Origin: Psychrobacter fozii
GTDB lineage: Bacteria; Pseudomonadota; Gammaproteobacteria; Pseudomonadales; Moraxellaceae
Reading direction: 5' to 3'
NCBI RefSeq assembly: GCF_003217155.1
Contig: NZ_QJSU01000002.1
Coordinates: 1-64,000, forward strand
DNA length: 64,000 bases
Made by a program: the position numbers and the translations under genes
Notes under the pieces: model-generated
Told to the model about the DNA's origin: nothing
The model's database searches: none
The model's input: only the letters and a program-made list of their open reading frames with translations
Shown: positions 1-64,000 of the stretch, one piece after another
How the letters are laid out: each line of letters begins with the position of its first letter
Numbering within the stretch: the first letter of the stretch is position 1

Positions 1-88
1 ACCTGATCCCTTCCCGAACTCAGAAGTGAAACATCGTTGCGCCAATGGTAGTGTGGATTCGTCCATGTGAGAGTAGGTCATCGTCAGC
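1..88 (+). rRNA. rrf: 5S ribosomal RNA, 3' portion (5' end outside window)
   Basis: The first bases match the conserved middle and 3' part of bacterial 5S rRNA: the CCGAACTCAGAAGTGAAAC block followed by the GAGAGTAGGTCATCGTCA end. The 5' end lies before the window. It is immediately followed by a strong intrinsic terminator, so this is the distal end of an rRNA operon read on the + strand. The exact 3' end (about 85-90) is estimated by eye. Confidence 0.93.
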
Positions 89-102
89 TCTCTATTCAAA
101 GT

Positions 103-136
103 AAAACCCCCTTTCGCTAACGCGAAAGGGGGTTTT
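103..136 (+). terminator. rho-independent terminator of the rRNA operon
   Basis: A long GC-rich hairpin, with arms AACCCCCTTTCG and CGAAAGGGGGTT and a short loop, is followed by a T-rich tract. It lies about 15 bases after the 5S gene and is nearly symmetrical, so it could stop transcription in both directions. Confidence 0.93.
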
Positions 137-190
137 CTTTGCTTGTGAAAAATGCAGTGTAGTATTATCTGTGATATCGGTTTAAAGTAG

Positions 191-598
191 ATGAGTAAAA
201 CAATCAATAAAACCAAACTAGAAAGCAAATTAGGACATAAACCGATGTTAATTATCAAACTGACTGATAGCAGAGAAACTCTAGATGACATTGAGAAAGT
301 ATGTCTATATTTAACAACGCACAAAGAGTTGTTGCCTTTGATAAACACTGAAGAATGTCATGATATTTCTTATATTTTAAAGCCAACATTTAGAGCTGAT
401 CATAACGAGTCTGAAAAGAAAGCTCACTGGGAAAAAGTATTTAATGAGTTTACGCTCGCTGATAATAATGGCGATGAAATGCGTTTTTATAGAGAAAAGC
501 AAACAGACGCTTTATACTTTGGTACTAAGAAAGGGTTCGAGACGCTAGAAAGCATCAATAATGACGAACCTGCCATTAAAAGTAGATTTAACAGCTAA
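191..598 (+). CDS. hypothetical protein, 135 aa
   Basis: I do not recognise this protein. It is a hydrophilic, Lys/Glu-rich product with no signal peptide, membrane segment or obvious catalytic motif. The ATG at 191 has only a weak ribosome binding site (TAAAG close upstream). The gene begins just after the rRNA terminator and opens an AT-rich accessory block, which suggests acquired DNA at the rRNA operon boundary. It could be a real orphan gene or a decayed remnant; coding potential is fair but not decisive. Confidence 0.5.
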   Translation: MSKTINKTKLESKLGHKPMLIIKLTDSRETLDDIEKVCLYLTTHKELLPLINTEECHDISYILKPTFRADHNESEKKAHWEKVFNEFTLADNNGDEMRFYREKQTDALYFGTKKGFETLESINNDEPAIKSRFNS

Positions 599-708
599 AG
601 TGTATGGATTACTCAAAGGTAGGCACTACTGATTGACCAAACGGTTTTAGACAAGGCGTAAAACGATGGTAATGCTTGTCTTTAACTAGGTTTATACCAC
701 ACTGCTTA

Positions 709-816
709 TATAGTCGTTGAACTACTAAACCGCTATGGCGTTCCCCGTCCTTAGATGTACTACTTGTAAAATCTGCAGTCAGCTGCCTTGTCCCATTTTA
801 GAGTTCTTTGACTATA
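709..816. repeat. MITE-like relic with imperfect terminal inverted repeats
   Basis: The ends TATAGTCGTTGAACT (709-723) and, read on the other strand, TATAGTCAAAGAACT (802-816) match at 12 of 15 positions and bound about 108 bp with no ORF. The stretch just before it (about 640-700) shares short words such as ACGAT..TAATG and CTTTAACTAGG / CTTAACTAGG with the centre of the element at 5458-5724. The relic may therefore be part of a larger, related element. The call rests only on this symmetry and word sharing. Confidence 0.35.
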
Positions 817-856
817 GATCTGGTAGGAAAGCGTTAAGTCAATAAAGGAAGGATTT

Positions 857-1159
857 ATGTCGATTTGGTCACTAGTTCTAATATCATTTTTGCATATTAC
901 GATTGGTGGGGCTTTTTCACTTGGTTTTCTCTTTTATATTTGTGCAGAAAATAGCCCAGATTTATCTGAATTTGAAAATACTGCTCTGTTTACTTTACTC
1001 ATTGCATATTCAGCCTCTCTTTTGGTGAGCATGGGATTGGCTATTTATTTTTATGTGGCACTTGATAGCGAGTCGTACTACTTATGCTTTTCATTATCTT
1101 GGGGTTTGCTCATACTGCTGTTAGGTTATTGGACCTATATTTCAGCGAGAGTTAGCTAA
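857..1159 (+). CDS. small three-helix membrane protein, 100 aa, unknown function
   Basis: The product is almost wholly hydrophobic, with three predicted membrane segments at about residues 5-27, 43-66 and 75-97 and a short acidic loop (SPDLSEFE) after the first. A strong Shine-Dalgarno sequence (AAGGAAGGA) stands directly before the ATG, which supports expression. I recognise no family. It sits between a MITE-like relic and the HEPN-type gene at 1227, in the same AT-rich accessory block. A role as a membrane partner of its neighbours is possible but is only inference. Confidence 0.65.
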   Translation: MSIWSLVLISFLHITIGGAFSLGFLFYICAENSPDLSEFENTALFTLLIAYSASLLVSMGLAIYFYVALDSESYYLCFSLSWGLLILLLGYWTYISARVS

Positions 1160-1226
1160 TAGCTTATTTGAGACTATTTGGTAATTAGGAATTTTTTTAC
1201 TATAGATTAGACTGAGGTAAAGAAAG

Positions 1227-2066
1227 TTGATTAAAGTTAAATTTGCAGGTATTCAATATTTAGGCGACAGCGGTATTACGCAAACATGTAAAGAGGCAGT
1301 TATACAGCTCATACATAGTGGTAAAAACATACAAGACGTAAAGATACTTACCTTTGAAGAAACCCATTCAAAAGCCCATGCATTGTTGTTAACCGTTGAA
1401 TATGACATTCAAATAGTAATTAAAGGTGGTTTTGCTTCTGGTTACAATGGAGAGGCACCAAAAGGATATGCATATGTCTTAAATTTATTGCGCAACTACA
1501 CAGATAGTATTAATGAATACATAGTCTCAAAATCAACTTTTGAGCGTGTATCTAATTCAAGCCTAACAGTAAAAGATTTAGAGTATATCAATAGTATAAA
1601 ACCAGTGCGTCCTTCTAGGTGGTATGATTCCGCTTATCTATATAAGGAATGTGAGCGCAGTATTTTTAGTGAGTTTCCGCTTACTATTCCTATGGCACTG
1701 CTTGACCCACGCCTGATCCAGCTAGCACTGGATTTTGATAAGAATCCAGATAATGCAATCATGAGTGCATATCGAAAGATTGAATCTATAGTCAGAGAGC
1801 GAACTGGCTTAGATCATGAAAGTAGTACTAAGCTGTTTGCAAAAGCTTTTCAAGGTGATGATTCAATTTTGTATTGGGGAAACCTAGATTCAGGCGAATC
1901 TAAAGGAAGGGCATCCTTGTTTGCTAGTGTATTTATGGCTTATCGCAACAATCGAGCACATCAAGAACCTCGCCATAATTTGAGCGATGATATTCGAGAA
2001 TTTATGTTAATCAATCAGCTATTTATTTTAGAAAGTGAGGCAGTTGTGAGGTACGCGCAAGAGTAA
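1227..2066 (+). CDS. TIGR02391/Ymh-like protein with C-terminal HEPN-type R-x4-H motif
   Basis: The 279-aa product has a TTG start at 1227 with GAGG nine bases upstream. The C-terminal third (about 160-279) has the layout I associate with the TIGR02391 (Hypoth_Ymh) family: YRKIESIVRERTGL, then LFA.AF, and finally RNNRAH (R240 to H245). The last fits the R-x4-H signature of HEPN ribonucleases. The N-terminal 120 residues are unrelated and may be a sensor domain. Ymh-like proteins are often found in phage or defence islands, which fits this AT-rich block. RNase activity is inferred only. The gene is followed 136 bp later by a second HEPN-type gene on the same strand. Confidence 0.7.
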   Translation: MIKVKFAGIQYLGDSGITQTCKEAVIQLIHSGKNIQDVKILTFEETHSKAHALLLTVEYDIQIVIKGGFASGYNGEAPKGYAYVLNLLRNYTDSINEYIVSKSTFERVSNSSLTVKDLEYINSIKPVRPSRWYDSAYLYKECERSIFSEFPLTIPMALLDPRLIQLALDFDKNPDNAIMSAYRKIESIVRERTGLDHESSTKLFAKAFQGDDSILYWGNLDSGESKGRASLFASVFMAYRNNRAHQEPRHNLSDDIREFMLINQLFILESEAVVRYAQE

Positions 2067-2202
2067 TAAAATTCCCAAGTGAACTTATCTAACAGATGCA
2101 AAAATTTTAGATTAGGTCTGATGGTTTATGGATATCAAACTCAGTAATAATATTGATGTGTTTACTATTTAAAATTTGTATTTTTATCTTAAGGTTACGA
2201 AA

Positions 2203-3660
2203 ATGGAATTAGAACACAGTATCTTTAAAAGAATAGAAAATAAAAGGGAGGAGTTTGGCTTACTCTTGAATGCTGCGATAAAGGATGGTCTATCCAAAAT
2301 TTCCGATAGAGTGTCTTCAAAAAAATATATCAGTGGATACTATAATTGGCCTTCAATTTCGTTTAGAGAAAATGGTTTGCCTAATCTTTCATCATCAAAT
2401 TTTCAAGAAATTAAAGAGTATAGAGGTTGTTTTGGATCTAAAGAGGGAGACATTATTGCATCAGATATAAATTCTTTTACTGATTTTCTAAAATTTATAA
2501 AGTCTAATGAAGAGCTTGAAAGCCGATTTATAATGCAAGAGTGGAAGAAGATAGAGGGTAAGGCTTTTGTAAATTTTATAGATGTATTGATTTATAATAT
2601 TATAACAAATGGTATTGAGCGTTATATACATGTTTACGATAGTTTTGAGTACAATGAAAATAAAGTCAAAGATATTATTGACGAAATACAAAATTTTGTA
2701 TTTCTAGGTACATTGCCAGTTGATATAGTAATCCCGATTCTTTTTGTCAATTTTGAATTTGAATCATATGTTTTGTCTGAAGCGATTGAGGTTAGACGGT
2801 TGGTAGACAAAGAACACCTAGCTAGATGTAATATAATATCAAATAACGTCAGTGTTCATAAGTCCGTACTTTCTTCGGCAACACATGCATTGGTCTTAAA
2901 GGGATGGGAAGTAAAGAATAGCGATTATGATATGGATTTCAATACTTTGAACGATATACGAGCATACCCAACTGATCGTATTGATAAGTTCTTTGCTTCA
3001 ATACGGCTAGTTGAAAACGTAAGCACAGGATACGCTCAGATATTTTCTCTAGCTAAATCTTGGATTGGACATTGTAAAGCAGACTTACCTTATGCTGTTG
3101 GTGCTACTACGCGTTCTTACCCATCAAATTTCGAAGACTACTATTGGAATATTGACACCGTTCCGGTAGTTACAAATATCAAAATGGATGAAATTAGTAA
3201 AATATATAGCTTATTAATTGATTCGGAAAAAAACTCAATAGATTTGTCAGTCAAGAGGTTAAATCAATGTCTCGTCCGAGATAGTGAAGAAGATGCTGTG
3301 CTTGATGCAACTATTGCACTGGAAGCATTGCTTGCGGATGACGGAAATCAAGAAATGACTCATAAGTTAGCGATGAGAATAGGAGCTTTGGTAAATTTAG
3401 ATGATTGCTTTAAAAAATCTCCAGAGCAAGCTTTTAAAGATGTAAAAAGTATTTACGCTTACCGTTCAGCGATTGTACATGGAAGCAAAAAACTAGATAA
3501 AAAGCGAGTTATTAAGCTTGAGGGCGATAAAGAAACTACAACTCATATCCTTGCCGTAGAGTATCTCAAATTTGTACTTAAAGTCCTACTTGAAAATCCT
3601 AAATATCAAGATTCGAAATTAATTGATTCAGAGCTCTTGCTTGGTGGAAAAAACGTCTAA
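2203..3660 (+). CDS. ApeA-like HEPN-domain protein, 485 aa
   Basis: I chose the ATG at 2203, which has AAGG eight bases upstream, over an in-frame TTG at 2176. The last ~120 residues resemble the Apea-like HEPN domain: an AIALEALL helix, a region rich in RIGALV-type helices, and the terminal YRSAIVHG, which is an exact R-x4-H motif (R421, H426). The first ~360 residues are a long acidic, aromatic-rich region I cannot assign; in ApeA-type anti-phage proteins the N-terminal part acts as the sensor. Base composition is strongly AT-rich. A role in RNA-cleaving abortive infection is inference. No MNT-type antitoxin gene lies next to it. Confidence 0.7.
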   Translation: MELEHSIFKRIENKREEFGLLLNAAIKDGLSKISDRVSSKKYISGYYNWPSISFRENGLPNLSSSNFQEIKEYRGCFGSKEGDIIASDINSFTDFLKFIKSNEELESRFIMQEWKKIEGKAFVNFIDVLIYNIITNGIERYIHVYDSFEYNENKVKDIIDEIQNFVFLGTLPVDIVIPILFVNFEFESYVLSEAIEVRRLVDKEHLARCNIISNNVSVHKSVLSSATHALVLKGWEVKNSDYDMDFNTLNDIRAYPTDRIDKFFASIRLVENVSTGYAQIFSLAKSWIGHCKADLPYAVGATTRSYPSNFEDYYWNIDTVPVVTNIKMDEISKIYSLLIDSEKNSIDLSVKRLNQCLVRDSEEDAVLDATIALEALLADDGNQEMTHKLAMRIGALVNLDDCFKKSPEQAFKDVKSIYAYRSAIVHGSKKLDKKRVIKLEGDKETTTHILAVEYLKFVLKVLLENPKYQDSKLIDSELLLGGKNV

Positions 3661-3757
3661 GTAACTGTGAATTCTATGCCTTAGCTTTGTTTCTATTGAT
3701 ACTTTCTAATTGATTAATGCATTTAAACACACAATAATAACCACTAAAGAGAAACCC

Positions 3758-4171
3758 ATGATAACCTCAAAAGTAACCTATCAAGGCAATTTACGTACAC
3801 AAGCCATCCATCTACAGTCAAACAATCAAATCATTACTGATGCGCCGACAGACAATCATGGCAAGGGCGAAGCGTTTTCTCCCACTGATTTGCTAGCCAC
3901 CAGTCTGGGCAGTTGTATCTTAACGATTATCGGTATCAAAGCCGAAGCGATGGATATCGATATCTCAGGTACGACCGCCGAAATCACCAAAGTCATGGCT
4001 GCCAAACCAAGGCGTGTGAGTGAAATACACATTATCGTTAATTTTCCGCGTGCATTAGATGAGAGCACCTTAAAACGATTTTATAAAACCGCATTAACGT
4101 GTCCAGTAGGCAATAGCTTGGATCCTGCTATTACTCAAAACTTAGTATTTCATAATGGCACAGAAGCCTAA
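3758..4171 (+). CDS. OsmC family peroxiredoxin-like protein
   Basis: This 137-aa protein has the OsmC/Ohr fold signature. The two conserved cysteines lie in LGSCILTI and ALTCPVGNSL, and an FSPTDLLATSLG helix precedes the first. Members reduce organic hydroperoxides through these cysteines in the cytoplasm; this subgroup (OsmC-like, not Ohr proper) has less certain substrates. I chose the ATG at 3758, which has AAAGAGA upstream and matches where family members begin, over a TTG 48 bases earlier. The next gene starts one base after its stop, so the two are probably co-translated. Confidence 0.85.
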   Translation: MITSKVTYQGNLRTQAIHLQSNNQIITDAPTDNHGKGEAFSPTDLLATSLGSCILTIIGIKAEAMDIDISGTTAEITKVMAAKPRRVSEIHIIVNFPRALDESTLKRFYKTALTCPVGNSLDPAITQNLVFHNGTEA

Positions 4172-4172
4172 C

Positions 4173-4637
4173 ATGGCTAATAAGACTTTACTGATTGTGG
4201 CTCATGCGCCATCACCCAATACTCAGAAATTGGCGCAGGCGGCCTATGACGGTGCCAATCATCCTGATATAGATATCACTGTCGTTCTGAAATCACCGCA
4301 GGACACGCAGCCAGAAGATGTATTGACTGCTGATGCGTTATTATTAGGCACGACTGAGAATTTGTCGTATATGGCAGGGCTGACCAAGGACTTTTTTGAT
4401 CGTTGTTATTATCCTGTGCTAGAAGAAAAGCAGGGTATGCCATTTGCGGTATATATTCGAGCTGGGCATGATGGGACAGGTACTAAGCTTGCTATCAGAA
4501 CCATTACCACAGGACTGCGTTGGTCATGGGTGCAAGAGGTGCTGATACTACAAGGCGATTGGCAAGAGGGCTTTGCTGAGCAAGTAGAAGAGTTGGCGAT
4601 GACGCTAGCTGCTGGGGTCGAGGCAGGTATTTATTAA
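4173..4637 (+). CDS. flavodoxin-like NAD(P)H-dependent reductase family protein
   Basis: The 154-aa product opens with a flavodoxin-type beta strand and phosphate loop (LLIVAHAPSPNTQKLA). It has the later TADALLLGTTEN strand typical of FMN-binding flavodoxin/NQO-like folds, then SYMAGLTKDFFDR. It probably binds FMN and takes part in cytoplasmic redox chemistry; the substrate is unknown. The ATG at 4173 is one base after the OsmC stop. An alternative ATG at 4155 would overlap that gene by 17 bases. The coupling to an OsmC gene fits a shared role in oxidative stress. Confidence 0.75.
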   Translation: MANKTLLIVAHAPSPNTQKLAQAAYDGANHPDIDITVVLKSPQDTQPEDVLTADALLLGTTENLSYMAGLTKDFFDRCYYPVLEEKQGMPFAVYIRAGHDGTGTKLAIRTITTGLRWSWVQEVLILQGDWQEGFAEQVEELAMTLAAGVEAGIY

Positions 4638-4716
4638 TAGTGAGTGGTTTGGCAATGCCTGTGAATATATTGCAACTACTGCCAAAAGCACCATAGACAG
4701 TTTGGAGAGAGCCGTA

Positions 4717-5364
4717 ATGCACCATGATGATGTGAATAGTAAAGTGGATATTTCTGCACTGCCATTTTCCCAAGCGTGTGAGAATAATAAACAGCCTATT
4801 TTAGAAGTACTACAAACAGAGTTACAAGACTTTAATCATGTATTAGAGATTGGTTCTGGAACTGGTCAGCATAGTGTTTATTTTGCGCCTCATTTATCAC
4901 ATTTAAAATGGCAAACCAGTGATGTCACTAGTAATCATCGTCACATAATCGCTTGGCATGATGCTTATCCTGCGCCAAATCTATATCCCCCTTTGGCTTT
5001 TGATTTAACCATTAACTTAAGACCTATTAACGGCCAATTAAATACACCTTATGATGCGATATTTACGGCCAATACCTTACATATTATTGGTTGGAGTTTG
5101 GTCAAAAAGTTATTTGCATTGGCAGGCGATACCTTACAAACGGATAATAAGCTGATTGTATATGGCCCTTTCAATGAGCATGGTGACTATACCAGTGAAG
5201 GCAACCAGCGATTTGATGCGATGTTGAGAGCAGGCAATCCTGACAGCGGGATTCGTCATAAAGAAGATGTTGTCAGTTTAGCCAGTGAACATCATCTGCA
5301 ACTTGTCACTACTTATGCGATGCCTGCCAATAATCAATTATTGGTATTTCAAAAAGCTAAATAG
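4717..5364 (+). CDS. DUF938 family SAM-dependent methyltransferase
   Basis: The 215-aa protein carries the class I methyltransferase glycine loop VLEIGSGTGQH (motif I). Further DUF938 features are the FSQACENNKQPILEVL N-terminus, AIFTANTLHII and the YGPFNEHGDYTSEGN block. The substrate of the family is not established. The ATG at 4717 has GGAGAG seven bases upstream and is preferred to the TTG at 4702. It follows the flavodoxin-like gene after about 80 bp and is followed by a weak terminator. Confidence 0.85.
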   Translation: MHHDDVNSKVDISALPFSQACENNKQPILEVLQTELQDFNHVLEIGSGTGQHSVYFAPHLSHLKWQTSDVTSNHRHIIAWHDAYPAPNLYPPLAFDLTINLRPINGQLNTPYDAIFTANTLHIIGWSLVKKLFALAGDTLQTDNKLIVYGPFNEHGDYTSEGNQRFDAMLRAGNPDSGIRHKEDVVSLASEHHLQLVTTYAMPANNQLLVFQKAK

Positions 5365-5392
5365 TTAAAGTTTTAGCAAAAACTTTATAATA

Positions 5393-5443
5393 AAAAAGAC
5401 ATTTCAATAGATCGTTTTTAGATCCTGATTAAGGTGTCTTTTT
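5393..5443 (+). terminator. probable intrinsic terminator after the DUF938 gene
   Basis: AAAAAGACA (5393-5401) pairs with TGTCTTTTT (5435-5443) around a loop containing a second small palindrome (GATC). The right arm runs into a T-rich stretch. The stem is AT-rich and the loop long, so strength is uncertain. Confidence 0.45.
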
Positions 5444-5457
5444 ATTTGGGTTTGCTT

Positions 5458-5724
5458 AGGGCGTGTTGAACATTCAAATATTAGGGCTGCTGATTGCTAA
5501 AATTGCACCAAACTAGGCGCAAGCCGACGATAATGTCGAGACCTTAACTAGGCTTGTAACGACGTTTGGTGCAATTTTAGCATCAGCCTTTCAGGGCAGT
5601 ACTCTTTTTTGCCAATATATGGCGAAATTGTTTAACCTAGAATGACTAGGCATCAAAAATTTCACTGCATATTGTCTAAAAAATAGTTGCTGCCAGCACC
5701 ACATTTGAATGTTCAACACGCCCT
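5458..5724. mobile_element. MITE (family B) with perfect 22-bp terminal repeats and a nested palindrome
   Basis: Positions 5458-5479 (AGGGCGTGTTGAACATTC...) and 5703-5724 are perfect inverted repeats of 22 bp, 23 bp if the flanking T/A is counted. Inside, TGCTAAAATTGCACCAAAC (5495-5513) is again perfectly inverted at 5564-5582. The element is about 267 bp, has no ORF and is flanked by TA-like bases, as expected for a non-autonomous derivative of a TA-targeting DDE insertion sequence. The parent IS is not identified. A degenerate copy of its right 89 bp lies at 19670-19757, and a copy of its right tip at 18409-18425. Confidence 0.85.
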
Positions 5725-5782
5725 ATATGATTATTGATATTGCTACTTATATTATTGCTAATATGATTTTTATACCGTTAGA

Positions 5783-6574
5783 CTATTTATATTCTTCTGC
5801 TAAAAAATCCAAGTAACGTTTCCAAGAGCGCTCATCGGCACGCTCATTATAGTTTTTGCTACCAAACACACTAAAGGCGTGTGGCGCGCCGCTATAGGTG
5901 ACCATTTCATGCGGTATCTTAGCCGCTTCTAATGTTTTACCCAGTGTCGCAAAGCTTTCAAGAGACACCACCTCATCCGCTGAGCCATGGAACACCAGTA
6001 TCTCGCCTGTGGTCTTATCATAACTCTGACCGGTTGGCACCTCAAAAGCTCCATGGAATGGTACAAACGCTTTTTGCTCAAATCCTGAGCGTGCCAGCTC
6101 TAGCGCAACCGTACCGCCAAAACAATATCCCATAGTCGTGCCTTTTCGCACATCATTGCCTTGCAGTTGTCCTGCCGTTAATGCCCCTGCTAATATCCGA
6201 CGCATTTTATTACGGTCGTCATATAGCTCACCAGTTAAGCGTTTGTTTTCTTCAATAGACGTCGGGCGAATACCTTGTCCAAACATGTCAGCTGCTAAGA
6301 CGTTGTAGCCTTCAGTCGCTAACATGTCAGCGCGTTTGCGTTCGTAGTCGGTTAGACCATCCCAATCATGAATCAGTAGGATAAAAGGCGCATTAGGATT
6401 ATCCGCTTTGGCGTAATAGCCTTCGTAGGCTTTATCGTCCACTGTATAGGTAACGTGTTTGGTCGTGATGGCGGCGGCGGTTTGGCTGATCATTAATGCC
6501 ATCATGCCCATAGAAGTGCCCAGTACCAATGAGCGAAAGGGAGTGAAGGTGGTATCTGATGAATTAAATAACAT
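5783..6574 (-). CDS. exported dienelactone hydrolase family protein
   Basis: This is an alpha/beta hydrolase of the dienelactone hydrolase family (about 263 aa). The nucleophile cysteine lies in GYCFGG, the aspartate in HGSADEVV and the histidine in GAPHAFSV, giving a Cys-Asp-His triad. An N-terminal hydrophobic stretch ending in QTAAA looks like a signal peptide, so the enzyme probably acts in the periplasm. The start at 6574 has GAGG six bases upstream; an ATG four codons earlier (6586) has none. It is transcribed alone, divergently from katE. The natural substrate is unknown. Confidence 0.85.
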   Translation of the reverse strand: MLFNSSDTTFTPFRSLVLGTSMGMMALMISQTAAAITTKHVTYTVDDKAYEGYYAKADNPNAPFILLIHDWDGLTDYERKRADMLATEGYNVLAADMFGQGIRPTSIEENKRLTGELYDDRNKMRRILAGALTAGQLQGNDVRKGTTMGYCFGGTVALELARSGFEQKAFVPFHGAFEVPTGQSYDKTTGEILVFHGSADEVVSLESFATLGKTLEAAKIPHEMVTYSGAPHAFSVFGSKNYNERADERSWKRYLDFLAEEYK

Positions 6575-6871
6575 AAGTAGCCTCATTGTTTTAGAGTAAA
6601 AGAGAAGTAAGCTAACTAAATGGATATTTATTACTGTCAGGAGTAATTACTCTCAACAATACTTTTGGATGATTTATCGTAAAGAATAACTACAATATAG
6701 AAATGGACTATTAATAATAGCATGAGGTACAAAATATAATAAAGACGTTTGTTAGTGTGCAAAATTTAAACAAATATCAACAAGGAGTGCCATGAGTTAA
6801 TCATAAATCTTGGCTAATATTAAATACAGCTCAGCATAGAGCCTACTTTTAACTACTAGCTAGGATGCATA

Positions 6872-8959
6872 ATGAAAAATAATATTGATCATACTGACCC
6901 CGCTAAAGATATGAATACGGAACGTGGCAATGGGGGCGAAACCCATCAGCGTGCTGGTGATGACGCCAAAATTTTGACGACGCAACAAGGCGTTGCCATC
7001 TCTGATAACCAAAACTCTCTAAAATCTGGCAGTCGTGGCCCCACACTGCTAGAGGATTTTGTATTGCGTGAAAAAATTCATCATTTTGATCATGAGCGTA
7101 TTCCTGAGCGTATTGTCCATGCGCGCGGTAGTGCCGCACACGGTTATTTTGAGCTGACAGAATCATTAGAAGAATACACCACAGCGAAAATTTTGACCGA
7201 GACGGGTAAGCAGACACCTTTGTTTACCCGCTTTTCAACTGTGGCTGGTAACAAAGGTTCAAAAGATACGCCACGTGATGTTCGTGGTTTTGCCGTGAAG
7301 ATTTATACCGAAGAAGGCAATTGGGATATCGTTGGTAACAACATGCCAATTTTCTTTATTCAAGATGCGATGAAGTTTCCAGACTTGATTCATGCGGTAA
7401 AACCTGAGCCTGATCGCGGCTTCCCGCAAGCGGCCTCTGCGCACGATACCTTTTGGGATTTCGTCTCATTAAGCCCTGAAACCATGCACAATCTGATTTG
7501 GCTGATGAGTGACCGCGGTTTACCGCGCAGTCTGCGAATGATGGAAGGCTTTGGCATTCATAGCTATCGTCTCATCAATGAAGCAGGCAAGAGCACCTTT
7601 GTACGTTTCCATTGGAAGCCAGTATTGGGTGTGCAGTCAACCACATGGGATGAAGCAGTAAAAATATCAGGTGCTGATCCTGATTATCATCGTCGTGATT
7701 TGTTTGAATCAATTAACAATGGCGACTATCCTGAATGGGAGTTTGGCGTTCAGTTATTTACCGAAGAAGAAGCCAATGAGTTTCCATTTGACCATTTAGA
7801 TGCGACCAAACTGATTCCAGAAGAAATGGTGCCAGTGAAGGTAGTTGGTAAAATGGTGCTCAATCGTTATCCGGATAATTTCTTTGCGGAAACGGAGCAA
7901 GTCGCATTCTGTCCATCGCATCTACCACCGGGTATCGACTTCAGTAACGATCCATTATTGCAAGGTCGTCTATTCAGCTATCTAGACACGCAGCTGTCTC
8001 GTTTGGGTTCGCCTAACTTTGCGCAGATTCCAATCAATGCGCCTAAATGTCCGTTTGCGAATAATCAGCAAGATGGCCATATGCAAATGCAAGTGCCTAA
8101 AACTCGTACGCTTTATGAGCCACAGAGCTTAGATCCAACGAGACCTCGTGAAAGCGCCAAACGTGGTTTTGAATCATTCCATGAGCAGTTGGATGATGGG
8201 GTAAAAGGTCGAGTACGTGCAGAGAGCTTCGCAGATCACTATAGTCAACCACGTATGTTCTATCGCAGTCAGACGCCGACTGAGCAAGCACATATTGCAA
8301 CAGCCTATGCCTTTGAGCTGGGTAAAGTGGATACCGCACATGTACGTGCCCGTACACTCAGTCATCTGATTCATATCGATGAAGATTTGGCCAATCGTGT
8401 GGCAACCGCGCTCGGTATGGAATTGCCAGAGCCTGCGGATGCCGCTGCACCTGTCCAAGATATGGCAACGTCTAACGCCGTACAAACCATCGGTCTGACA
8501 CCTGACAGCCTAAAAGGTCGTATGATCGGTATATTGGTCGCAGAAGGCTCTAACAGTAGCGAAATCAAGAAGTTTGAAGCAGCAGCGATGGAGCAGGGTG
8601 CTAGCGTAAAAATCGTTGCGCCCAATAAAGAAGTGGTACTGGATGATGGTACTCGTATACAAGCCGATGAGCGTCTCGCTGGTGGCCCGTCAGTGATGTT
8701 CGATGCGGTAGTGAGTATCATCATGCCTGAACAGGCTAAGAAGCTCGCAAAAGACAGCTCAGCACTAGACTGGTTCAATGATGCGTATAATCATTGCAAA
8801 GCGATTGCTTATTGCGGTGCGACGGATGAATTTATCTTGAGTAAACTCCCCGTTGAAAAAGACAGTTTTGTCACGCCACTGGCTGAACTAGAGAGCTTCA
8901 TTGAAAATGCAAAGTCTCGTCTGTGGGAGCGTGAGCCAAAGGTTCGTGATCTTGCTTAA
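6872..8959 (+). CDS. katE: monofunctional catalase HPII, large-subunit (clade 2) type
   Basis: The 695-aa haem catalase breaks down hydrogen peroxide to water and oxygen in the cytoplasm. The distal catalytic His83 (in [14 protein letters not shown]) and Asn156 (in VGNNMPIFF) are present, and the proximal haem ligand Tyr370 lies in [14 protein letters not shown]. Spacing between them equals that in E. coli HPII (His128, Asn201, Tyr415). After about residue 500 comes the flavodoxin/DJ-1-like C-terminal domain that marks large-subunit catalases. The gene is monocistronic, with about 300 bp of upstream DNA and its own terminator. Confidence 0.97.
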
Positions 8960-8984
8960 TATGACGTTTTATTACCATAATCAG

Positions 8985-9014
8985 AACCAGCCATAGCAAT
9001 ATGGCTGGTTTTTT
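8985..9014 (+). terminator. rho-independent terminator of katE
   Basis: AACCAGCCAT pairs perfectly with ATGGCTGGTT around a six-base loop and is followed by TTTTT. It lies 25 bp after the katE stop. Confidence 0.92.
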
Positions 9015-9052
9015 AGTTTGGGTAAGAGGTTACATCCAAACTACCTTATCCT

Positions 9053-9943
9053 TTACCGCAAAAACACCACATAACCTTTAAAGTGTGGATTGTTTTCCAA
9101 AAACGCTGCGCCTTGCCATTGACCATCTTCAACAATACCAACCTTGAAATCAAAGGGTAAGTTTTCTAACTTTTTTAGATATCGAGAGTAATTGGTCAAA
9201 GTAGTCGTTCCTTGATAGGTTTGGATAACCAGTTCATCGACGGCATCACTGAGTTGCATAAACTGAGGGTCCTCAGCTTGGTTGGACCAATCAAGCAATC
9301 CAGTCACACTCAATTGATAATGCGCTGGTAGCTGCTGACGAACATGCCTAAGTAATTTTGCATACTTATCCAATTGATAGGTAGGGGCGTCATAGTCTAT
9401 TTGAATCCCCATAACTTGATTGCCCGCACGCTGCCATTTCTCTAAGCGTTCAATCAGCTGTGCCATCACTTCGTCCGACCACTCTTGACTGGTTGCACGA
9501 TAGACGAGCCAAATCTTTTTATCACTTAAAGAACGAACACCTAAACCTTGCGGTGTCAGCGTTGCAAGTGCAGCATGAACCGCATTCTCATTGGTATTGG
9601 GACGATAATACGGAATATTAGGCGGACGAATTTCACCTTGTAAGATATACAAGGTATGAGCTTGGCTAAGCTTGGCATCATCTTCGGGCGGTGTCCATAT
9701 CCAAAACTGCTCATAATCCTTAGTATTAATAATCTCATCGCCAGTAGCAGTAGCAGTAGCAGTATTGAGAGAATGAACGCTATTGAGATGACTATCTACT
9801 GATTGGGTTTTCTGAGAATTCTCAGACTTATGAGTTGCAGCAGGACTAGTGATTTGATTATAAATAAAAGCCGCAAAAACCAGTACGATTAAGCCAATAG
9901 ACCTTAATACCAATCCTTTATATTTCTGCTGATTTTTTATCAA
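9053..9943 (-). CDS. DUF3142 domain protein, membrane-anchored
   Basis: The 296-aa protein has one N-terminal membrane segment (about 12-30), a Ser/Thr-rich linker to residue ~70, and then a domain I recognise as DUF3142. Typical parts are FWIWTPPE, GIQIDYDAPT, LSVTGLLDWS and VDELVIQTYQG. The domain looks like a glycoside-hydrolase-type barrel acting outside the cytoplasm, but no activity is established. It lies 19 bp downstream of the large exported protein gene at 9963 and is probably in its operon. Confidence 0.8.
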   Translation of the reverse strand: MIKNQQKYKGLVLRSIGLIVLVFAAFIYNQITSPAATHKSENSQKTQSVDSHLNSVHSLNTATATATGDEIINTKDYEQFWIWTPPEDDAKLSQAHTLYILQGEIRPPNIPYYRPNTNENAVHAALATLTPQGLGVRSLSDKKIWLVYRATSQEWSDEVMAQLIERLEKWQRAGNQVMGIQIDYDAPTYQLDKYAKLLRHVRQQLPAHYQLSVTGLLDWSNQAEDPQFMQLSDAVDELVIQTYQGTTTLTNYSRYLKKLENLPFDFKVGIVEDGQWQGAAFLENNPHFKGYVVFLR

Positions 9944-9962
9944 ATCAATAAGCCCTTAAATA

Positions 9963-12236
9963 TTACCAGTAATATTTCTGATTTTGTGCCCAAGTAGTAT
10001 GGCTAAAGTCTGATTTTAAACGTTTAAACCAAGCTTTGCGGACTGACATATCTATGTTCTCATCGCTGCACTGGTTACTACCAGAACTTGCAAAACAGCC
10101 AATCGCACGATGTAGCGCATAAGCGGATAACTCGTCATCTCGATTGCTAGCAAATATGGACTGATAGATGTCCAGTCGGTTTAGTGCCTGACCTTTAAAA
10201 CGACTGGGTATATCACCCAAGTAAGGATAGCGATAGCCCGAATCGCTTTGACCAGAAGAATGATAGGACTTGTCATAATCTTCTAGATAGTAAGTGATGG
10301 TTGTATCATCCATAAACTCGGCCAGACATAGGGTTCGCAGCCTGTCTTTTGGGTTTTGGCTTAAACGAGTCACTGTTTTCGTTAAGTCTTGGCAGTTTAT
10401 GCTAGGACTAATCTTTTCACCCTGCCAATTAAATTCACTGAATGTAGGCAAGTATTTCAATGTTTCGTTCTCACTATCAAAGCCTATATATTTTTGTGAG
10501 TTCTTTGGAAGGTAGTTCTGCTGGTATGTTAAGTAATCAGTATAGCGTCCCTGTATTAGTGATTTGGCCAGTAGCGCGTAACGAGCCTCTGCGCCAATCG
10601 TATCAGTAGCTGAATGACTGTCAGCAACTTGTTTTAAAAGCGCTGGATCAGCAGAATATTTTATCATGCGTATCATTAAATTATGAGATTGTACCGTAGC
10701 GTTATTGCCAAAAAGTTTGCTGTAATCATTGGTCTGATCTGCTTGAAGCGCTAACCCCAGCTCAGTTATTCTGTTTTGGAACGGTTGTTTTGGTAATTGA
10801 TGTAGACGATCCCATATTGCGTTTGCTTCATCGACACGGTCTATCTGTTGTAAGGCTTTTGCTTTTAGGACGTATTGGCTAAATTTTGAGTATGACATCT
10901 CGCCTGTCGGTAGCGTGGTTGGTGAATACTTTATGGCAAGTTTTGGATTATTCTCCTGCACGAAATAATAGGTCGCTATGAGATACTGGTACAAATCCAT
11001 GCGATCTTTAAACTTAGGTTTTAGACGCTCAAGCTCTGTTCGCGTTAGCGGTGTAGGAGCGTTGAGAGAGTCGGCAGGTCTTAAACGGTATAGTGCAAAA
11101 CTGGTGAGCAAGATTGGGTCATTAAGCTTGTTAATATCGATTGGCTCATCAAAATTTGCAAAGAAGACTTTTTGTTCGATCTCTTCTGGCAATAAGCGAC
11201 TATCAAGATTAAAGCGTAGTGAGTTTGTATGATCGATTTGCCATTCGATCTCATCAACCAGCTTTTCTTGTTGACCTGCCAGCCAATATAGTCGGCGTTG
11301 TAAGCCACGAGCCGAGGCAGTATAGTGGCCGTCTTTGAAGCGGCTAAGATAAGTATTAATCGCCTTTTGAGTGCTAGCAAACAGTCTTGGATCAACGGTC
11401 TCACTCTTATAGCGGTAGTCTCCCATGCCATGCTGATAAATACGATTAATACCAGTACGAATCAGCATATAGTTGGCGGTATCGACTAGCCAAGCAAGCC
11501 CTACATTGTTACCTGTTTTAAGATCAATCAACGCACTATAGAGATTATGGGCACTGTCAAAGTCTGATTTTTCACCCAAATAAAACAATTGAGTGGCCAT
11601 AATATAGTCTGCGTATGGCTGAGCATGGATAGACCATTTTAATGGAAAAACAGGTGCGTCCTCTGCTGATGATGTGTCATGACCGAACGAGTCCGTACAT
11701 TCGCTGCGAATGGCTTGGCGAAACTGCCTCAGTTGTAAGCGTTCTTTAGACGTCAATTGAGTATCAATTTTGAGCGCGCCTTCTAGCGCCTCTTCACCCG
11801 TATAAAAACTATTACAATATTCGGCGTAATGACTTTTTTCAGAGTGCTCTAAAAAATTCTGATTGGGGTTTTTGACTTCATTCACAGCCGTTTGTCTTAA
11901 AGTCCTTAAGTTTAACGGAAAGTCATGAGCCTGATAAGAGTCTGAGTCATGCGTATTAGGCTCGTCAAAGCGAATTAAGCCTTTATCTGCGAGTAGTAGA
12001 TATAAGTTGGTTTGGGTGTCATTGCCTGTGTCTAGGATTGGAAAATTAATCTGACATTCGTTATAGGTGCGATTGTCCAATGAAAAATTAGAGCCGCAGT
12101 ATTCACCACCTCCGGCTTTTGCAGAGATAGAGAGCCCCATTAGTGCTGTGGTCAGTATGGTTAAAACACAATGTTTGGTTATAAGGTTTAAGAAGGGCGG
12201 TGTAGGCCGTTTGATAGTTTCTGCAAGGTGATTCAT
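9963..12236 (-). CDS. large exported protein of unknown function, probably helical repeats
   Basis: The ~757-aa product has a signal peptide (hydrophobic core LTILTTALMGLSIS, then AKA before GGGEYC). Mature parts are rich in helical pairs such as YSKFSQYVLKAKALQQIDRVDEANAIWDRL, which look TPR/Sel1-like, and contain scattered cysteines that suggest a periplasmic location. I do not recognise the family. I prefer the start at 12236 because it puts the signal peptide near the N-terminus; an ATG at 12278 is also in frame and neither has a strong ribosome binding site. It shares an operon with the DUF3142 gene, and the two may work together on an envelope glycan. Confidence 0.75.
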   Translation of the reverse strand: MNHLAETIKRPTPPFLNLITKHCVLTILTTALMGLSISAKAGGGEYCGSNFSLDNRTYNECQINFPILDTGNDTQTNLYLLLADKGLIRFDEPNTHDSDSYQAHDFPLNLRTLRQTAVNEVKNPNQNFLEHSEKSHYAEYCNSFYTGEEALEGALKIDTQLTSKERLQLRQFRQAIRSECTDSFGHDTSSAEDAPVFPLKWSIHAQPYADYIMATQLFYLGEKSDFDSAHNLYSALIDLKTGNNVGLAWLVDTANYMLIRTGINRIYQHGMGDYRYKSETVDPRLFASTQKAINTYLSRFKDGHYTASARGLQRRLYWLAGQQEKLVDEIEWQIDHTNSLRFNLDSRLLPEEIEQKVFFANFDEPIDINKLNDPILLTSFALYRLRPADSLNAPTPLTRTELERLKPKFKDRMDLYQYLIATYYFVQENNPKLAIKYSPTTLPTGEMSYSKFSQYVLKAKALQQIDRVDEANAIWDRLHQLPKQPFQNRITELGLALQADQTNDYSKLFGNNATVQSHNLMIRMIKYSADPALLKQVADSHSATDTIGAEARYALLAKSLIQGRYTDYLTYQQNYLPKNSQKYIGFDSENETLKYLPTFSEFNWQGEKISPSINCQDLTKTVTRLSQNPKDRLRTLCLAEFMDDTTITYYLEDYDKSYHSSGQSDSGYRYPYLGDIPSRFKGQALNRLDIYQSIFASNRDDELSAYALHRAIGCFASSGSNQCSDENIDMSVRKAWFKRLKSDFSHTTWAQNQKYYW

Positions 12237-12315
12237 GAATGGCTCATTCGTTATACTTTTGTTGATTGATATAATCATAGCAGAATTTTATTTTAACTGT
12301 TCCTTGTTTTATCTC

Positions 12316-12345
12316 AAACTCAGCCTATGTGCTGAGTTTTTGCTT
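12316..12345 (+). terminator. intrinsic-terminator-like hairpin on + strand between divergent genes
   Basis: AAACTCAGC (12316-12324) and GCTGAGTTT (12331-12339) form a perfect stem with a six-base loop, followed by TTGCTTTT. No + strand gene precedes it, since the upstream gene is on the minus strand. It may end an antisense or small RNA, or protect the downstream promoter. Confidence 0.55.
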
Positions 12346-12500
12346 TTATGAAGAAGAATGATTTATAGTCACAAGCGTTCACTCAAAGTCATTACAATCT
12401 ACATGGCGAGGGTTATACTAAATTCTATTAAGACGCGTTAAAAGCGTCCTATATAGTAGGGATACTATAAAAGTGACCAATCATGTAGCAGGGAATGCAA

Positions 12501-13289
12501 ATGAGTTTATGTGAAATTGTGCGTTTAGAAGGATATATTCAAAGCACGTATCTGGCGGTGTATCCAGATAAGATTATGCTGCTAGATGGGGCATGTCGCC
12601 CTGATGTGCCGATGGTATTAGAGTATATCAAGACAACGTTGCAGCGACCAATAACTGATCTAAAGGTCGTCGTCGTCACTCATATGCATCCAGATCATGC
12701 AGGCGGCGCACACAAATTCCGAGAGCAGACGGGTTGCCTGATTGTCTCAGCGGACAAAGATACGCAGTGGTATAGCCGTATCGCTGGGCGTACTATGCAC
12801 CTTGTCGATATGAATCTTGCGCATTATGTGGCGAGACGTCAAGGTCGCTCTCCAAGAAATCTATATTATCCAGCGCATCTCAAGGCCGATATCACTGTTG
12901 GTGAAGGCGACTGCGTGCCTGGGTTTGATGAATGGCAGGTGTTAGAGACCCCAGGTCATACAGACCGTGATTTGTCTTTATTTCACATGCCCAGTCGACA
13001 GGTATATACCGCTGATTTGATTATTAAGCTGCGTCACAAGTTTGTCGCACCATTTCCTATCTATGATCCTAAAGTCTATATTCAATCACTCCAAAAAATA
13101 AAAGCGTTAAAACCTTCTGTGGTCATGATGGCACATGGGTGTGAGCTGGAGATAGATGAGGCTACTTTTGATATGTTGATTACGCAAGCACCCAAGCATC
13201 CACGTACGATTAAAGACACGATCAAGCATAAACTGCTGTGGCGGAAAAATAGCGACTTTACTGTCTTTAAGAAAAAACATAAAAAGTGA
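12501..13289 (+). CDS. metallo-beta-lactamase fold hydrolase
   Basis: The 262-aa protein carries the metal-binding signature THMHPDHAGG (H-x-H-x-D-H), a second metal histidine in LETPGHTDRDLS, the bridging Asp in YTADLIIK and a late MAHG histidine. It is therefore a di-metal hydrolase of the glyoxalase II/MBL superfamily. The substrate cannot be told from sequence. The basic C-terminus (KLLWRKNSDFTVFKKKHKK) is unusual. I chose the ATG at 12501, with AGGGA six bases before it, over the ATG at 12495 that overlaps this site. It is not obviously in an operon. Confidence 0.85.
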   Translation: MSLCEIVRLEGYIQSTYLAVYPDKIMLLDGACRPDVPMVLEYIKTTLQRPITDLKVVVVTHMHPDHAGGAHKFREQTGCLIVSADKDTQWYSRIAGRTMHLVDMNLAHYVARRQGRSPRNLYYPAHLKADITVGEGDCVPGFDEWQVLETPGHTDRDLSLFHMPSRQVYTADLIIKLRHKFVAPFPIYDPKVYIQSLQKIKALKPSVVMMAHGCELEIDEATFDMLITQAPKHPRTIKDTIKHKLLWRKNSDFTVFKKKHKK

Positions 13290-13304
13290 AATAGAAATTT
13301 AAAC

Positions 13305-13344
13305 GAAAAAAAGCCCAGTTACTATGCGATATAGTAACTGGGCT
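13305..13344 (-). terminator. rho-independent terminator downstream of the tRNA-Lys pair
   Basis: AGCCCAGTTACTAT and ATAGTAACTGGGCT form a perfect 14-bp stem. Read on the minus strand it is followed by a run of T (positions 13305-13311), so it ends transcription coming from the tRNA genes. It may also stop read-through from the MBL gene on the + strand. Confidence 0.88.
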
Positions 13345-13353
13345 CTCTAAATA

Positions 13354-13429
13354 TGGTGGGCCGACCGCGACTCGAACGCGGGACCAATTGATTAAAAGTC
13401 AACTGCTCTACCAACTGAGCTATCGGCCC
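13354..13429 (-). tRNA. tRNA-Lys (anticodon TTT)
   Basis: On the minus strand a complete 76-nt cloverleaf runs from GGGCCGATAGCTCAG, through the anticodon loop CTTTTAA, to the T-arm GTTCGAGTC. The acceptor GGGCCGA pairs with TCGGCCC, followed by A and an encoded CCA. It is an exact copy of the gene at 13590-13665. Confidence 0.97.
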
Positions 13430-13589
13430 TGAAGAGCGTATAAAAAAAGCACTGCTTTTTTAACTCTACAAGTGAATTTACAGTTTCGTAAATTCGGTGA
13501 AGTTTTCTAAAAGAAACCTTCTTAAACTTTGTGACTTATTATGCCGCTACCTGATAGGGTAAGGTACATAACAAGCGTAATACTAAATA

Positions 13590-13665
13590 TGGTGGGCCGA
13601 CCGCGACTCGAACGCGGGACCAATTGATTAAAAGTCAACTGCTCTACCAACTGAGCTATCGGCCC
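13590..13665 (-). tRNA. tRNA-Lys (anticodon TTT), second copy
   Basis: The sequence is identical to the copy at 13354-13429, including the encoded CCA. The DNA just upstream (minus-strand sense) of both copies shares a diverged segment with a TTTACGAAA.TGTAAAT palindrome. The duplicated unit was therefore probably the tRNA plus its upstream region. Confidence 0.97.
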
Positions 13666-14022
13666 TGAGCGAGGATAAAATGAAGTACTACTTCATCCGA
13701 GTGCAAGAGGATTTACATTTTCGTAAATTCTAAAAACTCGATATCAACACTAGGTTTGCATTTAACTGCAAGTCAAAGTTCTTTAAACAAAAACTTTGTT
13801 AATCAAACTTAATTTTAATAAGCACATTAAGTTTGTTTCAACGTTTAAAGTTTTTGTATCCCTAAACGTGAGAGCACATTATATATATAATTATGACAAT
13901 TACAACCCTAAATGACAAAGAAAGTGAAAATATTAGGAAAAAAGTCATATTTTTTCAGAATTTTGCCATTAGAGCCATTTTAGGCTCTAAATATTCTGAT
14001 TTAGTGCGTTAATTATTAACGA
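13666..14022. other. intergenic region between macB and tRNA-Lys
   Basis: These 357 bp are very AT-rich and hold no convincing ORF. The end nearest the tRNA should carry the tRNA promoter on the minus strand. A small hairpin, TTAGAGCC/GGCTCTAA (13969-13990), lies just beyond the macB stop but lacks a clear T-run on the minus strand, so I do not call it a terminator. Confidence 0.5.
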
Positions 14023-16080
14023 TTAGTCTCTAGATAGAGCGTCAACAGGGTCAAGTTTGGCTGCATTGCGTGCTGGTAAGAAGCCAAATACGACACCAAT
14101 CAGTGTTGAACATATAAATGCAGCAATAATAGAGGTGGATGAGTAAATAACTTTAAAGCTATCGCCAGCAAAATTATTGATGAGCTCACCGATAGCGAAC
14201 GCGAGTCCAATGCCTAGCAGACCACCTAAAATACAGACCAGTACGGCTTCTATTAAAAACTGCTGCATGATATCGCTTTGCCGTGCGCCAACAGCCATTC
14301 GCACACCAATCTCATTGGTACGCTCAGTGACAGACACCAGCATGATATTCATCACGCCAATACCACCAACTATTAATGAGATAACAGCAACGGATGAGAT
14401 AAGCAGCGTCATCGTGCCTGTCGTCGACTCAATGGTTTGACGGATAGAGTCTGAGTTGCGAAGCTCAAAATCATCTTTGCCGTGGCGACCCTCTATTATG
14501 TCGGAGATAGCTGACTCAGCTGCACTGGATGAGATACTGTCATCTAATAAAGCCACAAAGCTATCAATATTTGCACTGCCGGTGATACGTGACATCACCG
14601 TGGTATAGGGCATATATATAGTGGGTGTCGAAATATCTGGACCAAAACCGCTATCATTTTCTTCGAGTACGCCAATCACGCGTCCAGGTACACTGCCGAT
14701 GAGTATCACTTCACCAATAGGATTATCAATGTCTGCAAAAAATGCATTCTTAGCATTGTCATCGAGAATGATATCTTGACTGCGCAGCTTAATACTTTGC
14801 GAATCGAAACCTTGACCAAGTGCTAGCGTCTCACCAGTAACTTCTAGATAATACTCACCAACACCATTAATGGTCGAGTCTTCCTGCACGCTGCGATAGC
14901 GTACACTAGAGCTGGCATTGACTTGAGGGCTCACATTGGTAACATACGGTTGACTGCTGATCGCATCTGCATCTTCTGGTGTGAGGTTGTCGTCATTATA
15001 TTTACGTCGCGGGTCGCCTCTAGGGTATCCATCATTGACGGTGATGGTATTGGTTCCTAGCGAGCTGATATTTGAGAGAATTTGCTGCTGAGAGCCTTGA
15101 CCAAGACCAACGATAGAGACAACCGCAGCGATACCGATGATAATACCTAACATGGTCAGCAGGGTGCGCATCTTGTGTGCACGCATGGCGAGCAAGGACA
15201 TCTTAAAGGCTTCGAGCAAACGATCGACAAAGCTAGCAAAGGCGCTTTTTCGATGTCCACCGAGGATAGAATCAGGCTGCCGCGTTGTCGGTTTATAATG
15301 CTCAGTTTTATAATCAGCAATGACATAACCATCTTTCAGCTCAATCACGCGCTCGGCTTGGGCGGCAAGTTTGGGATCATGAGTGACCATGATGATGGTA
15401 TGACCTTTAGCATTTAGGTCATGTAAGATCGCCATCACGTCTTCGCCAGATTTGCTATCTAGTGCACCAGTTGGCTCATCTGCTAAGATCACATCGCCAC
15501 CATTCATCAAGGCACGAGCAACAGAAACACGCTGCTGTTGTCCACCTGAGAGCTGACTGGGTCGATTGTTTACTTTTTCTCCAAGACCTAGATCGGTTAA
15601 TAGCTCTTCGGCACGATTGATGCGTGCATCAGTATTCATACCAGCGTATACGGCGGGGACGGCGACGTTGTCTTTGGCACTGATATCACCAAGCAGATGA
15701 TAGCGCTGAAAGATAAAGCCAAAATGCTCTCGGCGTAACTCAGCCAGCTCATCAGCGTCTAGCCTATTTGCTGATTGGCCGTAAATCTTATAGTCACCAG
15801 CCGTCGCTTGATCTAAGCAGCCCAAGATATTCATCAGCGTGGACTTACCAGAGCCAGATTGACCGATGATCGCGACCATTTCACCTTGATTAATCGTTAA
15901 ATTAACCTCGTGCAATACGCGAATGGTTTGCTCGCCGGCAGCAAACTCTCGAATAATACCAGACAGCTCCATAATTGGCTTGTCAGCGGTAGTTGCCGTA
16001 TTAGTATTATTCGGTGAGTTGTTTTCTATCGAGGTGCTAGCGTTGTTGGGCGGCTGTTTAGCAGATTGAGATATAGTCAT
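14023..16080 (-). CDS. macB: MacB macrolide-type ABC transporter, ATPase-permease fusion
   Basis: The ~685-aa protein joins an N-terminal ABC ATPase to a C-terminal permease. The ATPase has Walker A GQSGSGKST, signature LSGGQQQR, Walker B VILADEPTGALDS and the switch MVTHD. The permease has one membrane helix, a large periplasmic domain and three final helices with the FtsX/MacB motif ERTNEIGVRMAVGAR. With MacA and a TolC channel it would form a tripartite pump for macrolides, peptides or other periplasmic substrates. A 30-residue Asn/Thr-rich tail precedes the ATPase. The ATG at 16080 lacks a good ribosome binding site. A TTG at 16128 with GGAGGGG upstream is an alternative start. It is 90 bp downstream of macA. 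Confidence 0.93.
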   Translation of the reverse strand: MTISQSAKQPPNNASTSIENNSPNNTNTATTADKPIMELSGIIREFAAGEQTIRVLHEVNLTINQGEMVAIIGQSGSGKSTLMNILGCLDQATAGDYKIYGQSANRLDADELAELRREHFGFIFQRYHLLGDISAKDNVAVPAVYAGMNTDARINRAEELLTDLGLGEKVNNRPSQLSGGQQQRVSVARALMNGGDVILADEPTGALDSKSGEDVMAILHDLNAKGHTIIMVTHDPKLAAQAERVIELKDGYVIADYKTEHYKPTTRQPDSILGGHRKSAFASFVDRLLEAFKMSLLAMRAHKMRTLLTMLGIIIGIAAVVSIVGLGQGSQQQILSNISSLGTNTITVNDGYPRGDPRRKYNDDNLTPEDADAISSQPYVTNVSPQVNASSSVRYRSVQEDSTINGVGEYYLEVTGETLALGQGFDSQSIKLRSQDIILDDNAKNAFFADIDNPIGEVILIGSVPGRVIGVLEENDSGFGPDISTPTIYMPYTTVMSRITGSANIDSFVALLDDSISSSAAESAISDIIEGRHGKDDFELRNSDSIRQTIESTTGTMTLLISSVAVISLIVGGIGVMNIMLVSVTERTNEIGVRMAVGARQSDIMQQFLIEAVLVCILGGLLGIGLAFAIGELINNFAGDSFKVIYSSTSIIAAFICSTLIGVVFGFLPARNAAKLDPVDALSRD

Positions 16081-16170
16081 AGCAATGTCTTTAATCAGAG
16101 ATAGTGAGTGTCGTGATAAAAGGGCCAAGGTTTTTCAGCCCCTCCATCGTTAACATAGTCAAAGAATTAA

Positions 16171-17508
16171 TTACATCCTTGGAGTACCAGGTATACGAGT
16201 ACCACCACCACCTTTACCTGAAGCATTGGCACTACCTTCACCAATAATGACTTGCTCACCTTCTTCCAATCCGCTTAAAATTTGCGCATTTACTCGGTTA
16301 TCAATGCCTACTTCTACTGTGCGAGATTCTACTGTGCCGTCATCATTTAGTACGCGTACAACCTTGCTGGTTTTTGCTTGACCTTCCGTTTTATTTTTCG
16401 TAGGTTTTTCTTGTATGGCTGCTGATGGCACAAGCAACGCATCTTTGGCTTGATCGATGATGATGTAGATCTGGGCGGTCATATCAATGCGGAATAAACG
16501 CTCAGGGTTTGGTACTTCGACATAGCCCACATAGTAGATCGCAGCATCCGTCGAGCTGGTATCACTAATCTCTTCAGGTGCTGGTTCAATGGCTGTCAAG
16601 GTCGCATCATATTGTTGGTCTGGATTACCGATGATATTGAAGTAAGAAGGCATCCCAGCACTGACATTGATGACATCTGCTTCGGATATTTGCGCATTGA
16701 TACGAACCGTTGATAAATCGGCTAGAGTGACCAGAGTCGGTGCCGTTTGATTGGCGTTGACGGTCGTGCCTTGCTCAGTCGTGATAGAGACCACCGTACC
16801 GGACATGGGCGCACGAATAGTGGTATAGCTGAGATCTTCCTCTGCTGTGCTTACATTCGTCTCGGATATGCGTATGGCCGCCTGTTGACTATTAATATTA
16901 GCGTTTGTAGTAGCGATGGCTGCTTTTGCTGTATCAATGGCAGCACTCGCATTGGCAACCGCTGCTTCGGCTGTCTCAACACTAGTCGCTTGCGTATCAT
17001 ACTCCTGCTGAGAGATTGCATCGATGGCAACCAAAGACTGCAAGCGGGCAAAGTCGGACTTTGCTTGTTTGAGCTCAGACTGACGGCTAGCAAGGTCGGC
17101 ATAGGCACTTTTTAGACTGGCTTGCTTGCTTAGCGCTTCTGCTTTTGCACTTTGAAGTGCGGCTTCACTTTGCTGAAGGCCGGCTTGTTGATTGCTTAAA
17201 TTGTTGTTCTGCGTGACCTGATCAATCTGTGCAATCAAATCGCCTTTCTGTACCTCATCACCGACTTCAACATAGAGACGAGTTACTTCACCAGAGACCT
17301 GTGCACCGACATCAACCGTATTTAAGGCTTTGACTTTGCCTGAAGCCATGACATTTTGTTCAATATCACCGACTTCAACAGCCGCTGTCAGGAAGTTAGG
17401 TTTTTCTTCTTCTGGTTTCAACGTGGCATAAGCCAACGCCGCCAATGCTGCAATAATCAGGACAATGACGCCCCATTTGATAGCAGATTTTTTGCTTATT
17501 TTGCGCAT
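16171..17508 (-). CDS. macA: MacA periplasmic adaptor (membrane fusion protein)
   Basis: The 445-aa protein has one N-terminal membrane anchor (about 11-29). It follows with a lipoyl half (VGDIEQNVMASGKVKALNTV), a long Gln/Ala/Ser-rich coiled-coil hairpin (about 95-215), the second lipoyl half (TIRAPMSGTVV) and a beta-barrel/MP domain with LVPSAAIQ. This is the standard HlyD/MacA order. It links the MacB pump to an outer-membrane TolC, which is not encoded here. The C-terminus is Gly-rich. It is the first gene of the macAB operon and reads toward the tRNA genes. Confidence 0.93.
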   Translation of the reverse strand: MRKISKKSAIKWGVIVLIIAALAALAYATLKPEEEKPNFLTAAVEVGDIEQNVMASGKVKALNTVDVGAQVSGEVTRLYVEVGDEVQKGDLIAQIDQVTQNNNLSNQQAGLQQSEAALQSAKAEALSKQASLKSAYADLASRQSELKQAKSDFARLQSLVAIDAISQQEYDTQATSVETAEAAVANASAAIDTAKAAIATTNANINSQQAAIRISETNVSTAEEDLSYTTIRAPMSGTVVSITTEQGTTVNANQTAPTLVTLADLSTVRINAQISEADVINVSAGMPSYFNIIGNPDQQYDATLTAIEPAPEEISDTSSTDAAIYYVGYVEVPNPERLFRIDMTAQIYIIIDQAKDALLVPSAAIQEKPTKNKTEGQAKTSKVVRVLNDDGTVESRTVEVGIDNRVNAQILSGLEEGEQVIIGEGSANASGKGGGGTRIPGTPRM

Positions 17509-17771
17509 AACAACAATCCAATGACAGTAAACTCAAGTATGGTTATAGTAGATGCTTCATCCCTAAAAGGGAATGGCAATTAGTTTAAGAAAGGTTAAGG
17601 TGTTTTTGAACGTGGTTGGAATAGAGGAATAATAGAAGTTGAGTGATGAATAGTAAAAATGGGTGAGTCTGAGAATGATAGAAAGGGCAAAAGCTGTGCT
17701 AGAGATGGTGATAGGTGTCACTGTCTAAAGCGTCGCATGTGCAAGACAGGAATGGCGATAGTGATTGATAT

Positions 17772-17891
17772 TTATCGCGCAGTAAACAGGCGCTTTCCCG
17801 CTAGCTCTAATGCCGCTTGTAGTAATAGCACCCAAGCTGGCTGACAAACCAGTCCTTTGATGGCTTGGTCACAGCGGTATAAGAGCGCAGG
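17772..17891 (-). pseudogene. displaced 3' fragment of holA
   Basis: Positions 17781-17891 align without gaps to 19789-19899, the 3' end of the intact holA. I count about 15 differences in 111 bp. The reading frame is preserved (ALLYRCDQAIKGLVCQPAW, then a tail ending GKRLFTAR) to a TAA at 17772-17774. Upstream of 17893 similarity stops at once, so the fragment has no start of its own. It is a direct repeat of the holA end, about 2.0 kb away. It marks the far edge of the inserted segment that also holds the dehydrogenase gene. Confidence 0.85.
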
Positions 17892-17950
17892 AGATACTTT
17901 TAGATCAGATACTACGGCCTTCTCATCCGTCCATGGCACAAACTTCATTA

Positions 17951-18120
17951 GGGCGTGTCCTCATTTTAAAAATGGTGATAAAAATGAGATAAATTGCCGT
18001 CAAACGAGGAAAATAGTGCAGATAATATCGAGATATTGACCAACTATTTGACGGTGTTTGGCAAAATTTAGCTATTTTTAGCCCATTTAAAGGACACTCG
18101 TTTGAATTGAGGACATGCCC
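17951..18120. mobile_element. MITE (family A), 170 bp, flanked by TA duplication
   Basis: The left end GGGCGTGTCCTCATTTTAAA and the inverted right end (GGGCATGTCCTCAATTCAAA when read on the minus strand) form near-perfect terminal repeats. TA stands on both sides (17949-17950 and 18121-18122), as expected for TA target duplication. There is no ORF of its own. It has inserted between the holA fragment and a possible transposase remnant. A 58-bp internally deleted relative lies at 19431-19488. Confidence 0.82.
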
Positions 18121-18122
18121 TA

Positions 18123-18190
18123 ATATGAGTACCATCTATAAATACCCGCTCAAGGTCTGAATCTGTGATTAGGGTCTGTTGAAGTAATCG
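18123..18190 (-). pseudogene. possible IS5-like transposase remnant
   Basis: Read on the minus strand, this stretch encodes RLLQQTLITDSDLERVFIDGTHI. It resembles the segment around the first catalytic aspartate (xxIDxTxI) of IS5-family DDE transposases. It is cut off on one side by the family A MITE and loses similarity on the other. Too short to be sure. Confidence 0.3.
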
Positions 18191-18408
18191 GTAGATCACG
18201 GCAAGGACAGCCAACGTGCATACGATAAAGACGCCTCCAACCGTTTGTCTCACATTCTCTTTGTTATAAACATTAAGTTCCAGTAATATAAGTTTCAGTC
18301 TGGTTCAGTGTTCATCTTTGAGTATTATGCGAGGCATAGGAAACGAGGTCTTTTGGTGTAAGAACTTAAAGATTAACGGTTTGCTATTTTTATCATCACA
18401 TTATGACC

Positions 18409-18425
18409 AATGTTCAACACGCCCT
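18409..18425. repeat. right-end tip of a family B mini-element
   Basis: AATGTTCAACACGCCCT is identical to the right terminus of the element at 5458-5724. A matching but degenerate left terminus may be AGGGTCTGTTGAA near 18173-18185. That would give a decayed element of about 250 bp ending here, 55 bp before the dehydrogenase gene. Confidence 0.6.
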
Positions 18426-18480
18426 GAAGGTTTGTTGGGTAGTCTGCGTCATACAATCCAGATATAAAGGAATATAGAAA

Positions 18481-19419
18481 ATGGAAAATATTACAATTCT
18501 TGGTGCTGGGACGATGGGGCATTCAATTGCTTTATCAGCAGCATGGGCCAACCAAACCGTAAACATATACGGCATCGATGAATATGATCTTGAAAACGCT
18601 GTTAAAGGCTTGAATAATAAGCTCAAGGTAATGACTGAAAACGAGCTGTTTACATCCGAACAAATGAACGAAATTAGACAACGTATCCAATTTACTACTT
18701 CCCTAGAAGAAGCAGTGTCGGAGGCAACTTTTATTATTGAAGTTATCCCTGAGGTTTTAGATTTAAAAAAAGAGCTATATAGCAGGTTGGAAGCGTTAGT
18801 TGAAGACGATGTAGTGATTGCCAGTAATACCTCAGGATTTACACCGAGTATATTAGCGGCGGATATGCTGCATCCTGCACGTTTTGTTGTAACCCATTTC
18901 TGGAACCCAGCTCATCTCATTCCTTTGGTGGAGGTGGTAAAAGGCGAGCATACAGATGCAGTTACAGTCCAGCGAGCAATGGATGTTTTAACGTTGATGA
19001 ACAAAAAGGCAATAGTACTTAACAAAGAAATCCCAGGGTTTATTGGGAATCGTTTGCAGTATGCACTGTTTCGGGAAGCACAGGCATTATTAGATGCTGG
19101 AGCTGCTTCAAAAGAAGATATCGATGCTGCTGTGACCTACAGCATAGGCCGCCGGCTGCCTGTGACAGGGCCACTGATGTCTGCGGATATGGGTGGGCTA
19201 GATGTCTGCTCGTCTATTTCCAATTATTTATTCGAAGATTTGTCGACAGATCAACGTTCAGGTAAAGTGCTGTCTCAACTTGCGAATGAAAATAAGCTAG
19301 GAAATAAAACAGGAGAGGGCTTTTATTCGTGGGAACCAGATGTGTCGGCAAAAATGAATGAAGAACGGGAAAAAACACTGATTTATTTCCTCAAAAATGA
19401 TTTAAAGGCAGGAATATAA
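18481..19419 (+). CDS. 3-hydroxyacyl-CoA dehydrogenase family protein
   Basis: The 312-aa product has the NAD-binding loop ILGAGTMGHSIAL at its N-terminus and the VIASNTSGF strand. The catalytic region is THFWNPAHLIPLVEVV (His and Glu of the family), followed by the C-terminal helical domain starting at PGFIGNRLQYALFREA. It should oxidise a 3-hydroxy acid or 3-hydroxyacyl-CoA with NAD. The HFWNPA variant is common in the 3-hydroxybutyryl-CoA/carnitine dehydrogenase-like branch, so the substrate is open. AAAGGA nine bases upstream supports the start. The gene is isolated, flanked on both sides by mini-element ends, and probably acquired. Confidence 0.85.
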   Translation: MENITILGAGTMGHSIALSAAWANQTVNIYGIDEYDLENAVKGLNNKLKVMTENELFTSEQMNEIRQRIQFTTSLEEAVSEATFIIEVIPEVLDLKKELYSRLEALVEDDVVIASNTSGFTPSILAADMLHPARFVVTHFWNPAHLIPLVEVVKGEHTDAVTVQRAMDVLTLMNKKAIVLNKEIPGFIGNRLQYALFREAQALLDAGAASKEDIDAAVTYSIGRRLPVTGPLMSADMGGLDVCSSISNYLFEDLSTDQRSGKVLSQLANENKLGNKTGEGFYSWEPDVSAKMNEEREKTLIYFLKNDLKAGI

Positions 19420-19430
19420 AAATTAAAGTA

Positions 19431-19488
19431 GAGGCTGCCCTCATTTTTAGCCCATTGAGGCGATTTCGTTCAGATTGAGGACACGCTC
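19431..19488. mobile_element. internally deleted family A mini-element, 58 bp
   Basis: The left end GAGGCTGCCCTCATTTT and the right end (GAGCGTGTCCTCA on the minus strand) resemble the termini of the element at 17951-18120. The inner TTTTTAGCCCATT..GG and ATTGAGGACA match its right half. TA stands on each side (19429-19430, 19489-19490). It starts 11 bp after the dehydrogenase stop. Confidence 0.65.
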
Positions 19489-19574
19489 TAGATAACCAGT
19501 TCAGTTCCTGCGTGACCCATTGTTTTAGCTGACGTAATTGACGTTTTGGGTCACTGTAGTTAAAACGCCTATCA

Positions 19575-19621
19575 CATTAATTATTCAAAATAGATGGAAA
19601 TACTCTTTTGAATAATTAATG
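19575..19621. repeat. perfect 16-bp inverted repeat
   Basis: CATTAATTATTCAAAA (19575-19590) is perfectly inverted at 19606-19621 around a 15-base spacer. It lies in the non-coding scar between the dehydrogenase gene and holA. It could be the core of a further palindromic element or a terminator-like structure; the stem is AT-rich and no T-run follows. Confidence 0.7.
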
Positions 19622-19669
19622 AGTCAGTGGTATCAAGCTCTGGCGTTAGGTATGAGACAAGCATAAACG

Positions 19670-19757
19670 CTTAGAATGACTAAACTTACTATTTTTAACG
19701 TCGAACTGTCTAAAAAACAATCTCTGCCAGTGCCATGATCGAATATCAAACACGGCC
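19670..19757. repeat. degenerate right end of a family B element
   Basis: This stretch aligns with 5636-5724. Shared words are TTAGAATGACTA / CTAGAATGACTA, TGTCTAAAAAA, CTGCCAG.GCCA and the terminal CAAACACGGCC, which corresponds to CAACACGCCC. It ends 25 bp before the holA stop codon. No matching left terminus is recognisable. Confidence 0.65.
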
Positions 19758-19782
19758 TAAGTTATTGAATTTTTCCAACCAA

Positions 19783-20853
19783 TCAAACGGTAAATAAACG
19801 CTTTCCTGCTAGCTCTAGTGCAGCTTGTAATAATAACTCCCACGCTGGCTGGCGAACGAGTCCTTTGATTGCTTGGTCACAGCGGTATAAGAGCGCAGGC
19901 CATTCAGCCGTTTGCGTTTTTGATTGGCGACGGCAGGCTTGTTGATATAACCCCTGTTTGCTGCGCCAAATGCCAAGCGCTTGCGGATCTTGTCCATCCA
20001 TCAGTTGTATAATCTGACGCATGTCTTTGCTAATTGCCCATAATACTAAGGTCGTCGGCTCATCAGTCGCTTTGAGTTGAAAGATGATTTTTGCCACTTG
20101 CGCGCTATTACCTGCCAGCATTGCATCCGACAAATCAAACACGCTAAATTGAGCGTCACTGACCAGTGCTGCTTGTAAATCTTTGATATCGAGTGCTACA
20201 GTATTTGTAGGCTGTGCAAAATCGCCAGCTGTTTCGGTATCTTCATGAGGAGCCATTAACTGCGGCGCAAACAGATAAGAGAGTCGCCACAAGGTTTGAT
20301 AAGCACTTAATAGATGATGCTCAGTATGTGACATCAGTAGTTGCCATGCTTCTTGAGACAGCCGTAACCCAAACTTTTGAGCCTGAATCTGCAATAGCTG
20401 CTGCCGTTGCTGCTCGTTGTATAAATTACAATCAATGATGTGACCGTATTGAGAAAATGGCGCAAACCACTTACTGCTCTGGCTACGTTTGTCTTGCTTA
20501 GGCGTAAGCCATAATACACTATGACCGTGTGTACCTGCTTGTGCTTCAATCGCAAAGCGTTCGAGCTCAGCAATGACAGTTTTATCGGGCTTATGATTGC
20601 CGGTCACGATCAAGGCGCTGGCATCATCAAACAATGATTGGCTACCCAACTCTGACAGTACTTCTTGCCAGCTTTTGACTGATATCAGCTCTATGCGCTT
20701 GATGGCATAATTCTGCGCGCGCCAATGTGGACGCAGCGCATCGATAAGCCATTGACTCAGCAACGGCTCATCACCGTGTGCCAGCCACAAGCCCGCGACT
20801 GCAACGGAGGGTTGTAGTAGTTTTGGATAGGCTTGTATAAAGGTATCTTGCAT
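19783..20853 (-). CDS. holA: DNA polymerase III delta subunit (clamp loader)
   Basis: The 356-aa protein matches HolA in length and order: an N-terminal WLAHGDEPLL segment, a degenerate AAA+ core (SLFDDASALIVTG), VLWLTPKQDKRSQSSKWF in the middle, and a helical C-terminal collar domain. Delta opens the beta clamp during loading. The ATG at 20853 follows lptE by about 60 bp, so leuS, lptE and holA probably form one operon, a known order in gamma-proteobacteria. Its last 111 bp recur at 17781-17891. The intact 3' end therefore appears to have been restored by an insertion event. Confidence 0.93.
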   Translation of the reverse strand: MQDTFIQAYPKLLQPSVAVAGLWLAHGDEPLLSQWLIDALRPHWRAQNYAIKRIELISVKSWQEVLSELGSQSLFDDASALIVTGNHKPDKTVIAELERFAIEAQAGTHGHSVLWLTPKQDKRSQSSKWFAPFSQYGHIIDCNLYNEQQRQQLLQIQAQKFGLRLSQEAWQLLMSHTEHHLLSAYQTLWRLSYLFAPQLMAPHEDTETAGDFAQPTNTVALDIKDLQAALVSDAQFSVFDLSDAMLAGNSAQVAKIIFQLKATDEPTTLVLWAISKDMRQIIQLMDGQDPQALGIWRSKQGLYQQACRRQSKTQTAEWPALLYRCDQAIKGLVRQPAWELLLQAALELAGKRLFTV

Positions 20854-20913
20854 AAATAGATGGGTAGTACACAGGTTAATGGAAATAAGTATGGAGCGTA
20901 TCGTAATAAGACA

Positions 20914-21615
20914 CTAAGGTGTTGGTACGACCACGGCTGTCGATGCTGAGCCGTTACCGATTTTCACTGGTGTTTTAGTGCCAGTGGACGGTACTTTAGG
21001 CAGAGAGATAGCAACATATTGGTCAGTGATACGGCGTGCCAAACTGTCGTAGAGCCATTCGCGAATTTGCTCGCCTTGCTGATCATCCGTACTCACCGAG
21101 GCATCATTGTACTGATAGCTACGCTCGATTTGGATAGGATTGCTCAGTGTAACGGGCTTACCATTTTCAGTGGTTTGATAGCTAACATCTGCTGATATGA
21201 TCAAGCGAATCTCTGTTAATACACCGACTAATTCATACTGTCTAAAGCGCAGGTTATTGACGCTGATAACAGAAACAGGATCAGCGCTGGCTTGTTTATT
21301 ATTAAGCGCAACGTCTGCGGCTGTCATGTTACTAATAACATCGACACCTAATGTTTCTAGACGTCGCGTTAATGGTAGCTTAAGCGGGAAGGCGGTGCGA
21401 TTGTCTTCGATAATGACCGCTGTTTTGGCAACATCGAGGAGCATCGGCGCATCATAACCACGTAGCTGAAAGCCGCAACCACTAAGCGCAGCCGTTGCAC
21501 CGAGCACCGTAAACATCGGCAGTGCAGTAAGTAATGCAGTCACTAGCTTTTGTCCGCCGGACTTTTTTGCAGTAGGGCTTTTGCTACTTGATGGGGCTTG
21601 CTGCTTATACGACAT
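20914..21615 (-). CDS. lptE: LPS-assembly lipoprotein LptE
   Basis: The 233-aa precursor has an N-terminal basic stretch, a hydrophobic segment and the lipobox LSGC, with lipidation expected at the Cys before GFQLRGYD. That last motif is the hallmark of the LptE/RlpB family. LptE plugs the LptD barrel in the outer membrane and helps deliver LPS. The start at 21615 has GAGGA eight bases upstream; a TTG at 21630 is less likely. The C-terminal tail is Thr/Pro-rich. It lies between leuS and holA in the usual gene order. Confidence 0.92.
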   Translation of the reverse strand: MSYKQQAPSSSKSPTAKKSGGQKLVTALLTALPMFTVLGATAALSGCGFQLRGYDAPMLLDVAKTAVIIEDNRTAFPLKLPLTRRLETLGVDVISNMTAADVALNNKQASADPVSVISVNNLRFRQYELVGVLTEIRLIISADVSYQTTENGKPVTLSNPIQIERSYQYNDASVSTDDQQGEQIREWLYDSLARRITDQYVAISLPKVPSTGTKTPVKIGNGSASTAVVVPTP

Positions 21616-21674
21616 AATCGCTATCCTCAAATGATAAGAAGGCTTAGATAGAACATCTACTAAGCCTAAAATAT

Positions 21675-24362
21675 CTAACCTACAACCACGATATTCACGA
21701 GTTTATTCGGGACGACGATTTCTTTTTTGATTTCGCCAGTGATGAATTTTGCCACGCTTTCCATGGTTCGAGCTTGTGCTTTTAGCTGCTCTGGATCGCT
21801 ATTTGGCGCCACATCCATCTTACCGCGCATTTTACCATTGACCTGTACGACCATCGTGATCATATCCTGCACCAGTGCAGCTTCATCAACGGCTGGATAG
21901 TCCAGCGTGACGGTGTCTAAGCCTAACTGCTCAAGTAAGTGCTCACCAACGTGCGGTGCATACACTGATAACATGATAAGCAAATCAGTCACTGCCTCGT
22001 GCTGTACTTTTAGGTCTTGCTCATTAGCTGCCTTAAAGCTCGTCAGCTCATTAGCAAGCTCCATAAGGCTTGATACTGGTGTGTTCAATGCCAAACGATC
22101 ACCTAAATCATTATCAATTTTGGCAATGGTTTCATGGGTCTTACGACGTAAGTTTTTGGCTGCTTTGCTCAAATCGTCAGTATTCAATGCTTCGCTATTG
22201 AGCGTCGCAAGATCTAAGTTCGCTGCGGTAAGTGCTTGCGTGTGCTCTGTTGCCAGACGCCAGACTTTTTTGACGAAATTATAAGGGCCTTTTAGGGCAT
22301 CGTCTGACCATTCTAGCGTTTGATCAGCAGGCGCAGTAAATAGTGTGTACAGACGAACCGTATCAGCACCATATTTGTCGATGGTGATTTGTGGATCGAC
22401 ACCATTGTTTTTTGACTTAGACATTTTTTCGATTTTGCCAATGGTTACTGGCTGTCCATCAGTCTTTAAGATGGCTTTGATCGGCTGACCACGCTCGTCA
22501 TAATCGATATCGACATCTTCGGTAAAGTAATAAGTGGTACTACCATCAGCGTTGACACGATAGAAAGTACCTGCAAGTACCATACCTTGGGTCATCAAGT
22601 TGGCAAACGGTTCGTTTCCTGAGACTAGGTTTTCGTCACGCATAAGCTTATGGAAGAAACGTGCGTAAAGTAAATGCATAACTGCGTGCTCAACACCGCC
22701 GATGTACTGGTCGACAGGCAGCCATTTGTTGGCAGCAGATTTGTTGACCATGCTTTGTGCATCATTCGGGCTAGCAAAGCGCGCATAGTACCAGCTTGAC
22801 TCAACAAAGGTGTCAAAGGTATCGGTTTCACGCTCAGCAGGGTTACCACATTTAGGGCAGGTGGTATTTACAAATTCTGGAATGTTTTTGAGTGGGTTGC
22901 CGCGGCCATCAGGAACGACATCAGTCGGTAGAATGACTGGCAAATCTTGCTCTTCGACAGGTATCGTACCGCAATGTTCGCAATTGATCATTGGAATAGG
23001 GCAGCCCCAATAGCGTTGACGCGATACACCCCAATCACGTAAGCGATATTGAATTTTTTTCTTGGCCAATTCTTGTGGCTCAAGCTTGGCAAGCATCGCT
23101 TCGAAAGCTTGCTCAAAGTCTAGATCATCAAATTCGCCTGAATTGACTAAGGTATTGCGTTCAGTATAGGCAAGATTGATTTTAGTATCATTCGCTTTGG
23201 CATCTGCTTCTGCTTCATCAAAATAACCAGCAGGTACGTCGATAACTTGCTTAATAGGCAGGCTGTATTTGGTTGCAAACTCATAGTCACGCTCATCATG
23301 TGCCGGTACTGCCATGACCGCGCCTGAACCGTAGCTCATTAGGACATAGTTGGCGACCCAAACAGGCACTTCTTCACCCGTCAATGGATGCGTTACGGTC
23401 AGACCTGTGTCCATACCGATTTTTTCAGCTTTGGCCAAGTCAGCTTCAGCAACTGAGCCTTTTTTGCACAAGGCACAAAAATCTGCAATGGCTTTATTAT
23501 TCTCAGATGCATACTGTGCGAGTGGATGCTCAGCGGCAACGGCAACATAAGTCACACCCATCAAGGTATCAGGGCGGGTAGTGAACACGTCTAAAGTGTT
23601 TGTTTCACCAGCCAACTCATATGGGAAATGCACTTCCATACCCGCACTACGACCAATCCAGTTGCGCTGCATGGTCAATACTTCAGATGGCCAATGCCCT
23701 TCCAAATCATCCAAATCATCCAATAGCTCATCGGCATAATCAGTGATATTAAAGTAGTACATTGGGATGTCACGCTTTTCGACTGCAGCGCCACTACGCC
23801 AACCTTTGCCATCGATAACTTGCTCATTGGCCAAGACGGTATTGTCAATCGGATCCCAGTTGACAGTCGCTAGCTTTTTGTAGACTAAGCCTTTTTTGTA
23901 TAACTGCAAAAATAACCACTGTTCCCACTGATAATACTCAGGGCTACAAGTGGCAAATTCACGTGACCAGTCAATAGATAAGCCTAGTAATTTAAGCTGT
24001 GCACGCATGTTGTCAATATTGGCAAACGTCCATTTGGCAGGTGGTGTTTGATTGGCAATAGCAGCGTTTTCTGCTGGCAGGCCAAAACCATCCCAACCCA
24101 TTGGTTGCATGACTTCATAGCCTTTGAGGCGGTAGTAACGGCTCAGCACATCTGAGATGGTATAGTTACGCACATGGCCCATATGCAGCTTGCCACTTGG
24201 GTAAGGGAACATAGACAGCATATAACGACTTGGCTTGTCGCTAGGCTCATTACCTACTTCATAGCGCTTGTCAGTTGCCCATTTGGCTTGTTGCGCCGCT
24301 TCGATAGCTTGTGGGTTATAATAATTGTTTTCTGCTTGGTCAGATGTCACAGTATTACTCAT
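21675..24362 (-). CDS. leuS: leucyl-tRNA synthetase
   Basis: The ~895-aa class I synthetase attaches leucine to tRNA-Leu. Visible motifs are the HIGH-equivalent KLHMGHVRNY after FPYPSG, the editing-domain TTRPDTLMGVTYVAVA, the zinc-like Cys pairs (CEHCG, CPKCG) and KMSKSKNNGVDP. The ATG at 24362 gives the usual N-terminus (MSNTV...YNPQAIE); a TTG-type extension to 24419 is less likely. It heads the leuS-lptE-holA operon. Confidence 0.97.
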   Translation of the reverse strand: MSNTVTSDQAENNYYNPQAIEAAQQAKWATDKRYEVGNEPSDKPSRYMLSMFPYPSGKLHMGHVRNYTISDVLSRYYRLKGYEVMQPMGWDGFGLPAENAAIANQTPPAKWTFANIDNMRAQLKLLGLSIDWSREFATCSPEYYQWEQWLFLQLYKKGLVYKKLATVNWDPIDNTVLANEQVIDGKGWRSGAAVEKRDIPMYYFNITDYADELLDDLDDLEGHWPSEVLTMQRNWIGRSAGMEVHFPYELAGETNTLDVFTTRPDTLMGVTYVAVAAEHPLAQYASENNKAIADFCALCKKGSVAEADLAKAEKIGMDTGLTVTHPLTGEEVPVWVANYVLMSYGSGAVMAVPAHDERDYEFATKYSLPIKQVIDVPAGYFDEAEADAKANDTKINLAYTERNTLVNSGEFDDLDFEQAFEAMLAKLEPQELAKKKIQYRLRDWGVSRQRYWGCPIPMINCEHCGTIPVEEQDLPVILPTDVVPDGRGNPLKNIPEFVNTTCPKCGNPAERETDTFDTFVESSWYYARFASPNDAQSMVNKSAANKWLPVDQYIGGVEHAVMHLLYARFFHKLMRDENLVSGNEPFANLMTQGMVLAGTFYRVNADGSTTYYFTEDVDIDYDERGQPIKAILKTDGQPVTIGKIEKMSKSKNNGVDPQITIDKYGADTVRLYTLFTAPADQTLEWSDDALKGPYNFVKKVWRLATEHTQALTAANLDLATLNSEALNTDDLSKAAKNLRRKTHETIAKIDNDLGDRLALNTPVSSLMELANELTSFKAANEQDLKVQHEAVTDLLIMLSVYAPHVGEHLLEQLGLDTVTLDYPAVDEAALVQDMITMVVQVNGKMRGKMDVAPNSDPEQLKAQARTMESVAKFITGEIKKEIVVPNKLVNIVVVG

Positions 24363-24506
24363 AGTGGGCTCTAGATTGAATATTTTGATAAGAAAATTAG
24401 ATACGATAGAATAGCGCAAATCGGCAAAAAATGCGATGGGGCAACGTAATAATAGAGCAGTATTAAGAAGTATATAACGACTTATGAATTGATAGTAAGG
24501 CTAGAC

Positions 24507-25127
24507 ATGCAAAAACTAAAGAAAGGTCAGGTATTAAAGTATCCTATTGATTTGTATTTATCAAAAAAGAACATAGCGCTTATGCTTGCTTTGGGTATGT
24601 TGCTTTTCCCCTTGTTTTTTTATGGAATACCTTGGGCACAAGAAAAAAATGATTGGCTTTTTCTGATGAGCATATGGTTTTTCATCGTTTTAATTTTTTT
24701 TGGTGTGATTGTAGTGTTACTCACGCTAATAAAAGGTAAGCCTGTCTTGCAAATTACGGATACAGGTATAACGCTTCTACAAGTTATTCGACGACCACAA
24801 CAGAGATATTTGTCATGGCAGGATATTGAATGTATAGGCATCGATTGTCGGGTTGTTAAGCACCACGAAATTTGGTTGCTAGTGATTCAGCCCAAGCAAG
24901 GCAAGCTCATACAACTCCCGATAAAACCTATGAGATATAAAGACGCTATCTTGAATGAGATGGAGGTTGTACATCTAGTGCAACTCGCCTTTGAAGGCCA
25001 ATCCGCTATACACTACAAACCGATAGAAATGGAGAGAATGAAACTGCTCACGCCAAGAATGAAGTGGCTAATATTAGCCTTGATTCTGATCTGTCTCGCT
25101 GTTTATCTATTTCTACTTTTTAAGTAA
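24507..25127 (+). CDS. membrane protein with two N-terminal and one C-terminal helix (STM3941-like)
   Basis: The 206-aa product has two membrane segments near the N-terminus (about 20-40 and 50-73) and a central soluble domain (KPVLQITDTGITLL, YLSWQDIECIGI). A C-terminal membrane anchor ends in LLFK. This layout and the GI..L....W.DI core resemble the STM3941/bacterial PH-like family; function unknown. The start at 24507 has AAGG six bases upstream, better than the TTG at 24489. It is transcribed away from leuS, 37 bp before the arsC-like gene. Confidence 0.65.
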   Translation: MQKLKKGQVLKYPIDLYLSKKNIALMLALGMLLFPLFFYGIPWAQEKNDWLFLMSIWFFIVLIFFGVIVVLLTLIKGKPVLQITDTGITLLQVIRRPQQRYLSWQDIECIGIDCRVVKHHEIWLLVIQPKQGKLIQLPIKPMRYKDAILNEMEVVHLVQLAFEGQSAIHYKPIEMERMKLLTPRMKWLILALILICLAVYLFLLFK

Positions 25128-25164
25128 AACGCACATAATCCATATTATATTTAAAGGAACAATA

Positions 25165-25542
25165 ATGACCATCACCATTTACGGTATCAAATCATGCAGC
25201 ACCATGAAAAAAGCATTTACCAAGTTGGATGAATTGAATATAAGTTACGATTTCCATGACTATAAAAAACAAGGCATCGACAAAGAAACAGTACAGTGTT
25301 GGGTAGATGGGCTAGGTATTGATAAAGTACTGAACAAGCGTGGCACCACATGGCGTAAGCTGACTGACGAGCAAAAGCAATCAGCTGATGCCAGTGTAGA
25401 TAACGCGATTGACCTGCTAGTAGAAAATACCAGTATGATTAAGCGTCCGATTGTAAAAGGTCAGATCGACGATAAAAACCAAGGTCAGCCAATATTGCTT
25501 TGCGGTTTTGATGAGGCTGTATTCGATACAACTTTTTCATAA
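25165..25542 (+). CDS. yffB: YffB/ArsC family thioredoxin-fold protein
   Basis: The 125-aa protein closely follows the E. coli YffB pattern: TIYGIKSCSTMKKA at the N-terminus with the single conserved Cys11, then FHDYKKQGID, LNKRGTTWRKL and IKRPIVKG. It belongs to the ArsC/Spx superfamily. YffB-type proteins probably act as glutathione-dependent thiol reductases rather than true arsenate reductases. AAAGGA precedes the ATG. The usual dapE neighbour is not next to it here. Confidence 0.88.
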   Translation: MTITIYGIKSCSTMKKAFTKLDELNISYDFHDYKKQGIDKETVQCWVDGLGIDKVLNKRGTTWRKLTDEQKQSADASVDNAIDLLVENTSMIKRPIVKGQIDDKNQGQPILLCGFDEAVFDTTFS

Positions 25543-25627
25543 AAAAGCTGTCACTTTGACACGTTATAAACTATGATTTCATTAATGGAATTAAGTTTGC
25601 TTGTTTATAGTGCTCAAGGATAAAATC

Positions 25628-25987
25628 ATGAAAAAATTATTACTAATGGCCACCCTTGCAGTAGCGCCTTTAATGGCCACAAGTGTGCAAGCGGCGGAAA
25701 CCTCTACTAAGGTTACCTTCGCAAAAGACAGCTATTGCGGCAGTTTTACAGGTAATATTAAAAACGGAAAAGTGTTTCGCCTATGGCTTGCGTCAGATCA
25801 GAATCTAGTGATTCGCAATGTCGGTGATGACCGCATCAATATGGCTTATGTCTCAGGGCCAAGTGGTCGTTTGGATGGTGACCGCTATGACAATGAAACG
25901 TCTTACATTACTGAGAGTAAAGGCAATCATTATATGAAGGTTTATGGCAATAGTAGCCATAGTTCTGTCGAGTTCTGTGCTTATTAA
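25628..25987 (+). CDS. small exported protein, 119 aa, unknown function
   Basis: A clear signal peptide (MKKLLLMATLAVAPLMA, cleavage likely after VQA) is followed by a ~95-residue mature domain. It contains two cysteines (SYCGSF near its start, EFCAY at the end) that could form a disulphide, and many Gly/Asn/Ser turns of a beta-rich fold. I know no family name. The start at 25628 has AAGGA seven bases upstream; the longer reading frame from 25601 lacks a signal-peptide-like start. A strong shared terminator follows. Confidence 0.75.
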   Translation: MKKLLLMATLAVAPLMATSVQAAETSTKVTFAKDSYCGSFTGNIKNGKVFRLWLASDQNLVIRNVGDDRINMAYVSGPSGRLDGDRYDNETSYITESKGNHYMKVYGNSSHSSVEFCAY

Positions 25988-26022
25988 ATTTCTCTCATTT
26001 AAATGAGCATTGATAGCTAGTT

Positions 26023-26059
26023 AAAAAGCCCGAGCTTGGTATCCAAGCTCGGGCTTTTT
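26023..26059. terminator. bidirectional rho-independent terminator
   Basis: AAAAAGCCCGAGCTTGG and CCAAGCTCGGGCTTTTT form a perfect 17-bp stem with a three-base loop, with T-runs on both strands. It separates the convergent exported-protein gene and argB. Confidence 0.95.
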
Positions 26060-26089
26060 TATGCTAATAATTATAGATTGTTAGCGCAA

Positions 26090-27001
<912 letters not shown>

Positions 27002-27210
27002 CTAAAGTACGGTTTTGAGCGGGTTGGTTATTTTTGCGATACAAATCTATCGCCACTATAGTCATTCCACTATAAAAGCATTACAGCGTTAACCTCGCTT
27101 GAGGTATCACATATACATCTGCACTCGGTTGCCTTGTACTACTTTTAAATTGAATCGACTAGATCAATATCGTCAATATTATTGATAAGGTCACAATGTG
27201 TTTAATACAA

Positions 27211-29004
27211 TTATTCGGCAGGAATAGCGACAATTTTGGCTGCCAGTTCTTCATCGAATGGGTGACATAATGCGGCAAACTTTGCCTGAATATCTGCTAG
27301 GTCATCGATGCTATCACCAGCAAAACGTGCCGTCAGATGGTGACTGGTGTTTGATTGGCGCAGCACCCCAAAGCCATGTGGAAAATCCAAACGAACGCCA
27401 TCGATACAGCTCAGCGTTGTCCCTACTGGCATTAGATCTCTGGCTTGCTTGAGTGTTAAGTGAGGCTCTACCACTGAGCAATGACAATCTAATAGCAGGT
27501 CAGTATTTATTAAATGATGGACAGAATCTGCTGCTGTCGCTTCCAAAAGTTGGCGTAAATAACGACAGAATCTGGCCAGCTGTTCTACGAGTGAGTACTC
27601 TGTCCCAAAAGTTGTTGGCATTGGCAAATAATGATCAGCTGTACTTACCATTGCCGGTAGACTTTCCGTAATGTCCGTCAGTGCTCGTTTGCTATCGACG
27701 AGCTCATCAGTAGCCAACCAGTGCAACAGCCGTAATGCTGCGTACGTGGCATCATCATAAACAATAAAGCGGCTATCATTAAAGATAAAGTGCCCTGATA
27801 ATTCTCCGGCAAAGACAATTTGATAATCAGAGCTCTGTATCTGTTGGCGCATAAAACTGCTACCCGTTCTACTCATTACGGGTGTTGCATCAAGATCAGA
27901 TAACAGCTTTGGTAAATGATGTGAGCATTTAATATCAAAAAGGACTTGAGGCGAGCGTTGTGAGCTTATTGACTCTGCATCATATATTGAGTCTGCATCG
28001 TATAAAGTGTCAGGGCGTTCCGCGATAGCCACTTGCGCTAATAAATATAATAGATGGTCAGGCGAGACGACTTTGCCATTGGTATCGACGATCATTAATC
28101 GATCACCATCACCGTCAAAAGCAATCCCTATATCTGCTTGATGATGAATTACGTTGTGCTGTAATTGCGTGAGACGGTGCGGTTCAGTAGGATCAGGATT
28201 GCCAGAAGGAAAGTTGCCATCTGCTATGTCATTCATCATGATGACATCTTGGCAGAAACGACCAAATAAACGCTGCGCAATAGCGCTGGTCGCGCCATGC
28301 ATACAGTCAATAACGACTCGAAAATCAAGTTTAGATAAGGGCTGTTGACTCTCTTTTGGATGTTGTCTACTTGCATTTTGTCTATTTGAATGTGGCTTAC
28401 TGGATTGATCAATCTGCTGAAAAACTTGAGCGATTGCTTCAATATAAGCCGTTGCTATGTCCTCAGTAGATAAGCCTGTATCCTGAGTATTTTGCTTGAG
28501 AGTATTCGCTTGAATGACGCTATTATTTTTTGAATTGCTTTTAGTCAACTGATGATAAAGCAATTGAATCTCTGAGCTACTAGGAGATTGGTGGTTTACC
28601 AACCATTTGATGCCTAAAATCTCTTTAGCAGAATGACTGGCCGTCACAATGATGCCATGCCCCTGATATTGCTCTGCCCAAAAGACCATCATTGGCGTCG
28701 TAACGAGACCTAGTTGCACCACTTGCAAACCACGTTGAGCCAATATATCAGCGAGTTTCTGTGCAATAGCATTACTACCATTACGCACATCATAACCAAT
28801 AACAATAATGGTTTCTAAAGAAGTTAACGATTGCGTTAGCAGGCTGTTTTGTGAATCGTTATCTTCTGATAGACAAAGTAGACCACTATAAAGGTGAGCA
28901 AAAGCATTGCCGAGCGCTTGTATAAAGTTAGTGGTGAAATACTGGTGTGAACCACGAATATCATAAGCACGAAATAAGGACTGCTGCTCAGCAAAAGTTG
29001 GCAT
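27211..29004 (-). CDS. phosphomannomutase/phosphoglucomutase (AlgC/ManB-like), enlarged
   Basis: The alpha-D-phosphohexomutase order is clear: FRAYDIRG at residue 11, the active-site serine loop IIVTASHS (Ser123), the metal loop FDGDGDR (297-302), the sugar-specificity GELSGH and a C-terminal phosphate-binding domain. It interconverts hexose 6- and 1-phosphates for LPS or exopolysaccharide. At 597 aa it is about 130 residues longer than AlgC, with Ser/Gln/Asn-rich insertions near 40-65, 155-225 and in domain 3. The usual ASHNP reads ASHSA, an atypical loop. The substrate (mannose or glucose) is not decided. Confidence 0.85.
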   Translation of the reverse strand: MPTFAEQQSLFRAYDIRGSHQYFTTNFIQALGNAFAHLYSGLLCLSEDNDSQNSLLTQSLTSLETIIVIGYDVRNGSNAIAQKLADILAQRGLQVVQLGLVTTPMMVFWAEQYQGHGIIVTASHSAKEILGIKWLVNHQSPSSSEIQLLYHQLTKSNSKNNSVIQANTLKQNTQDTGLSTEDIATAYIEAIAQVFQQIDQSSKPHSNRQNASRQHPKESQQPLSKLDFRVVIDCMHGATSAIAQRLFGRFCQDVIMMNDIADGNFPSGNPDPTEPHRLTQLQHNVIHHQADIGIAFDGDGDRLMIVDTNGKVVSPDHLLYLLAQVAIAERPDTLYDADSIYDAESISSQRSPQVLFDIKCSHHLPKLLSDLDATPVMSRTGSSFMRQQIQSSDYQIVFAGELSGHFIFNDSRFIVYDDATYAALRLLHWLATDELVDSKRALTDITESLPAMVSTADHYLPMPTTFGTEYSLVEQLARFCRYLRQLLEATAADSVHHLINTDLLLDCHCSVVEPHLTLKQARDLMPVGTTLSCIDGVRLDFPHGFGVLRQSNTSHHLTARFAGDSIDDLADIQAKFAALCHPFDEELAAKIVAIPAE

Positions 29005-29141
29005 CGCTTACGCTCCTTATAATCGTGGTTATGATGGTTGTGGCTATTATTGTTAATATCGTGATTGTTGTCATCGTAATTGTTATTATCGTGATGAGTA
29101 ACAATAGTTAAAACGGTCAATCAGTCATGATTACCGATTGA

Positions 29142-29606
29142 TTACTGGCGACCTGAATGTCCAAATCCACCAGCACCGCGTTCGCTTTCATCACTGAACT
29201 CTGCTACCACTGAAAACTCAGGGCGGGCAACAGGTACAACGATATATTGTGCCATACGCTCTGCTGGATTAAGCACAAAGTCGTCGTTACTACGATTCCA
29301 AATACTAACCATTAGCTCACCTTGATAATCAGCATCGATTAGCCCAACCAGATTACCCAAAACGATACCGTGCTTATGACCAAGACCTGAACGCGGTAAA
29401 ATCATACCTGCATAATTAGGATCTTGGATATAAACGGCGAGACCTGTGCCGATTAAGTGTGTTTCACCTGCTTTAATGGTTAATGGCTCATCGATGCAAG
29501 CGCGCAAGTCAATACCCGCACTGCCATCGGTGGCACGAGTCGGAAGAGAAAATGCTGCGTCTTCAGTAATTTTAGGGTTTACAACTTTAACTTGTACAGC
29601 TTGCAT
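29142..29606 (-). CDS. dut: deoxyuridine triphosphatase (dUTPase)
   Basis: The 154-aa trimeric dUTPase splits dUTP to dUMP and keeps uracil out of DNA. All five motifs are visible: [42 protein letters not shown] and the C-terminal Gly-rich loop [11 protein letters not shown]. Length is typical. It precedes the phosphohexomutase gene (about 135 bp gap of low-complexity DNA) and reads the same way. Confidence 0.96.
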
Positions 29607-29710
29607 AACGAACTCACTTAACGATTTGATGGTTTTTAAATTATGATTTTGAACAAAGCTTATTCAATATTTTGAAACAATGACGATGTTTTTTAGAGCT
29701 CAGTATTTGA

Positions 29711-31114
29711 TTATAGTATTAATACGCTGGCTAATCCTAAGAATGACATAAAACCGACGATATCGGTTACGGTGGTCAAAATAACGGAAGCAGATAGCGC
29801 AGGGTCGATATTCATACGTTTGAGCATCAGCGGTATACTGATACCCGAAACGTTTGCGGCCGTCATATTAATCGCAATGGCAAAGCCAATGACCGCACTA
29901 ATCTTAATATCATGAAACCACAGCTGGGCAATAAACGCCATGATTATAGCCCATATGATGCCGTTTATCGCGCCGACCCACAGCTCTTTGTTTAATAGCC
30001 ACACGCGGTTAGAACCACCGATTTGACCCATAGCCATACCACGAATGACGACGGTAAGGGTCTGAGATCCGGCGATACCACCCATACTGGCGACAACTGG
30101 CATAAGTATCGCTAGCGCCACGACTTGTGCCAATACTTCCTCAAACTGGCCAATCACCGCTGCGGCCAATAGGGCGGTACACAAGTTAATGCCTAGCCAA
30201 ACACTACGGCTTTTAGCACTGGTTAAAATAGGGGCAAACAGCTCTTCATCTTGGCTAACACCTGCCAAGTTTTTCATGGTGCTGTCGACATCATCTTGGA
30301 TAATCTCCATGATGTCCTCACCATTTAGCTGACCGACCAACTCGCCGTGGCTATTAATAACAGGGGCGAAGCGAATATCTTCTGAACGGAAAATCGCAGC
30401 GGCATCTTGGATATCTAAGCGATCATTAATGGTAATGGCGGTGTCGATTAATTTCGATACCAAAGTAGTTTGATGGTGTTTAATCAAATCAACCAAACTT
30501 AATAGACCGAGTAGTTGCTGGCTTTGATCAACGACCAATAGCTCCTGACTTTCATCATCAAGCAAGTCGTCATTCTCTCGTAGCCAGTGTTGTACTTCTT
30601 CTAGCGTAATGTCTTCTCGCACCTGAATAATATCAGGATCCATATAGCTACCAACTTCCCAGTCCTCATAAGTATCGAGTTTGTTGACCTGAACACGGGT
30701 CTCTTCGTCTAGCGTTGCCATGACGGAGGTACGTACGCTCTCGGTCACGGTATCCAAAATCTCAGAGATGTCTTGTGCGTCGAGGTCTTGGGTAAATAAA
30801 GAAATCTCTTTTGAAGAGATGTTCTCCATCAACGGCTGGCGAGTATCGACATCTAGCTCAGCGAGAACTTCACCTTTAATACTCTCTGGAACCTGCGCCC
30901 AAATTAAGAGCCGGTTTTGAGTCGGAAAAGACTCTAGTAAGTTGGCGATCTCATATTCAGACTGCTTTGTTAAAAACTCGGTAATGGCTTCATATGCCTT
31001 ATCAGCCACCAGCCCCTGCAGATACAGCAGCTTATATTCAGCATTATATTCAGCTGGATTGTAATCTCCCTGTAGCGTAGATGGTCGTTCTTGATTCGGC
31101 ATAGGGGTAAGCAT
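29711..31114 (-). CDS. mgtE: magnesium transporter MgtE
   Basis: The ~467-aa protein has the MgtE order: an N-terminal superhelical domain (about 30-130), two CBS domains (about 135-255) that sense cytoplasmic Mg2+, a plug helix, and five C-terminal membrane helices. The channel signature MPVVASMGGIAGSQTLTVVIRG is split here as MPVVASMGG and GIAGSQTLTV. It is an inner-membrane Mg2+ channel. The start at 31114 is preferred to a start at 31150 that would add a hydrophobic, poorly conserved leader. Confidence 0.93.
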   Translation of the reverse strand: MLTPMPNQERPSTLQGDYNPAEYNAEYKLLYLQGLVADKAYEAITEFLTKQSEYEIANLLESFPTQNRLLIWAQVPESIKGEVLAELDVDTRQPLMENISSKEISLFTQDLDAQDISEILDTVTESVRTSVMATLDEETRVQVNKLDTYEDWEVGSYMDPDIIQVREDITLEEVQHWLRENDDLLDDESQELLVVDQSQQLLGLLSLVDLIKHHQTTLVSKLIDTAITINDRLDIQDAAAIFRSEDIRFAPVINSHGELVGQLNGEDIMEIIQDDVDSTMKNLAGVSQDEELFAPILTSAKSRSVWLGINLCTALLAAAVIGQFEEVLAQVVALAILMPVVASMGGIAGSQTLTVVIRGMAMGQIGGSNRVWLLNKELWVGAINGIIWAIIMAFIAQLWFHDIKISAVIGFAIAINMTAANVSGISIPLMLKRMNIDPALSASVILTTVTDIVGFMSFLGLASVLIL

Positions 31115-31243
31115 AAAATTTCCAAGGTTTTCAAAAAATATAAATAACAATAACGACTAAAGCAGTCATTTTTCGCCCAGTCTCAGGTGTGTGTTTTCAA
31201 GCATTTTCATTTAGGTGTTTTCATTAAGGCATTTTCATTAAGG

Positions 31244-33277
31244 CTAGCGATTGCCTAATAACGCTCTAATATTTGCCAAATACTCATCAGCGACAGCTTC
31301 TGGGTCTTTGGTGGCTTTTTTCTTTTTCGCTTTGGCTGGCCAGTCTATATGATCTTCTGGTAACTCATCTAAAAATCGTGACTCTGAAGTAACCCGCATC
31401 TGACCGCCTGCACGGCGCTGTGTGGCTAGCGTCAATGTTAGCTCACGACGAGCGCGAGTGATACCTACGTACATTAATCGTCGTTCTTCTTCTACGGTTT
31501 CGCTGAGGATAGAGTTACGGTGCGGTAGCATCTCTTCCTCAAGTCCCATGATATAAACGAAATCAAACTCCAAGCCTTTTGCCGCATGCAAAGTCATTAA
31601 GTTGACCTTGTTGGTATTCTCTTCTTCTTGCTGCTGCTCGAGCATATCAAGCAATACCAGCTTACGAATGATGGTATCAATCGTCCGATCCTCGTCTTCT
31701 TCGGCCCGATTAATCAGCGATTGAATACTGGTATAGAGCATATCGATATTATCAATACGATTTTTTTCTTGTTGCGGCGTTTTGGCATCACTGCGCACAA
31801 AGTCGATATAGCCGGTCTCATCGATCATTTGACGTACGATTGGTACAGGGTCGGGGTGTTGGTCTAACTCACGAGTATAGTGCTCGATAAATTCACCAAA
31901 CTCTTTTATGGTGCTATAAGATTTAGACGGTAACACATGGGTTAAGCCAGCATGTGTACAAGAGGCCAACAGCGATATGCTGTGCTCTTGCGCAAATAAA
32001 CCAAGCTTTTCAAGCGTTGCTGGTCCCATACCGCGCTTAGGCGTATTGATAATACGCAAAAATGCGCTGTCATCTTCAGGGTTCAAGATTAGACGCAGGT
32101 ATCCCATGATGTCTTTGATCTCACTACGCGCAAAGAATGACTGGCCGCCAGACAGTTTATAAGGGACTTGTAGCTGACGCAGTTGCGCTTCTAACATCCG
32201 CGCTTGAAAGTTACTGCGATAAAGGACGGCATATTGTTCCCACTCATTACCAAAGCGCAGTTTATGAGTGACGATTTCTTTTGCCACGCGTTCGGACTCA
32301 TCGTCATCATTACGGCAGTTGATAATACGAATTTTTTCGCCTTGACCTTTATCTGACCACAGTTTCTTTTCAAATAAATGCTCATTATTCATAATGACTG
32401 CGTTGGCTGAGGTCAAAATACGAGTGGTCGAGCGGTAATTTTGTTCCAGCATGACAATTTTTAGCTTAGGAAAGTCTTCCTTTAGCAGTGCCATGTTTTC
32501 AGGCTTTGCCCCGCGCCACGCATAGATAGATTGGTCATCATCGCCAACCACGGTAAAGCGACCTTGCGGGCCAACCAAGTATTTGATCATTTCATACTGG
32601 GCCGTATTGGTATCTTGATACTCATCGACCAAGAGGTAACGAATGCGGTTTTGCCATTTATCCCGTAGCTCTCTATTTTCGCGAAGTATTTTCGTTGGCA
32701 AGACAATCAAGTCATCAAAATCGACAGCGTTATAAGCACGCAAATTACGCTCATATAATGCATACAACGTGGCAAAAATCATATCTTCTGGATCGTCTAA
32801 CGTTTCCATTGCCTTGTCAGGATCAATCAGATCGTTTTTCCAGTCGGAAATCATTTTGATTGCTTTACCAACCAACTCACGACTTTCAGCGCCACTTAGG
32901 TTGTCGCGCATCATCAGCTCCATCAGCAAGCGCTTACTATCGTCGCTGTCCATGATAGAAAAGTTACCCTTTAGCGGGGTATGAATCAGCTCGTAGCGCA
33001 AAAACTGCAGACCGAACTGGTGAAAGGTCGACACGGTCAGGCCACGCATTTTTTCACTTGGCAGCAGTTTACTGACACGGGCTTTCATTTCACGGGCAGC
33101 TTTATTGGTGAAAGTCACCGCCGTGATGCGCTCAGCAGGCATGTCGCATTCTTCGATCAGGTAGGCAATCTTTCGGGTAATTACGGACGTCTTACCGGAG
33201 CCTGCACCTGCGAGTACAAGTAACGGACCAGATACGTAGAGCATGGCTTCTTGTTGTTTGGGATTGAGTTGACTCAT
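31244..33277 (-). CDS. rep: ATP-dependent DNA helicase Rep
   Basis: The 677-aa superfamily 1 helicase follows E. coli Rep closely: LNPKQQEA (Q motif), Walker A LAGAGSGKT (22-30), AVTFTNKAAREMK, VDEYQDTN (Walker B), VVGDDDQSIYAWRGA, LEQNYRST and VNLMTLHAAKGLEFDFVY. Rep displaces proteins ahead of forks and helps replication restart. The basic Lys-rich C-terminus is short. It is divergent from the nuo operon across a 773-bp gap. Confidence 0.95.
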   Translation of the reverse strand: MSQLNPKQQEAMLYVSGPLLVLAGAGSGKTSVITRKIAYLIEECDMPAERITAVTFTNKAAREMKARVSKLLPSEKMRGLTVSTFHQFGLQFLRYELIHTPLKGNFSIMDSDDSKRLLMELMMRDNLSGAESRELVGKAIKMISDWKNDLIDPDKAMETLDDPEDMIFATLYALYERNLRAYNAVDFDDLIVLPTKILRENRELRDKWQNRIRYLLVDEYQDTNTAQYEMIKYLVGPQGRFTVVGDDDQSIYAWRGAKPENMALLKEDFPKLKIVMLEQNYRSTTRILTSANAVIMNNEHLFEKKLWSDKGQGEKIRIINCRNDDDESERVAKEIVTHKLRFGNEWEQYAVLYRSNFQARMLEAQLRQLQVPYKLSGGQSFFARSEIKDIMGYLRLILNPEDDSAFLRIINTPKRGMGPATLEKLGLFAQEHSISLLASCTHAGLTHVLPSKSYSTIKEFGEFIEHYTRELDQHPDPVPIVRQMIDETGYIDFVRSDAKTPQQEKNRIDNIDMLYTSIQSLINRAEEDEDRTIDTIIRKLVLLDMLEQQQEEENTNKVNLMTLHAAKGLEFDFVYIMGLEEEMLPHRNSILSETVEEERRLMYVGITRARRELTLTLATQRRAGGQMRVTSESRFLDELPEDHIDWPAKAKKKKATKDPEAVADEYLANIRALLGNR

Positions 33278-34050
33278 AACGTAACCTGTAAGACAAAAGC
33301 AAAAAAAGAGAGTGGCACTGATGGCGGCATCATTAAATATACGCCGATTGTCTTATTAACATGAGTGTCATGATGATGTTTTAATCAAAAAACACCCAAT
33401 AAAGGCAATAAAATTAAGTGGGTTATTATAAAGCAAAAACATAAACTTTGGGGAATGAGTTGGGCGAAGAGTAGGGGTTTAAAGGCTGAATTTTTGACCA
33501 TATTTACAATTACGGCCTATGATAATTCATAAGATGGATTTGATGTTAATATAAGGTAAAACCCCTATCATAATTTTTGATAAAAAAAACATGTTTTATT
33601 ACATATAAAATGACCGCTCAATACAGTTAAAAACTAGCTTTTGAACACCGAAATGCGTATAGTACGTACATAATTTATGCCAGTTGTCTCGTCATTATTG
33701 ACTACGTGTAATGAGCTATTAAATCAATTAAGTAAACTATCGAATATGATATTGATTTAATAAGTTGATCTTACGTTTTTAGAAGATGCGTTAGACGACC
33801 AGCCATCTTTCCGTGCGTATATCGGAATCCCTGCTGTTGGTTATGTCTGACATCGTCGTCAATACACTTGATAATTGGTTGTTACTAGCAAAATACCTAA
33901 AATGTGACTTAATAACAGTTGCTTAAATAAAGCGACTGAATGACAGTCGCTTTGTGTTTTCGTTTGTGTGATGCCTGTGGCTAGACGACCTTGATAGGTC
34001 GGTACTTGCGCTGTGCTAAACACTCGATTGGGTGAGGAGCACGTATTATC
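33278..34050. other. long intergenic region between rep and nuoA
   Basis: These 773 bp must contain the rep promoter (minus strand) and the nuo promoter. Visible items are TTAAATCAAT (33719-33728), perfectly inverted at 33751-33760, and an open stretch without start codon at 33764-33850 reading DLTFLEDALDDQPSFRAYIG... to a TGA, which looks like the end of a lost gene. There is also a terminator-like hairpin at 33929-33953. No complete gene or RNA family is recognised. Confidence 0.5.
33929..33960 (+). terminator. terminator-like hairpin upstream of nuoA
   Basis: AAAGCGACTG pairs perfectly with CAGTCGCTTT around AATGA and is followed by GTGTTTT. It lies about 90 bp before the nuoA start. It may end a lost gene or act as a leader attenuator of the nuo operon. 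Confidence 0.6.
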
Positions 34051-34674
34051 ATGTCTGCTTTTAATTGGTCAGCAATCGCTTTTATCTTAGCCGCCATTGG
34101 GCTAGTTGTCTTCATGCTGGTCGTGCCGCGTTTGCTTGGCGGTCGCTCTCATGGCTCACAAAAAGAAGAAGTATTTGAAGCGGGTGTTGTCGGATCTGGC
34201 AACGCCCGTATTCGTTTGTCTGCCAAATTCTATTTGGTGGCAATCTTCTTCGTCATCTTTGATCTAGAAGCGCTGTATTTGTATGCTTACGCCGTTTCAG
34301 TACGTGAGGCTGGCTGGTTAGGTTTTGCCGCTGCTGCTATATTTATCACCATCTTAATCATCGGTTTGATCTATGAGCTAAGTTTGGGCGCGATGAACTG
34401 GGCACCTGCTGATAAACTGCGCAAAAAAGTACGTCTATATGCCGCACCTGCTGGTTTCAACCTAGCAGACATCACCAAATTCGATGGTGCTCACGAGCTG
34501 ATGGTCGATCCGACAGGCAAAGTACCCGCACAGTCCTCAGGACAAATCAACGTCTCGAACAATATTGAAGTCAATCGTCATCATTTAGAAAATATCGATC
34601 ATATTAATACTACAGGTAATGTTACTTCTGTAGATTTTGCGACGTCTGCTCGACAAGATAACGGTAAGCGTTAG
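34051..34674 (+). CDS. nuoA: NADH-quinone oxidoreductase subunit A
   Basis: This is a small membrane-arm subunit of proton-pumping complex I. Three helices lie at about 7-28, 58-80 and 88-110, with the conserved acidic motif FDLEALYLY (Asp71, Glu73) that lines the quinone/proton route. At 207 aa it is about 60 residues longer than E. coli NuoA. The extra part is a hydrophilic Asn/His-rich C-terminal tail (about 125-207). GAGGAGC lies upstream of the ATG. It is the first gene of the operon nuoA-N, all on the + strand. Confidence 0.96.
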   Translation: MSAFNWSAIAFILAAIGLVVFMLVVPRLLGGRSHGSQKEEVFEAGVVGSGNARIRLSAKFYLVAIFFVIFDLEALYLYAYAVSVREAGWLGFAAAAIFITILIIGLIYELSLGAMNWAPADKLRKKVRLYAAPAGFNLADITKFDGAHELMVDPTGKVPAQSSGQINVSNNIEVNRHHLENIDHINTTGNVTSVDFATSARQDNGKR

Positions 34675-34838
34675 TCTTGTTAAACGGTCTTAGTTTTCGA
34701 TAGTCTATAAAGGCTAGTAGTAAGATTACGACGACGCGAGTATGTTTGGATTAATGATCACTTGTTAATAATAGAAGTTAAGGCGCTAGCGAGGGCAAGA
34801 CGATTGCCACGCGACGTCTAATATAAAGGTTGTATGTT

Positions 34839-35507
34839 ATGAAATACACATTAACAAAAGCCAACCCTGATGCAGATACCTATCCTGCACAGACCAGTCA
34901 AACGGTCAATGACCCTATCGAAGACGAAGTGAATAAAAACGTCTTTATGGGTCGTCTCGAAGACCTCGTCCATTCGACAGCAAACTGGGGGCGCAAGCAC
35001 TCACTATGGCCATTTAACTTTGGTACTTCTTGCTGCTATGTAGAATACGCCACCACCCTGACAGCCGTTCATGATTTATCACGCTTTGGTGCTGAGGTTA
35101 TTCGTGCCTCGCCTCGTCAAGCAGATGTCATGATCGTTGCCGGCACTTGTTTTGTCAAAATGGCGCCTGTTATTCAGCGTCTATATGAGCAAATGCTTGA
35201 GCCAAAATGGGTCATCTCAATGGGTGCCTGTGCCAACTCTGGTGGTATGTATGATATCTACTCTGTGGTACAAGGCGTAGATAAAATCATTCCAGTCGAT
35301 GTCTATGTGCCGGGTTGTCCACCGCGTCCAGAAGCTTTGATTCAAGGTTTGATGTTATTGCAAGAATCTATCACTAAAGAGCGTCGTCCATTAGGTATCC
35401 ATGTCAATGAGCAGGGTGTTTATAAGCCACAGATGACACCTGAACGTGACCGTAAGCAAGCAGATCGTATCGCTGTTAAAAACTTGCGTAGCCCAGACAG
35501 TATTTAG
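34839..35507 (+). CDS. nuoB: NADH-quinone oxidoreductase subunit B
   Basis: NuoB carries cluster N2, the last iron-sulphur centre before ubiquinone. All four ligands are visible: Cys65-Cys66 (GTSCCYVEY), Cys131 ([10 protein letters not shown]) and Cys160 ([10 protein letters not shown]). The 222-aa length is normal. The ATG at 34839 has AAAGG nine bases upstream; the TTG at 34830 is less likely. A 164-bp gap separates it from nuoA. Confidence 0.97.
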
Positions 35508-35615
35508 ATTTGTGTGTTTAGATTTATAGCGATAGCAACAACCTCAACGTTTTATACGCTCATCACAGTGTAGTTATGATGAATCAGTTATGATTAATGA
35601 AGGAATACATCATTC

Positions 35616-37391
35616 ATGGTCACGGTAGTCGAAAACATAGATCCTAAGATTAAGCCTGTCCCAGCGGTTATCAAAGAGCTGGAGCAGAAGTATGCCGGTA
35701 AGTTTGTCGTGCAGCACACTGTTGATGAGATTCCAACGGTTTGGGTTGCGCGTGCGGATTTGCTCGATGTTCTCTTATTCCTGCGTAAATTGCCACAGCC
35801 ATACGTCATGCTATTTGACTTGTCAGCGATAGATGAGCGTTTACGCCAACATCGCCAAGGTTTGCCTGATAGTGACTTTACAGTGTTTTATCACTTGATG
35901 TCGCTTGAGCGCAATAGTGACGTACGTATTAAAGTCGCGCTGAGCGAAGACGACGTCAATGTGCCGAGCGCCACGCAGATTTGGCCAAATGCCAACTGGT
36001 ATGAGCGTGAAGTGTGGGACATGTTCGGTATTGTCTTTACAGGTCATCCGCATTTGACCCGCATCTTATTACCAAAATACTGGGAAGGTCATCCGCTGCG
36101 TAAAGAGTATCATGCGCGTGCGACGGAATTTACCCCGTATTTCTTGAATACCGCAAAGCAACAATATGAGCAAGAGAACCTACGTTTTGTCCCAGAAGAA
36201 TGGGGCATGAAGCGTTCAGGTCGTGATGAAGACTTTATGTTCTTGAACATCGGTCCTAACCATCCTTCTGCTCACGGTGCATTCCGTTTAGTACTACAGC
36301 TCGATGGTGAAGAAGTCGTCGATTGCATCCCTGATATCGGCTATCACCATCGCGGTGCAGAAAAGATGGCTGAGCGTCAAACTTGGCACTCATTTATTCC
36401 GTATACCGACCGTATCGATTATCTCGGCGGTGTGATGAATGAGCTGCCGTACATCATGTCGGTCGAAAAGCTTGCGGGAATCACCATTCCGCCGCGCGCT
36501 GAGACCATCCGCGTAATGATGAGTGAGTTTTTCCGTATTACCAATAACTTACTATTCGTTGGTACGTTCATTCAGGATGCGGGCGGCATGACCCCGGTAT
36601 TCTATATGTTTACCGATCGCCAAAAAGCCTATGACGTCATCGAAGCCGTGACTGGCTATCGTATGCATCCTGCTTGGTTCCGTATCGGCGGTACTGCTGC
36701 TGATCTACCGCGTGGCTGGCAGCGTCTGGTTCGTGAGTTCTTAGATTGGATGCCAAAACGCTTGGACGAGTATGTCAAAGCGGCATTACAAAACAGCGTG
36801 CTCAAAGGCCGTACTCAAGGGGTTGCTCAGTATAATGCCAAGCAAGCATTGGCTTGGGGCGTCACTGGTGCAGGTCTGCGCGCGACAGGCGTTGACTTTG
36901 ATCTGCGTAAAGCACGTCCATACATGGGCTATGAAAATTACGATTTTGAAGTGCCAGTCGGTTACAACGGTGATGCTTATGATCGTTGTATGGTCAAAGT
37001 CGAAGAGATGCGTCAGTCATTACGTATTATTCGCCAGTGCATGGATAACATGCCACAAGGCCCTTATAAAGCGGATCATCCACTAGCGGTACCACCGCCG
37101 AAAGACCGTACCTTAAACGATATTGAGACTTTGATTAATCACTTTATCTCAGTATCTTGGGGTCCTGTGATGCCAGCGGGCGAGTGTACGACGATTGTAG
37201 AAGCAACCAAAGGTCTCAACAGCTATTACATCACCTCAGATAAGGCGACGATGAGCTATCGTACCCGTATCCGTACACCGACATTTGCGCATTTGCAGCA
37301 GATGCCATCAGTGATTAATGGTTCGCTCGTCTCTGATGCCATTATGTATCTGGCATCGATTGATATTGTGATGGCTGATTGTGATCGCTAA
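35616..37391 (+). CDS. nuoCD: NADH-quinone oxidoreductase fused subunits C/D
   Basis: This 591-aa protein is a natural fusion. The N-terminal ~185 residues are NuoC ([20 protein letters not shown]). The rest, from about residue 205, is NuoD ([36 protein letters not shown]), which builds the quinone-binding chamber with NuoB. The fusion is usual in many gamma-proteobacteria. It lies about 110 bp after nuoB. Confidence 0.97.
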
Positions 37392-37565
37392 TACTTTGAT
37401 CGTTGATGCTTTGATCAGAAAATTATCGTTATTAAAGAAATACGTTTATCAATATATCATTGCCAAATGGCACACCAAAATGCTGATATTTTGCCATGTA
37501 GCGACACTCATAAGACTGTCGTTATTAGCTGATAAAGCGTGATGAGTGAGGACAGATAGAAGACT

Positions 37566-38075
37566 ATGAAAATTGTTTCCGACAAAATGCCAAAAGTAGA
37601 TGTGGCAAGCATCCTCACTAGCGAGGAAATTACGGCTATTCATGAGTTTATGCACCATTATCCACAGGCGCGTGCTGCCTCGTTAGATGCGCTAAAAATT
37701 GTGCAAAAGCGCAACGGCTGGGTCGATGATGCACAAGTGAATGCCATTGCCAATATTCTAGATATTCCAATGTCAGATATGGATGGGGTCGCTACCTTCT
37801 TTAACCGTATTTATCGTCAGCCTGTCGGTCGCCACGTCATCCTTATTTGTGATTCAGTGGCTTGTTTTCTGACAGGTTATGAGGCGTTATCAGCTGAAAT
37901 TAGATCGCAGCTGGGTATTGAATATGGTCAGACGACGGCTGATGGTCGTTTTACGCTATTGCCAATTTGCTGTTTAGGTAACTGTGACAAGGGTCCTGCT
38001 GTGTTGATTGACGAAGACACATATGGTCCAGTCCAGCCTGAAGAAGTCACGCAATTATTGGAGTTATACGCATGA
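37566..38075 (+). CDS. nuoE: NADH-quinone oxidoreductase subunit E
   Basis: The 169-aa peripheral subunit binds a [2Fe-2S] cluster (N1a) next to NuoF. The thioredoxin-like domain keeps all four ligands: Cys95 and Cys100 (LICDSVACF), and Cys136 and Cys140 (CLGNCDKGP). Its stop overlaps the nuoF start (ATGA), so translation is coupled. A 174-bp gap from nuoCD holds no gene. Confidence 0.97.
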
Positions 38076-39496
38076 GATTAACACTTTCAGAGCAGATTGC
38101 TCAACGTAGCCAAGGCAAAGCGCCAAGCCAGCTTAATGAGCAGCGCATTCCAATTTATGGTGATAAAGCTACAGCGACTAGCGAAACCAAGCCGCTAACA
38201 TGGCGTCTAGCACATCATGATGCAGTGCTTGATTTGGCCACCTACGAATCTCTAAAAGGTTTCACTGGTTTAAAGCAAGCTTTGAGTCAATCTCCTAAAG
38301 AAGTCGGGAATATGATCAAAGCTGCCAACGTCAGAGGCCGCGGCGGTGCAGGTTTTAATGCTGGCTTGAAGTGGACATTTATGTCACCGCCAGATGGCTT
38401 ACCGCGTTATCTCATCTGTAATGCTGATGAGATGGAGCCGGGCACGTTTAAAGACCGTCTATTGATGGAGCGTCTACCGTTTCAGTTAATTGAAGGTATG
38501 TTGATTACCGCGCATGCGATTGGCGCAACTGATGGTTATATCTTTATCCGCGGTGAGTATATCTTGGCCGCTGAACGTTTGGTCGCTGCCATTGAAGAAT
38601 GCTTGGCCAACAATCTAATGGGCGCTAACATTTTAGGCTCAGACTTTAGTTTTAATCTGCATGTTCATACGGGTGCTGGACGCTATATCTGCGGTGAAGA
38701 AACCGCATTGATTAATTGTCTAGAAGGTCGCCGTGCTAACCCACGTACCAAACCGCCTTTCCCGCAAATTTCTGGTGCATGGGGTCGTCCAACGGTTGTT
38801 AACAACGTTGAGACTTTGTGCAATATGCCAGCCATCTTAAATCATGGCGTCGAATGGTATCAGTCGTTATCTACTATTAAAGGTAAGAGTCAGACACCAG
38901 GTACTAAACTATTTGGTTGTTCAGGTTTGGTCAATGACCCAGGTCTGTGGGAATTACCATTTGGTTATACGGCACGCGAAATCATTGAAGATTTAGCGGG
39001 TGGTATGATCGAGGGCAAAACCCTCAAAGCTTGGCTACCGGGCGGTGCTTCTACTGACTTTTTAACCACTGAGCATTTAGATGTGGTGGTGGATTTCGAC
39101 ACCATTCAAAAAGCAGGTAGCCGTATGGGTACTGGGCTGATTATGGTGGTGGATGAATCACAAGATATGGTGCCACTCGTTCGCAATCTCGAAATTTTCT
39201 TTCAACGCGAATCATGCGGTTGGTGTACACCGTGCCGTGATGGTCTACCGTGGGGTGTCAAGCTGCTTACCGCTATCAACGATGGCGAAGGGCAAGTAGG
39301 CGATGTGGAAAAACTAGAAGGCCTCACGCGTGACTTATGGATTGGTAAAACATTCTGTGCGCATGCGCCAGGCGCGATGGAGCCACTAATGAGTGCGATT
39401 AAATATTTCCGTCCAGAGTTTGATCAAAAAATCACTCAGGCGGTTGGTGTAGATATCATTGATGCTGCAGCCAATCAACAGCCAGTAGTGAAATAA
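38072..39496 (+). CDS. nuoF: NADH-quinone oxidoreductase subunit F
   Basis: NuoF binds NADH and FMN and cluster N3. Visible are the [13 protein letters not shown] glycine loop for the nucleotide, the FMN site [27 protein letters not shown], and the [4Fe-4S] ligands [12 protein letters not shown] plus a later Cys in [10 protein letters not shown]. The 474-aa length includes about 30 extra N-terminal residues compared with E. coli. Four-base overlap with nuoE; 10 bp to nuoG. Confidence 0.97.
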
Positions 39497-39506
39497 GGAG
39501 AGCGGC

Positions 39507-42500
39507 ATGGCAGTCATACATATTGATGGAACCACTGTCGAAGTAGATAGCGCGGATAACTTGCTACAAGCTTGTCTATCCCTCGGCATTGATGTGCCGT
39601 ATTTTTGTTATCATCCAGCCCTTGGCTCAGTAGGCTCGTGCCGTCAGTGCGCGGTCAAGCAATTCCAAAACAAAGAAGATATGGAAGCAGGTCGCGGTCG
39701 TCTCGTGATGTCATGTATGGTCGCTCCTGGCGATGACATGTACATCTCGGTCACTGACGATGAAGCCAAAGCATTTCGCAAGTCGATGGTTGAGTTACTC
39801 ATGACCAACCATCCACATGACTGTCCAACCTGTGAAGAGGGTGGACATTGCCATCTGCAAGACATGACATATATGTCAGGTCATAGCCGTCGCCGTTATC
39901 GCTTTACCAAGCGCACGCATCACAATCAAGAGCTTGGTCCATTCATCGCACATGAGATGAACCGTTGTATCGCTTGCTATCGCTGTGTACGTTTTTATAA
40001 AGACTACGCAGGCGGTGAAGACTTGGGTGTTTATGGCTCAAACAACCGCGTCTATTTTGGTCGTGATAAAGATGGTCAGTTTGAAAGCGAATTCTCAGGC
40101 AACTTAACGGAAGTATGCCCAACCGGTGTATTTACTGACAAAACACATTCTGAACGTTATAACCGTAAATGGGACATGCAGTATGCGCCAAGCATCTGTC
40201 ATGGCTGTTCGGCTGGCTGCAATATCTCACCAGGTGAGCGTTATGGTGAATTACGCCGTATCGAAAACCGCTATAACGGTGAAGTAAACCGCTATTTCTT
40301 ATGTGACCGTGGTCGCTTCGGTTATGGCTATGTCAATCGTGAAGATCGTCCAACGCAAGCGCTTGAACGTATCAATGATAAGCATGTCAAAATCAATATT
40401 GACTACGCACTCGATGAAACCATTAAGCGTATCAAAGATAAAAAAGTCATCGGTATTGGCTCACCACGTGCCAGTCTAGAGACCAACTTTGCGCTAAAAA
40501 ATCTCGTTGGCTTTGATAACTTCTCAACAGGTTTGAACCATCAGCAGCAAGCACTGGTTAATAAATGCATCGAAGTATTAAGTACTGATGGCATTTATAA
40601 CCCAAGTATGACGGATATTGAAAGCCATGATGCGGTACTGGTGTTGGGTGAAGATATCACGCAAACCTCATCACGTGTCGCATTGTCAGTACGCCAAGCC
40701 GCAAAAAATGAAGGCCTGAAAATGGCAGCGGCGTTGCAAACACAGCCTTGGCTTGCAGAACCGGTTAAGCGTATTGCTCAAGATGCGTTAAGCCCAGTCT
40801 ATGTCATCGACGTGATGCAGACTAAGCTAGAAGACATCAGTAAAGTGAGTGTGGTGGCGACACCTGAAGACATCACTAAACTTGGCTTTAAAGTCGCTGA
40901 TGAGATTGCTAACTTTGCTGATGATTTATCAGAAATATTAGATCCACAAGCGGCTGAACAAAATGTTGACGCTGATGCTAATGTTGATGGCATGCAAGTG
41001 TTGGCTCAGCAAATCGCTTATGACTTGATTCAAGCGGACAAGCCACTGGTTATTTCGGGTAGTAGTTTGTCGTCTACCGCATTGATAGAAGCAGCGGCGC
41101 AGATTACCCAAGCATTGACGCAAAAACGCTCGGCTATTAGAGCCACTGAGCAGCAGCAAGTTGAAGCGCATAACGCCAAAGTAAAAGCAGCCCAAGCAAA
41201 AGCAGCTAATGACCAGCCTGAAGAAGATCAAGATTTATCTGCCAAGCCAAACAAACCTGAAACGGGCGTGAATACAGAAGCGCAAGATGATGTAGAACGC
41301 GCACCTGCCGAACCGCTCGAATTAAAAGAAGTAAACAATAAATATCAGGCACAAGCAGGTATCTACTTAACGGTTACCGATGCCAATAGCATGGGTGTTT
41401 GCATGCTCGGCGGACAGTCAGTTGAAGAGTTGTTAGCGACTGATTTCGATGTGGTTATTGTTGCTGAAAACCAACTGACTGATGCCATCGATGCCAATAA
41501 ATTAACGCAATTATTATCTGATAAGACGGTCATTGCACTGGATCATCAGCTACTTGATTGGCATAAGGATGTCGATATCGTATTGCCAGCGGCTAGTTTT
41601 GCAGAAGCAGACGGCACATTGATATCTGCTGAAGGCCGTGCACAGCGTTTCTTCCAAGTCTATGACAACGAATACTACCATCCGATGAGTAGTATCAAAG
41701 AAGGCTGGCGCTGGTTGCATGCAGTGCATAGCAGCATCGAGGGCCGTGATGTCGATTGGACGCAGTTAGATGATGTGATCAATGCGTTGATTGCCACCCA
41801 TCCTAAGCTTGTTGGGATTAAAGGCGCTGCACCTGATGCTGCTTACCGTATGACTGGTCTGAAAATTGCTCGTCAGCCACGCCGCTATTCAGGTCGTACC
41901 GCCATGCGTGCCCCGATATCAGTTCATGAGCCGATGCAACCAAAAGATTTAGATACCGGTTTAACTTTCTCAATGGAAGGCTATAGCGGTAAAGAAACGC
42001 CAAGCTCGATGATTCCTTTTGCTAATGCGGCAGGCTGGAACTCACCGCAAGCGTGGAACAAATACCAAGACAAAGTCGGCGGTCATCTCAAAAATGGTGA
42101 TCCAGGCGTACGCTTATTTGATCAGCTAGCACGTTTAGAGACACGCCAATATGTTGCGCCGGAAGCGATGTCTGCGACGACGACTGATATGCAGCAAGGC
42201 CAAGCGAAGCTAGTGCCTATCTATAATATCTATGCCAGTTCAATGATGGCTTCTCGTAGTCCAATCGTCGCTGAGCAACTGCCTGTTGCCGCATGGCGTA
42301 TCGGTATGGATGATGCTAAGGACTGGAATATTGCTGCTGGTGATTACTTGGCGATTGAGATTGATAAGCAACAAATCACTTTGCCAGTACAGATTGTTGG
42401 TTACTTAGCGGAAGGTTGTATCGGTTACCCAGTTGGGCAGGTGAGTATCATTCACCCATCGATGCCAGCGTCGGTACGTAAAGTCGATGCACCAGTGACG

Positions 42501-42590
42501 ATGATGGGCAGTATGGCTAACGATAGTACTTTGATAAATAATGATGCTGCGCACGTAAATGCAGCGCCGATCACCACACAGGAGGTGTAA
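39507..42590 (+). CDS. nuoG: NADH-quinone oxidoreductase subunit G, enlarged
   Basis: The 1027-aa iron-sulphur subunit has an N-terminal ferredoxin domain ([16 protein letters not shown]...MSC), the His-Cys3 cluster ([11 protein letters not shown]), CIACYRC...CPTG for N4, and the extra N7 cluster (CHGCSAGC...LCD). The long molybdopterin-oxidoreductase-like remainder follows. It is about 120 residues longer than E. coli NuoG. Much of the excess is a charged, Ala/Lys/Gln/Glu-rich insert at about residues 550-615 (nt 41160-41345). Start has GGAGAG close upstream. Confidence 0.96.
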
Positions 42591-42591
42591 T

Positions 42592-43635
42592 ATGCAAGTT
42601 ACCCGTATTATCCCTGATGTGCCAAGCTTTTTGACTGGTAGCCTGAGCTTTGATGCTTGGTCTATCTTATTTCTGGTTGGGCAGTCACTGGTTATCTTCT
42701 TAGTCGTGGTATTGGTTGCGGCGATGATGATTATCTATGAGCGCCGTATGTTGGCCTTATGGCAAGATCGTTATGGTCCAAACCGTGTGGGTCCATTTGG
42801 TTCGTTGCAGCTGGTCGCTGATATGCTCAAAATCTTCTTTAAAGAAGATTGGACACCGAAATTTACTGATAAGTTTATGTTTACATTGGCACCTGCGGTC
42901 GCGATGTTTACCGCACTGGCCTCATTTGCCATCATTCCTATCTCGCCAACGCTTGGCGTGGTTGATTGGGATATCGGTATTCTGTTCTTCTTTGCTATGG
43001 CAGGTATTGCTGTCTATGCAGTGATGTTCGGTGGTTGGGCTTCTGCCAACAAGTTCTCATTATTGGGCGGCCTACGTTCAGCGGCACAAACCATCAGTTA
43101 TGAAGTCTTTTTAGGCTTATCTTTGATGGGTGTGGTTGCACTGACAGGCTCATTTAACTTACGTGCTATTGTTGAAGCACAAGCAGACGGTTGGTATATC
43201 ATTCCGCAGTTTTTTGGCTTTTTGACTTTTGTGGTTGCTGGTGTTGCCGTTACGCATAGACATCCATTTGATCAACCAGAAGCAGAGCAAGAGCTGGCCG
43301 AAGGGTATCATGTTGAATATTCTGGCATGAAGTTTGGTATGTTCTTTATCGGAGAATATGTCAACGTTGTCTTGATTTCTGCATTGATGACTTGCTTGTT
43401 CTTTGGCGGTTGGCTTGCGCCTTTCAATTTAGATATTCCATTTATTCCACCAGCTTTTTGGTTCATGATTAAAACACTGTTTTTTATGACGATGTTTGTT
43501 TTGGCTCGTGGCTCACTTATGCGTCCGCGCTATGATCAGGTAATGAATTTTGGTTGGAAAGTCTGTCTGCCAGTAACACTGATTAATCTGTTGGTTACTG
43601 CTGCAGTCATTTTGATCTTTTCCCCAACGTTGTAA
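42592..43635 (+). CDS. nuoH: NADH-quinone oxidoreductase subunit H
   Basis: The 347-aa membrane subunit with about eight helices forms the entrance of the quinone channel. Conserved pieces are [20 protein letters not shown] near residue 46 and the acidic loop [25 protein letters not shown] seven bases before the ATG at 42592 fixes the start; an upstream reading frame to 42559 lies inside nuoG. Confidence 0.97.
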
Positions 43636-43690
43636 TCATCACTAGCCATCATTGATGAACTAGGGTAAAGCTGATAAGGATAATAATCCC

Positions 43691-44239
43691 ATGTTTACTA
43701 CCATAAAAAAGACCGTCATTGGTATATTTACCATTGTTCGCAGTATGTGGATGGTCAATAGTCATGCGCTCAGGCCACGCGACACCATTCTTTATCCTGA
43801 AGAGCCCGTACCAGTACCGCCGCGTTTTCGTGGGCGCATTGTGTTGACGCGTGACCCTGATGGTGATGAGCGCTGTGTTGCTTGTAACTTATGTGCTGTG
43901 GCATGTCCCGTTGGCTGTATCTCATTACAGAAAGCTGAGCGTGAAGACGGCCGCTGGTATCCAGAGTTTTTTAGAATTAACTTTTCGCGCTGTATTTTTT
44001 GCGGATTGTGTGAAGAGGCGTGTCCAACGACAGCCATTCAAATGACACCTGACTTTGAGTTGGGTGAATATAAGCGCCAAGATTTGGTCTACGAAAAAGA
44101 GCATTTGCTTATTTCAGGACCAGGTAAATATCCCGATTATAACTATTATCGTGTGACGGGTATGGCGGTAGCGGACAAACCAAAAGGGGCGGCGCAAAAT
44201 GAAGCTGCACCTATTGATCTAAGGAGTTTGCTGCCATGA
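43691..44239 (+). CDS. nuoI: NADH-quinone oxidoreductase subunit I
   Basis: This 182-aa ferredoxin-like subunit carries clusters N6a and N6b. The two CxxCxxCxxxCP motifs are complete: Cys62, 65, 68, 72 and Cys101, 104, 107, 111. It relays electrons from NuoG to NuoB. The stop overlaps the nuoJ start (ATGATG), indicating coupled translation. A 55-bp gap with a GATAAGGA ribosome binding site precedes it. Confidence 0.97.
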
Positions 44240-44955
44240 TGAACATTTTGAACCATCCTGAGTTGGCAGGGTTTTATTCGCTCGCAGCAGTGGCAGTATT
44301 TGCCAGTTTGCGCGTGGTGACCCAAGCCAATCCGGTGCATGCTATTTTGTCGATGATTGTGTCATTGTTAGCGATTGCTGGCATATTCTTTGTGCTCGGT
44401 GCACCATTTGCAGGGGCACTAGAAATCGTTGTTTACGCTGGTGCCATTATGGTGCTGTTTGTCTTTGTCATTATGATGCTGAACTTGGGCATGAGCAATG
44501 ATGAGCGTGAAGAGCGTTGGCTTGATGCGGGCACTTGGGCGATACCGACAGGGTTGACGATAATCATTGCCGTTGTGCTATATGCGATGATTGGTCTCAA
44601 TCATGACGAAGCAGCGATGATTGGCGGTACGACAATATCTGCCAAAGTAGTCGGCACGGTGTTATTTACCAAATATGTCATGCTGATAGAAGTGGCGGCA
44701 TTATTGTTGCTAGCTGCTCTGGTCGCTGCTTATCATCTAGGTAAAGAATCTATAGATGACGAAGTTGAGAGTAATGCTAGTCAAGCATTCAAACCAAGTG
44801 CGGGTAGTGTTAAACAGCATGAAAATAATGGCACTCATACACAGCATGATGCCGTAGAAATGGCTCAGCCTTACGAGTATAAAGATGTTGACCCGCTTGA
44901 TTATGTCAGTATGAACATAGGTGCGAACAAAGTCACGCGCAAGGAGTCAGACTAA
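44236..44955 (+). CDS. nuoJ: NADH-quinone oxidoreductase subunit J
   Basis: The 239-aa membrane subunit has five helices in the first ~175 residues, including the conserved [17 protein letters not shown] segment with its pi-bulge Tyr/Gly. A hydrophilic C-terminal tail (about 176-239, His/Glu/Asn-rich) makes it about 55 residues longer than E. coli NuoJ. It overlaps nuoI by four bases; its stop overlaps the nuoK start by one base. Confidence 0.96.
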
Positions 44956-45362
44956 TGGTACTAGCAGCAAGCGTGGCACAAGACGTGTCAAACGTGCCGT
45001 TTGCCCACGAGGTAGCAGGCTTAATGCAGCCAGCTGTTGAGGTGCAACAGGTATTGGGTCTGATACCCATGAGCCATGGATTGATTTTGGCAGGTATTTT
45101 ATTTGCTATCGGTCTATGTGGTGTCATGGTACGTCGCAATTTTCTCTTTATGCTTATGAGCCTTGAGATCATGATGAACGCGGCAGCACTAGCATTTGTG
45201 GTGGCAGGTAGTCGCTGGGTCGATCCAGATGGACAGATTATGTTTATCTTTATTTTGACGTTAGCAGCAGCAGAGGCCGCCATTGGTTTGGCAATATTAT
45301 TGCGGTTTTATCATCAGCGTGGGCATTTAGATGTCGATAGCGCCAATGAGATGAAAGGATGA
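44955..45362 (+). CDS. nuoK: NADH-quinone oxidoreductase subunit K with N-terminal extension
   Basis: The 135-aa product contains a complete NuoK (about 97 residues from MSHGLILAG). The membrane glutamates essential for proton pumping are present in [13 protein letters not shown] and LAAAEAAIG. It is preceded by ~38 extra residues. The start at 44955 overlaps the nuoJ stop (TAATG) and has AAGGAG eight bases upstream, whereas the internal ATG has no such site. The extension is therefore probably real. Three core helices are intact. Confidence 0.94.
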
Positions 45363-45366
45363 TGTC

Positions 45367-47241
45367 ATGAGTTTATTACCATTAACCTTTATATTCCCGC
45401 TCGTTGGCTTTTTGATTTTAGCCTTTATGCGCGACAAGCTAACAGAGCAGGTGGCAGCGATTGTCGGTGTGGGTAGCATGCTGTTATCAGCACTATGTAC
45501 GCTATTCGTTAGCTATACTTTTTTAACCAGTAACCCAGCAGGTACGGTAGTCGAGATTCCACTTTGGACATGGTTCCAAGTCGGTGATTTTGCGCCAAGC
45601 TTTGGTCTTAGTTTTGACGGCTTGGCTCTAACGATGACGGGTGTCATTACGGGTATTGGCTTTTTAATCCATCTGTTTGCCGCTTGGTACATGAAAGGCG
45701 ACACTGGATTTGCCCGTTTCTTTAGCTATATGAATTTGTTCGTTGCTAGCATGCTATTGCTAGTATTGGCAGATAACTTGTTCTTGCTATATCTCGGTTG
45801 GGAAGGCGTCGGTATTTGTTCTTACCTGTTGATTGGTTTTTATTACCATGACCGAGCCAATGGTATTGCGGCGATGAAAGCCTTTACCGTCACGCGTGTA
45901 GGTGATGTATTCCTAGCGTTTGGTTTGTTTTTATTATTTCGAGAATTCGGCACGCTTAATATCCAAGAGATTATTACGCGCGCGCCAGAAATATTCGATA
46001 TTAATAATCCAACGATGATGCTGACTACGATGATGTTGGTTGGCGGCGCGATGGGTAAATCAGCCCAGCTACCACTACATACGTGGCTTGCTGATGCTAT
46101 GGCTGGTCCAACACCTGTATCGGCATTGATTCACGCCGCGACGATGGTCACAGCAGGCGTTTATCTAATCGCCCGTCTACATCCATTGTTTGAGCTGACC
46201 CCTGGTATTTTATTGTATTGGGTCGGTGGTGTCGGTGCATTGACGCTTATCGTTGCAGGCTTCTGTGCACTGGCACAGACGGATATCAAACGTATTCTTG
46301 CTTATTCGACCATGAGTCAGATCGGTTATATGTTCCTAGCACTCGGTGTGGGCGCATGGCAAGGCGCTATCTTCCATCTGATGACGCATGCTTTCTTTAA
46401 AGCATTGCTGTTCTTATCATCAGGTGCGGTCATCCTTGCCGTACACCATGAGCAAGACATCTTCAAGATGGGCGGTCTACGCAAAAAGATACCATTGGTA
46501 TTTTGGTGCTATGTCGTCGGTGGTGGTGCACTTGCAGCCATACCTTGGGTCACCGTTGGCTTTTATTCTAAAGAAGCGATTCTTTGGGAGACTTATGCCA
46601 CAGGTCATCTAGTATTGTTCTATATGGGTGTGTTTGGCGCTTTCTTAACCGCGATTTATACGTTCCGTATGATTTGGATTATCTTCTTTGGTGAAGAAAA
46701 AACGCCTGCACACAAATTATCAGGTATGTCGTATTGGTTGCCTTTGACGGTATTGTTAGTATTATCTACCGCCGTTGGTGCATGGATTACACCGCCATTA
46801 GATGGTGTCTTACCAGAGAGTGTTGGTCACTTATTAGAAGTTGCGGGTCAAGCACATGCTAAGCATACTGCAGAGTATATTGCGATGGGTGCAATGGCGG
46901 CAGGTTTAATATTGGCAGCATTATTGTATGTCGTCGATAAAGGTAGAATGCTCACCAGCTTTAAGCGCTCACGTATTGGTGGGGCGCTATATCACTGGTG
47001 CTATCATGGCCTAGGTTTTGATGCGCTATATGATGTAATTTTTGTAAAACCCTTTTTATTCATCGGCCGCTTATTAAAAGCCGACCCTATTGATAAAACG
47101 TGGCTCATCCTACCTAAGCTGGCTTCAGCAGGTAACAAGGTGTTGTCTGCGACGCAAACAGGGTCACTTCGAGGTTATGCTGCAAGCTTTGGCTTGGGTA
47201 TGGCTGTATTGCTGGTGCTGGTAATGATGACGGTGGTATAA
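45367..47241 (+). CDS. nuoL: NADH-quinone oxidoreductase subunit L
   Basis: NuoL is the distal antiporter-like proton pump of complex I, 624 aa with about 14-16 helices and a lateral amphipathic helix at the end. Conserved parts are LYLGWEGVGICSYLLIGFYY (Glu of TM5), KSAQLPLHTWLADAMAGPTPVSALIHAATMV (split over two helices) and the TQTDIKRILAYSTMSQ-type loop (here AQTDIKRILAYS). Its start is four bases after the nuoK stop. Confidence 0.97.
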   Translation: MSLLPLTFIFPLVGFLILAFMRDKLTEQVAAIVGVGSMLLSALCTLFVSYTFLTSNPAGTVVEIPLWTWFQVGDFAPSFGLSFDGLALTMTGVITGIGFLIHLFAAWYMKGDTGFARFFSYMNLFVASMLLLVLADNLFLLYLGWEGVGICSYLLIGFYYHDRANGIAAMKAFTVTRVGDVFLAFGLFLLFREFGTLNIQEIITRAPEIFDINNPTMMLTTMMLVGGAMGKSAQLPLHTWLADAMAGPTPVSALIHAATMVTAGVYLIARLHPLFELTPGILLYWVGGVGALTLIVAGFCALAQTDIKRILAYSTMSQIGYMFLALGVGAWQGAIFHLMTHAFFKALLFLSSGAVILAVHHEQDIFKMGGLRKKIPLVFWCYVVGGGALAAIPWVTVGFYSKEAILWETYATGHLVLFYMGVFGAFLTAIYTFRMIWIIFFGEEKTPAHKLSGMSYWLPLTVLLVLSTAVGAWITPPLDGVLPESVGHLLEVAGQAHAKHTAEYIAMGAMAAGLILAALLYVVDKGRMLTSFKRSRIGGALYHWCYHGLGFDALYDVIFVKPFLFIGRLLKADPIDKTWLILPKLASAGNKVLSATQTGSLRGYAASFGLGMAVLLVLVMMTVV

Positions 47242-47242
47242 G

Positions 47243-48868
47243 ATGATTGAGTTACAACAAACGTGGATGCTACCAGCATTAATCGCAATTCCTTTTATTG
47301 CAGGATTGCTATGTTGGTTGGTCGAACGGTTTAATAAACGTCTACCGCGCTGGATTGCCTTAATCGGCATGACGCTGACCTTTGTATTGTCACTAGTATT
47401 GTGGCATTACGGTGACTTTAGCGGAATGAGTAAGCAAGTGATTGCCCCAAGTGCAAACGTGCCTTGGGTCGCTGAATTCAGTGTGCCATGGATACCGAGC
47501 TTTGGTATCAGCTTTCATTTAGCGTTAGATGGTTTGTCACTGATGATGGTGGCTTTGACAGGACTGCTCGGTATTGCAGCGGTTGCCTGTTCGTGGAATG
47601 AGATTCAACGCCGAGTTGGTTTCTTCCATCTGAACTTGTTATGGAGCTTAGGCGGCGTCATTGGTGTTTTCTTAGCTATTGATTTGTTCTTATTCTTCTT
47701 CTTTTGGGAGATGATGCTGGTTCCTATCTACTTCTTGATCGCGATTTGGGGTCATGATGTGGTTGGCAAAACCAAAGAGTATGCAGCAACCAAGTTCTTT
47801 ATTTATACCCAAGCTTCTGGGCTTATCATGCTCATTGGTATCTTGATGTTGGTCATTATTAGCTATGCCCAAAAAGGTGTGGTTAGCTTTAATTATAATG
47901 ACTTGCTTGGTACGTCGTTGGGTGGTTGGGAATATCCAATCATGCTGTGTTTCTTTATCGGTTTTGCGGTGAAATTGCCAATTATCCCTTTCCATGGTTG
48001 GTTGCCAGATGCGCATGCACAAGCACCAACGGCAGGCTCAGTGGATTTGGCGGGTGTACTGATTAAAACTGCGGCATATGGTCTGATTCGTTTTGTGTTG
48101 CCATTGTTTCCAGTAGCGTCACAAGAGTTTGCACCGATTGCCATTACTTTAGGTACGATTGGTATCTTCTACGGTGCATGGTTAGCCTTTATGCAGACCG
48201 ATATGAAGCGTCTGCTGGCTTATACCAGTATCTCGCACATGGGTTTTGTAGTATTGGCAATCTATGCTGGTACATTACTCAGCTTGCAAGGTCTGATGAT
48301 TCAGATGTTGGCACACGGTCTGAGTTCAGCGGCATTGTTCATTATGGCAGGTCAGTTATATGAGCGCCTGCACACACGTGATTTGACCTTGATGGGCGGT
48401 ATGTGGGGACAGTTCCGTTACTATGCGCCGATATTGATGTTCTTCTGTGCAGCGTTACTGGGTATTCCAGGTACAGGTAACTTCATTGGCGAGTTCATGA
48501 TTTTATTTGGCTCATTTGCTCAATACCCTGTGTTTGTCGTCTTTGCGACATTCAGTTTGGTACTAGCAGGTCTTTACTCGCTTATTCTGATTCATCGCGC
48601 ATTATTTGGTAAAAACAACATCGAAGCAGTCGCAATTCAAGAAACCAAATCACATGGTTTGCCACCGCGCAAACTCAAAGATTTGGGCAAACGTGAGTTG
48701 TCATTACTACTGATGTTAGCTGCCGGACTGGTCTGGTTGGGTCTATATCCACAGCCTTTCCTTGATACATCGAGTCACGCGATGCAGTGGATTAACAATG
48801 CATATACCTATAGTCAAGTAACACAAGTAGATGCATCGCACCTGCTTGATGCAATGGAGGCACGTTAA
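47243..48868 (+). CDS. nuoM: NADH-quinone oxidoreductase subunit M
   Basis: The 541-aa antiporter-like membrane subunit shows the pump glutamate in FFFFWEMMLVPIYFLIAIWG, the lysine helix FAVKLPIIPFHGWLPDAHAQ and MQTDMKRLLAYTSISHMGF. It lies one base after nuoL and three bases before nuoN. The C-terminal end is slightly longer than in E. coli. Confidence 0.97.
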   Translation: MIELQQTWMLPALIAIPFIAGLLCWLVERFNKRLPRWIALIGMTLTFVLSLVLWHYGDFSGMSKQVIAPSANVPWVAEFSVPWIPSFGISFHLALDGLSLMMVALTGLLGIAAVACSWNEIQRRVGFFHLNLLWSLGGVIGVFLAIDLFLFFFFWEMMLVPIYFLIAIWGHDVVGKTKEYAATKFFIYTQASGLIMLIGILMLVIISYAQKGVVSFNYNDLLGTSLGGWEYPIMLCFFIGFAVKLPIIPFHGWLPDAHAQAPTAGSVDLAGVLIKTAAYGLIRFVLPLFPVASQEFAPIAITLGTIGIFYGAWLAFMQTDMKRLLAYTSISHMGFVVLAIYAGTLLSLQGLMIQMLAHGLSSAALFIMAGQLYERLHTRDLTLMGGMWGQFRYYAPILMFFCAALLGIPGTGNFIGEFMILFGSFAQYPVFVVFATFSLVLAGLYSLILIHRALFGKNNIEAVAIQETKSHGLPPRKLKDLGKRELSLLLMLAAGLVWLGLYPQPFLDTSSHAMQWINNAYTYSQVTQVDASHLLDAMEAR

Positions 48869-48871
48869 GTC

Positions 48872-50350
48872 ATGAATGATATTACGATGAATGATTTGAT
48901 GGGATTATTGCCTTATGCACCAATCATTACCGTAGTGATTACGGTACTGGTGGTCATGATTGCCATCGCAGTTAAACGCTCACATATGGTGACGGGTACA
49001 GTTACCGTCGTTGGTTTAAACATTGGTTTATTTACTTTGCTTGGTCAAATGACTGGCATCGTGAATAGTGGAACCATGATACCAAGTGCTGAACAGTTAT
49101 TTGTGATTGATAACTTTGCTCAGTTTAATATGGTAATCATTTTTATCTGTGCATTGGCTTGTTGTACGTTGTCTTATGCGTACTTAGCAAACCTTAAGGA
49201 TAATAAAGAAGAGCTATATTTGCTTATGTTGTTATCGACGATTGGTGCTTTGCTGATGGTCAGTGCTCAGCATTTAGCGTCATTCTTTATGAGCTTAGAG
49301 ATGCTGTCTATACCACTGTACGGTATGCTGTCATATACCTATATGCGCAAAAACTCGCTAGAGTCTGGTCTAAAGTACCTAGTGCTATCTGCAACGGCCT
49401 CGGCCACTTTATTGATGGGTATGGCGTTTATTTATGCAGAAGTAGGGTCGCTAGCCTTTAAGCCTATTAGTGTGGAATTGAGCAATCTTTTTGAATCGCC
49501 ACTGTTGATATTGGGCGCGGCGATGATGATGTTTGGTATCGCCTTTAAACTCTCAGCTGCGCCTTTCCATATGTGGACGCCAGATGTGTACGAGGGTGCA
49601 CCAGCGCCTATCGCGACCTTCTTAGCATCCGTATCAAAAGTGGCGATGATGGCGCTTGCGGTTCGTTTCTTAATTGATACCGCTTTGCTAGCACTGCCAT
49701 CTGTACAAATGCTATTGATGGTAATGGCGACCTTATCGATCTTAGTCGGTAACTTATTAGCCGTACGTCAGACCAGTCTGAAACGCCTACTGGGTTATTC
49801 TTCTATTTCCCATATGGGTTATGTGATGATCGTGATTGTCAGTATTGGTACGGCAGCGGATAGCATCTCTAGTATGTATATGGCCGTTTATGCGTTGACC
49901 TCTATCGGTGCCTTTGGCGTAGTGACTCTCATGTCGAGTCCTTATCGACTATCTGGTGAAGCTGATGAGTTAACTCATTATCAAGGGCTGTTCTGGCGTC
50001 GTCCAGTGCTGACTGCTGTCATGACTATCATGATGTTGTCATTGGCGGGTATTCCGTTGACGGCAGGCTTTATCACTAAGCTATTTGCGATATTGGCTGC
50101 GGTACAAGGAACCAACTGGTTCTTAGCAGCGATGATTATTTTAGGCAGCTCGATTGGTCTATTCTATTATTTGCGCGTGATGCTTACGCTGTTCAAACGT
50201 CCTAAACAGTTTATTGAGTTTGACGTCTCTGGACAGTGGGCGATGCGTACTGGCGGTATCATGATTATTGCGGTGACAGCGATGATTATCTTCTTCGGTA
50301 TCTTGCCGAGCAATATGATTGAATGGTCAAGTTTGGCACGTATCTGGTAG
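48872..50350 (+). CDS. nuoN: NADH-quinone oxidoreductase subunit N
   Basis: This is the third antiporter-like subunit, 492 aa with about 14 helices. Key segments are FFMSLEMLSIPLYGMLSY, FKLSAAPFHMWTPDVYEGAP and VRQTSLKRLLGYSSISHMGY. It closes the operon; a strong terminator follows after about 65 bp. With nuoA to nuoM all complex I subunits are present in the usual order. Confidence 0.97.
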   Translation: MNDITMNDLMGLLPYAPIITVVITVLVVMIAIAVKRSHMVTGTVTVVGLNIGLFTLLGQMTGIVNSGTMIPSAEQLFVIDNFAQFNMVIIFICALACCTLSYAYLANLKDNKEELYLLMLLSTIGALLMVSAQHLASFFMSLEMLSIPLYGMLSYTYMRKNSLESGLKYLVLSATASATLLMGMAFIYAEVGSLAFKPISVELSNLFESPLLILGAAMMMFGIAFKLSAAPFHMWTPDVYEGAPAPIATFLASVSKVAMMALAVRFLIDTALLALPSVQMLLMVMATLSILVGNLLAVRQTSLKRLLGYSSISHMGYVMIVIVSIGTAADSISSMYMAVYALTSIGAFGVVTLMSSPYRLSGEADELTHYQGLFWRRPVLTAVMTIMMLSLAGIPLTAGFITKLFAILAAVQGTNWFLAAMIILGSSIGLFYYLRVMLTLFKRPKQFIEFDVSGQWAMRTGGIMIIAVTAMIIFFGILPSNMIEWSSLARIW

Positions 50351-50413
50351 TCTTGAGAGAAAGGTGAGATAAGTCGCTGCATGTGGCTTATCTGCTGTTA
50401 CGGTTAGAAAACC

Positions 50414-50458
50414 AAGATGCGCCAGCTTTGTGATAAGCTTGGCGCATCTTTTATTTTG
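50414..50458 (+). terminator. rho-independent terminator of the nuo operon
   Basis: AAGATGCGCCAGCTT pairs with AAGCTTGGCGCATCTT (one bulged base) and is followed by TTATTTTGT. It lies about 65 bp after nuoN. Confidence 0.9.
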
Positions 50459-50514
50459 TATCGTTTAAAATTTTATAAAAATAATTAACAATAAAAAGCG
50501 AGTGGCCAGTTCTT

Positions 50515-51336
50515 ATGAGTGACAATATTCAAACGGTAACCGTGCTTAGCAAAACCACGTGGACGCCAAACCTATTTAGTTTTACGGTCAGCCGTCCTGA
50601 CAGCTTTAAGTTTACTGCTGGCCAGTTCGTGCGCTTGGGCGTCAATCCCAGTCGATTGAAGTACTATACAGAGCAGGGTGGCATGTCTGATGCTGATATA
50701 TCTGATGAGGATATCTTTCGCGCTTATTCGATTATCTCTTCACCATTCGACGAAGTATTAGAGTTTTTCTCTATCGTCATCCCTGAAGGGGGATTTACCT
50801 CACAGTTGCAACATCTACAAGTAGGGGATGAGTTACTTCTTAATACCTTGCCATTTGGATTTTTGACATTGGCGCGTTACCAAAAACCATTGCCAAAAGA
50901 TCTATGGTTGCTCGCAACAGGTACGGGTCTGGCACCATTTTTATCCATGCTACAAGATTTGAAGACATGGGAAGATTATGAGCACATTGTATTGGCTTAT
51001 AGCGCGCGCTCGATAGAAGAGCTCGCTTATGTTGAAAAGATTGAAAGCTTACAAGAAGATTTTGGTTCGTTGGTTGAGAATCCAGCAAAGTTAATATTTA
51101 TTCCTATCGTGACTCGTGAGCCTGTTGAAGGCGCATTAACAGAACGTCTGCCAAAGCTGTTACTGGATGGTACGTTACAAGGGCGTGCAGGCATCGATTT
51201 AGATATCGATACTACCCATGTCATGCTGTGTGGCAACCCAGATATGGTGGATGACACCAAAGAAGCATTAAAGTCGCTAGGACTGGTGATGAATCGACGA
51301 GGCGAGGGTAATATTGCCGTAGAGAACTATTGGTAG
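50515..51336 (+). CDS. fpr: ferredoxin-NADP+ reductase
   Basis: The 273-aa flavoprotein has an FAD domain (FTAGQFVRLG, RAYSIISSP, the R-x-Y-S motif) and an NADP domain (LLATGTGLAPFLSML, VMLCGNPDMV). The C-terminal aromatic ends in VENYW, as in bacterial Fpr. It moves electrons between NADPH and ferredoxin or flavodoxin, often for stress response and Fe-S repair. A ~35-residue insert (YYTEQGGMSDADISDED) between the two FAD motifs is larger than in E. coli. It is transcribed alone. Confidence 0.9.
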   Translation: MSDNIQTVTVLSKTTWTPNLFSFTVSRPDSFKFTAGQFVRLGVNPSRLKYYTEQGGMSDADISDEDIFRAYSIISSPFDEVLEFFSIVIPEGGFTSQLQHLQVGDELLLNTLPFGFLTLARYQKPLPKDLWLLATGTGLAPFLSMLQDLKTWEDYEHIVLAYSARSIEELAYVEKIESLQEDFGSLVENPAKLIFIPIVTREPVEGALTERLPKLLLDGTLQGRAGIDLDIDTTHVMLCGNPDMVDDTKEALKSLGLVMNRRGEGNIAVENYW

Positions 51337-51381
51337 CCATATAACTGATTTGAGTATTCTATAGATCTGCTTTGACAAAAT

Positions 51382-51430
51382 AAAAACGCTGAGCTTCAAA
51401 GACTATTGTTTTTGAAGGTCAGCGTTTTTT
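51382..51430. terminator. bidirectional terminator between fpr and the gene at 51445
   Basis: AAAAACGCTGAGCTTCAAA pairs with TTTGAAGGTCAGCGTTTTT across a short spacer, giving T-runs on both strands. It separates the convergent fpr and 51445-52242 genes. Confidence 0.85.
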
Positions 51431-51444
51431 ATACGGTGAAATAG

Positions 51445-52242
51445 TTAAACTTGGCTTGGTTCAGTCGCATCATCTACGGGATTGACAGGACCTTGCATCA
51501 ACTCAGGTTCATCATCGTCACTAATGATATCTTCGTTGCTACTTGCGGCTAGTAAGTCACGATAATTAATCTGAGTCTTTAAAATCATTTGCTCTTCTTC
51601 AAGTTCGCCATAATTCACTTGTACCTTATGCAAGGTACTCATGATTTTTTTATTCTTTTTTAGCCAGCGATTAATATCAATGTAGATGACTTCATCTTTT
51701 GCACGAGCAATATTGATATAAGAGAGCAAAAATCCTAACGGGTCTTTTTTAAGAATACTGTGATAGAACCAGACAAACAGTTTGACACCTTGGCGTTTAA
51801 GAAAAGACTCGCAGCGTAAGTTGAGGACGTCAGTATATGTCTGCTGACCAAATACAAAACGTTGGACATTGCGATCGAGCTGAACATGAATCAATCCAAA
51901 GTTACTCGCGATTTCCACATAAATGCCTGCCACGTTAATCGTACAGTACAAACGAAACCAGTCGTCATGCATCTCAACACGCAACTCTAAGATGGCCTTT
52001 ACATTATCAGTGACGAACTTCTGTAGCGAGTCATTGACGTACTCTTGTGTCACTGGCAGCGCAAGTTCATCTTCAAATTTATCCGTTGTTCTATCATATA
52101 TCTGTCTGATAGATTGGGTAAGGCGCTCCCAGCCACCGCTAAACGACTCATCGAATCGATAGCCTAAATTGTCAAAGAATTCGTCAAAATTGTCTGAAGT
52201 ATCCATGTTGTCAAAATCACTCAAACTTCTTATCCTTATCAT
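51445..52242 (-). CDS. conserved-looking cytoplasmic protein, 265 aa, unknown function
   Basis: I do not recognise the family. The product is acidic at both ends (DFDNMDTSDNFDEFFD near the start; ISDDDEPE near the end). In the middle it has a beta-rich part (FRLYCTINVAGIYVEIASN) and basic helices (LKKNKKIMSTLHKV). No signal peptide or membrane helix is seen. The ATG at 52242 has no clear ribosome binding site, and an in-frame ATG at 52206 is an alternative. The gene uses codons like its core neighbours, so it is probably resident. Confidence 0.65.
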   Translation of the reverse strand: MIRIRSLSDFDNMDTSDNFDEFFDNLGYRFDESFSGGWERLTQSIRQIYDRTTDKFEDELALPVTQEYVNDSLQKFVTDNVKAILELRVEMHDDWFRLYCTINVAGIYVEIASNFGLIHVQLDRNVQRFVFGQQTYTDVLNLRCESFLKRQGVKLFVWFYHSILKKDPLGFLLSYINIARAKDEVIYIDINRWLKKNKKIMSTLHKVQVNYGELEEEQMILKTQINYRDLLAASSNEDIISDDDEPELMQGPVNPVDDATEPSQV

Positions 52243-52775
52243 TATAGGGGTGCATCATCGTATAGCGCGCGCTCAGCATCGCTAATCAAAAATGGTCGAT
52301 GAACGTTTATTTGATAATACGATGCTTATTAAACAGTATATATTAAATATGATGGCTTCAAAATGCACACATGTACTTTGTAGTCATTCATTTGGTCAAT
52401 ATTGAATATCAGAAGACAGCACTGACAGCGATTATGTTTTAGAAAATATGAATCGCGGATAATAAAAAAGCCTATTTGGTTTATCTATGTTCACTATATA
52501 GATGCTGATATCTAGGGTGCTTGCAGCCCAATCGTCAATGTTCTTTCATCTGGCGTATGGGTTTTGTATTAAGTTTGACGGTATTTTTTTAAGCGTTTGC
52601 CTAAAGAATTGTAAAGTTTGCGTGAGTGGGTTAGATTGCTAACGCACAGGTTCTCGTGGCGACACAATTCTATGTCATGGTATGATAGCGCCAGAATAAA
52701 TCATACATACCATTATGATGCTTATTATTTGCTGTTTTGTATTTATAAGCTCGTACCCATAAGCTGAGATCGACT
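52243..52775. other. intergenic region between divergent genes
   Basis: These 533 bp separate the gene at 51445 (minus) and the TonB-like gene (plus). They should hold both promoters. I see no ORF with a ribosome binding site, no RNA family and no repeat of the mini-element families. Confidence 0.4.
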
Positions 52776-53663
52776 GTGGCCTATATTAAAGATTCACAAA
52801 GCTATCACTTTTCCGCACAAGTACCTAAGCGAGATATTAGCTTACCTGTTGCTATCGTTATCGCAGTTGGTGTACATGTGCTTATTATTTTTGGTGTTAG
52901 CTTTTCTATGGGGAAAGACCCTGCTGCGATGATGCAAGATGTCGCAAAAGCGCTGACTGACAATATGAAGCCAAATGAGGATGCTCACTTTATTGCTGAT
53001 GCCTCCCAAGAAGGTGGTGGTACGGTACAAGAGCAACTGAGACAAGAGACGGATCAGATTAGCCCATTGTCTGCTGAGCAAATGAGTGAGACACAAGATG
53101 TGATTAGCTTGCAACGGCAAGTTCGACAGCAGCAGTATCAAGAGAGCTATCTACGCACGACATTAAGTTGGCGCCAGGCCAATGTAGAGTCGGATAATGA
53201 TAGCAAAGAAGCACAAGACGATATGATTGCACAAGAAGAGCGTCTGCGAAAACAAGTCGCTACCTTGGAAGCTCAGTTGTCTCAGCGCCAGCAAGTGTAT
53301 GCCACCAAATCGAAAGTGGTGACTGTCGATAGTAATTCAACGACACGCGGTGCAGCAGCGGACTATATCAATACGTTTCGTGAGCATGTCGAGCGCATCG
53401 GCAATCTACATTATCCCGTACAAGCGCGCGCGCAAGGCATCACTGGTGAAGTACGTCTAATGGTAATCATCAGTAGCGATGGTAATATTAAAGCCATTCG
53501 CTTACTTGAGAGCTCAAACTCAACGATATTAGACGAAGCAGCCAAACAGTCGGTTAGACAAGCCGCGCCTTTTGGTGCATTCACCAAAGATATGAGTGAT
53601 ATTGTCGAGTTACGTTTGATTCGTACTTATCAATACAGCGATAAAGTGAATGTGACTTATTAA
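52776..53663 (+). CDS. TonB-like energy transducer
   Basis: The 295-aa protein starts at a GTG with GAG about eight bases upstream. A single membrane helix (about 24-44) with the histidine typical of TonB anchors (GVHVLIIFG) is followed by a Gln/Glu-rich coiled coil (about 85-175). The C-terminal TonB domain (about 205-290) contains YPVQARAQGITGEVRLMVII. It would couple inner-membrane proton force to outer-membrane receptors. It lacks the usual proline-rich spacer; the coiled coil may replace it. exbB and exbD are not next to it, so the partner is unknown. Confidence 0.82.
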   Translation: MAYIKDSQSYHFSAQVPKRDISLPVAIVIAVGVHVLIIFGVSFSMGKDPAAMMQDVAKALTDNMKPNEDAHFIADASQEGGGTVQEQLRQETDQISPLSAEQMSETQDVISLQRQVRQQQYQESYLRTTLSWRQANVESDNDSKEAQDDMIAQEERLRKQVATLEAQLSQRQQVYATKSKVVTVDSNSTTRGAAADYINTFREHVERIGNLHYPVQARAQGITGEVRLMVIISSDGNIKAIRLLESSNSTILDEAAKQSVRQAAPFGAFTKDMSDIVELRLIRTYQYSDKVNVTY

Positions 53664-53700
53664 GATACTTCTTAAGATGGTTCGAATGTAATCGATGATG

Positions 53701-53746
53701 AAAACTAGCATAAAGCATAGTCATTCGTGCGTTATTCTAGTTTTGA
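53701..53746 (+). terminator. possible terminator after the TonB-like gene
   Basis: AAAACTAG (53701-53708) pairs with CTAGTTTT (53737-53744) with further partial pairing inside. The stem is AT-rich and the loop long, so this is weak. Confidence 0.35.
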
Positions 53747-53797
53747 TATGACAGACACTCAAATTCATAAAACACAGCTATAAAATAAAGAGTCAGT

Positions 53798-54682
53798 ATG
53801 GAATTTTTAGGTTTTACCATAGATATTGCGGCCTTAACCAGTAATGCAGTAAGTTTGGTTATAAAAGTAGCACTAGCGATATTGATATTCGTCGTAGGAC
53901 GTTGGCTTGCCAAAAAAGCCGTCGCTATCGCACAAAAAATTATGCTGCGTAGTCACTTAGATGACACGGTTGCTAGCTTTTTGGGTCGTTTAATCTACGG
54001 CGTGCTATTAGTAGTAGTTGCACTAGCAGCACTTAGCAAAGTTGGTGTGCAGACGACTTCAGTTGTCGCCATATTAGGTGGTGCGGCCGTTGCGATCGGT
54101 CTGTCACTAAAAGATCAGCTGTCTAACTTTGCCGCTGGTATTATGATTGTGACGTTTCGCCCGTTTGTACGCGGTGATTACGTGCAAATACTGGGTCACA
54201 CAGGCACGGTGACAGAGATCAGTTTGATTAATACGCATCTGACCACGACCACCAATCACGATATTATCATCCCTAACGGTGACATCACCACAACCGCGAC
54301 TATCAACTATTCGTCGTTACCGAATCGCCGCGTGGATATCACTATCGGTATTGGCTATGATGCCGATATTAAGACAGCAAAAGACATCATGATAAAGCTG
54401 GCCACCGATAATCCGCTGGCATTTACTGATCCTGCACCTATCGTCCGTGTGACCAATTTAGGGGACAATTCAGTTGATTTGACCTTAAACGTTTGGACTA
54501 CCAATGCGGACTGGTGGAGCATGCAATGTGATTTGCTTGAGCAGTTTAAATACGCGCTTGATGACAATAAAATCGACATTCCATTCCCACAGCGCAGTGT
54601 ACATGTCAAAGGTTTAGAGATGTTGATGGGCAACAAAAACGAATCGCCATTGCCATCTTTAGACAAAGATCAAAACCTTTAA
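53798..54682 (+). CDS. mscS: small-conductance mechanosensitive channel MscS family
   Basis: The 294-aa protein has three N-terminal helices; the third is the pore helix (VAILGGAAVAIGLSLKDQLSNFAAGIMI) rich in Gly/Ala pairs. A beta domain (PFVRGDYVQILGHTGTVTEI) and a C-terminal cage (VWTTNADWWSMQCDLLEQ) follow. It releases solutes under hypo-osmotic shock. Length matches E. coli MscS (286 aa). It is convergent with ybeY, whose stop is 10 bp away, with no strong terminator between. Confidence 0.92.
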   Translation: MEFLGFTIDIAALTSNAVSLVIKVALAILIFVVGRWLAKKAVAIAQKIMLRSHLDDTVASFLGRLIYGVLLVVVALAALSKVGVQTTSVVAILGGAAVAIGLSLKDQLSNFAAGIMIVTFRPFVRGDYVQILGHTGTVTEISLINTHLTTTTNHDIIIPNGDITTTATINYSSLPNRRVDITIGIGYDADIKTAKDIMIKLATDNPLAFTDPAPIVRVTNLGDNSVDLTLNVWTTNADWWSMQCDLLEQFKYALDDNKIDIPFPQRSVHVKGLEMLMGNKNESPLPSLDKDQNL

Positions 54683-54692
54683 ATCGTATTCA

Positions 54693-55307
54693 TTATAAAT
54701 AGGGGTTTGGTAGGTTTAGGCCTGCCAAAACCTCAATTTCAAACTGCTCCATCTCATCTTGTTCAGCTTGTCCGAGCTCATGATCAAATCCTAGTAAGTG
54801 CAGCACACCATGTATTAACAAGTGGCTAATGTGCTGTGCGACTGTCTTTTCTTGTTCTGCTGCTTCATGCACGATCACATCATGACAAATAATCAGCTCA
54901 CCAAGCGCTAGCGTTGGCATCAGCTCGATGATAGCGGCTGGCAATTCACTAGGATAAGACAGAATGTTGGTCGCATAATCCTTGCCTCGTGCCTCCAAAT
55001 TCAACTCACGACCTTCAGTCTCATCAGTGATATATATATCGAGTGATTTGGCTTTTTCTTGCCATAATTCAACATCAATATCTGCAAAATAAGGCAGTAC
55101 TAAATCACTATTAATTTGCTTATCTATGTAATCTAAAGTTGCCATCATCACAGGTAGTAGTGTGTCACGATGATAAAAAGTATCGAGTAGTGTGTCATCA
55201 ATACTACTCGTTGCACTGATGTCTAATATCTCAAAGCTTTCATCATTATTAGTGATATCAGTTGCCTTATTTTGGTTAAGATTATCATCGTCATTATACT
55301 GGCTCAT
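54693..55307 (-). CDS. ybeY: rRNA maturation endoribonuclease YbeY
   Basis: The 204-aa UPF0054 metalloprotein shows the zinc site HGVLHLLGFDHE (H-x3-H-x5-H type). Preceding it are LGELIICHDVI and the ATNILSYPSE strand of the family. YbeY trims 16S rRNA 3' ends and takes part in ribosome quality control. It carries an unusually acidic, Asn/Asp-rich N-terminal leader of about 40 residues. It lies downstream of phoH, the usual neighbour, but a terminator stands between them. Confidence 0.94.
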   Translation of the reverse strand: MSQYNDDDNLNQNKATDITNNDESFEILDISATSSIDDTLLDTFYHRDTLLPVMMATLDYIDKQINSDLVLPYFADIDVELWQEKAKSLDIYITDETEGRELNLEARGKDYATNILSYPSELPAAIIELMPTLALGELIICHDVIVHEAAEQEKTVAQHISHLLIHGVLHLLGFDHELGQAEQDEMEQFEIEVLAGLNLPNPYL

Positions 55308-55414
55308 GTTGTTCTCTCCTTACTGTATTGTCATGTCGTTTGTTTAATTTGCTAAAACTGCCCAAGGCTAACTTACCAACCCTAATCTACTACGCTAATT
55401 ATCAGTCTAGCAGC

Positions 55415-55447
55415 AAAAAACCGGACTACTAATCAGTAATCCGGTTT
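55415..55447 (-). terminator. rho-independent terminator downstream of phoH
   Basis: AAAACCGGACTACT pairs with AGTAATCCGGTTTT (near-perfect). Read on the minus strand it is followed by TTTTTTGCTG. It separates phoH from ybeY, so ybeY probably relies on read-through or its own promoter. Confidence 0.85.
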
Positions 55448-55497
55448 TGCATTTCTATATTTGCGGTTCTAGGGTGGCAAATATCAAACCTGCCATT

Positions 55498-56601
55498 TTA
55501 TAGTTTTGCCGCAGCATTAGCGATAGCTTGTCTACGCTCTTGCTCTTTGATACGCTCAAACTTACGCTTTTCTTCTAATATGATTTGCTCTTCATCAAAC
55601 ACATCATAGGCTTCGACAATTTTTTGTACCAATTGATGGCGTACCACATCTTTTGAGTCAAACTTAGTGATATGAATCTCTTCGATACCGCTTAAGATTT
55701 CCATCGCTTGCGCCAAGCCAGACTTATGACCCCGTGGCAAATCAACTTGGGTCACGTCACCAGTGATCACGGCTCGTGAGCCAAAACCCAGACGGGTCAA
55801 AAACATTTTCATCTGCTCAGGTGTAGTATTTTGCGCTTCATCCAAGATGACAAACGAGTTGTTTAATGTACGACCACGCATATAGGCGAGAGGTGCAATT
55901 TCGATAACTTGTTTTTCAATCAGTTTGCCCACCTTTTCAACACCGATCATCTCATATAGCGCATCGTATAATGGACGCAAGTAAGGGTCGATTTTTTGCG
56001 TTAAATCACCCGGCAAAAACCCCAGTTTCTCACCAGCTTCTACCGCTGGACGCACGAGTAAAATCCGCTCAATCTCATTACGCTCAAGCATATCTACGGC
56101 GCAAGCAACGGCTAGATACGTTTTACCAGTACCAGCAGGGCCAATACCGAATGAGACGTCAGAGTTCAGCACACTTTGGACATAGGTTTGCTGGTTGCCA
56201 CCGCGAGGAATGATACGACCCTTACGGGTGCGCAAGCTAACTGGCGTAAACTCACTAGCGATATCGAAATCTTCTTCTTCGGCAGCATCTTCTGCCTGTT
56301 GTGCATCCGCTGCCATGTCTTCGTCACGAGAGATACTAGATTGGATGATGAGATGCAGCTCTTCGGCACTGATGTCTTTTTTATTTTGGGCTTCATCCAC
56401 CATTTTATAAATAATACGTTCACCACGCTCAACACCGGTCACATCACCGCTCAGGCAAAAATCGCCTTGACGCTGCATGATTTTGATATCGAGGCGTTTT
56501 TGGATATATTTCATGTGATTATTGTATTCACCTAGCACGATTTTAAGCTGTGCTGGCGTCAATGATTCAAACTTTATACGGCGGCTCATGGAATCAGTCA
56601 A
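55498..56601 (-). CDS. ybeZ: PhoH-like ATPase (YbeZ)
   Basis: The 367-aa protein has an N-terminal KH-like part (about 10-75) and a P-loop ATPase core: Walker A GIGPAGTGKTYLA (about 153-164), Walker B NSFVILDEAQN, and ITGDVTQVDLPRG. PhoH/YbeZ is an RNA-linked ATPase that works with YbeY. An acidic Ala/Glu/Asp stretch (about 92-115) separates the two domains. The start at 56601 is taken, with M5 as an alternative. Confidence 0.94.
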   Translation of the reverse strand: MTDSMSRRIKFESLTPAQLKIVLGEYNNHMKYIQKRLDIKIMQRQGDFCLSGDVTGVERGERIIYKMVDEAQNKKDISAEELHLIIQSSISRDEDMAADAQQAEDAAEEEDFDIASEFTPVSLRTRKGRIIPRGGNQQTYVQSVLNSDVSFGIGPAGTGKTYLAVACAVDMLERNEIERILLVRPAVEAGEKLGFLPGDLTQKIDPYLRPLYDALYEMIGVEKVGKLIEKQVIEIAPLAYMRGRTLNNSFVILDEAQNTTPEQMKMFLTRLGFGSRAVITGDVTQVDLPRGHKSGLAQAMEILSGIEEIHITKFDSKDVVRHQLVQKIVEAYDVFDEEQIILEEKRKFERIKEQERRQAIANAAAKL

Positions 56602-56712
56602 GCGATTATCCTTTTATTGTGTGCCCAAAGTGATGTTGTTTTATTAAGCTTTGGACTTAAGAGATAAAGTAGTCGGTCGTTATTGTCTTGGCTTTAAATT
56701 GTAGAGATAGAA

Positions 56713-56802
56713 ATGACGGTAGCAATGCTGTTGGTTTTGTTGTTTGTTTTAGGAGTGGTGATAAGTAACGGTCTTGCCTTTATTATGGTAGATAGTTTTT
56801 AA
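56713..56802 (+). CDS. candidate 29-aa single-helix membrane protein
   Basis: A short frame in the 540-bp gap upstream of ubiH encodes MTVAMLLVLLFVLGVVISNG followed by nine residues, ending in VDSF. Nearly all of it is one hydrophobic helix. GAGATAG lies just upstream of the ATG. I recognise no family. It could be a real small membrane protein or chance in T-rich DNA. The rest of the gap (56602-57145) shows nothing else, apart from the promoters it must hold. Confidence 0.35.
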   Translation: MTVAMLLVLLFVLGVVISNGLAFIMVDSF

Positions 56803-57145
56803 ATTTCAAGCCATACATCATATACGTGACGCTGTTTTTGTATGGTGATTGCAACGGTCATGCTTTATTTAATGCTTTTGGCTTTTACGTGTCAATCTGA
56901 TATTAAATTAGTCTTCAGTAGTACAAGATATCACGAATTTTTAGTACACGCTTTGTCTACCGTTAAGAGCGCGGAGTGATAGGTAATTTGTGGTAATCTA
57001 ACAGTGATATCATAGCGCCTATAATTAAATTTAAAACACGAATAAAATGAGCAGGATTATAAAGTATAAGTGGTTGCTAGCGGCAATTAATAGCCCATTC
57101 ATCAATTATAGAAAGCACTTCCCATACAATAAAGTAGGAATAATA

Positions 57146-58495
57146 ATGATACAAAATACTGATGTAAACTTATCGAATGCTAAAGACAAAGTTGAGAATG
57201 CAGTTGAAAAAAATGTAGTCAAAAACATAGCTGATAATAGTAAGGCTATCACGGCGCAGCAAGTACTTATCGCAGGTGGCGGGCATGTCGGTTTATCCTT
57301 TGCACTGCTGCTAGCAAATCATGGCATTGCGAGCACGTTATTAGAAAAAAACAGCTATCCAACTATTAGTCCAAAAGATGATGATAATCGCAGTCACTAT
57401 TTGGACAGTCGCAATACCGCATTATCACGCCGCACCGTACAGATTTACCAAGAGATTGGCCTGTGGGATGAGTTGCAAAGCCATGCCTGCCGTATCGATG
57501 CAGTACAGGTAAGCGAACAAGGCAGCTTTGGCCGTGCGCAGCTCAATAAAGCTGAAGAAAAAGTAGAGTCATTTGGTCAAGTAATAGAAAATGCATGGCT
57601 CGGACGCAAGCTTTTATTGGCCGCGCAACATGAGCCGTTGATTACCTTGATTGATAATGCCAATGTCAGCGCAGTGACACAAAAAGCGGATGGTGTCACG
57701 CTGAGCTTTAGCTATTACGGTGAAGAGGAACAAGCGCAGCAATTGCAGGGCAGTGTCTTGGTCGCTTGTGATGGACGTGATTCTACCGTGCGTCAGCTAT
57801 TGGATATCGGCACAACCACTTATGATTATCAACAAACAGCTATTGTGGGTGTGGTAGAAACTGACAAGGCGCATGAGCATGTCGCGATTGAGCGCTTTAG
57901 CCCAGCAGGTCCACTTGCCGTACTACCACTGACAGATCCAAATGGCGACGGCAATGATGAGTATCAGAATGGCTATAGACGCTCGGTCGTTTGGGTATGT
58001 CCAAAGGGCGAAGAGAAACGCTATCTAGAAGACGATGCGCATTTTTTACAGACGTTACAGCAAGCCTTTGGTCAACGAGCTGGAAAATTCATCGCTGCTG
58101 GTCGTCGCGGTGCTTATCCATTGACACGTGTGCTAGCAGACAAGCAAGTAGATGGTCGCTGCGTGGTCATGGGCAATGCTGCTCACACACTGCATCCCGT
58201 AGCAGGGCAAGGTTTTAACCTGTGTATGCGTGACGCGCATGTATTGGCGCAGATGATGAATGCGCAAGTACTGAAGGGCGCAGATATTGGTGATCCAACG
58301 CTACTCAAACGTTATGAAAAAGCACGTCTAAGCGATCAAAAACGAGTCATTCGTTTTTGCGATGCTGTGGTACATGGATTTACCCATCCTAATCCAGTCA
58401 TAAAGCTAGCAAGAAATGTGGCTCTAGTTGCCTTTGATAAACTGCCAAATATCAAGCCGTTGGTTGCGACCTACGCGATGGGTTTAAAGTCATAG
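57146..58495 (+). CDS. ubiH: FAD-dependent ubiquinone biosynthesis hydroxylase, UbiH-like
   Basis: The ~449-aa flavoprotein monooxygenase has the dinucleotide fold VLIAGGGHVGLSFALLLA, the DG motif VACDGRDSTVR and the second FAD motif GNAAHTLHPVAGQGFNL. The last matches the UbiH variant (GNAA rather than GDAA). UbiH adds a hydroxyl to the ring during ubiquinone synthesis. The ATG at 57146 has AGGAA six bases upstream; the frame opens 33 codons earlier with a poor leader. An Asn/Lys/Val-rich tail of about 35 residues precedes the FAD domain. It is followed by a second family member. Confidence 0.82.
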   Translation: MIQNTDVNLSNAKDKVENAVEKNVVKNIADNSKAITAQQVLIAGGGHVGLSFALLLANHGIASTLLEKNSYPTISPKDDDNRSHYLDSRNTALSRRTVQIYQEIGLWDELQSHACRIDAVQVSEQGSFGRAQLNKAEEKVESFGQVIENAWLGRKLLLAAQHEPLITLIDNANVSAVTQKADGVTLSFSYYGEEEQAQQLQGSVLVACDGRDSTVRQLLDIGTTTYDYQQTAIVGVVETDKAHEHVAIERFSPAGPLAVLPLTDPNGDGNDEYQNGYRRSVVWVCPKGEEKRYLEDDAHFLQTLQQAFGQRAGKFIAAGRRGAYPLTRVLADKQVDGRCVVMGNAAHTLHPVAGQGFNLCMRDAHVLAQMMNAQVLKGADIGDPTLLKRYEKARLSDQKRVIRFCDAVVHGFTHPNPVIKLARNVALVAFDKLPNIKPLVATYAMGLKS

Positions 58496-58596
58496 CGATA
58501 TAGCTAATCCTCTATAAAAAAGTGACAGTGTTAATATTGCTTGAAGTAAGATTGATAACAAGCATTCTAATATCGACTAGTATTGAGAGACACCTT

Positions 58597-59886
58597 ATGA
58601 AAAACAACCATACGCTGATTATCGGTAGCGGTATCGTTGGTGCGACACTTGCGCTAAAACTGGCACAAGCAAAAATGCCTGTGACGTTAATTGATGCTCG
58701 TCCCGCACGAGATGAATTAGCTTGGCAAGGCGTGCTGAGCAAACGTGATGCTCGAGTCTATGCACTGAGCTTGGCCAGTATTAATCTGCTTAAAGACGTG
58801 GGTGCTTGGCAAAAGATTGCGAGCTCTGAGCGCAAGGCGGATTACTCACAAATGCAGGTATGGCAACTGAATGGTAGGGGTGAGCTGTTATTTGGTGAGA
58901 GTAGCGATAACTTTGGTGATAGTAGTGATGATCCGTCTAACTCTGTTATGCAGCAAATGCTGGGTAGCATGGTCGAGCCAGCCGTTATTGAGCATGCATT
59001 ATGGCAGCGTTTGTGTGAGGATGACGTCAGTGATTATCTAACCATTATCGCGGGGCAAAAAGTCACAAATATGGATTGGCTCGGTGCAGCGTCAGGATAC
59101 CGTGTAACCGTTGATGATGGTACTGTGATTGACGCTCAATTATTGGTTGGCGCGGATGGTCGGGGTTCATTTGTACGTAAACAGGCAGCGATTGGTCTAG
59201 ATACACTCGATTATAATCAAACCGCGATTTGCTGTGCGATTCACACCGAAAAACCACATCAGGCAACCGCACGTCAGGCGATGTTGCCCACAGGTACGCT
59301 GGCGTTGTTGCCGTTAGCGGATATTACCGATGACGATAAAGCCAATCCACAGCATTGGCAATCGATTGTATGGACATTGCCACGCAATCAAGCATTGGCA
59401 TTGATAGAGGAAGATGGACGCGTTATCGCCGATAAACTGGCTGCTGCCTGTCATTATGAGTTAGGCGCTATCAGTCAGATTGAGTCAATCGCTAGTTTTC
59501 CATTGACCGCGCAACAAGCAAAAAGCTACGTCGCTGATAACTTGGTATTAATCGGTGATGCGGCACATGGTGTGCATCCGCTGGCGGGTCAAGGGCTGAA
59601 TCTGGGCATGCTTGATGTGCAAGTATTGAGCGAACAATTAGCACACGACTTTACTCGTAGTGGCGGTACGATTTGGGGCAGCAATCAAACGTTGCGTCGT
59701 TACGAGCGTCTGCGTCGTCCGCATAATAGCCTGATGATGCACAGCTTTTCGGCACTGAACTGGTTGTTTGCGGGGTCGCTTGCGCAATTACGTCCCGTGC
59801 AGCAGATACGCAGTGAAGGCATGTACCGTGTTGGTAAAATGAAGCCGTTGATGCGCTTGTTTGCTAAGCAGGCGAGTGGCGTCTAA
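58597..59886 (+). CDS. FAD-dependent UbiH/UbiF/UbiI family hydroxylase
   Basis: The ~429-aa paralogue of the upstream gene carries LIIGSGIVGATLALKLA, GADGRGSFVRK and the canonical LIGDAAHGVHPLAGQGLNLG. It should hydroxylate another ring position in ubiquinone synthesis; whether it is UbiF, UbiI or a broader enzyme cannot be settled here. GAGAGA six to seven bases upstream supports the ATG at 58597. The 101-bp gap suggests one transcript with ubiH. Confidence 0.85.
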   Translation: MKNNHTLIIGSGIVGATLALKLAQAKMPVTLIDARPARDELAWQGVLSKRDARVYALSLASINLLKDVGAWQKIASSERKADYSQMQVWQLNGRGELLFGESSDNFGDSSDDPSNSVMQQMLGSMVEPAVIEHALWQRLCEDDVSDYLTIIAGQKVTNMDWLGAASGYRVTVDDGTVIDAQLLVGADGRGSFVRKQAAIGLDTLDYNQTAICCAIHTEKPHQATARQAMLPTGTLALLPLADITDDDKANPQHWQSIVWTLPRNQALALIEEDGRVIADKLAAACHYELGAISQIESIASFPLTAQQAKSYVADNLVLIGDAAHGVHPLAGQGLNLGMLDVQVLSEQLAHDFTRSGGTIWGSNQTLRRYERLRRPHNSLMMHSFSALNWLFAGSLAQLRPVQQIRSEGMYRVGKMKPLMRLFAKQASGV

Positions 59887-59942
59887 GCGCTTAAAGCTCA
59901 ACCACCGTCTATCTTAAATCAAATACCTTAAGGTAATCCCTT

Positions 59943-61220
59943 ATGCTCATCCCTAAATACTGGGCGCAATATAAACAGCGCTTTGAATTGTCAAAAATGG
60001 CTGATAACGCATCCGATGACTTTAATTCTAAGCAAGCAACTATTAAGCGCTATGGCTGGTCAGATATCAGTCAAGTAGAGGCCTTGGCCCATGCTAAGGC
60101 ACGAGTGAAGGAGGCTCATCAACGCTGGCTAGAGGGTGAGGATATTGTCAGACGTGAGCGTAGGGAAGAGTATAACGAAAGTAATGGCATTCCTATTCGT
60201 GAGCAGATTATTTCTAAACAGAGTTTTTCAAAGAGTGGCCTAACTGCAGGTGGTTTAGAGAGTAAGGCACCTAATACGCAGCTCATTGTCACACGTAACA
60301 GTTACGGCGCGCAGGTTGCCAATGTCAGTAATATTGTGATTATAGATGTTGATAATAACGACTTATTGCATCAAAAGTATCCTGATGAGTATGATAGTCA
60401 TGGCTTTATAGGGATAATTAGGAAGTCGAATAATGTCTCAAAGAAAACTAAGGCAACCGATCCCGATCCGTCATCGCCAAAAAACAATGAAAAACCAGTA
60501 TCGATGAAACCGTTTGTATGGACTGTCGTAATTGCTGCAATTATTTTAGCAACTTTTATCGCGATGAAATCATTATCATGGCTATGGCTGCTATTATTTT
60601 TAGGAGTAGCGACGGCAATACTATGGCATCAAGCCAGTAAGTATGATCAGGAACAGCATCAAAGATATATGGGTCATGTGGCCTCATTGCAGACCTATAT
60701 GATAGATTTGATTCAGCAGCGCGTCGCCAGCCATCCACAAGAATCCTTTCGTTTATATGAGACACCTGCAGGCTTTCGTATTATGGCTACCCACGATACT
60801 ATCTCGCCAAATGATGCGTTAGTTGTAGATTGGTTTGAGTATTTCCATGCCGATGCCAATTACGTGCGTCTCTGTCAGGCGCAGCAGTGCTTTCGAGCGC
60901 GGCTCACTGCTAAACCGTGGCGTATGGCTGAGGTTGCGGATAAAAAACTGACTAAAGATATTCCTGCTAAAAACTTTTGGTTTGATGCTGAGAGCGCGGA
61001 TGCATATAGTAGTATTGAGCAACGTCAAAAAGAGTTAAAGGCGCGGAAAGAGTGGATTAACAATTACGATAAGTATGCTAAAAACTATCGAGCCTGTCGC
61101 TATGTTGAGGATTTTTCTGGTAAAGAAGCTAGCCATCAGTTAGAGCACAAATCCATACAAGCATTTATTGCATGGCATGATAGAGCTTGTCAGATGGATA
61201 AAGCCTTATCGATGGCTTGA
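59943..61220 (+). CDS. conserved membrane protein with two central helices, 425 aa
   Basis: The N-terminal soluble part (1-185) ends in a strand with two aspartates (IVIIDVDNN, 131-139). Two membrane helices follow (about 191-208 and 211-228). The soluble C-terminal part contains RLYETPAGFRIMATH (270-284) and CQAQQCFRARLTAKPWRM (311-328). I recall this last pattern (an R-x-Y-x-T..G.R motif, then CFRARLTPKPWR) from widespread uncharacterised bacterial proteins, but know no function. It follows the ubiH-like pair by 56 bp and may share their transcript. Confidence 0.7.
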   Translation: MLIPKYWAQYKQRFELSKMADNASDDFNSKQATIKRYGWSDISQVEALAHAKARVKEAHQRWLEGEDIVRRERREEYNESNGIPIREQIISKQSFSKSGLTAGGLESKAPNTQLIVTRNSYGAQVANVSNIVIIDVDNNDLLHQKYPDEYDSHGFIGIIRKSNNVSKKTKATDPDPSSPKNNEKPVSMKPFVWTVVIAAIILATFIAMKSLSWLWLLLFLGVATAILWHQASKYDQEQHQRYMGHVASLQTYMIDLIQQRVASHPQESFRLYETPAGFRIMATHDTISPNDALVVDWFEYFHADANYVRLCQAQQCFRARLTAKPWRMAEVADKKLTKDIPAKNFWFDAESADAYSSIEQRQKELKARKEWINNYDKYAKNYRACRYVEDFSGKEASHQLEHKSIQAFIAWHDRACQMDKALSMA

Positions 61221-61251
61221 TGGATTTTAAATTGTGACTTAAGGATTATCT

Positions 61252-62496
61252 ATGAATGAAAGCAACTTTCAAGAAATTTTGAGAAATGTTGATAAAAGAC
61301 CTATTACTTTAATAAAAATGGATATCGAAAAATCTAGTGCTTTGAAAGAATCTGTAGGGAATCGTGAATACATAACTCTTGCTCTTCGTCACAATTATTT
61401 TGAAAAAACAAGAAAAAACAGTATATGTATTTTAGAGCTAAACTATGACAATAGAGCAAACATGACAGAGTATCTGTTGGGAGTGGTGACTAATAAGTCG
61501 GCAATTACAACATTTGAAACAAGAGTATCTATCAATAGTTTGAGTAAAATATACATGTCATCTTTTGTTGATTTATCTTCAAAATTTAAAGATGAAAAAA
61601 TAGAAAAAACCTTTAAGACTAAACTATCTTCAGAGTTAGAAGTAATAAATCTTACTTCTGCCACTAGTAAGGCTGCTATTAATGCATTACTTGAAGATAA
61701 GAATAATCACTATGCCCTAAATAAAGCTTCTAAGATATTAAATATATCTAAATCAAAAGATTACATAGATCTTGTTCAAGAAGATGCTGAAAATATGGCA
61801 TTAAAAATCTTCGGAATTGATGTCAATAAAAAGACTAGATATGAAAGTAGGCTCTATGAAGATAATGTAATTCAAACCGATCTTAATAATTTGGAAGGTT
61901 TCACTAAAGTTGCGGCAGATTATACAGGTAGAGTTTGTTATGTTAAAAATCAAGAGCGGTTAACCATATACCATTCTAATAAACTACCTTTAGAGAAAAT
62001 GCTTGGTGTGGATTTAATTTACATTAACGAAACGATGGGTTCTATAGTAATGATTCAGTACAAAATGCTTGAGAAAGAGTATGAAGACTGGGTTTTTAGA
62101 CCTGATTTACAAATGACAAAAGAAATATCAAGAATGAAGATCCCAGAGTCTTCAGGGAGTCGCGAAGGCTATAGACTGAACAGTAACCCATTCTTTTTTA
62201 AGTTTATAAAAAGAGAGGCCGAGGGCTTAGGTTCTTCGTTTGTGATTTCCTTAGACCATTACCAACACTATATTTCTACAGAAAATGCTAAAGGCCCTAG
62301 AGGTGGTGAGCGCATAGGTTTTGAAACACTTAAACGCAACTACTTAACTTCAAGTGATATTATAAATTTGATTCGTTCTGGATATGTTGGTACTCATGTT
62401 CAAGAAACTAAAGCGATAAAAATTATTGTTGATGAAGTCGCAAAAGGAAATAAAGAAGTAATCATTGCATGGCAAGATAAAGTTGAGCAAAGTTAG
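61252..62496 (+). CDS. AT-rich orphan gene with possible PD-(D/E)xK nuclease core
   Basis: The 414-aa product is Lys/Asn/Ile/Ser-rich and its base composition is clearly more AT-rich than its neighbours, suggesting transfer. I do not recognise the full protein. Residues 245-272 read PLEKMLGVDLIYIN...SIVMIQYKML. An Asp (254) in a hydrophobic strand, a turn, then Gln-x-Lys (269-271) in a second strand is the layout of Mrr-type restriction nucleases. The N-terminal 240 residues are helical and unassigned. AAGGA precedes the ATG. The gene converges on lysO with a 3-bp gap. A defence role is inference. Confidence 0.6.
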   Translation: MNESNFQEILRNVDKRPITLIKMDIEKSSALKESVGNREYITLALRHNYFEKTRKNSICILELNYDNRANMTEYLLGVVTNKSAITTFETRVSINSLSKIYMSSFVDLSSKFKDEKIEKTFKTKLSSELEVINLTSATSKAAINALLEDKNNHYALNKASKILNISKSKDYIDLVQEDAENMALKIFGIDVNKKTRYESRLYEDNVIQTDLNNLEGFTKVAADYTGRVCYVKNQERLTIYHSNKLPLEKMLGVDLIYINETMGSIVMIQYKMLEKEYEDWVFRPDLQMTKEISRMKIPESSGSREGYRLNSNPFFFKFIKREAEGLGSSFVISLDHYQHYISTENAKGPRGGERIGFETLKRNYLTSSDIINLIRSGYVGTHVQETKAIKIIVDEVAKGNKEVIIAWQDKVEQS

Positions 62497-62499
62497 TTA

Positions 62500-63411
62500 T
62501 CACCCTAACGCCGAAAACAACACCATCAATACGGGTGAGACAATATTAATAATAAAGCCAAAACTAATTGCCAATGGTACAACCTTTAGACCGCCTGATT
62601 GCTGAATGATTGGCAAGGTAAAATCTAAGCTCGTCGCCCCGCCAAGCCCTACTGCAGCTGATGGATATTTTCGCATAAATACTGGGATAAATATCAAGGC
62701 AAAGAACTCACGCACCAAGTCATTGAATAAGGCGACACTGCCCCAGACGGCGCCATAAGCATCGGTCATCACAATGGCAGATAGTGAATACCAACCAAAT
62801 CCTGATGACAGAGCCAAGCCTTTTGTCCATGATACATCACTGAACATCAGCGCAAAAGTTAAGCCACCTGCCAATACTGCTATCGTAAAGACAACACTCA
62901 TCTCAACGCCACGTTTATTGAGTAGGACTTCTTTGAGCGTAATGCCTGAACCCTTTAAACCAATACCGACCAGCAAGATTAGTATCATTAGCAGAGCAGT
63001 CATGGTGTTTTCTGGTGGCATGTAGTTCGCTGGTAGGAAATAGCCAATTACCATGCCGATTACTACGCAAACGACTTGGGCGAGGCTGCCACGAATACTG
63101 ACGCGATGCTCTTTAGATTTGACGCTGGGTTTTTTAGCCTGCCATGGGCGCATGTTATCGAATATCATCAAAGCTAGTAGACCAGAGCCGATAGTGAGGA
63201 TTGAAAGCACAGCAACATAAAGCGCAATCTCACCTACTTGACCGCCTAAGCCCTCGACTTGCGATAGCTCAATGCCAATTAGCGCTAAAATGACAAACAC
63301 TAAATAAGATAAGCCCTTATCCGCAAGCCTTGTCATAGTGGGATTAGAAGGAATGGCAAAGCCAATAAACATTGGCATTAAGACCAAAATAAGGGTAACT
63401 ATGCTTTGCAT
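62500..63411 (-). CDS. lysO: lysine exporter LysO family protein
   Basis: The 303-aa inner-membrane protein has about eight helices in two DUF340 halves, with SRGSLAQ-like and SSGFGWYSLSAIVMTDAYGA segments typical of LysO/YbjE. In E. coli LysO exports lysine and toxic analogues. Here the segment GIGLKGSGITLKEVLLNKRG marks the second half. Its 3' end meets the AT-rich gene at 62496 with no terminator between. It is divergent from the ynbA-like gene. Confidence 0.88.
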   Translation of the reverse strand: MQSIVTLILVLMPMFIGFAIPSNPTMTRLADKGLSYLVFVILALIGIELSQVEGLGGQVGEIALYVAVLSILTIGSGLLALMIFDNMRPWQAKKPSVKSKEHRVSIRGSLAQVVCVVIGMVIGYFLPANYMPPENTMTALLMILILLVGIGLKGSGITLKEVLLNKRGVEMSVVFTIAVLAGGLTFALMFSDVSWTKGLALSSGFGWYSLSAIVMTDAYGAVWGSVALFNDLVREFFALIFIPVFMRKYPSAAVGLGGATSLDFTLPIIQQSGGLKVVPLAISFGFIINIVSPVLMVLFSALG

Positions 63412-63617
63412 AACGGCAGACTCGTGGGTTTTAATAAGGCATTTTTAAGAAGCTGAAGATTGTAACATATCAAGTTATAAATACTGACATTGGCAAACCA
63501 TATTCTTTATAAAGCCCGATTTTTATGGATTATAATTAGATTTATCGCCACGTTTAAGTATTTACTTAATAAACTTTTGTTGTTAAATTAAGACACCGAA
63601 AATACGTGGTTGGCATT

Positions 63618-64000
63618 ATGTCGCTATATCAGCTCAAGCCTAAATTTCAAGATCAGCTGCGACCGCTGAGTAATGCGTTGGTCGCAAAGAACATCACTGC
63701 CAATCAAGTCACTGTATCCGCAGTATTATTGAGTGTGGGTACGGCTTACGTGATTGCTAAGCCTGCGATTGAGCAGCAAGCGTTATGGCTTCTACTGCCT
63801 TCATCACTGTTTGTACGTATGGCACTCAATGCCATCGACGGCATGATGGCGCGTGAGCATGGCCAGGCCTCTAGATTGGGTGCAGTGCTCAATGAAATAG
63901 GTGATATTGTTGCTGATACGGCGCTCATTGCCAGTTTGGCTCCGCATGTCGCTAAACATGATTTACGAATTAATTCTGAACGACAAACTCTCACGAGTAA
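63618..64000 (+). CDS. ynbA: CDP-alcohol phosphatidyltransferase family protein, YnbA-like (3' end outside window)
   Basis: The first 127 codons are in the window. The start MSLYQLKPKFQDQLRPL aligns with the E. coli YnbA N-terminus, and ALNAIDGMMAREHGQASRLG..LNEIGD covers the CDP-alcohol transferase motif. Asn replaces the first and third Asp of the general D-x2-DG-x2-AR-x8-G-x3-D-x3-D pattern, which I also recall from YnbA. The enzyme would transfer a phospho-alcohol from a CDP donor in the membrane; the exact lipid is unknown. The upstream gap of about 200 bp holds its promoter. Confidence 0.85.
   Translation, partial: MSLYQLKPKFQDQLRPLSNALVAKNITANQVTVSAVLLSVGTAYVIAKPAIEQQALWLLLPSSLFVRMALNAIDGMMAREHGQASRLGAVLNEIGDIVADTALIASLAPHVAKHDLRINSERQTLTS

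Follow-up and report, generated by a model that had tools for sequence, protein, structure and literature searches.

Anantharaman et al (2013, PMC3710099) list Ymh among the HEPN families with a conserved Rx4-6H motif; its members occur as solo proteins or as fusions with further domains, and they are also encoded in restriction-system operons. According to the same study, the residue that follows the R of the motif is as a rule polar, with N, D and H prevailing, and a link of HEPN to MNT is mentioned as well. A further described system of relevance, PD-lambda-3, acts by abortive infection (PMC13190303; see also PMC10952713). The window analyzed here comprises positions 1 to 64,000 of contig NZ_QJSU01000002.1 of Psychrobacter fozii. 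For this stretch, an earlier note had proposed that two adjacent genes with HEPN-type R-x4-H motifs could form, together with a small membrane protein gene upstream, a composite defence module next to an rRNA operon.

All features of the site lie on the forward strand. Position 1 of the window falls within a 5S rRNA gene, the 3' part of which (1–89; Rfam RF00001, 54.6 bits) marks the end of the rRNA operon and serves as the left anchor of the site. It is followed by a strong terminator-like stem-loop (103–136) with a 15-pair stem, 8 G-C pairs and a T-rich tail. Two terminator-like sites were observed at 1–4300 against 2.0 expected in shuffles, and this stem is by far the longer of the two. Downstream lies orf135 (191–598), a small protein of cargo family c3 without a Pfam or NCBIfam family above cut-off, which was found at 7 loci and is followed by a GST gene in six of them. 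At these six related loci, the GST gene (c8) is situated between orf135 and the membrane gene; the corresponding stretch of the window (599–856) holds no GST gene, and about 601–800 lacks similarity to the other fetched loci. The membrane gene (857–1159) encodes a 100-aa hydrophobic protein of cargo family c2.

The two genes of interest come next. The first (1227–2066) has a TTG start and encodes 279 aa, with a HEPN (Hypoth_Ymh) Pfam domain at residues 173–250 (1743–1976) and the motif RNNRAH, R240–H245, at 1944–1961. The second (2203–3660) encodes a 485-aa protein with a long N-terminal region and a C-terminal HEPN-like domain at residues about 340–468 (3220–3606), in which the motif RSAIVH, R421–H426, lies at 3463–3480. 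The right anchor of the site is an OsmC-family gene (3758–4171; PF02566, 6.5e-13), adjoined by an FMN-reductase-like gene (4155–4637; PF03358, E 0.00036, below cut-off) that is also present beside osmC in fetched loci. The reading frames and motifs of both genes, like the small hydrophobic ORF upstream of them, are thus as the earlier note had described them, and its picture of an AT-rich block at an rRNA boundary agrees with the G+C content of 36.8% (1227–2066) and 33.2% (2203–3660) compared to 43.0% for the whole window. The N-terminal regions are also unrelated, as it had stated (probability of 0.13% in a profile comparison of both proteins).

The R-x4-H pattern alone is common, being present in 19 of the 50 non-overlapping ORFs of at least 100 aa in the window. 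If the R must be followed by N, D, H, S or T and the motif must lie in the final quarter of the protein, the count drops to 2 of 50, which are the two HEPN candidates. The S after the R in RSAIVH is polar, yet outside the N/D/H trio. The claim of two HEPN-type genes is probable, since the motifs are lifted above chance by a curated family match to Ymh for the first protein, and by a conserved motif together with a fold match of moderate strength for the second.

Based on its family match, the 279-aa product is a member of the Ymh family, a published HEPN family. It matched PF09509 with an E-value of 1.6e-12 and 47.8 bits (cut-off 25) at residues 173–250, and NCBIfam TIGR02391 with 36.9 bits, just under the cut-off of 39.45. 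The PADLOC matches were weak (1e-5 and 2.1e-5) and centred on the HEPN part. The N-terminal region of roughly 150 aa was matched by no Pfam, NCBIfam or PADLOC model and by one PHROG, weakly (E 0.00057). In the genus, Ymh matches were present in 13 of 105 genomes, comprising 12 full-length copies (window copy included) and one fragment, and an additional fragment was present in G004 (locus L080). The order sample gave 7 of 293 genomes and the phylum sample, searched with a six-sequence profile, 13 of 398, mostly matching the HEPN part only. In 9 of the 12 genus copies a GTG, likely their start, occupies the second position relative to the TTG-started window copy. RNNRAH (R240/H245) was invariant in 11/11 uninterrupted genus copies, the twelfth, interrupted by an early stop, reading RNKRAH; in a 6-sequence alignment R240, N241, R243, A244 and H245 were invariant. 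Eleven genus copies were stop-free over the aligned part, the G071 copy has a stop at codon 18, and for the G002 and G079 copies a stop was reported within the last few codons. The 11 uninterrupted genus copies are under strong purifying selection, with a median dN/dS of 0.14 and a maximum of 0.20 over 55 pairs. An AlphaFold model from the single sequence, without alignment, reached a pLDDT of 36 and was useless for the fold.

The 485-aa protein had no match in Pfam, NCBIfam or PADLOC models, and neither ApeA nor any other HEPN family of Pfam was matched at E-values up to 10; a Pfam match to interleukin 31 (E 0.24) was discarded as noise. Relatives at 47–48% identity were found in two Nitrosomonas and one Pseudohongiella genome assembly, the latter being identical letter for letter to a protein found in G262 and lying two genes after a HEPN_AbiU2 gene. 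A distant relative of about 25% identity is a Rhodococcus plasmid protein annotated as 'HEPN domain-containing protein'. The gene was present in 3 of 390 genomes of an order sample and 2 of 274 of a class sample, each including the window genome and a different C-terminal-only match. Identity to the three close relatives rose along the protein, from 30–36% (residues 1–120) over 42–46% (121–343) to 69% (344–480), making the C-terminal domain the most conserved part. R421, S422 and H426 were invariant in alignments of 3 and 4 sequences (four distinct relatives).

The structural model of the 485-aa protein was poor overall (pLDDT 47.6, with most of the N-terminus under 50). Per block, pLDDT was 55–56 at 341–360, 67–86 at 361–420, 61 at 421–430 with the motif, 36 in the loop at 431–440, and 64–84 at 441–480. 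A Foldseek search with this model yielded no match with an E-value of 0.001 or lower, and the rows at its top were unrelated. When VIA-align was run on Foldseek's own 1000 candidates, the 16 best chains had Z scores of 8.6 to 7.1, in a range (under about 13 for helical bundles) where a score can be due to chance or reflect only a common arrangement. The titles of 9 of these 16 name HEPN and three more Csm6; HEPN-MNT toxins, Csm6 and the sacsin HEPN came first, and the first clearly unrelated row had a Z of 5.1. A standalone protein of 316 aa without a family match has the same C-terminal signature (hhalign probability 95.9%). The C-terminal domain of the 485-aa protein thus likely adopts the HEPN fold, on evidence of moderate strength. 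By sequence, neither the Ymh nor the 485-aa protein had a solved relative, and a quinone reductase that was the lone row of the solved-structure search (E 0.9) was regarded as noise.

The distribution of the genes (INDEPENDENCE) led us to reject a composite cassette of 857, 1227 and 2203. The second HEPN gene was present in 1 of 105 genus genomes, compared to 13 of 105 for Ymh, and at the loci with relatives of the 485-aa protein no Ymh match was found in the scanned DNA around the genes, one contig being only 3.2 kb long. As far as searched, the exact pair of Ymh and 485-aa genes did not co-occur elsewhere, an outcome that the earlier note had named as refuting its proposal. What returns in other genomes is a looser arrangement, with a different R-x4-H or toxin gene behind Ymh. 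The membrane gene, which like orf135 was sought in 73 fetched stretches, as opposed to all 105 genomes for the HEPN genes, was found at 8 loci (one partial), where it follows a GST gene in 6/8 and occurs without Ymh in 4/8. It is not specific to the HEPN genes, and we rejected it as part of a module on these counts. Because the three genes are distributed separately, they do not form a conserved unit. We also rejected a phage origin (neither protein was matched in phage records, and no relative was present among viral contigs) and a plasmid origin (one distant plasmid match for each of the two proteins).

The stretch between the 5S gene and osmC is a hypervariable site that also carries known defence genes. 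An osmC match was detected in 99 of 105 genus genomes. The 73 stretches read contained osmC in 71 cases and additionally a 5S gene upstream in 59, the osmC locus of G096 not being among them; the 12 osmC loci whose fetched DNA showed no upstream 5S gene were excluded from the 59, and L062 and L104, with no 5S in the fetched stretch, were left out as cargo sources. The gap at the 59 anchored loci had a median length of 2907 bp (range 187–5765) and held 49 different gene contents made up of 77 clusters, counting ORFs of at least 90 aa as cargo. All 12 full-length Ymh copies were located downstream of a 5S gene, 10 in the 5S-osmC site and two in stretches without osmC. In the open-licence literature, no description was found of this site or of the pair of Ymh and 485-aa genes.

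Cargo genes mostly pointed in the direction of the rRNA operon (132 of 160 ORFs); cluster c0, which has no Pfam match, and cluster c4 together made up 21 of the 28 on the opposite strand. A transposase was considered for c4 and rejected, as it is a purine nucleoside permease family protein; neither c4 nor the HEPN/RES gene discussed below had a match in plasmids. Six of the 79 cargo representatives, all of them short, were left out and 73 scanned. Among the first 25 of the 168 PADLOC families were the defence models PDC-S19 (7e-74), NsnA (4.4e-63), PD-T4-2_A (3.1e-50), a TIR effector (8.9e-47) and AbiTii (2.7e-38), and the first 25 of the 79 Pfam families included GmrSD, caspase, HEPN_RiboL-PSP and DUF4145. 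The defence setting suggested earlier is supported as regards the site, which carries defence genes in other genomes, and fails as regards a single unit of three genes. Metabolic-type cargo was found as well (GST, DCC1-like, DoxX-like, short-chain dehydrogenase and purine nucleoside permease family), so location by itself is no proof of defence. Extra 5S copies, 80–97% identical, were present inside the interval at 5 of the 59 loci, and a 5S piece of 74% identity was found at the end of the Ymh gene in G096, which would fit an entry of cargo through recombination at the ends of 5S genes.

We consider it probable that the window holds two independently acquired HEPN ribonuclease effectors of the abortive-infection type, placed side by side in a recombination hotspot. 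We base the following mechanism on family knowledge of HEPN RNases, as given for the family in PMC3710099. Each protein would be a dormant RNase that is freed on infection through its own, family-specific N-terminal region, which would sense infection or keep the protein inactive. The C-terminal HEPN domains would then dimerise, and the R and H of facing subunits would form an RNase site that needs no metal; cleavage of RNA from host or phage would halt cell growth before phage release. Exchange of the cargo itself would proceed by homologous recombination, with the rRNA operon and osmC as anchors.

An alternative that we regard as unlikely is a modular two-gene system, in which the Ymh subfamily is the constant first component and the second protein is interchangeable. 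It draws on the finding that a co-directional gene starts within 272 bp downstream in 11 of the 12 full-length genus copies. These genes fall into five families without significant similarity between them, so that Ymh is followed in the genus relatives by four families other than that of the window. A protein with HEPN/RES-NTD1 and RES follows in 4/12 copies (by Pfam match in G020 and G100, by 91–98% identity in the other two), a 409-aa protein with the motif RNRNVH in 3/12 (one frameshifted), a 369-aa protein in 2/12, a weakly TIR/Mrr-like pair in 1/12, and the 485-aa HEPN protein of the window in 1/12. HEPN/RES matches occurred in 11 of 105 genomes, and only the four close ones adjoin Ymh; the other seven are 24–31% identical and none is next to a Ymh match. 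The close homologue (84% or more) starts 18–21 bp after Ymh in 4/4 genomes having it, one such pair (G100) lying beside a 5S gene away from osmC, and the 409-aa protein follows Ymh in 3/3 genomes. By its motif, the 409-aa protein may be a HEPN protein too; its profile comparison with the 485-aa protein was not significant (probability 1.3%), and the two C-termini are perhaps related, perhaps not. In genomes outside the genus, the gene overlapping Ymh is of the DUF7380-DUF4209 type (PDC-S39) in G117 and of the NACHT type in G1023, and in G157 Ymh is followed, at a contig edge, by a weakly NucS-like gene. However, the c2 membrane gene, taken as a control, has 5 kinds of downstream neighbour in 7 loci, compared to 5 in 10 for Ymh, and being equally varied it indicates that such variety is characteristic of the site. 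Ymh also occurs with no ORF of at least 60 aa starting within 390 bp downstream (G096, the one full-length genus copy lacking a close downstream gene), with only a DUF1186/SEC-C gene after 480 bp (G1077), and, on a Sphingomonas plasmid, with the next annotated genes on the other strand. The 369-aa partner starts as far as 266–272 bp from Ymh (L016, L019) and occurs without it in L082. We regard it as improbable that recombination at the rRNA-operon hotspot exchanges one half of a modular defence system around a constant Ymh half, with Ymh licensing or triggering the HEPN/RES toxin, the 409-aa R-x4-H protein, the TIR/Mrr-like pair, the DUF4209-HEPN or NACHT protein or, in the window, the 485-aa HEPN protein. 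If true, this would mean a common trigger with swappable effectors.

The classical partners of HEPN toxins are MNT antitoxins, and HEPN-MNT chains top the fold list of the 485-aa protein, both of which would fit a toxin-antitoxin-like arrangement where one HEPN protein is kept in check by the other or by a small neighbour, in the manner of MNT. We hold this to be highly improbable, as no nucleotidyltransferase family was matched in the seven site proteins scanned against Pfam, R-x4-H is kept in both HEPN proteins, neither of which resembles an inactivated antitoxin, and the two genes do not travel together. That the proteins are housekeeping or stress RNases acting on host RNA, with no defence role and beside the rRNA operon by chance, also appears very unlikely. 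The metabolic-type cargo of the site and its prevailing orientation along the rRNA operon would be in line with such a role, but the distribution is patchy (13/105 and 1/105), the G+C content of both genes is low, and defence-type genes occupy the same site in other genomes.

As a defence-hotspot finding, two probable effectors of likely independent origin are ordinary. Worth keeping are the rarely found 485-aa HEPN-like subfamily, which adds a group without a Pfam, NCBIfam or PADLOC model and with relatives in Nitrosomonas, Pseudohongiella and, distantly, Rhodococcus, and the lead on Ymh pairing. The stretch between rRNA operon and osmC is a rich cargo store that differs between most genomes, and hence a good place to search for new systems.

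Compared with known systems, the 485-aa protein resembles ApeA and other large HEPN proteins in combining a long N-terminal region with a C-terminal HEPN-like domain carrying R-S-x3-H-G, a signature that we take to be similar in ApeA. It differs in that no PADLOC model scored at E 1 or below and no ApeA or other HEPN model of Pfam at E 10 or below, both libraries presumably including an ApeA model. The beta-rich N-terminal domain expected of an ApeA protein could be compared only with a model whose N-terminus mostly has a pLDDT under 50. Unlike HEPN-MNT toxin-antitoxin pairs, the site has no MNT nucleotidyltransferase gene among the seven proteins scanned. The PD-Lambda-3_B model matches the Ymh protein at residues 171–251 (E 2.1e-5), but this weak B-component match is the only one; for the other three site proteins scanned, PADLOC gave no model at E-values up to 1. 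With the Ymh family (PF09509/TIGR02391) as described by Anantharaman et al (2013, PMC3710099), the window protein shares a score above the Pfam cut-off, the R-x4-H motif and a site with defence genes, and it differs by its N-terminal region without a model and by falling just short of the NCBIfam cut-off. Two different HEPN genes in tandem are also found in G117, where a C6orf70/DUF4209 HEPN gene (PDC-S39) stands by Ymh; there, the second gene is of another family, with an ORF that shares 17 bp with Ymh.

Across the genus, the interval between the 5S end of the rRNA operon and osmC was found to be a hypervariable cargo site, with 49 gene contents in 59 anchored loci (window 1-3757; fetched loci L015-L023 and L057-L115). 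The cargo is a mixture of defence-type and metabolic-type genes, and in these 59 loci most genes lie on the same strand as the rRNA operon. Two recurrent cargo genes run against this prevailing direction. One encodes a 341-aa member of the purine nucleoside permease family (L059, L068, L069, L095, L015 and L019); the other, present in loci other than these, is the cargo cluster c0, encoding a protein of ~580 aa with no Pfam match. A second or third copy of 5S was observed between cargo genes in L057, L067, L075, L076 and L091, as well as in L024 (7240-7316). These extra copies had identities of 74-97% and several were degenerate; their position between cargo genes hints that cargo was joined through recombination at 5S ends. 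In the window, the 258 bp at 599-856 contain no GST gene, which six relatives carry at this position, and are mostly without similarity to other fetched loci. This stretch may be a scar of replacement.

Elsewhere in the window, two tRNA-Lys(TTT) genes were detected with Rfam on the minus strand (13354-13429 and 13590-13665), separated by 160 bp and with identical Rfam scores.

Among the 105 genus genomes searched, a 409-aa protein was present only after Ymh (HEPN family PF09509), in all three genomes that have it (L015:5123-6349, L020:5040-6266, and L021). The protein carries a C-terminal RNRNVH and is possibly another large HEPN family; no family match was found for it.

Outside the genus, Ymh in genome G117 (L156) overlaps a DUF7380-DUF4209 gene (PDC-S39), and a weakly HEPN_RiboL-PSP-like gene lies two genes upstream, giving several HEPN-type genes in a row. 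In genome G1023 (L162), the gene overlapped by Ymh is an ORF for a protein of 1517 aa whose C-terminal domain is of the NACHT type (NCAB2). The second HEPN protein, the 485-aa product of window 2203-3660, has a distant relative on a Rhodococcus plasmid (L123 5076-9841), where it is followed by one gene and then by a RAMP-superfamily CRISPR-associated gene.
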